IMG/VR virus record: IMGVR_UViG_3300044701_000268
Span: 1-23,123 of that record
From: a virus
Strand: one strand, 5' to 3'
Length of the DNA stretch: 23,123 nt
This document shows, one piece after another, positions 1-23,123 of the stretch. Positions within the stretch are counted from its first letter, which is position 1. Each line of letters begins with the position of its first letter. The translations under genes and the position numbers were made by a program. The notes under the pieces were generated by a model that saw only the letters and a program-made list of their open reading frames with translations, did not search any database and had not been told where the DNA came from.

Positions 1-254
1 GACACCGTGATGCCTTCATCTGGATCATCTCCAGCCACCATCATCAAGACGGTGTAGCTCGGGTGATGGCTTGTCTTTCCTTGCCAAACAACAAAGCATT
101 TGTCAAAAGGTGGTCGGTGCGTCATCACCGGGTCAAGGTCTGCCCGTTGCTTGTCCGTGAACGCCCCAGACAGGTCAAACCATTTAATGTCCACAATGTC
201 CACGCCAGCATCAGCCATCAGCTTCATAGAGTCACGAACAAGTTGAGTGGTCAT
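1..254 (-). CDS. Hypothetical early phage protein, C-terminus cut by window edge
   Basis: The minus-strand frame is open from an ATG at 254 to the left edge with no stop, giving 84 visible residues starting MTTQLVRDSMKLMADAGVDI. The start overlaps the stop of the upstream gene in an ATGA (251-254), the same coupling used by every neighbour, which supports it strongly. The protein is soluble-looking and mixed in charge, with a single Cys in KCFVVWQG. I do not recognise a family. It is the sixth gene of a leftward early operon of very small genes. Confidence 0.7.
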   Translation of the reverse strand, partial: MTTQLVRDSMKLMADAGVDIVDIKWFDLSGAFTDKQRADLDPVMTHRPPFDKCFVVWQGKTSHHPSYTVLMMVAGDDPDEGITV

Positions 255-553
255 GTGTTCTTCTCCTTGAGTTTGGCTTCGATGGCGTTGATGTAGTCGA
301 GCCAGCCTTGATAGTCCTCGCGGTCAAATAGCTGCCGCTTCTCTTCATCACTCAGACCAACCCATGTGCGCTGTGCTGGCTGTGGACGCTCATAAAGTGC
401 CACAGCACCTTCATCACTCTCAGCGCAATCAGTCCAGCCAAATGGTTCTGCTTTAAAGTAGCCAAAAGGCTCCTGCTGCGCTGGCTCATAGTCCAGCCCC
501 AACTCTCTGGCGTTCTCCGCCATCCGGTCGAGGGCTTCGTTGGCTTTGCTCAT
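251..553 (-). CDS. Hypothetical small phage protein (100 aa)
   Basis: Starts MSKANEALDRMAENARELGL; the ATG overlaps the previous stop as ATGA (550-553), so a start two codons upstream is less likely. The middle, with EPFGYFKAEPFGW and a following VALYERPQP, resembles a widespread small phage domain that carries a Pro-Phe/Tyr-rich segment and ends in a LYxRPQP-like tail. The C-terminal third (RTWVGLSDEEKRQLF to KLKEKNT) is charged and helical. No catalytic motif is visible. Function is unknown; position in an early operon of accessory genes suggests a host-takeover or regulatory role, which is inference only. Confidence 0.75.
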   Translation of the reverse strand: MSKANEALDRMAENARELGLDYEPAQQEPFGYFKAEPFGWTDCAESDEGAVALYERPQPAQRTWVGLSDEEKRQLFDREDYQGWLDYINAIEAKLKEKNT

Positions 554-660
554 AAACAACTCCTCAGTGTCAGCAGCCCCAGCATCAGCACAATGAATGC
601 CAGCGCCACCCAGATCAACTGCCCGTCAGCCGGGGTGGGCTTGTCTTCGTCTTCGTTCAT
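550..660 (-). CDS. Small single-pass membrane protein (36 aa)
   Basis: A 36-residue frame beginning MNEDEDKPTPADGQLIWVAL, with an acidic N-terminus followed by a hydrophobic helix (about residues 15-32) and a short CL end. Both ends are joined to neighbours by ATGA overlaps (657-660 upstream, 550-553 downstream), the main reason to accept so short a gene. The topology is probably N-out or N-in single pass; function unknown. Confidence 0.65.
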   Translation of the reverse strand: MNEDEDKPTPADGQLIWVALAFIVLMLGLLTLRSCL

Positions 661-872
661 TCTTCCCTCGCCTTCAGCATTAGATCAGCCATCGCGTACG
701 CCTTATTTGCCATATCTTGGATGTCTTCCGGTCTGTTGGCATAGAACGGCAACATAGACTGCATCGCCTGGGCCGCAAAGTAATCGCGCAGGGTCATGCC
801 CTTTTCAGGCTCACCCCAGCCATTGTGGAATGTGCTGGGAAAGGCTCTGTCGTTCGTATTCATCTCGCTCAT
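657..872 (-). CDS. Small conserved-type phage protein with TLRDYFAAQAM motif (71 aa)
   Basis: The start chosen is the ATG at 872, which forms an ATGA with the upstream stop; the same frame is open further upstream but lies inside that neighbour. The sequence has the NDRAFPS...GMTLRDYFAAQAM pattern followed by a helical KAYAMADLMLKAREE end, a combination I know from many small phage and prophage proteins of unknown function. It has no membrane segment or metal site. The conserved pattern supports a real gene; no function should be assigned. Confidence 0.8.
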   Translation of the reverse strand: MSEMNTNDRAFPSTFHNGWGEPEKGMTLRDYFAAQAMQSMLPFYANRPEDIQDMANKAYAMADLMLKAREE

Positions 873-1060
873 TTCAAGCACTCCCAGTATTTGTTGTTCC
901 ACACTGGTCTTCCACCAACTGCTACACACTCCGCACGGAAGGCGTTTTCGTTGCGCTCCCACTGAGCGTTTCCGGCTTTGACCATAGCAATGCCACCCAT
1001 AACCATAGCAACCACAACAGCCGCAGCGACACCCACAAAAATGGCTTGATTAATGCTCAT
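869..1060 (-). CDS. Small N-terminally anchored membrane protein (63 aa)
   Basis: Starts MSINQAIFVGVAAAVVVAMV. A strongly hydrophobic helix covers about residues 7-29, followed by a soluble tail with two cysteines (ECVAVGGRPVWNNKYWECLK region). The ATG at 1060 overlaps the previous stop as ATGA and has GGGGAG six bases upstream; the ATG at 1066 would sit directly on that ribosome site, so the internal start is preferred. The tail probably faces the periplasm if the helix acts as a signal anchor, where the two Cys could pair. Function unknown. Confidence 0.7.
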   Translation of the reverse strand: MSINQAIFVGVAAAVVVAMVMGGIAMVKAGNAQWERNENAFRAECVAVGGRPVWNNKYWECLK

Positions 1061-1221
1061 ACCCATCTCCCCGCTGCCTGCTCACGCAGCTTCTCCCTGG
1101 CCTGCGGCTGCGCCACCAGCCAGCGGTCGCCCAGATGCCTCACAGATTTCACCCACTGCTTTTGCAGATGGCGGCTCTGCGGGTAAAGGCTTCTCACTTT
1201 GATCAGTAACGTCGTGTTCAT
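1057..1221 (-). CDS. First gene of leftward early operon, small basic protein (54 aa)
   Basis: Starts MNTTLLIKVRSLYPQSRHLQ with GGAG six bases before the ATG at 1221. An open extension to 1251 exists but lacks a ribosome site and runs into the promoter. The protein is rich in Arg/Lys and Trp, so nucleic-acid binding is possible but unproven. It is the promoter-proximal gene of the operon and is followed by five genes with ATGA overlaps. Confidence 0.75.
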   Translation of the reverse strand: MNTTLLIKVRSLYPQSRHLQKQWVKSVRHLGDRWLVAQPQAREKLREQAAGRWV

Positions 1222-1245
1222 CGGTTTCTCCTGGTTAAATGGAAA

Positions 1246-1279
1246 TTGCACTTTAGCGCAAGTGGAGGTGATTTGTAAA
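1246..1279 (-). promoter_or_regulatory. Promoter of the leftward early operon
   Basis: On the minus strand TTTACA (1279-1274) is followed after exactly 17 bases by CTAAAGTGCAA (1256-1246). The same pair with the same spacing occurs before the plus-strand SSB gene at 10298-10331. It ends 24 bases before the start of the 54-aa gene. The -35 fits sigma70; the -10-like part (CTAAAG or TAAAGT) is poor, so an activator or a phage factor may be needed. Confidence 0.65.
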
Positions 1280-1468
1280 TAAGTTTTTAAGATTTTTTTA
1301 GATTGAGTGATGCAGGGTCATGAGGTGCAAATTTAAAAATTTTTTTTCAGGGATGCTAGGGATGTAGGTTTGACGCAGCAGCAGCCGCCCCCGCTGCGCG
1401 GCCCGATGGGGGGGGCGCGGCGGCCAGTCGGCTGGCGCTGGCCGACATGTCCACAGGGTTTTGTCCAC

Positions 1469-1535
1469 AGTTATCCACAGATTCCTGTGGATAACTCAAA
1501 AGCTACGCAAAACGTATCCATAAATCTGTGGATAA
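1469..1535. repeat. DnaA-box cluster with perfect inverted pair
   Basis: Perfect DnaA boxes are at 1471-1479 (TTATCCACA) and, in reverse, at 1486-1494 and 1527-1535 (TGTGGATAA). The first two form a perfect inverted repeat with 12-base arms (AGTTATCCACAG at 1469-1480 and CTGTGGATAACT at 1485-1496) around a 4-base loop ATTC. Two partial copies (TGTCCACAG) lie just to the left at 1449-1457 and 1463-1470. Confidence 0.8.
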
Positions 1536-1577
1536 GTCAAAGACGACTTTACATAATGGACGTTGTAGGAAGTACTG

Positions 1578-2060
1578 TCAGTCTTCGGTATGCGTAATGC
1601 TGCGTTTGCGCAGTGCATCGAGCGCCATGCTGCCCAGGTCGATGTTGACCAGCGGCTGCTGCTTGTCAGAGAACTCCTCAGACAGTTTGGAAGCCAGCCA
1701 GGCTCGTCTGTCGCAGCGTAGCTTGGCAAGCTGCACCTCTTGGATGGTCGCGGCATCTGCGATGTCAATCGTCTGCTCGGCTAAACTCTGCCCTGCACGC
1801 ACCCGCGCACGCGCGTAAGCAGCCATGCGCTCCTCGCCGCCTCTCTCGACCCATCGGTCAAATGTCGTGTTCCCGATCCCCAATACCTTGCACAGTGCGG
1901 AGATGGTGCCGCCGGATGCAATGAATTCGATGACGGCATCCTCGCCCCCGAATGCGTGAATCGCTTTGTTAGCCAAGCTGACCTCGGCCTTTTTCTTTTG
2001 TGCGGCTGCGATGTTGGCTGCGCCTTGGTCAGCAATCTCGGCCAATGAGTTTCTCGCCAT
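1578..2060 (-). CDS. Terminase small subunit-like protein (Sf6-type)
   Basis: Start at 2060 is fixed by AAGGAG eight bases upstream. The 160-residue length is usual for small terminases. Residues 38-75 look like a helix-turn-helix (AVIEFIASGGTISALCKVLG, then TTFDRWV). The second half has the pattern EQTIDIADAATIQEVQLAKL followed by CDRRAWLASKL, close to the Sf6-type family, in which the N-terminal domain binds the packaging site and the ring-forming core regulates the large subunit. It overlaps the end of the VRR-NUC gene by 32 bp. No large terminase gene is adjacent, which is unusual; a transcription regulator with a similar HTH is the alternative. Confidence 0.7.
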   Translation of the reverse strand: MARNSLAEIADQGAANIAAAQKKKAEVSLANKAIHAFGGEDAVIEFIASGGTISALCKVLGIGNTTFDRWVERGGEERMAAYARARVRAGQSLAEQTIDIADAATIQEVQLAKLRCDRRAWLASKLSEEFSDKQQPLVNIDLGSMALDALRKRSITHTED

Positions 2061-2412
2061 TCAAGTACTCCTTAATAATTTCAAACCCTTCCGCTGCCGA
2101 TCTGGCGACCGTGCAGAGGTATCCCCTGTTGTTTAATTGCAACTGCAAAGCCTTCTGCTCTTTGCTCTGCTGCCCTGTGGCCGTCTTCATCTCCACAAAC
2201 AGCCCGTGGAACCCTCCACAAGCCTCTAGGACGCACAGATCAGGCATTCCAGCCAGTACCCCCTCACCATGCAGCCTAACGCGCTCTGAGGCCGTTCTAT
2301 CGCCTCCATTCGGTATCGCCGCAATGATGGCATCCGGATAAAACGCTCTGACCCGCTGCACCAGTTTGACCTGCTCAGTGTGTTCGATGCTCTTTCTCAG
2401 TCTTGCCACCAT
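2029..2412 (-). CDS. VRR-NUC family nuclease
   Basis: VRR-NUC proteins are PD-(D/E)XK nucleases, small stand-alone versions of which are structure-specific or resolvase-like and common in phage replication modules. With the start at ATG 2412 the protein has 127 residues. Visible are IPNGGDR and GVLAGMPDL (Asp58), then FVEMK (Glu74, Lys76) and the following Gln-rich helix, the full catalytic arrangement. The chosen start overlaps the upstream gene by 16 bp; the frame is open further but that segment is out-of-frame coding of the neighbour. It probably processes branched DNA made in replication or packaging. Confidence 0.85.
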   Translation of the reverse strand: MVARLRKSIEHTEQVKLVQRVRAFYPDAIIAAIPNGGDRTASERVRLHGEGVLAGMPDLCVLEACGGFHGLFVEMKTATGQQSKEQKALQLQLNNRGYLCTVARSAAEGFEIIKEYLNGEKLIGRDC

Positions 2413-2744
2413 GCATCGGATTCTACCGACGCTGGCTGGGCTGTTGCCTTGCAATACAAATGGCAGCGGTGCTTGAGATCCATGGGCATTGTGGCCATGC
2501 CAGTTGCTTGGCACTGCCATTCCTTCCATGTCACTGTCGCCCAGCCGTTCCTGACCTTGGCGCTGTCAAACATCCATTGCAGCGGCACTGCGTTGACCTT
2601 GCGGTGCTTTTCCATCTGCGCCGCTGGCATCGACTGCCTGCAATCCACGTTTACCGCATTAGCGCAGTTTTGGCACAAAACGCGGTCATCCTCGACCCAT
2701 TTTGCAGCCTGTGGATAACCTGTGGATAACTCTGAAATCATCAT
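2397..2744 (-). CDS. Cys-rich putative zinc-binding phage protein (115 aa)
   Basis: Starts at ATG 2744 (or the adjacent ATG 2741) with AGGGG about eight bases upstream. Cysteines occur as CQNC (24-27), Cys35, Cys78 and RCHLYC (94-98), an arrangement suited to one or two zinc sites. The segment MPMDLKHRC is a pattern I recognise from small phage proteins of unknown role. Codons 5-12 are built from two tandem DnaA boxes, so the 5' end of the gene is also part of the candidate origin. It sits between the origin and the VRR-NUC gene. No activity can be assigned. Confidence 0.7.
   Translation of the reverse strand: MMISELSTGYPQAAKWVEDDRVLCQNCANAVNVDCRQSMPAAQMEKHRKVNAVPLQWMFDSAKVRNGWATVTWKEWQCQATGMATMPMDLKHRCHLYCKATAQPASVESDAWWQD
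2709..2730 (-). repeat. Tandem DnaA boxes, period 11
   Basis: CTGTGGATAAC occurs twice in direct tandem (2709-2719 and 2720-2730). On the minus strand these are TTATCCACA boxes and they encode part of the N-terminus (STGYPQ) of the Cys-rich protein. Confidence 0.8.
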
Positions 2745-2784
2745 CAATTTACCCCTTAAAAATCTGTATACCTTATGAGTATTC

Positions 2785-2965
2785 CTAATCCGGTAGACCC
2801 CAAAGGAATTTACCGCCTTACCGGATTAGCCCCAGAACCATGCATTTGTCCGAGACTGGCCTGTGGATAAGTGGGGCAAATAGCCCCCACTTCATCCCCA
2901 GACCCAGCCATTGTCTAATCCGGTATACCGCATTACTACCGCATTACTACCGGATTACCGGATTA
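2785..2965. repeat. Iterons, consensus TACCG(G/C)ATTA
   Basis: Copies: 2786-2795 (reverse), 2811-2820 (variant TACCGCCTTA), 2819-2828, 2916-2925 (reverse), 2926-2935, 2937-2946, 2948-2957 and 2956-2965. The copies at 2926, 2937 and 2948 are spaced by 11 bases, and the last follows after 8. Reverse copy 2916-2925 and forward copy 2926-2935 abut to form the palindrome GGTATACC. Confidence 0.85.
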
Positions 2966-5107
2966 GCCCAACTGCACCCAACCACTGGCACTTGGTGCAA
3001 CCCCAAACCGCTGGAATATGGCGGAGCCAACAGCCTTTCTGGCGTAGGACTGGTCGGCCTGCGGCACCGCCTGATAGACCTCTGCCCACTCCAATTGGTA
3101 GGCATTGGCGAGTTCTTTTGGCACGTTTGGGCGACCTGGCCCTTTACGCATGATGACGTTGCGGTGCTGGTTGATCAGGGTCTGGATGAAGTTGCAGGCG
3201 GCATCGGCGGCATCAGTGATCTGCTGCTGGCGCTTGTCCTCTTGTTTAGAGGCGTTGAGTTGTTTGCGGTCTGCCTCACTGGAGGCCATCGGGATGGCGA
3301 TGCGGCACAGCATGGTCTGCGGCTCGCCGTACTGGTCGATCACGATTTCAGGGAATAGCTGACTGTCGAACCTGATTTCCCTGAAATCCGGCTCGTAGCG
3401 GGTTTTGGTCAGTTTCATGTAGCGGGTGTTGTCCTCGTCCATGAACAGGATGCCAGTCAGGGTGGCATCACCTGTGAAGGCACTGGCGCCACGGGCCATG
3501 GCATCTGAGTCTTGGCGGGAGATGGTCTTGTTGGTGTGGGTCAGGATGGAGATGGGCGTGTGCAGTTGGACGTAGATGGTCTGCTTGAGGGCTGCGAGGT
3601 AGCTGCCGACCTCGGAGTTGTCGTTCTCATTGTCAATGGCCATGGTGCTGTTGGCCGTGTCCAAGACCAGATGTGGACGGATGTTGTTGACCGTGTGGCG
3701 CATGACGTTGTGGGCCAGGGTCAAGAGGTCTTTGACATCCGAGCGCTTGGCGTCGATGACCACGAACCAGTTGAGCAATTCCATGGGGTCGATGTGAAAG
3801 TGCTTGGAATAGGCAAACAGGGTGCGGGTGATCTGGTCTGAGTCCTCTGTGACGAATATGGTCTTTCGGCGGGTTTTGGAAGTCAGTGGTGCATCACCAA
3901 TCTGAAACCCTGCCATGACCATGCAGGTGGCGATCATGGCGGTGGTCTTGCCCACTCCTGGCTGCCCTGCCAAGACAAAGAAGGAATGCGCCCAAAAGCC
4001 TTGGATCAGGTAGTCGATGGGCTTGAGGCTGCTGATGTCGAGCGTGAGTTCTGGCCAGCCTTGCAGGGCGTTCAATGGCAGTGGCTCATCCGGTGAGCCT
4101 GTCGCAACAGGTACTGGATTCAATATGTTTTGGAAGTCTTCCACGGCTGATTTGCGCTCAGTGGCTTTGGTGGGGGACTCCCAGCCGTTCTGTTTGGCCG
4201 TGTGAAACAGCGTGCCGAGGGTCACGCCTTTGCCTTGGTGAAAGGACTTCCAGTGGGTGTCGATGTCCTTGTCGCCTGCGTACTTGGAGCCAGATGATGA
4301 CCACTGCTGCCACAGGTCTTTGCCTTGGCCGCCAAAAGCCGTGTGGAGCGCTTGGCCCAGTTCAATCCACTGCGGATATTCAATATCAGGGCTGATGAAC
4401 TGGAGTGCATTGGCCGCACGGGCGTAATCGTCTTGAGGCTTGAGGATGGGGCTGAAGTCGATGGGGGCTTGAGGTGTGGGTGCTGGCTGATTCAGTTGGT
4501 GCTGCTCGATGATGCCCCACTCGGACAGCAAGGCATGCAGGTCATCCACCTCGATCAGGTCGCCCGTGAGTTGGCTGCCACTGAGCAGCACTGACTTGCC
4601 TGCGCTGTTGTCGAGGCCAAAGACCTCGACCTCTTGGCCTGCTGCCAGCTTGTACTTGGGCAGGATGTTCTCGGCCGTTTTGGCGAGCAAGAAGATGTGG
4701 CGGCCTTTGCCGGAGACTGAAATCTCGGTCAGGGCTTGGTTGGCCTTGACCCACCGAGCCATCTTGGTGATGGCCATGTTGGTGGTGGTCTGGCTGTGCT
4801 TGAGGTCAACATCCAGCACCACCAAGTGGCCCTTGCCTGGGATGGCTGCGGCCTTTTGTAGCACCAGGCCGAAATACTGGCCGTGAGGCATGGCCTCCAT
4901 GGCCCAAACGTCTTCGGTGGTGAACAGGTTATCGGCTGGGGTATCACGGGCCACACCCATGGAGCCGTCACGTTTGTGGGGGATCTTCTTGGAGCCGTCA
5001 AGGCTGAAGGTGCAGAAGCTAGCAGCTTGGTAGGCGTTGCCTAGCTTGAGAGCAATGGCTTGGGACTGGTCGAATGTTGATCGGTGTTGATCAGGTAAAA
5101 TACTCAT
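2963..5107 (-). CDS. Replicative primase-helicase (AEP primase, PriCT-2, RecA-type ATPase)
   Basis: A 714-residue protein starting MSILPDQHRSTF; the start at 5107 has AGGAG nine bases upstream, and the longer frame to 5161 crosses a hairpin. The N-terminal part has the archaeo-eukaryotic primase signature: HLVVLDVDL (Asp99, Asp101), SVSGKGRH (131-137) and EVEVFG. Residues about 235-305 match the PriCT-2 linker (WIELGQALHTAFGG to DTHWKSFH). The C-terminal part is a RepA/AAA_25-like ATPase with Walker A GQPGVGKT (381-388) and Walker B-like HLVLDTANS. Such proteins synthesise primers and unwind DNA at the fork, and some bind origin iterons. The iteron array lies immediately after its stop. Confidence 0.85.
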   Translation of the reverse strand: MSILPDQHRSTFDQSQAIALKLGNAYQAASFCTFSLDGSKKIPHKRDGSMGVARDTPADNLFTTEDVWAMEAMPHGQYFGLVLQKAAAIPGKGHLVVLDVDLKHSQTTTNMAITKMARWVKANQALTEISVSGKGRHIFLLAKTAENILPKYKLAAGQEVEVFGLDNSAGKSVLLSGSQLTGDLIEVDDLHALLSEWGIIEQHQLNQPAPTPQAPIDFSPILKPQDDYARAANALQFISPDIEYPQWIELGQALHTAFGGQGKDLWQQWSSSGSKYAGDKDIDTHWKSFHQGKGVTLGTLFHTAKQNGWESPTKATERKSAVEDFQNILNPVPVATGSPDEPLPLNALQGWPELTLDISSLKPIDYLIQGFWAHSFFVLAGQPGVGKTTAMIATCMVMAGFQIGDAPLTSKTRRKTIFVTEDSDQITRTLFAYSKHFHIDPMELLNWFVVIDAKRSDVKDLLTLAHNVMRHTVNNIRPHLVLDTANSTMAIDNENDNSEVGSYLAALKQTIYVQLHTPISILTHTNKTISRQDSDAMARGASAFTGDATLTGILFMDEDNTRYMKLTKTRYEPDFREIRFDSQLFPEIVIDQYGEPQTMLCRIAIPMASSEADRKQLNASKQEDKRQQQITDAADAACNFIQTLINQHRNVIMRKGPGRPNVPKELANAYQLEWAEVYQAVPQADQSYARKAVGSAIFQRFGVAPSASGWVQLG

Positions 5108-5140
5108 CGCAAACTTCTCCTTGATTTTCTTTGCAAATTC

Positions 5141-5177
5141 CCCCGGCATGATTCGCGTCATGCCGGGGTTTTCTTTT
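5141..5177 (+). terminator. Intrinsic terminator-like hairpin facing the plus direction
   Basis: Perfect 11-base arms CCCCGGCATGA (5141-5151) and TCATGCCGGGG (5158-5168) around TTCGCG, followed by TTTTCTTTT (5169-5177). The T-run exists only in the plus orientation, while the genes on both sides read leftward. It lies in the 84-base gap between the C5 methyltransferase and the primase-helicase. Confidence 0.7.
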
Positions 5178-5191
5178 GGGGAATGGGGATT

Positions 5192-6553
5192 CTAGTCTTG
5201 GGGTTTGAGATGGTCAGCAATTCTTTGACCGATCCACCTGACGTTTGGCACAGCCCATGAGTTGCCCAGCGCCTTGTAGCGTGGGCCGTCTGGCGCTTCT
5301 GGCTTTTTACGCCAAGGGATGTTGGTGTAGTTGTCAGGGAAGCCTTGCAAGCGTTCGCATTCGACAGGTGTCAGGCGGCGCACTTGCATACCTACTAAAT
5401 GTGACGCAGCCTTTTTTTCATCGTTGTAATCAAACCCAAATCCAGCGGTAATTGTTTGTGCGGTTTCTGCAAAAGTCATCGGCTGCATGAGAACATTCTC
5501 CCCGCCATTGTTACGGCCTTGGGCAAAGGCAATGTCCGACACGCATGGGTCTTGTGTGCCGTGGACAACCATTGGCTGCGCCACCAGATCAGTGGCATCT
5601 TTGTAGTCTCTGGCCTTCATGGCGCTCGCCGTGCCATCAATTGAATACTCACCAAAGGCCACCATGCGTGCGGCCACTGGCTGCGGCGCAAGATACGCAC
5701 CACGCTGGCTAAAGATTTCTTGATTGCTAGAGCCGACACCGCCGCTGCCTTTGGCTGATTGGTTCAGGGTTGGGTGTGGGTAGTCTCCATCCCAATGGCT
5801 GCGACTGACAACCATTGCCTCTGCTTCTATTCTTTCGTTGCCTGTGCGACTGACCGCAGCGCCTGTTCTAGCGCCACTGGCAACTGCTTGCCCCTTTTCT
5901 CTGCTCGGCGCAGTATCCCTGCGCACGCCGTCGAACTCAAAAAGAACCGCTGCGGGATCAAAGTCTGCTCTAGCACTTGCGACAACGAACACACGGCGGC
6001 GTCGTTGGGCCACTCCGAAATATTGGGCGTCGAGGACTCGCCACGCGACTGCTCTTTGGGGGCCATACACACAACCAGCGTTTGTCCATTTCTCCCCTGA
6101 CGGGATGATCGGCTCATCTTCCCCGGCAAGTGCTCCAAGAAAGCAGCCGAATGCGTTGTCTTTGGTGGAGAGGACTCCGGGGACGTTTTCCCAGAAGATG
6201 ATTGCTGGAGAAGCTGATCGAACAGTTCGAACATGGTCAATTGCATTTGCGATACCTACAAAAGTGAGGGAAAGATTGCCCCTTGCGTCATCAAGGGAGT
6301 TGCGCAGGCCAGCCACTGAAAAGGCTTGGCAGGGTGTGCCACCGCAAAACAGGTCAGGCGCTTCGACCTCACCAGACAGGATGCGTTCAGGCAGTGTGGT
6401 CATGTCCCCAAGGTTGGGGACATCGGGGTAGTGGTGAGCCAGCACCGCTGACGGGAATGGCTCAATCTCTGACAGCCATGCGGCCTTCCAGCCCAGTGGT
6501 TGCCATGCGACAGATGCGGCCTCAATGCCGGAACAAACTGATCCGAATCTCAT
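5192..6553 (-). CDS. dcm: DNA (cytosine-5) methyltransferase
   Basis: Transfers a methyl group from SAM to C5 of cytosine in DNA, probably protecting phage DNA from host restriction. Motifs appear in the classical order: I, FGSVCSGIEAA (3-13); IV, FCGGTPCQAFS with catalytic Cys75; VI, WENVPGV (Glu122); VIII, QRRRRVFVV (183-191); IX, RRLTPVECERLQGFP; X, GNSWAVPNV near the C-terminus. The stretch of about 190-390 between VIII and IX is the target-recognition region and carries Ser/Gly-rich segments. At 453 residues it is normal length or slightly long. Its ATG overlaps the stop of the DUF2800 nuclease (6550-6553). No partner endonuclease is seen, so it looks like an orphan modification enzyme. 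Confidence 0.92.
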   Translation of the reverse strand: MRFGSVCSGIEAASVAWQPLGWKAAWLSEIEPFPSAVLAHHYPDVPNLGDMTTLPERILSGEVEAPDLFCGGTPCQAFSVAGLRNSLDDARGNLSLTFVGIANAIDHVRTVRSASPAIIFWENVPGVLSTKDNAFGCFLGALAGEDEPIIPSGEKWTNAGCVYGPQRAVAWRVLDAQYFGVAQRRRRVFVVASARADFDPAAVLFEFDGVRRDTAPSREKGQAVASGARTGAAVSRTGNERIEAEAMVVSRSHWDGDYPHPTLNQSAKGSGGVGSSNQEIFSQRGAYLAPQPVAARMVAFGEYSIDGTASAMKARDYKDATDLVAQPMVVHGTQDPCVSDIAFAQGRNNGGENVLMQPMTFAETAQTITAGFGFDYNDEKKAASHLVGMQVRRLTPVECERLQGFPDNYTNIPWRKKPEAPDGPRYKALGNSWAVPNVRWIGQRIADHLKPQD

Positions 6554-7572
6554 GGCTTCACCTTCTCTTTCGCCAGTGATGCCGCTGCCTGCTTGACACC
6601 GATCAGGTCTTCGGACACCTCAATCTTCAGGTCGGCAATGGCTGACGGGGATTTGAGAGAAAAGGCTTCTGGGTGGTCCTTTAAAGCCGCCGCTGCCAAG
6701 GCTTCAGACTTCCAGAAACGCGTCTTGCGGCCTGGCTTGAGATTCCATCCACTGATCGTTACGCCTTCGGTCAATTGCTTTTTGGCGGCGTTGATGACCG
6801 CATCGGACCAGTCAGCCGCGAGGTGGGCGAGTTCCAGCATTTCGGGCGTGATGGCGGTGTCGGGTGCGAACTCCTTGCGTGCGTTGTCTTGGACCCTTTG
6901 GCGCATGGACGGGCAGATGGTCTTGGCCTTGCAGTACTTGCAGGCATCGGGGCTGGGGTTGGTAGGGGCATCGGGACTGAGGGCCAGTTCTGCCGCCTTC
7001 TTGAGTTCCAAGCCATGGGTGATCAGGTCCATGCCTGATACGGTCCACTTGGAGTGGCCAGCACGGGGCTGGAAGATGTGCATGGTGCACTGAATGGAGG
7101 CTGGCGCGTTGAACTGCCGCATCACGCCCAGGGCATAGGTCAGCAGTTGCTTGTTGTCCTTGGCCTCGACCAAGACACGGCCAGTCTTGAGGTCGATCAC
7201 ATGGAGGTGGTCACCATCCACCAGCACCGCGTCTGCCGTCCCGCCCAAGGCGTGGTGCAGTGTTTTGAGGCCTTGGTCCACGTTGACCTCAATCATGCGC
7301 TTGCGTGGGCTTGTGACCAGCGTGTTGACGAATGTGGCGTACTCCTGCGCCATCGCAACGTGTTCGGGGTCGAGATCTGGGTTGTCGAGTTCCTCGCCTC
7401 TGAGCAGCTTCTCGGACAGTTCATGGATGTGGGTGCCAATAGCTGCGGCCTCGCCTGCTGGCTCGGGCGGCATCTGCGCTTCCAGCCGGACAGAGCCGGG
7501 GCAGGCCATGACCCGCGAGATGCGAGAGGCTGACAGTCGGGCGTGTGCGCGTTCTTTGTGGTCGATTTGCAT
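6550..7572 (-). CDS. DUF2800 RecB/Cas4-like PD-(D/E)XK nuclease
   Basis: A 340-residue protein with GGAG eight bases before the ATG. The nuclease core is visible as GGTADAVLVDG (Asp114), HVIDLKTGR (Asp127, Lys129) and NKQLLTYALG (Gln142). Cys24 (VMACPGS) and CKYCKAKTIC (211-220) form the split four-cysteine pattern that holds an iron-sulfur cluster in AddB/Cas4-type nucleases. DUF2800 genes usually travel with an Enc34-type SSB and an SNF2-type helicase in phage recombination modules, and both are close by here. Role: probable exonuclease making recombinogenic ends during replication. Confidence 0.87.
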   Translation of the reverse strand: MQIDHKERAHARLSASRISRVMACPGSVRLEAQMPPEPAGEAAAIGTHIHELSEKLLRGEELDNPDLDPEHVAMAQEYATFVNTLVTSPRKRMIEVNVDQGLKTLHHALGGTADAVLVDGDHLHVIDLKTGRVLVEAKDNKQLLTYALGVMRQFNAPASIQCTMHIFQPRAGHSKWTVSGMDLITHGLELKKAAELALSPDAPTNPSPDACKYCKAKTICPSMRQRVQDNARKEFAPDTAITPEMLELAHLAADWSDAVINAAKKQLTEGVTISGWNLKPGRKTRFWKSEALAAAALKDHPEAFSLKSPSAIADLKIEVSEDLIGVKQAAASLAKEKVKP

Positions 7573-7575
7573 GAT

Positions 7576-8433
7576 TTACTCCATTTCAAAAAGTTCGCAA
7601 GATTCAGAACAGCCGCCATCGGCGTAAAGGTCAAGCTGCGTTGGCGCTCGGGCCGCCAAGTCTTTGTGCTTCAACGCCATCAATCTAAAAGTCTTGATGG
7701 ATGTGCGTCCACGGAAAAACACACGGTCTGGTGCGTCTTGGTATTTGGCAAACTCTGGGCCTACACGTGGATACTTGTCTTCCATTCGCTCAAAAAAGTC
7801 AAACTGCGATGGATCTTCGTCATGCAAGCGCATCAGCTTGGACAGGCTTTTCTTCCAACAGGTTTTGCAGTTGCCCTGATGCTCTTCCAGTTGGAGATCA
7901 AACGGTTGGTCCTCCCACCAGTCCAGCACATCTTGCTTGTCGGCTGGGAACCAGTGCACCAGCGGGTAAACCACGTTGCGGGTTTTGTCATCTTTTACCC
8001 GGCGCTGTTCATCAGTCCTGATGCCGATGGCCAAGTCGTAATCCCTGCCAGCCCAGCCAATGGATTTGAGATAGGACTCAATCGGATATCTTTTTAGGTT
8101 GCGCGTGCAGTGAGGGCTTTGAGTATTGGAGATGCCGTACTTCTGAATCATCTGCTCAAACGGTTCACCAGCCCGGCTGGCTGATTCAAAAGTCACCACC
8201 CGGTGGCTCATGCCTTGACCATGCTCTGGGTTTGTCACGCCTTCCAGCCACACCGTGTTAAATCCAAAATGTGTATCGCAGTCGTGGACGAACTGGAGCG
8301 TGGCCTCGTTCTCAAAACCGGTGTTGGCAAAAATGACTTTGATGTCGTATTCGTGGGCCTTGGTGTCAAGAATTTTTCTGGTCATGTAGCCAGAGGTGCG
8401 GCCACCACTAAATGAAATGACAAGTTGTTTCAT
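7576..8433 (-). CDS. PAPS-reductase-like PP-loop protein
   Basis: The family uses a PP-loop to bind adenylylated substrates. Residues 7-17 (SFSGGRTSGYM) form the PP-loop. Further family features are PHCTRNLKR (Cys109), CKTC (189-192) and a C-terminal GGCSESCE (Cys275, Cys279); this set could hold a metal or iron-sulfur cluster. The start at ATG 8433 has AGGA six bases upstream and lies 8 bases after the helicase stop; 285 residues result. Members occur often in aquatic phages labelled as CysH-like, but true sulfate reduction is doubtful. The setting between nuclease, helicase and methyltransferases suggests nucleic-acid modification, which is inference. Confidence 0.8.
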   Translation of the reverse strand: MKQLVISFSGGRTSGYMTRKILDTKAHEYDIKVIFANTGFENEATLQFVHDCDTHFGFNTVWLEGVTNPEHGQGMSHRVVTFESASRAGEPFEQMIQKYGISNTQSPHCTRNLKRYPIESYLKSIGWAGRDYDLAIGIRTDEQRRVKDDKTRNVVYPLVHWFPADKQDVLDWWEDQPFDLQLEEHQGNCKTCWKKSLSKLMRLHDEDPSQFDFFERMEDKYPRVGPEFAKYQDAPDRVFFRGRTSIKTFRLMALKHKDLAARAPTQLDLYADGGCSESCELFEME

Positions 8434-8441
8434 GCGCTTCC

Positions 8442-9659
8442 TCAAATAATCTGATTAATGATGTTCTGCTTGGCGAGGATCTTGGACAGCACCGTGTGAT
8501 CCAGTGATGCCCTGATCGTCAGGATGTAGATCATCGGCTTCACACCGTGCTTGGCGATGTTCTCCACACGGCTGGATGCCTGCTCCAACGCACTGGTGGA
8601 CCATGTGCATTCGACAAACACGATGGTGTCAGCGGCACTCAGGTCCACGCCTTCACTCATGGCCGCGATGTTGCCAACGATGCACTTGGCCTTGCCGGAT
8701 TGGAATGCCTCGATGGCCTTGTCACGCTGTGCGCGTGGGGTGTCGCCAACCACGGTGACGGGCTTGTGGACGCGCAACTCGTCGCAGAGTTTGCCGACCA
8801 CATCCTTGTGGTGCGCAAAGACCACGACAGGCTCGCCAGCGTTCAAGAGGTCGTCAATGAATTCAGCAGCGGCATCCACCTTGCGCATCCCTGCTTCTTT
8901 CATGATCTCGGCCAAGCCCTCAAAGGCCAGCAAGGCGTTGGGGTTGGCGACCAAGGCATCGGCATCAAACTGCTGCTCCCGCTTGTCGTTGGGCAGGTCA
9001 AAGGTGATCAGCGACACTTGCGGGTCTTGGTAGTCTTTGAACACATCCTCTTTTTTTCTGCGCATGACATGGGGCTTCATGAGCGCCTTGAGTTCGGCGA
9101 TGTTGCTGGAGCCTGAGACATCCAAGCCCCATGGCGCTTTCCACATCTTGGCGTAGCGTGCTGCAAAGTCGTACCAGCCGCCACGGTAGATGCCTAGGCC
9201 GTGCAAGATGGGCCAGAGTTCGATGGGCCTGTTGGGGATGGGCGTGCCAGATAGGGCATACACACGCTCAATCTGCTTCATGAGCAGGGAAACGGATGTG
9301 GTGCGCTTGGCCATTGGGTTTTTGACCCGGTGGCACTCGTCAAGCACAAGTGTCTGGTAGCCAGCGTTGTTGAAGTATTGCAGCAGGTCGTAGTTGATGA
9401 TGACAACCTGGTGGTCGGTGGTCTTCATCGCATCATTCTTGCCGTTGACCACCCGCACAGTGGCGTTGGACAGCTTGTTGAATGCAGCCTCCCACACGGT
9501 CTTGGCGATGGCTGGGCAGACGATCAGGGCAGGGAGATGTTCAAGGGCTGCGGCTGCTGTGGGCAGCGTCTTGCCGACTCGCGGCTGGTCGGCCAGGATG
9601 GCCCTCTTGGTGTCCAGCAAGAACTGCTTGGACGTTTCTTGGTGCGGGTATAGCTTCAT
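8442..9659 (-). CDS. SNF2-type DEAD/H-box helicase (superfamily 2)
   Basis: A compact 405-residue ATPase/translocase. Motif I is LADQPRVGKT (22-31, where cellular SNF2 proteins usually have DEMGLGKT), motif II DECH (107-110), motif III ALSGTP (135-140), and the second RecA lobe has VVVFAHHKD, a GxxAMSEGVDL motif V and QASSRVENI as motif VI. The start is the ATG at 9659, forming an ATGA with the methyltransferase-like stop; an ATG four codons upstream is less likely. The protein is short, without extra DNA-binding domains, like other phage members, which act in replication fork remodelling or recombination. Confidence 0.88.
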   Translation of the reverse strand: MKLYPHQETSKQFLLDTKRAILADQPRVGKTLPTAAAALEHLPALIVCPAIAKTVWEAAFNKLSNATVRVVNGKNDAMKTTDHQVVIINYDLLQYFNNAGYQTLVLDECHRVKNPMAKRTTSVSLLMKQIERVYALSGTPIPNRPIELWPILHGLGIYRGGWYDFAARYAKMWKAPWGLDVSGSSNIAELKALMKPHVMRRKKEDVFKDYQDPQVSLITFDLPNDKREQQFDADALVANPNALLAFEGLAEIMKEAGMRKVDAAAEFIDDLLNAGEPVVVFAHHKDVVGKLCDELRVHKPVTVVGDTPRAQRDKAIEAFQSGKAKCIVGNIAAMSEGVDLSAADTIVFVECTWSTSALEQASSRVENIAKHGVKPMIYILTIRASLDHTVLSKILAKQNIINQII

Positions 9660-10243
9660 ACTGCACCCCATTGCGCGGCCATGGCGTTTGCAATGCCTGC
9701 ATAGGTTTCGCTGCGAATCTTCCAGCGGTCTTTAGATGGCGGCAGTTTGTTCTGGCCGCTGGCAGTCTGGTTGGCTCGGCGCGTCTTAGCATCACCGGGC
9801 AACATATCTGTGGGCTGCAACAGCGGCAGATTCTTCAGCCACAGGCAAGTCTTCTTACTGGCATCATGGCCAAACCACCACGGCTGGATGATCTGGTCAG
9901 GCTTGCGAATGCGGCTGCTAATGACGCTGATCGGGTTCTCAATGGCAATGCGCTCAATCGGCGCATCCATTAGGCGCTGCACAAATGCCAGCGCGTCCTC
10001 TGTCAGCTTTGGATCACGCAGCCCTCGGGTGGTCCAGTGCATTCCACTGACAGACAAATAGGTGCAAGGGGGATGGGCCACCATCAAATCCCAGCCGTCA
10101 TCAATGATGTCAAACACATCACCTTGATGGTGTGGGCCGGGTGAATCAGTGGGCAATAGATCACATGACATAGCGTCATGACCAGCAGCCAAAAATGCGT
10201 CACGCACTCGGCCACTGTATTCGCAGGCAATTAAAACTCGCAT
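9656..10243 (-). CDS. Small DNA methyltransferase-like protein
   Basis: A 195-residue protein starting MRVLIACEYSGRVRDAFLAA; the ATG at 10243 has GAGG about six bases upstream, and the longer open frame reaches into the promoter region. The N-terminal segment resembles the SAM-binding start of C5 methyltransferases, HPPCTYLS (Cys60) resembles motif IV with its catalytic Cys, and IAIENP (100-104) resembles motif VI. Motifs VIII-X and a target-recognition region are missing, so the protein is either a minimal relative or uses another chemistry. Phage members are usually annotated as DNA methyltransferase without proof. It is the first gene of the leftward DNA-metabolism block. Confidence 0.75.
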   Translation of the reverse strand: MRVLIACEYSGRVRDAFLAAGHDAMSCDLLPTDSPGPHHQGDVFDIIDDGWDLMVAHPPCTYLSVSGMHWTTRGLRDPKLTEDALAFVQRLMDAPIERIAIENPISVISSRIRKPDQIIQPWWFGHDASKKTCLWLKNLPLLQPTDMLPGDAKTRRANQTASGQNKLPPSKDRWKIRSETYAGIANAMAAQWGAV

Positions 10244-10277
10244 CGGTTTCCTCGGTTTAGCGGTTGAAAGAGCCTCG

Positions 10278-10306
10278 ATTGTGCGCTGTAAAAATCTTTT
10301 ACACAA
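10278..10306 (-). promoter_or_regulatory. Candidate promoter for leftward DNA-metabolism block
   Basis: On the minus strand TTGTGT (10306-10301) and CACAAT (10283-10278) are separated by 17 bases, ahead of the methyltransferase-like gene starting at 10243. Its -35 overlaps the -35 of the divergent plus-strand promoter. Confidence 0.45.
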
Positions 10307-10331
10307 GCACTTTGTTTGTGCTAAAGTGCAA
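10298..10331 (+). promoter_or_regulatory. Promoter for SSB operon
   Basis: TTTACA (10298-10303), 17 bases, then CTAAAGTGCAA (10321-10331), identical in elements and spacing to the leftward early promoter at 1246-1279. It lies about 60 bases before the SSB start. Confidence 0.6.
10307..10329. repeat. Inverted repeat, possible operator
   Basis: GCACTTT (10307-10313) and AAAGTGC (10323-10329) form a perfect 7-base inverted repeat that spans the spacer and -10 of the plus promoter. The centre contains TTTGTTTGTG (10311-10320), which recurs in reverse at 11309-11318. Confidence 0.5.
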
Positions 10332-10391
10332 CTGCTCCATCACTTGATGGGGCTGAAAACCTGTTAAACGATCAAACCAAAGGAAACGATC

Positions 10392-10961
10392 ATGACTACA
10401 CGTGTGACAACTGGCGAGGTGCGCACCTCTTACTTCTCGGCCTTGCAGGCACGCAAGAATGAGATGAATGGCAAGGATGAATTCAGCACCCAGATCCTGA
10501 TTCCCAAGACCGACACGGCCACCTTGAGCGCCATGAAGGCTGCCGCCAAAGAGGCGCTGACTGCCAAGTTCGGCGACAAGATCCCTAAGAACGTGCGTAA
10601 TCCGCTGAGAGACGGTGACACCGAGACCAAGACCGATGGCAGCCCACTGGGCCGCGAGTATCAGGGCCATTACTTCTGCAACGTCAAGAGCACCAGCAAG
10701 CCGGGTGCAATTGACACGCATGGCAATGACTTGATCGGTAGCGATGACATCGTGAGTGGCGACTTTGTGCGCGTGTCCTTGAATGCCTATGCCTACAGCC
10801 AGGCTGGCAATAATGGCGTCAGCTTTGGCCTGAACAACATCTTGTTGGTGCGCAAGGGTGAGCCGCTGGGTGGCGCCAAGCCATCCGCCGCTGCTGACTT
10901 CGGCATCACCCGTGGGTCAGCACCTGTGGCGGCGGTGGAGGCTGGCGGCGATGACTGGTGA
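10392..10961 (+). CDS. Single-stranded DNA-binding protein, Enc34/DUF2815 type
   Basis: A 189-residue protein with AAAGGA upstream of the ATG at 10392. Family signs are an N-terminal VRTSYFSALQARKNEM, then FSTQILIPKTD, a central NPLRDGDTE and GHYFCNVKSTSKPG, and SGDFVRVSLNAYAY near the end of the fold; the tail GGDDW is acidic, as in many SSBs, where it recruits partners. Enc34-type SSBs have an OB fold and protect single strands during replication and recombination. It is transcribed divergently from the helicase/nuclease block but belongs functionally with it. Confidence 0.87.
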   Translation: MTTRVTTGEVRTSYFSALQARKNEMNGKDEFSTQILIPKTDTATLSAMKAAAKEALTAKFGDKIPKNVRNPLRDGDTETKTDGSPLGREYQGHYFCNVKSTSKPGAIDTHGNDLIGSDDIVSGDFVRVSLNAYAYSQAGNNGVSFGLNNILLVRKGEPLGGAKPSAAADFGITRGSAPVAAVEAGGDDW

Positions 10962-11133
10962 TAAGTTGCGGCTGGTGGCAGCGCATGTAGATCAGGCGCT
11001 GCACGACAAGCTGGAGGCCACCTCGCAGGCTTTGGGCATGTCTAAGGCTGCGCTGGTGCGGTATCTGCTTCGCACGGGCCTTGAGTCTCCCGTTGTGCTA
11101 TCAGCGCAAATAAAGCAGCCTCCATCTGATTGA
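10951..11133 (+). CDS. Ribbon-helix-helix DNA-binding protein (60 aa)
   Basis: Starts MTGDKLRLVAAHVDQALHDK at ATG 10951, with GGAGG nine bases upstream and an 11-bp overlap with the SSB end. The beta-strand (LRLVAAHVDQ), helix (HDKLEATSQALG), turn and second helix (KAALVRYLLRTGLE) match the CopG/Arc fold, whose dimers bind operators through the strand. Likely a small transcriptional regulator. The last 92 bases lie opposite the 3' end of the minus-strand HTH gene. Confidence 0.75.
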   Translation: MTGDKLRLVAAHVDQALHDKLEATSQALGMSKAALVRYLLRTGLESPVVLSAQIKQPPSD

Positions 11134-11272
11134 CCGAGGTCCACAGAGGATCAACAGCCCCAGACAACCATCGGCTGACCTGGGGCTGTTGTATTTGGGC
11201 CAGCGTGCAGACCTGCTTCATCTGAATCTTGTGCAGACGGGCCATGTCTCGGATGTCGTGGATGCTGTTCAT
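11042..11272 (-). CDS. Cro/CI-like helix-turn-helix protein (76 aa)
   Basis: Starts MNSIHDIRDMARLHKIQMKQ. Residues about 14-37 (KIQMKQVCTLAQ, then QPQVSRWLSG) are a good XRE-type helix-turn-helix, followed by a helical VNQMEAALFAL typical of small phage repressors. No clear ribosome site is visible, consistent with low or leaderless-type expression. It is the only minus-strand gene in the plus-strand block, stands divergent from the 47-aa gene, and overlaps antisense with the ribbon-helix-helix gene. It probably controls the 11273-11380 region. Confidence 0.72.
   Translation of the reverse strand: MNSIHDIRDMARLHKIQMKQVCTLAQIQQPQVSRWLSGAVDPLWTSVNQMEAALFALIAQRETQGPCEADTAPAQP
11152..11191 (+). 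terminator. Long hairpin, possible terminator of SSB operon
   Basis: Perfect 12-base arms CAACAGCCCCAG (11152-11163) and CTGGGGCTGTTG (11180-11191) with a 16-base loop, followed by TATTT. It begins 19 bases after the ribbon-helix-helix stop. The T-run is short, so it may be a weak terminator or an mRNA stabiliser. It lies within the HTH coding sequence. Confidence 0.5.
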
Positions 11273-11380
11273 AGCGGCATTTTACTTGGCATTGTTGTTA
11301 ATTTCAGACACAAACAAATAGGTGTTGCACAGTGTTTGTATTTAGTCCACAATGTGTTTCTACGTCAACAAAGGAACCCC
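11273..11380. promoter_or_regulatory. Divergent promoter/operator region beside HTH gene
   Basis: Plus: TTGCAC (11325-11330), 17 bases, CACAAT (11348-11353). Minus: TTGACG (11368-11363), 18 bases, TAAATA (11344-11339). The two promoters overlap face to face. ACAAACA (11310-11316 area) and TGTTTGT (11333-11339) form an inverted repeat around the plus -35, a likely operator for the HTH protein. Confidence 0.5.
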
Positions 11381-11524
11381 ATGAAACACCACAAATACCA
11401 CCAGCATTACCAAGTCAAGGCCGCCAAGTTGCACGCACGCGCAGAGGCTGCCTTGGACCTGATCACCGCCTTGGTCATTGGCATCGGCTTGGCCGCCTGC
11501 CTTTTTTACGGGCTGTCGGCATGA
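11381..11524 (+). CDS. Small His-rich membrane protein (47 aa)
   Basis: Starts MKHHKYHQHYQVKAAKLHAR with AAAGGA five bases before the ATG at 11381. The basic, His-rich N-terminus is followed by a helix that becomes hydrophobic (about residues 25-44, LDLITALVIGIGLAACLFYG). Likely a single-pass inner-membrane protein, N-terminus inside. It is the first gene after the divergent regulatory region and overlaps the next gene in an ATGA. Function unknown. Confidence 0.65.
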   Translation: MKHHKYHQHYQVKAAKLHARAEAALDLITALVIGIGLAACLFYGLSA

Positions 11525-11730
11525 GAGTCAAAGACCTGACCATGGATGACCTGCCCGAGCTGGAGGTCCAACTTCAGCACGCACTTGACCGTGCCAAGGG
11601 CACATCATTGCCAGCCCATGCTGTGCGCAATTGCCCCAGCGATCTCCAATCCTCTGACCAAGCATGGCGCCAGGTCAAGAGCCTTCAATACATCATAGGA
11701 TGCCTCGAAAATGGCCGACCAATTTATTAA
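11521..11730 (+). CDS. Hypothetical phage protein (69 aa)
   Basis: Starts MRVKDLTMDDLPELEVQLQH; its ATG overlaps the previous stop (11521-11524). It is mostly helical and charged, with two Cys (NCPSD and GCLENG). No recognised domain. The tight coupling on both sides supports a real gene. Confidence 0.65.
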   Translation: MRVKDLTMDDLPELEVQLQHALDRAKGTSLPAHAVRNCPSDLQSSDQAWRQVKSLQYIIGCLENGRPIY

Positions 11731-11896
11731 GACCCCACCCACCATGATCGACAAGATGGCTGGCACATACGATGGCAAAGAGTTGCTGCCATACACCGGG
11801 CGACCCGGCGCGATGGATGCGTACAAGCTGCCAAGCCTGATGCACTTCGGGCCTGTGTACCGCAAAGACTTGGCTGAGTTATGCAAGCTGGACTGA
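11711..11896 (+). CDS. Hypothetical phage protein with TPPxxIDKMAG motif (61 aa)
   Basis: Starts MADQFIKTPPTMIDKMAGTY and continues with YTGRPGAMDAYKLPSL, a pattern I recognise from small proteins in other proteobacterial phages, function unknown. It overlaps the preceding gene by 20 bp and the following gene by 16 bp. No clear ribosome site, so translation may depend on coupling. Confidence 0.7.
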   Translation: MADQFIKTPPTMIDKMAGTYDGKELLPYTGRPGAMDAYKLPSLMHFGPVYRKDLAELCKLD

Positions 11897-12285
11897 AGCC
11901 ACGCATCCGGCCAAAGCTGGAACTCGTTATGGCCGATGGCCGTGCGAGGTGCGACCGGGAACTGGTGGACATCATCTTCTGTGAGCGCAGGTCGGTGCAG
12001 CGCGAACTGGAGAAGATGCACCAGCAGGGGGTGGTCCACATCGCTGGCTGGGCCAAGGCGGGTGCCAGTTACCGCTGGCGGCCTCAGTACAGGCTGGGTG
12101 AGGGTGAGGATGCGCCATGCCCACCACCGACTGGCCGGACCAGCACCCAGCGGGTGCATGAGTTCCGCGCCAAGATGACCGCCGACGACAAAGACTTTGC
12201 CGATGCCAGGCGCAGACAGCAAAGGCGCGTGGTCAAACGTGACCCCTTGGTGGCTGCTTTTTTTGGGCCTTCACTGACCAAGTAG
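11881..12285 (+). CDS. Putative winged-helix DNA-binding protein (134 aa)
   Basis: Starts MQAGLKPRIRPKLELVMADG at ATG 11881. Residues about 10-60 (ELVDIIFCERRSVQRELEKM, then QQGVVHIAGW) read like a winged helix, with a recognition helix rich in Arg followed by a beta wing. The C-terminal half is very basic (ARRRQQRRVVKRDP), which also fits DNA binding. It is the last gene of the plus-strand operon, and its stop overlaps the 3' end of the late operon by 15 bp. A regulator role is inferred. Confidence 0.65.
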   Translation: MQAGLKPRIRPKLELVMADGRARCDRELVDIIFCERRSVQRELEKMHQQGVVHIAGWAKAGASYRWRPQYRLGEGEDAPCPPPTGRTSTQRVHEFRAKMTADDKDFADARRRQQRRVVKRDPLVAAFFGPSLTK

Positions 12286-14088
12286 GCTAATCAAACCTGC
12301 TGCGCCAGTTTGTGGAAACAGTCTGCGCAGCATCTCTTGCGTTGCCATGTCAGTTCCCGGTGCCACCCCAGTTTGCAGCCTAGAGGCCAAGTTGGCAGTG
12401 GGCTGGGCGGTGTAGGCTCTGGCGGCAATATTGGTTGGAGCCGACAGCATCATGCTCAATGGACTCAGTTCCATTGAGCGGGTAGCTGTGCCGGAGTCAC
12501 CCACAATCGGCTTAAACGCTTGAGCAAAGCGAGCCGCCTCATACATTGGCGTCTGATTGGAGCCAAAGACAAAGCCTTGCGGGTCTTTGCGCGTCAATGC
12601 GCTGGCCAAATTCAAGCCAGACACATTGCCTGTGGATGGATTAACAACACCCTGCGACGACCGAATAGTCATAAGGTTGCGATAGTTGGAACGCGCTTGC
12701 TGGAACGCAGCCTGCTGTTCTTTGGACAGACCTTGCGCCAAAGCATCGTCCACCATTTCCTTCAATTGGAAAAGTGCGCTGCCCAATTCACGATCCCCCA
12801 TGGCAGTCGTCATTTCATTTTTGGCACGCTTTCCAATCTTGGAAGACAAGGCTTGCAGTTGAGTGCCTGATGCCTCTCCTTTTGCGGCCAAATCTTCAAG
12901 CTGCTTGACAAAGATATTGGATTTCAATGGCTGAGTGGTCAAACCCTCAAACGCTTTGTCCACAATTTCAATGCCAGTTTGAATTGTGTTGCCATCCAGT
13001 TTTTTCACCTCTGGGCTGGCCACTTGCTTGTACACCTTGCTGATTTCCCGCTGCGCTTGAGCCAGCACGGGGTTGCTCAGTTCGTTGGATTCCACGCCAA
13101 TGGCTTTGGCTGCTGCTTGATTCAACAGGCGCTGATTTTCTTCCTTGATGGCATTGAATGGACCGGACGTAAATGGGTTTGATTCCATTCGCGCCTCCAT
13201 CTGCTGCAAGGCGCGAGAACCTGTTTGCTGGCCTGGAGTGGTACGAAACCCCATCTCTCGGCCTCGGTTCAAAATCAATTGCTGCGCAGCAGTCAATCCA
13301 GCAGAAGGGTCAGGGCCAACAGCACCCATGGTTGAGCCGCCACCAGTGGCTGTTGCTGTCGGTGTTGTGGTCACATTGACTTGTGCACCGCTGGCACCAG
13401 GCTGCCCAGGCATTGGCGCTGCTGGTTGTCTTGCGCCAAACAAAATGTTGGACAACTTGTCGCCAAGGTAACCAGCACCAGCGCCAAGCGCAGCACCAGC
13501 CCCTGTTTGCTCTACTTTTTGAGCAAAGAAATCAGGAGTTGTAGTTTCTGGTGCGGTGGCCACTGGTTGCAACAATCCACCGACAGCGCCAGTAATTGCT
13601 CCAGCACGAACTGGTGCTGTGGTCGCACCCAAGACGCGAACAGCCGCACTAGATGGAAGCAATGTGCCAGCAATGTTGCCGCCAACACGGCCAACATCAA
13701 TCTCACCTTGACGCATTTGTCCTTGTCGCCAGTTGCGCTGATAATCCAATTCGGCTTGGCGATTGATGTCCTCTACCCTGCGGCGCTCAGAGCGCGCAAA
13801 CTGTTCCAAACTGGATCCAGATGGCGCGATGGCCTCCAAACCGCGCGTTAACAATTGCGCTCCAGCGTCTGGAATATCACGCAATCCACGAACGACACCG
13901 CCCACCGGGGAATCCATTAGCTTGGCTGAAAAAGATTCAGGCGTTTTGCCTTGCGGCATTGGCGCAGCCACAGCCGCAGGCGCAGGCGCTTGCAATGCCT
14001 GAATCGCTTTGATGATCTCGTCATCCTTCATGCTGGCCGGAAAAGCAACAGGGCCAATGTTTGGAATCTCAACAATTTTGTCGGCCAT
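12271..14088 (-). CDS. Putative ejection (internal virion) protein, 605 aa
   Basis: Starts MADKIVEIPNIGPVAFPASM with GGAG overlapping the previous stop (TAA at 14092). The opening motif (IPxxGxVxFPxSMxDxEI) begins many large phage proteins of this position. Next come a glycine-zipper-like stretch (VGGNIAGTLLPSSAAV, GAITGAVGGLL), a Gly/Ala/Pro-rich linker, and a long Ala/Gln-rich helical region (about 280-500). Such proteins in P22-type phages are packaged in the head and ejected to carry DNA across the envelope. Sequence identity in this class is low, so the role is inferred from composition and context. It is the last gene of the late operon. Confidence 0.6.
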   Translation of the reverse strand: MADKIVEIPNIGPVAFPASMKDDEIIKAIQALQAPAPAAVAAPMPQGKTPESFSAKLMDSPVGGVVRGLRDIPDAGAQLLTRGLEAIAPSGSSLEQFARSERRRVEDINRQAELDYQRNWRQGQMRQGEIDVGRVGGNIAGTLLPSSAAVRVLGATTAPVRAGAITGAVGGLLQPVATAPETTTPDFFAQKVEQTGAGAALGAGAGYLGDKLSNILFGARQPAAPMPGQPGASGAQVNVTTTPTATATGGGSTMGAVGPDPSAGLTAAQQLILNRGREMGFRTTPGQQTGSRALQQMEARMESNPFTSGPFNAIKEENQRLLNQAAAKAIGVESNELSNPVLAQAQREISKVYKQVASPEVKKLDGNTIQTGIEIVDKAFEGLTTQPLKSNIFVKQLEDLAAKGEASGTQLQALSSKIGKRAKNEMTTAMGDRELGSALFQLKEMVDDALAQGLSKEQQAAFQQARSNYRNLMTIRSSQGVVNPSTGNVSGLNLASALTRKDPQGFVFGSNQTPMYEAARFAQAFKPIVGDSGTATRSMELSPLSMMLSAPTNIAARAYTAQPTANLASRLQTGVAPGTDMATQEMLRRLFPQTGAAGLISLLGQ

Positions 14089-14091
14089 GCT

Positions 14092-15624
14092 TTACTCCTG
14101 GACGTAACGGTAAATGCCTGTAGCTTGATCTTTGACCAAGCGCGCAGGACGCTGCCCACCAACATCTGCCGCATCCCTGGCCGCTGCTTGTTTTTTCAGT
14201 TGCTGATACGCCGGGCCTGCACGAACTTTAACCGCCAATTCCGTATCTCGTCGCGCCCGTGCTTTTTGCGCAATCGTTTCAGGATCGTCACTGGTCTGTG
14301 GGAAATATTTAACGATTTCCTTTTGGATTTCATCCGTACCAAGCACAGCGCCAGATTCTGGTCGCAAGTTTGCGCTTACCCAGTTTTCTTGAGCCTGTCG
14401 GTATTGCTGTCGGCCAACGTCTTCGCTTAAGTTGGCAATGCCTGTTGTTAAACCAGCAGATGGGATGGCACGCATAATCGACTGGTACTTGTTTGGCTGG
14501 CCATAAACCTGCTCCAGGGTAAGTGCCTTCCCACTCTTTGGGTCAAGAATTGGGTTCCCTGTTTTATCCACAGCAGGCTGGTTGAAAATCTGTGTGGCCT
14601 GTTCCATGCGAAACGCAAAGCCTGCGGATTTGCTTTGGTCTTCGGTTGGTTTGGCTCCAGCACCTTGCAGTGGCGCCCCGCCAGCGCCCATGACGGGAAT
14701 GGGTGCAGCGCCTGGGACTTTGGGCACATACATCATGCCGTCTGGTGTGTCCACACGGTCAAACGCGCCACGTGCAAATTCTTGCTGGCGCAGGCCAAGG
14801 CCACCACGGGCCACGCCAAGCTGGCCTTGGGCCACAGCCAAGTTGCCCAAGGCCACCTGGTTGGATGCCACTTCGCCGGGTGTCATGGTTTGCTGGAAGG
14901 TCTCACCGCCGCGCAGCGCCGACTTGTTGACCGCCACCGTCTGGCCGCCAAAGTTTTGCAGCACCACTTCACGCTTGGGGCCAAAGCCTGCCATCGTTTG
15001 CAGCTTGCCGTCCTTGTACTGCTGCACCAGAATCGGCTTGCCAGTCGCGTCCGTGACTTCAAACGGTTGGCCCACGACCTCGGCACGGGGATTCAGCTTC
15101 TCGGCCATGGCCTGATACTTTTCAGCATCACTAACCCGACCAGCAGCGGCCAAGATGTCGGCAGCACTCTGGTACTGCATCGCCTTGATCTGATTTGGCG
15201 TAGTCTCTGGAATGGCTGCGGCCATCTCGGCACGCTGCACAGTTGGGCCAAGTTGACCACCAGGCGCGGCAATGGCCTGCATGGCTGGTGACAGCACTGT
15301 CGGCTGCGTAGTCAATGCGCCTGCCACTTGCCTCTGAATATCTCGGCTTTGCTGCGCCTCTTTCAACTTCTCACCCATCAGCAACTCTTGCAGCGACCCA
15401 GCACGGGCTTGCTGGTAGCCCTGCTGCCCAGCCTGCAAGGCAGCGCCAAGGGCTTGGCCCAGACCCACACGCTGGCGGCTTGGCCCACTGGCGGCCAGCA
15501 GCGCAGCAGCGGCTGACAGGTTGCCTTGCTGATTCATGAGTCTGCGCTGGTCCGCTGTCAGCAGGGCGTTGATGCCCGTGGTGGTATCACCGCCGAACAG
15601 GTTGCCAAAAATATCAAGTGCCAT
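14092..15624 (-). CDS. Putative ejection (internal virion) protein, 510 aa
   Basis: AAGGAG stands eight bases before the ATG at 15624. The N-terminal region (MALDIFGNLFGGDTTTGINA, then NQQGNLSAAAALLAASGPSR) is Gly/Ala-rich, the middle is Gln-rich coiled coil. The C-terminal part has QAQENWVSANLRPESGAVLG, then KYFPQTSDD, a pattern found in several podovirus internal proteins. The last residues resemble a short beta hairpin (ATGIYRYVQE). Likely co-packaged with the two neighbours. It could also be a minor head-tail protein. Confidence 0.6.
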   Translation of the reverse strand: MALDIFGNLFGGDTTTGINALLTADQRRLMNQQGNLSAAAALLAASGPSRQRVGLGQALGAALQAGQQGYQQARAGSLQELLMGEKLKEAQQSRDIQRQVAGALTTQPTVLSPAMQAIAAPGGQLGPTVQRAEMAAAIPETTPNQIKAMQYQSAADILAAAGRVSDAEKYQAMAEKLNPRAEVVGQPFEVTDATGKPILVQQYKDGKLQTMAGFGPKREVVLQNFGGQTVAVNKSALRGGETFQQTMTPGEVASNQVALGNLAVAQGQLGVARGGLGLRQQEFARGAFDRVDTPDGMMYVPKVPGAAPIPVMGAGGAPLQGAGAKPTEDQSKSAGFAFRMEQATQIFNQPAVDKTGNPILDPKSGKALTLEQVYGQPNKYQSIMRAIPSAGLTTGIANLSEDVGRQQYRQAQENWVSANLRPESGAVLGTDEIQKEIVKYFPQTSDDPETIAQKARARRDTELAVKVRAGPAYQQLKKQAAARDAADVGGQRPARLVKDQATGIYRYVQE

Positions 15625-15634
15625 GTCTTACTCC

Positions 15635-16594
15635 TTAACCCAGCAGGCCAAGCAGGCCGCCGACACCAGCACCGATGGCTGTGCCGACACCTGGAATGAC
15701 GCTGCCCAATTGAGCGCCAGCCAAAGCACCACCCAATGCGCCTGCGCCTGGGTTGCTGTACATCGGTGTTGCCACCGTGCCACCCAAGTTGGCTGGGTTT
15801 GCACCCAGCGAGGACTGGACAATGCCCAGACGCTGCAAGCCGATGTTTCGGATGGCATCCATCTGCTGCTGATCGGCTGCCTGACGCGCACCGCCTGCAC
15901 CCATCACAGCCTGCGCACCGCCAAGGCGCAGAGCCTGCTGCTGTGCGGCCAAGCTGCCGAGTTGTCCCGCGCCAGCCAAGCGCAACTGAGCGCCTTGCAG
16001 GCCAGCCGTTTGGTTGGCCGATTGCGCAGCTTGCTGGCGTGCCAAGTCAGCAGCCTGCAACTGCACAGCCTGATTAAAGGCGTTTTCGCTGAGTTGTGTC
16101 CCCAATGTGCCAGCCTGCTTGGCAAAGCCTGCATTGGTCAGCGCCTCGGCCACACCTTGGCGAGAGCCACCGAATGCACGCGCTTGCATGGCGCGTTCAC
16201 CCGTTTGCTGCACAGCGGATCGGCGTGCTGACTCCAAGTCAGCCAAGGCGTTGGCACGCACCTGAGATGTGTAGGGGTTCATGTAGCTGGCAATGTTGCC
16301 GGGGCCAGTCATGCCGAGGTTGGCCAATTGGGCTGTTTGCTGCGCTGGCTGGTACACACCGCCATAGGCGGCCATCTGCGCGGCCAAGTCGGTGCCCGTG
16401 ATGCCTGGGCCAGCAAGGGCCGTGTTGACCAAAGCCTCCTCGCCTGCTTGGTACATCGGGTTAAACCCAGCAAACTGCTGCGTGGGCAATGCACTTGCCA
16501 CGCCTTGGGCGTTTTGGAAGTTAGTCAGGAATGCCTGTTTGATGTCCGGATCGACCGCATTGGTCGTGACATCTGGTGCGCCGCCTTTTGACAT
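15635..16594 (-). CDS. Putative ejection (internal virion) protein, 319 aa
   Basis: Starts MSKGGAPDVTTNAVDPDIKQ; a GGGG-type ribosome site precedes it. The centre has the pattern YMNPYTSQVRANALADLESA, then RAFGGSRQGVAEA, known from many short-tailed and other phages in this position. The middle is Ala/Gln-rich helix. The C-terminus is a glycine zipper (GALGGALAGAQLGS, IGAGVGGLLGLLG) fit for membrane insertion. This suggests a membrane-contact component of the ejection machinery. Length is like P22 gp7-class proteins plus extra repeats. Confidence 0.65.
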   Translation of the reverse strand: MSKGGAPDVTTNAVDPDIKQAFLTNFQNAQGVASALPTQQFAGFNPMYQAGEEALVNTALAGPGITGTDLAAQMAAYGGVYQPAQQTAQLANLGMTGPGNIASYMNPYTSQVRANALADLESARRSAVQQTGERAMQARAFGGSRQGVAEALTNAGFAKQAGTLGTQLSENAFNQAVQLQAADLARQQAAQSANQTAGLQGAQLRLAGAGQLGSLAAQQQALRLGGAQAVMGAGGARQAADQQQMDAIRNIGLQRLGIVQSSLGANPANLGGTVATPMYSNPGAGALGGALAGAQLGSVIPGVGTAIGAGVGGLLGLLG

Positions 16595-16603
16595 ATCTGC
16601 CCC

Positions 16604-17743
16604 TTAATCCAAAAGTGATTTAATTTTCTTGGCTGGAATCTTGCCATCGTTGATCATGTCCAGCAAGCCTTTGCCGTACTTCTTGACCGATGACTTCTTG
16701 ACCACATACTCGCCTTTTTGTGCGTTGATCTGGCCCTCATCAGGACCAGCAGGGTCAGTGCCTGCCACTTGGCTGATCAGGCCGCCTGTGGCGTAACTGA
16801 GCATACCAGCCGCATCCATGTCGGCAGATGTGACGCCGCTGAAATCGCCAGTACCGACAGCGCTGCTGTCGTATCCGCTGTCGCCACCGCCACCACCAGA
16901 GTCGCCGCCAGTTTGGTTCGTGGCGGCATTGGCAGCGGTTGCTGCCGCAGCGTCTGCGGCGCGTTTGGCCACAAAATCAGACAGCAGGTTGGGGTTGTAA
17001 ATGTTGGGGTCATAGCCGCCCATCGACAGGCCGCTTTGCACGGTGGCGTAGGGGTTCGTCAAGGGTTGCATCTGGCCCATCACTTGGCCGTAAGGCGACA
17101 GACCGCCCGTCACGTTGGGGTTGTACTGCGCACCAATGGGGATGGATGTGTAATTGCGGAAATTCTGCTCAAAGCCTTGCGTGGCGTTTGAGAATGGCAG
17201 CAAGTTGCTGATGCGGTTGTGCACCTGATTGATCGGCATCCCCGTGATGCCAGCGACTTGTTGGCCGCTGACACCCAAACGATTCATCTCAGCCAAGATC
17301 TGCGCGTCAGTCAATCCAGGAGTGCTGCGCAACCAGTTCTCAAATTGGCCGACATTGGTGGGGGCTGCTGTCGGTGCTGCTGTTGGGGCGGCTGTCGGTG
17401 CTGCTGTTGGGGTGAGCGCAGAACTCAGTCTGGACTGCACATCTGCCACTGGTACACCAGTAAGCTGCGACACCTCTTGCGCCGTCACACCCAATCGCCC
17501 AACCTCTGCGGCAATTTGCTGATCGGTCAGACCTGGTGTTTGCAAGTAGTTCAGCAGTTCAGCCGATGGTGTAGGGGCTGGCGCAACAGCAGTGAGCCTA
17601 GACTGCACATCTGCCACTGGCACACCAGTCAACTGCGACACCTCTTGCGCTGTCACACCCAGTCGGTTGATCTCCGCAGCAATTTGCTGGTCACTCAGGC
17701 CAGGGGTTTGCAAGTAGTTAAAGAGTTCATCTACACGGGCCAT
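16604..17743 (-). CDS. Repeat-containing virion-associated protein (379 aa)
   Basis: The second of two adjacent ATG codons (17743) is six bases from AGGAG and is preferred over 17746. Three copies of a helical repeat (about 5-50, 61-106 and 134-180), consensus PGLTDQQIAAEMNRLGV, then QEVxxLTGVPVxxVQxR, are separated by a PTAA-rich linker. The middle has Asn/Tyr-rich YNPNVTGGLSPYG. A Gly/Ser-rich stretch near 290-305 precedes a charged C-terminal end (VVKKSSVKKYGKGLLDMI). It lies between ejection and tail genes, so it is likely a virion component. Function unknown. Confidence 0.65.
   Translation of the reverse strand: MARVDELFNYLQTPGLSDQQIAAEINRLGVTAQEVSQLTGVPVADVQSRLTAVAPAPTPSAELLNYLQTPGLTDQQIAAEVGRLGVTAQEVSQLTGVPVADVQSRLSSALTPTAAPTAAPTAAPTAAPTNVGQFENWLRSTPGLTDAQILAEMNRLGVSGQQVAGITGMPINQVHNRISNLLPFSNATQGFEQNFRNYTSIPIGAQYNPNVTGGLSPYGQVMGQMQPLTNPYATVQSGLSMGGYDPNIYNPNLLSDFVAKRAADAAAATAANAATNQTGGDSGGGGGDSGYDSSAVGTGDFSGVTSADMDAAGMLSYATGGLISQVAGTDPAGPDEGQINAQKGEYVVKKSSVKKYGKGLLDMINDGKIPAKKIKSLLD
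17204..17731 (-). repeat. Tandem repeats within virion protein gene
   Basis: Copies 1 and 2 (17594-17731 and 17426-17563) are nearly identical in DNA, with a period of 168 bp (56 codons): GACTGCACATCTGCCACTGG appears at 17433 and again at 17601. Copy 3 (17204-17344) is diverged. Between copies 2 and 3 lies a short-period repeat encoding PTAA several times (about 17360-17410). Confidence 0.85.
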
Positions 17744-17752
17744 CATCTGCTC

Positions 17753-18121
17753 CTAAAGTTTCTTTGCCAATACAGTCCACTGTGGGCTGTACCCTTCATC
17801 TTTCAAAAATGTCTTGGCCCAGCCCCTTCGGCCTGCCAATGACACCCTGGTGCAACCAATTGATTTGCCCCAGGATTCGATCATCGGTCGCATCCTTGAG
17901 AGTTCATCTAGGTCGCCACCAGCCAAGAAGTAATGCAAATTCTTGAGCCTTGGATAGACAATGATCTCGGTCAGCACAATCGACTGGGTTGCAGGCCATA
18001 CCTGCAACTGGTTCTTTTCCACCATCTCAAGGACATCCTCAAATTGGTGTGTGCCGCCAGAGTATTCTAATGCCGCCTCCACATGCTGGCGCAGCCTCTC
18101 CAAATGCTCTCGGTCACTCAT
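17753..18121 (-). CDS. Conserved phage protein, GNAT-like (122 aa)
   Basis: Starts MSDREHLERLRQHVEAALEY, with ATGA overlap to the upstream gene (18118-18121). The middle has LQVWPATQSIVLTEIIVYPR, then LHYFLAGGDLDEL and, after that, SLAGRRGWAKTFLKDEGY. This pattern is common beside the structural genes of many tailed phages. The shape (beta strands with an acceptor-type GRRGW turn) resembles a small acetyltransferase, but no catalytic residue is certain. Function unknown. Confidence 0.7.
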   Translation of the reverse strand: MSDREHLERLRQHVEAALEYSGGTHQFEDVLEMVEKNQLQVWPATQSIVLTEIIVYPRLKNLHYFLAGGDLDELSRMRPMIESWGKSIGCTRVSLAGRRGWAKTFLKDEGYSPQWTVLAKKL

Positions 18122-19596
18122 CGCTTGCCAGCCGCCACCGCATCCAGGCGCATGACACCCACGCGCCAGTCAGCCAAAACAGCGCCCGTCACCTTCATGT
18201 TGATCTGTCGGCCCGAGAAACGCACGCTTGTCGGGTTCGCTGCCGAATACGGGCCAAAAGAGTATTCCGCACCCGTGGGGTAATTCCGCGCCGTGAATGA
18301 CACCACCGCCTCGCCCAGCGCCTGCTCGTCTGGAATGACCTCGCGCACGCTCATGATGTTGTCGCCGTTGCCGATCTGCACAGGTCCAGACTCGGCAAAG
18401 ACAGACGCGCCCTCATAGTCAAAGCCCACCTCATGCTCGTACACATACCCATCAGCCGACACCGCCATCGGGCGTGAGAACACCCCAGCGTCCGTGCCAG
18501 CGGTACGCGCCAGTGTGCCCACGGCCCAATGGTTTTCGCGGTAGTTGTATGTGACGTAGCTGTCGTTCTCGTTGCTTGCGCTGCTCGGGTAGTACCACCA
18601 GATCTCGCCGTACTGGCTGTTGTGGATGGCGTACACCTTGCTTGACTGGTTGAAATTCATGTTGCCAAAGATGTAGTCAGACACATCGCTTGGCAGCGGC
18701 TTGACGTAGCCGTCATAAATCCAAAAGCCCGATTTGCTCATCCAGATGGCCGCAGTGTCAATGGCCGCCACCGCCTGAGCCGAGATCAGGCCGCAGCCGC
18801 TGCCAGCCTTCTCAAAGCCGTAAACGAATGGCGCACCTACATACTGGGCCGTGTGGACATCCACATCGGTGAACAGCAAGTTAATGCCCTTGACGCGCTT
18901 GCCAGCCAGCAGCGCACCTGGGGTGGCCAACTCAAAGTCACCCGCCAGGTTGTCGGTGTCAGGGGTCCAGAGGGTGTTGTTCTCTTGGTCGCACCACTGC
19001 ACCTTGCGGGGGTTGCCACCCGCACCAAGGGCGAACAAGATCCGCTCGGCAGTCACCAGCACGGCCTTGTTCCCAGTTGGCGCGTTGGTGATGGCCGCAG
19101 CCAATGTGGGCGTGGCAAAGTCAAGCTGCCACTCGTAGATCTTGCCGTCAGCGTTGGAACACGCCACCAGATACTCGCCCCATGTGTCCAAGGACCATGT
19201 GGTGGCCGGGGTGATGGAGCCAAGGTCAGGCCGTGCCACGCCGTAGCTGAATTTGCCGTAGTCGCTGTAGCCGTAACCCGTCTTCACAATGGCATCACCC
19301 GTGCCAGCCGTGAACCCGGTTGGCGTGATGTCCTTGATGGTGCCGGACTCGCTCATGACGTAGAGTTTGGAGTGTGTCCCCAAGGCAGTGTGACGGGTGG
19401 CGCTGTTGTCGCGCCAGTTCAAAAAGCCTCGGCACATGCCTGTGATCTGCGTGCTGGAGCGTTTGCGCCAGCCGCCAACAGGGCGCAGGGTGTTCTCGTA
19501 CCAGCGCACCAAGTTCGCGTCATACCAGCGGCCAGCGGCTTGGTACTCGGTGCCATTGCGGTAAATGCCAGGCGGCAGTTTGATCGGGATGTACAT
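18118..19596 (-). CDS. Tail hub / DNA-stabilisation-like structural protein (492 aa)
   Basis: The ATG at 19596 lies 4 bases after the stop of the upstream gene; an open extension exists but overlaps it. The protein begins MYIPIKLPPGIYRNGTEYQA and is rich in beta strands with repeated Trp/Tyr/Gly motifs (FWIYDGYV, YGEIWWYYPSS, YVTYNYRENHW). The repeats suggest a beta propeller, as in P22 gp10-type packaged-DNA stabilisation proteins that close the portal and join the tail needle. Resemblance is judged by pattern only. Its place between ejection, tail-fibre and lysis genes agrees. Confidence 0.6.
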   Translation of the reverse strand: MYIPIKLPPGIYRNGTEYQAAGRWYDANLVRWYENTLRPVGGWRKRSSTQITGMCRGFLNWRDNSATRHTALGTHSKLYVMSESGTIKDITPTGFTAGTGDAIVKTGYGYSDYGKFSYGVARPDLGSITPATTWSLDTWGEYLVACSNADGKIYEWQLDFATPTLAAAITNAPTGNKAVLVTAERILFALGAGGNPRKVQWCDQENNTLWTPDTDNLAGDFELATPGALLAGKRVKGINLLFTDVDVHTAQYVGAPFVYGFEKAGSGCGLISAQAVAAIDTAAIWMSKSGFWIYDGYVKPLPSDVSDYIFGNMNFNQSSKVYAIHNSQYGEIWWYYPSSASNENDSYVTYNYRENHWAVGTLARTAGTDAGVFSRPMAVSADGYVYEHEVGFDYEGASVFAESGPVQIGNGDNIMSVREVIPDEQALGEAVVSFTARNYPTGAEYSFGPYSAANPTSVRFSGRQINMKVTGAVLADWRVGVMRLDAVAAGKR

Positions 19597-19600
19597 GGCT

Positions 19601-20254
19601 TTAACCTGGTAAGTTGGACACAAAGGTCAAGGTGGCGACGGCCGATGGAACGGCTGGCCGGGTCGGGCTGGTGCCTGCCGGGAATGCCTCAAGGCTCACA
19701 TCGGTGCTGGTCACGCATCCAACAACCTCAACGTAATCGCCCGCCACCAGACTGATCAAAAAATTTATGGAGGCCACGCAATGACTGGGATCTCCAGTGG
19801 ACTTTCTGGCTGTTACGTGAAATCGACGGTTGCTGTTATCAAGGTTGGTGCCGTTTTTGCGAAACCAGATGTCAAAGTCTTGGCCGTCATTGCTGACGTT
19901 CTTGATCTGCAATGAGAACTCGACGTTCCAGATGCCGTCCACCGCCACCGTCAGGCGCGAGTCGCTGGCGACCGTCACGCCGTTGGAGATGTCAGTGGTG
20001 CCGAAATAGACAGGGTAGGCCGTGGTGGTGTTGGCCGCCACTTGGTCAATGCTGCTGTGAAATGCGCCATGGGGCGTGTTGATGAACTTGCCGCCCTGTG
20101 GGCCAAACAGCGCACCCAGCACGCTGACCAGTTTGCGGAAGTAGCCGTTCAATGCGCCGTTGTTTTCGGCAAAGTAGCGGCGTTCGTACCCCTCTGGGGC
20201 AAAGCCCAGGCTGGGGATCGACGGGACTTCTAATTGCTGCTTGACGTTTGCCAT
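19601..20254 (-). CDS. Tail-associated beta-rich protein (217 aa)
   Basis: Starts MANVKQQLEVPSIPSLGFAP. The first 60 residues resemble an attachment segment (ENNGALNGYFRKLVSVLGAL). The rest is a beta-sandwich-like pattern: GIWNVEFSLQIKN, FDIWFRKNGTNL, SINFLISLVAGDYVEVVG, typical of TNF/C1q-like jelly-roll domains in phage tails and capsid decorations. It could bind cell-surface sugars or decorate the particle. The upstream ribosome site is weak (GGAA). Confidence 0.6.
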   Translation of the reverse strand: MANVKQQLEVPSIPSLGFAPEGYERRYFAENNGALNGYFRKLVSVLGALFGPQGGKFINTPHGAFHSSIDQVAANTTTAYPVYFGTTDISNGVTVASDSRLTVAVDGIWNVEFSLQIKNVSNDGQDFDIWFRKNGTNLDNSNRRFHVTARKSTGDPSHCVASINFLISLVAGDYVEVVGCVTSTDVSLEAFPAGTSPTRPAVPSAVATLTFVSNLPG

Positions 20255-20269
20255 GGTGCAATTATTCCA

Positions 20270-20776
20270 TCAATCACTCAGGAACAATGCGATCTCAGCC
20301 TTGCGGCGGCGCACCAAGCCTGGCAGCACCTTGCCGCCTGCTTTGGACCACATCAGGAATGCCTCGGCTGCGCCCTCCCAGTCTTCCCTCAGAATCTTCT
20401 GGCGAATGGTGCTGCGCTGAAAGTTGCCAGCCCCTACATTGAAGGCCAGAGCGACACAAGCGTCAAACTTGCGCTGACGGCCAGCCAGATTGGGAGCAAG
20501 TCGAAGAACACTGCGTTCAAAAGAAACAAGGTCACCCTTGAATATTTCAACCAGTTCCTCTTTCGACCAGACACGATTGTCTTCCGGCTTGAGTTGGTAG
20601 TCGTCACGGATCATCCCCGTATAAGTTCCAGTGCGCACATTGGGCAGGCGGAGTTGGTCGCTATACATCGCATGGCCCCAACCCACCGTCCAGATTTTTG
20701 CACTGCATTTATAGGGCCGATTGCGGTAGCCCTCAAACTCATGCATCAAGTGGATGCCTAAGTCAGAAGTTTTCAC
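20270..20776 (-). CDS. Endolysin, GH24 lysozyme
   Basis: A muramidase that cuts the glycan strands of peptidoglycan. The start is GTG at 20776, overlapping the holin stop by 4 bp. Catalytic triad by family spacing: Glu15 (HEFEG), Cys24 and Thr30 (WTVGWGH), the E-8-C-5-T version with Cys in place of Asp. Later family motifs are FDACVALAFNVGAG and LVRRRKAEIALF. There is no signal peptide, so export depends on the holin. The 168-residue length is usual for the family. No separate spanin gene is evident downstream. Confidence 0.92.
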   Translation of the reverse strand: MKTSDLGIHLMHEFEGYRNRPYKCSAKIWTVGWGHAMYSDQLRLPNVRTGTYTGMIRDDYQLKPEDNRVWSKEELVEIFKGDLVSFERSVLRLAPNLAGRQRKFDACVALAFNVGAGNFQRSTIRQKILREDWEGAAEAFLMWSKAGGKVLPGLVRRRKAEIALFLSD

Positions 20777-21297
20777 TTCTTGCCCCAGTTACGTGAGCCA
20801 AACCAGAAGCCAATGATGCCGCCCAACATGGCCATCTCATCAGCCGTGAAAATCACATCAGCGTATCGCAGCACATCATCCATGTTGGTGATGAGGCCAG
20901 GATTGCTCCACAGGTAGAAGCACAAGAAGATGTTGATGCAGACCAACTCCAGCACAAAGATGTATGTGATGGTTGGTCGGACAGTGCCAATGTAGTTCAC
21001 GATCCACTTGCTGCCGTTCTCAATGATGGTCTTGTCGTGGTCTTGAGCGCCCTTGACCATCTCAGCCTCGGCTTCGGCCATCTGGGCCTGCGTCTGCATG
21101 GCGACCTGCTCGGTGCGGATTTCTTCAATCCTAGCTTGCGCGGCAAAGCCTTGAGCGGCTAATGCCAGTTCGCGCTCGTTTTGCAGGGATGCCAAACGCA
21201 ACTCATGGGCTTGGTCAGCCTTGTTCTGGAAGAACTCCAGCAGCTTGGGCAAGCCCGAGATCAGCAGACCACCGAGGGTGGAGATGAGAGAGAGCAT
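20773..21297 (-). CDS. Three-TM holin (GTA holin type)
   Basis: Forms the membrane holes that release the endolysin. ATG at 21297 directly follows the upstream TAA with AAGGAAAG as ribosome site. There is an N-terminal hydrophobic helix (MLSLISTLGGLLISGLPKLL), a long charged coiled coil rich in Ala/Glu/Gln (about 25-95), then two helices (TITYIFVLELVCINIFLCFY and MLGGIIGFWFGSRNW). The IGFWFGSR ending is a hallmark of the GTA_holin_3TM family. The endolysin follows in overlap, completing the lysis pair. Confidence 0.82.
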   Translation of the reverse strand: MLSLISTLGGLLISGLPKLLEFFQNKADQAHELRLASLQNERELALAAQGFAAQARIEEIRTEQVAMQTQAQMAEAEAEMVKGAQDHDKTIIENGSKWIVNYIGTVRPTITYIFVLELVCINIFLCFYLWSNPGLITNMDDVLRYADVIFTADEMAMLGGIIGFWFGSRNWGKK

Positions 21298-21729
21298 TTA
21301 CTTTCCTTTCAGTTGGTCCACGACATACAAGCCGATGATGGCAAGGGACACCAGCAAAACAATGATGGCGGTCCACATCACGATGGCCCAAGCCTTTTCA
21401 ATCCTAGCAGCCCTCTTGCGAGCAGCCTCTTTCTCAGCAGCATCGCGCTTTTGCTTGGCCTCTTTCTTGAACTTCAACCAGTCTTCCCACAGGCCAGCAC
21501 GACCGTGATAGACCATCATGCGCTTGAGTTCGGCCTCATTGTTCTTGATCTGCTCTAGGGCAGCAAAGGCTTCCATGTCATTGTCTGACTCGGCCTTCTT
21601 TTGGATCTTGCTGGTGTTGTCAAAGTAATTGAACAACTGCTGGCCAGCGGCCATGATGTCGCCACCATTGTTGACCGCCTCTTTGATGACCGCAAAGGCC
21701 GCGTTCGCCGCCGCGAGTTCAACCAGCAT
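21298..21729 (-). CDS. Lysis-region protein with C-terminal membrane anchor (143 aa)
   Basis: Starts MLVELAAANAAFAVIKEAVN with an 11-bp overlap with the preceding small gene. The body is helical and charged (KIQKKAESDNDMEAFAALEQ, then KKEAKQKRDAAEKEAARKRA) and ends in a hydrophobic helix (about 115-137, IVMWTAIIVLLVSLAIIGLY). Proteins of this layout sit beside holins in several marine and freshwater podoviruses. The tail-anchor topology differs from a typical i-spanin. Function unknown; a lysis or structural role is inferred from position. Confidence 0.7.
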   Translation of the reverse strand: MLVELAAANAAFAVIKEAVNNGGDIMAAGQQLFNYFDNTSKIQKKAESDNDMEAFAALEQIKNNEAELKRMMVYHGRAGLWEDWLKFKKEAKQKRDAAEKEAARKRAARIEKAWAIVMWTAIIVLLVSLAIIGLYVVDQLKGK

Positions 21730-21814
21730 AAGCCCACACCATGATTTTTACGCAGTAGACAATGAAGCCGACAAGAAGGGCCGCCGCAATAAAGCTGACG
21801 GCCCAGTCTCTCAT
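21719..21814 (-). CDS. Very small membrane protein (31 aa)
   Basis: A short frame with one membrane helix covering most of its length: MRDWAVSFIAAALLVGFIVY then CVKIMVWAYAG. Its ATG overlaps the upstream stop as ATGA (21811-21814) and its stop overlaps the next start by 11 bp. No other gene occupies the interval, so coupled translation would be lost without it. Possible holin accessory or pinholin-like role (inference). Confidence 0.6.
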   Translation of the reverse strand: MRDWAVSFIAAALLVGFIVYCVKIMVWAYAG

Positions 21815-21990
21815 TTGAGTATCCAGACAGCGGAAAATATAGTGCCAGCCATTGACAGAATCATGACTCCGGCGGTGCGCATCATGATGCCCTCGATGCG
21901 CTTGAGCCGGGCATTGATTTGATCGTATCTGAGTGCGCAGATTTCCTCATGTGTAGAGAGGCGTGCGTCTGTCTTGTCCACCGTGGTCAT
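21811..21990 (-). CDS. Small coiled-coil membrane protein, XhlA-like (59 aa)
   Basis: Starts MTTVDKTDARLSTHEEICAL with AAAGG about seven bases upstream. An amphipathic helix (residues 5-35) leads to a C-terminal hydrophobic helix (about 38-57, TAGVMILSMAGTIFSAVWIL). Helix-then-anchor is the layout of XhlA-type lysis proteins, and similar small genes are frequent in phage lysis regions. No family motif is decisive. Confidence 0.65.
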   Translation of the reverse strand: MTTVDKTDARLSTHEEICALRYDQINARLKRIEGIMMRTAGVMILSMAGTIFSAVWILK

Positions 21991-22005
21991 ACTGCAACCT
22001 TTAAA

Positions 22006-22161
22006 TTACTCTGCCGGGTTTTCTGGCTCTGCGGGCTTCACCTGTGGTGCGGCCTGCTCTTGAATCTTGACGATCAAGGGCCATGCACCCGACTTGGATG
22101 GCAATTCACCCAAGACGTTGAGAATGAATTGCAACTCGTTGGCTTCTAAAGTCAAGTTCAT
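22006..22161 (-). CDS. Small phage protein, LGELP motif (51 aa)
   Basis: Starts MNLTLEANELQFILNVLGEL, ATGA overlap with the preceding gene (22158-22161). A helical N-terminal half (NELQFILNVLGELPSKSGAW) is followed by an acidic, Pro-rich tail (QVKPAEPENPAE). The LTLEANELQFILNVLGELP pattern is familiar from short proteins near phage tail-fibre genes, function unknown. Confidence 0.7.
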   Translation of the reverse strand: MNLTLEANELQFILNVLGELPSKSGAWPLIVKIQEQAAPQVKPAEPENPAE

Positions 22162-22463
22162 GCGGCGCTCCAAGGCATACCAGACTCTTGCACAGGGTTG
22201 ATCTGTGCATCAATTTGGCTTTGCAGACTTGCTTGCACAGTAGCCTCGCCCAGACTTGCTTTGACCCAGCCCACCACCATCTCTTGCGTCAGGTCTGCGT
22301 AGGGAATGTAAGTCTCACCGGGCTGCTCTGTGTAGCCCACAGTGCCGTATGTCGAGGCGTTGTATGTGCCATCAGTGGCTGATACGTTGTAATGCACTGT
22401 CACCACAAAGCCATCAGCAGTGATGCGATCCATGTTCACGATTGTCCAGTTGTAAGTAGTCAT
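22158..22463 (-). CDS. Conserved hypothetical phage protein (101 aa)
   Basis: Starts MTTYNWTIVNMDRITADGFV with AAAGGA at good distance. Beta-rich: VTVHYNVSATDGTYNASTYG, then YIPYADLTQEMVVGWVKASL. A similar short protein stands next to the tail-fibre gene in many phages of marine and freshwater bacteria. Role unknown; possibly a fibre-associated or assembly protein. Confidence 0.75.
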   Translation of the reverse strand: MTTYNWTIVNMDRITADGFVVTVHYNVSATDGTYNASTYGTVGYTEQPGETYIPYADLTQEMVVGWVKASLGEATVQASLQSQIDAQINPVQESGMPWSAA

Positions 22464-22481
22464 AATTTTCCTTTCGGGGGG

Positions 22482-23123
22482 TTAAATTGATTCAAGGGCT
22501 GCGACACGGGCGCGGAGGGATTGCAATTCGGCAATGATGTTAGCAATGAACTCAGCAGAGCCGTATTCCATCGCTTGCATGACTGGCTTGCCTTCTTCAT
22601 CCACAGCGTCTTTCTCACCAGCAACAGAGGACGGTGAAACTGCTTGTGCCTCATGGGCAAGGAAACCAACACCCTTGCTACCGTCAACTTTCCAATCCCA
22701 AGTTTTCGGCTGAAGTGCATCAATAAATGCACCAGAGCCTGTCAACGGCTGTGCGTTTTCTTTCAGGCGGTAGTCGGAAGATGTGTTGTAAGCAGTTGCG
22801 GATGCTGTGATTGAGATGCTTCCAACAGAAGTTGCGTTGTAATAAAACTCTGTGATTGTTCCAGCAGAACTTCCAAAACGCCCCAATGTAAGCGAGATTC
22901 CAGCAGAACGCTGTATCAGCATATTACCAATTGGGCTTATTGTTGACCCAGCAACTTGATTGACAGAACTTGTCGGTGTTTGCCCAACTGCAAAGTTACC
23001 CGAGCTGTCGATACGGGCGCGTTCGGATTTAGCGCCGCCAGCAGCGTTACTAAAAATAAAATCGCCAGTTGTATTATTGTCTCGGCCTATTTCCCAAAAA
23101 TAAGCAACATCTACTGACCGAGC
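22482..23123 (-). CDS. Tail fibre, C-terminal part with S74 self-cleaving chaperone
   Basis: The frame is open across the right edge of the window: 213 residues are visible and the N-terminus is missing. An internal ATG at 22922 is not the start, because the preceding 67 codons also read well as fibre sequence (FWEIGRDNNTTGDFIFSNAA, then RARIDSSGNFAVG). The last part is the S74 intramolecular chaperone: SSDYRLKEN holds the catalytic Ser (visible residue 116) and Lys (121), then LQPKTWDWK, GFLAHEAQAVSP and a C-terminal coiled coil. The domain trimerises the fibre and cuts itself off. The fibre binds the host receptor. Confidence 0.9.
   Translation of the reverse strand, partial: ARSVDVAYFWEIGRDNNTTGDFIFSNAAGGAKSERARIDSSGNFAVGQTPTSSVNQVAGSTISPIGNMLIQRSAGISLTLGRFGSSAGTITEFYYNATSVGSISITASATAYNTSSDYRLKENAQPLTGSGAFIDALQPKTWDWKVDGSKGVGFLAHEAQAVSPSSVAGEKDAVDEEGKPVMQAMEYGSAEFIANIIAELQSLRARVAALESI

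Follow-up and report, generated by a model that had tools for sequence, protein, structure and literature searches.

The window analysed here, a linear virus record of 23,123 bases from a freshwater phage, carries a primase-helicase gene on the minus strand and, directly behind it, an array of 10-bp repeats that extends into the next conserved gene, ORF116. The features of the locus, together with a second cluster of DnaA boxes, are the following.

2963..5161, minus strand: primase-helicase of 732 aa, the proposed initiator, with an AEP/Prim-Pol-like N-terminus (weak), PriCT-2, a RecA-like AAA_25 helicase and a C-terminal DNA-binding domain
2966..3229, minus strand: C-terminal domain (residues 645-732), the proposed origin-recognition domain; predicted winged helix that covaries with repeat class
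3128..3142, minus strand: AT-hook-like GPGRP loop (residues 674-678); GPGRP accompanies T at site position 4 (T4), GSGRP accompanies A4
3008..3049, minus strand: putative recognition helix (residues 705-718, SYARKAVGSAIFQR region) from predicted secondary structure; its type correlates with the base at position 9 of the site
2916..2965, no strand: iteron module 1, five 10-bp sites, direct at 2956, 2948, 2937 and 2926 and inverted at 2916
2869..2892, no strand: central hairpin or inverted repeat, AAGTGGGG-N8-CCCCACTT, between modules 1 and 2
2862..2870, minus strand: perfect DnaA box abutting the central hairpin, found in 66 of 69 loci
2786..2828, no strand: iteron module 2, which lies 137 bp from module 1 and has a site at 2819, a degenerate one at 2811 and an inverted one at 2786
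2726..2770, no strand: AT-rich stretch (73% AT), candidate unwinding element and second highest 45-mer AT peak in the window
2710..2729, minus strand: two perfect DnaA boxes, 11 bp apart, inside the 5' coding part of ORF116
2652..2661, plus strand: lone iteron within ORF116, changing with class in most relatives
2397..2747, minus strand: ORF116, without a family match, conserved downstream of the array
1469..1496, no strand: palindrome of the second DnaA cluster, GTTATCCACAG-N4-CTGTGGATAAC, with 11-bp arms; A-site-like, hairpin z -6.5

The repeat TACCG(G/C)ATTA occurs in eight exact copies, with starts at 2652(+), 2786(-), 2819(+), 2916(-), 2926(+), 2937(+), 2948(+) and 2956(+), and is confined to 2652-2965 on both strands of the window; under uniform base counts, about 0.09 copies would be expected by chance per 23 kb, both strands included. 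A ninth, degenerate copy (TACCGCCTTA) starts at 2811. Because the orientation is mixed (six plus, two minus), the array is no simple tandem and instead consists of two modules bounded by inverted repeats, within which tandem copies are spaced by 11, 11 and 8 bp. Measured from the primase stop codon, which is included in the iteron at 2956, the sites fall at +0, +8, +19, +30, +40 (inverted), +137, +145, +170 (inverted) and +304 (in ORF116). The three perfect DnaA boxes (TGTGGATAA), starting at 2710, 2721 and 2862, all lie on one strand. Thus assembled, the locus displays clustered repeats, helical-turn-like spacing, an adjoining initiator gene, DnaA boxes and an AT-rich region, all of them features of iteron-type origins. 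The central hairpin has a folding z of about -4; its sequence varies among relatives, yet a hairpin is retained in repeat classes C, D and F (see below). A terminator reading of this hairpin was rejected, given that no T-run follows it and a terminator scan gave no match there; an Rfam search returned zero matches.

An earlier note on this stretch of DNA had reported the eight repeat copies and three same-orientation perfect DnaA boxes, and this core observation held. Its further description held in part: the interval 2709-2966 leaves out the copy at 2652; "several at 11-bp spacing" does not cover the 8-bp step or the mixed orientation; and the claim that the element is not explained by coding applies only to 2748-2955, because the primase stop codon falls within the iteron at 2956 and ORF116 covers both the copy at 2652 and two of the boxes (2710 and 2721). 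The hairpin at 2869-2892, the AT-rich stretch at 2726-2770 and the DnaA-box cluster at 1461-1535 had been missed.

Pfam searches with the primase-helicase identified PriCT_2 (1.3e-20) and AAA_25 (6.5e-15), with weak matches to DnaB_C and KaiC. Both main domains are present in 34 of 34 aligned members, and no SF3 or Toprim model is listed by Pfam for any of the 34. The PHROG matches are to DNA primase. The only Prim-Pol match in Pfam (E 0.13) falls below the cutoff, and DVD and GRH motifs are visible in the N-terminus, which is therefore likely, and no more than likely, to be an AEP primase. The protein has a PriCT-2 by the primase domain and a helicase domain of the RecA/RepA/DnaB type, which are two of the marks of PrimPol-PV1-like enzymes; the third, an AEP catalytic domain, rests on the sub-threshold match and the two motifs. 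An AF2 model of the last 135 residues (pLDDT 87.7) consists of a beta hairpin, a long helix, a strand, a helix-turn-helix and a final strand; the reading of this domain as a winged helix is a prediction that rests on predicted secondary structure alone. Foldseek against the PDB gave no match for the domain, a PDB search by sequence yielded nothing usable and Pfam nothing credible, and the single strong match in a viral fold library was to a member of the same family. The model of the full-length protein was poor (pLDDT 69) and too weak for use. A search of plasmids with the primase-helicase produced only partial matches of at most 43% identity, mostly to the PriCT-2 region. In one relative (L016:6001-8139), the primase domain itself looks swapped: the N-terminal ~300 residues are 27-46% identical to the window and the rest 76-100%.

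Relatives were gathered by protein and DNA scans, supplemented with one annotated phage record (MW202879), which resulted in 267 loci with the C-terminal domain, many of them overlapping. The check proposed in the earlier note, a search for the same repeat beside the homologous primase gene, was positive, with the repeat sequence varying by class: an array is found in 96 of 96 distinct relatives that have the domain and whose sequence continues for 110 bp or more past the gene. Reciprocally, the domain is encoded in 241 of 245 loci showing the array pattern; in the other four, the array lies at the sequence edge. Three relatives came from the genome collection, one of them nearly full length and in a MAG contig. 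An array-bearing relative (L121) lies within a MAG contig labelled Acidimicrobium, which might be a misbinned phage contig. The domain scan, of which the best 80 loci were kept, brought to notice neither a satellite nor a stand-alone domain protein that had the domain or the array. The relatives fall into about seven repeat classes, given here as 10-mers.

Class A: TAAT[CG]CGGTA
Class B: TAAA[CG]CGGTA
Class C: TAAT[GA]CGGAA
Class D: TCGACCGGAC
Class E: TCGGAGGGAC (degenerate)
Class F: TCGGAGATAC (degenerate)
Class G, class-A-like: TAATACGGTA/TAATCCGGTT

Despite these differences in sequence, the geometry is conserved. Module 2 begins 136-137 bp past module 1 (~13 helical turns) in every class examined, and the offsets 0, 8, 19, 30 and 40(-), followed by 0, 8 and 33(-) from +136/137, remain constant, with exceptions of a few bases in D/E and F. 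One class B locus (L214:3330-3373) has an enlarged array, with a 22-mer repeated twice in tandem. ORF116 is 83-92% identical among close relatives.

The repeat class varies in step with the tail of the primase-helicase. On a tree of the C-terminal ~90 residues, the class label changes 6 times, which is the minimum, compared to 14 times on the helicase tree and 28 times on that of the N-terminus; the trees of the neighbouring genes require 11 (ORF116) and 24 (VRR-Nuc) changes. Of the 732 residues, 16 are fixed differently among classes A, B and C, and all of these lie within 634-731. In the 88 classifiable loci, the GPGRP loop goes with T4 in 44 of 44 cases and GSGRP with A4 in 44 of 44, whereas the type of the putative recognition helix matches position 9, GYI helices occurring with A9 (29 loci) and SYA/SYS helices with T9 (59 loci), without exceptions. 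Consistently, residues 600-732 separate the classes most, whereas N-terminal segments are up to 100% identical across classes. For example, a class A and a class D protein (L011 and L012) are ~98-100% identical over most of their length up to residue 600 and 44-48% identical thereafter, whereas the window and L016, which share the array class, are 27-46% identical over the first 300 residues and ~80% at the end. Every other gene tested resembles that of the window to roughly the same degree, whether the relative is of class A or D/E.

It should be noted that the C-terminal domain adjoins the array physically, within 300 bp. With no gap between the end of the domain and the start of the array, the two can be transferred together, which accounts for some of the covariation; such transfer does occur, as the number of label changes falls with nearness to the array (28, 14, 6). 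Linkage nevertheless poorly explains several observations. Classes D and E differ in their sites within one background: between L012 (D) and L013 (E), all eight listed sites differ, whereas the 69 bp inter-module spacer is identical, and the proteins, compared over residues 560-732, differ only after ~636, including S/G and R/K in the helix. A weak point of this pair is that the D/E changes are only modestly enriched in the sites (23/79, versus 26/181 in the rest of the intergenic region; p = 0.009). Linkage also fits poorly with the loop-base rule, which is common to the A and C lineages, and with the two modules and the in-gene site changing together at unaltered spacing. Because the repeats vary in step with its tail, it is most likely the primase-helicase itself that recognises the start site. 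The proposal in the earlier note of a self-encoded initiator that binds the iterons is, accordingly, supported by sequence comparison, in the absence of binding data.

Analysis of nucleotide skew points to the same place. The minimum of the detrended cumulative GC skew lies 14-377 bp inside the 3' end of the primase gene in 12 of 12 genomes or fragments and is still less than 650 bp away after masking of the array plus 400 bp of the primase gene. The skew at codon position 3 is higher in the primase gene than in the left flank in all 12 genomes, if only marginally in G018, and the coding direction in the window is equal on both sides of the array. The 12 genomes are related and hence not independent, and the minimum suggests an origin without proving one.

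The array also involves DnaA boxes in most relatives: at least one exact box is present at the array in 67 of 69 loci, which suggests help from host DnaA. The exceptions are two loci of the D/E class, which have no exact box at the array but retain the second cluster. Thus, the use of host DnaA, also proposed in the earlier note, is plausible and makes DnaA a probable helper at the origin; this is an inference without binding data and is weaker than the initiator part. The second cluster, behind the terminase small subunit gene, spans 1461-1535, with further boxes at 1461 and 1527 beside the palindrome, which is reminiscent of the hairpin at the A-site of the ABC primosome (PMC6127211). Nearby, at 1271-1315, AT content reaches its highest value for any 45-mer in the window. 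In classes A-E and G, the cluster boxes are conserved at a distance of 1.43-1.7 kb from the primase stop, and class F lacks them; the cluster could possibly be an accessory part of the origin.

Sequence comparison thus shows a conserved location and geometry, covariation between sites and domain, and a GC-skew minimum at the array. We consider it likely that 2652-2965 is the replication origin of the phage, bound by the predicted winged-helix tail of its own PriCT-2/RecA-type primase-helicase; this is inferred from these comparisons, without assays of binding or origin function, and unwinding, priming, the help of DnaA and the use of a host polymerase are likewise inferences. According to the mechanism we propose, the primase-helicase would use its C-terminal domain of ~90 residues, including the AT-hook-like GPGRP loop, to bind the 10-bp sites. 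Initiator molecules on both modules, which are 136-137 bp apart and flank the hairpin and a DnaA box, would bend or pair the modules, and the duplex would open at the hairpin and at the AT-rich stretch beside module 2. The helicase would then load itself in place, and the primase part would synthesize the first primers, while host DnaA on its boxes may aid opening or bring in host DnaB to serve the opposite strand. Extension of the primers would fall to a host polymerase; no DNA polymerase gene is evident, as judged by eye, among the ORFs of the complete-looking relative G003.

Three alternatives merit consideration. The array could be an operator through which the primase-helicase or another factor regulates ORF116 and the genes behind it, without a role in the start of replication. 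Its position between two co-directional genes and its extension into the 5' end of ORF116 would fit, and many iteron systems also autoregulate. However, a consensus scan, the only promoter search made, detected no sigma-70-like promoter in 2650-3050, sites are also found over the primase stop codon and within ORF116, the GC skew switches at the array in 12 of 12 genomes, and two modules with a 136-137 bp gap and a hairpin exceed what an operator needs, so that we regard this possibility as very unlikely. Less remote, although still unlikely, is that replication starts at the DnaA cluster (1.25-1.55 kb) instead, with the iteron array as a separate regulator, enhancer or copy-control site. The conservation of the cluster boxes in classes A-E and G, the top AT peak at 1271 and the hairpin z of -6.5 speak for this option. 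Against it, the cluster is missing in class F, every genome has its skew minimum by the end of the primase gene and not 1.2 kb off, and an origin dependent on host DnaA only would leave unexplained why the iterons switch with the helicase tail.

Finally, another phage protein could bind the repeats, be it the terminase small subunit at a packaging site, a ribbon-helix-helix protein, an HTH protein or ORF116, with the link to the C-terminal domain being mere linkage. The proximity of the domain (<300 bp) and the ORF116 tree, which needs fairly few label changes (11), are compatible with this view, whereas the residue-base rules and the D/E pair are hard to obtain by linkage alone, and the HTH protein shows ~70% identity in both A and D/E. 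The packaging-site candidate was rejected because the terminase small subunit does not follow the class (window versus L013, class E, 90%; window versus L006, class A, 57%), and the ribbon-helix-helix protein because its gene was found in only 2 of 16 tabulated relatives. A different binder therefore appears very improbable, and we retain the origin recognised by the primase-helicase as the preferred explanation.

The likeness to the P4 alpha system suggested in the earlier note holds for the logic and fails for membership. P4 alpha unites in a single polypeptide a Toprim-type primase, a helicase and, at the C-terminus, a winged helix by which the repeats of the origin are bound (PMC4234260); its helicase belongs to SF3. 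As in P4 alpha and its ori/crr, primase, helicase and a proposed repeat-binding tail are joined in one protein here, but the primase part consists of PriCT-2 and probably an AEP domain, and the helicase is RecA-like (AAA_25), with neither SF3 nor Toprim. In contrast to P4, the array is located directly behind the gene, with a hairpin and DnaA boxes, and the element is a full tailed phage. The oriV of the IncQ plasmid RSF1010 combines iterons and hairpin priming sites with the RepA helicase and a dedicated primase (PMC4234260), a likeness in iterons, hairpin, helicase and primase; there, however, RepA, RepB' and RepC are separate and the iterons are 20 bp long, whereas the phage has a single polypeptide and 10-bp sites in two modules bounded by inverted repeats. 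In the archaeal plasmid pRN1 (ORF904) and Bordetella phage BIP-1, a PrimPol-helicase-winged-helix protein has its (proposed) origin directly downstream of its own gene, with a stem-loop of variable sequence and conserved structure, specific motifs not having been identified (PMC4234260). The position of the origin and a hairpin structure that outlasts its sequence are shared with our phage, whereas the SF3 helicase, the large stem-loop and the lack of iterons are not. The PrimQH family of PrimPol-PV1 primases combines AEP, PriCT, a RepA/DnaB-type helicase and a winged helix that might recognise origins (PMC5862659), but no origin sequences are matched to winged helices in the sections of that paper bearing on the question. 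In PLE satellites, the RepA_N domain switches jointly with the repeats of the origin, the remainder of the initiator being conserved, as tested experimentally (PMC8263062). Co-switching of initiator and origin is hence already known; the PLE differ in the RepA_N domain, the ~30-bp semi-palindromic iterons and in being satellites with two specificity groups. By analogy, the present system would work like P4 alpha or RSF1010 and is neither, and no compared system matches all of its features. The literature searched, which mostly did not extend to subscription papers, contained no account of this origin.

For most tailed phages, it is not known where replication starts. In the present case, sequence comparison of ~100 phages alone yields a likely origin, together with its probable initiator, the domain proposed for recognition and rules linking residues to bases, so that origin specificity and its evolution become directly testable. 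The match between array and domain provides origin-sequence evidence for the suggestion that winged helices of PrimPol-helicases recognise origins (PMC5862659) and parallels the tested PLE case (PMC8263062) in apparently ordinary tailed phages. A bolder reading, which we offer tentatively and with the balance tilted slightly against it, is that primase, RecA-type helicase and origin recognition reside in a single phage protein whose recognition module forms a swappable cassette with the origin, with at least six specificities at fixed geometry and a residue-to-base code (residue 675 to base 4, helix 704-711 to base 9). On this reading, the diversification might have been driven by satellites, co-infecting relatives or defences that target origins.

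Several observations concern the phage genomes at large. Two relatives, G003 (37.3 kb) and G004 (35.5 kb), to which loci L129-L132 belong, look like complete genomes, circular or permuted, because their ends are identical over 91 bp and 127 bp, respectively. The cytosine methylase gene (5192-6553) and the PAPS-reductase-like gene (7576-8445) look accessory, since both are absent from most tabulated relatives. The terminase small subunit (1578-2060) is mosaic: its identity is 90-98% to some distant relatives and 52-62% to some that are close.
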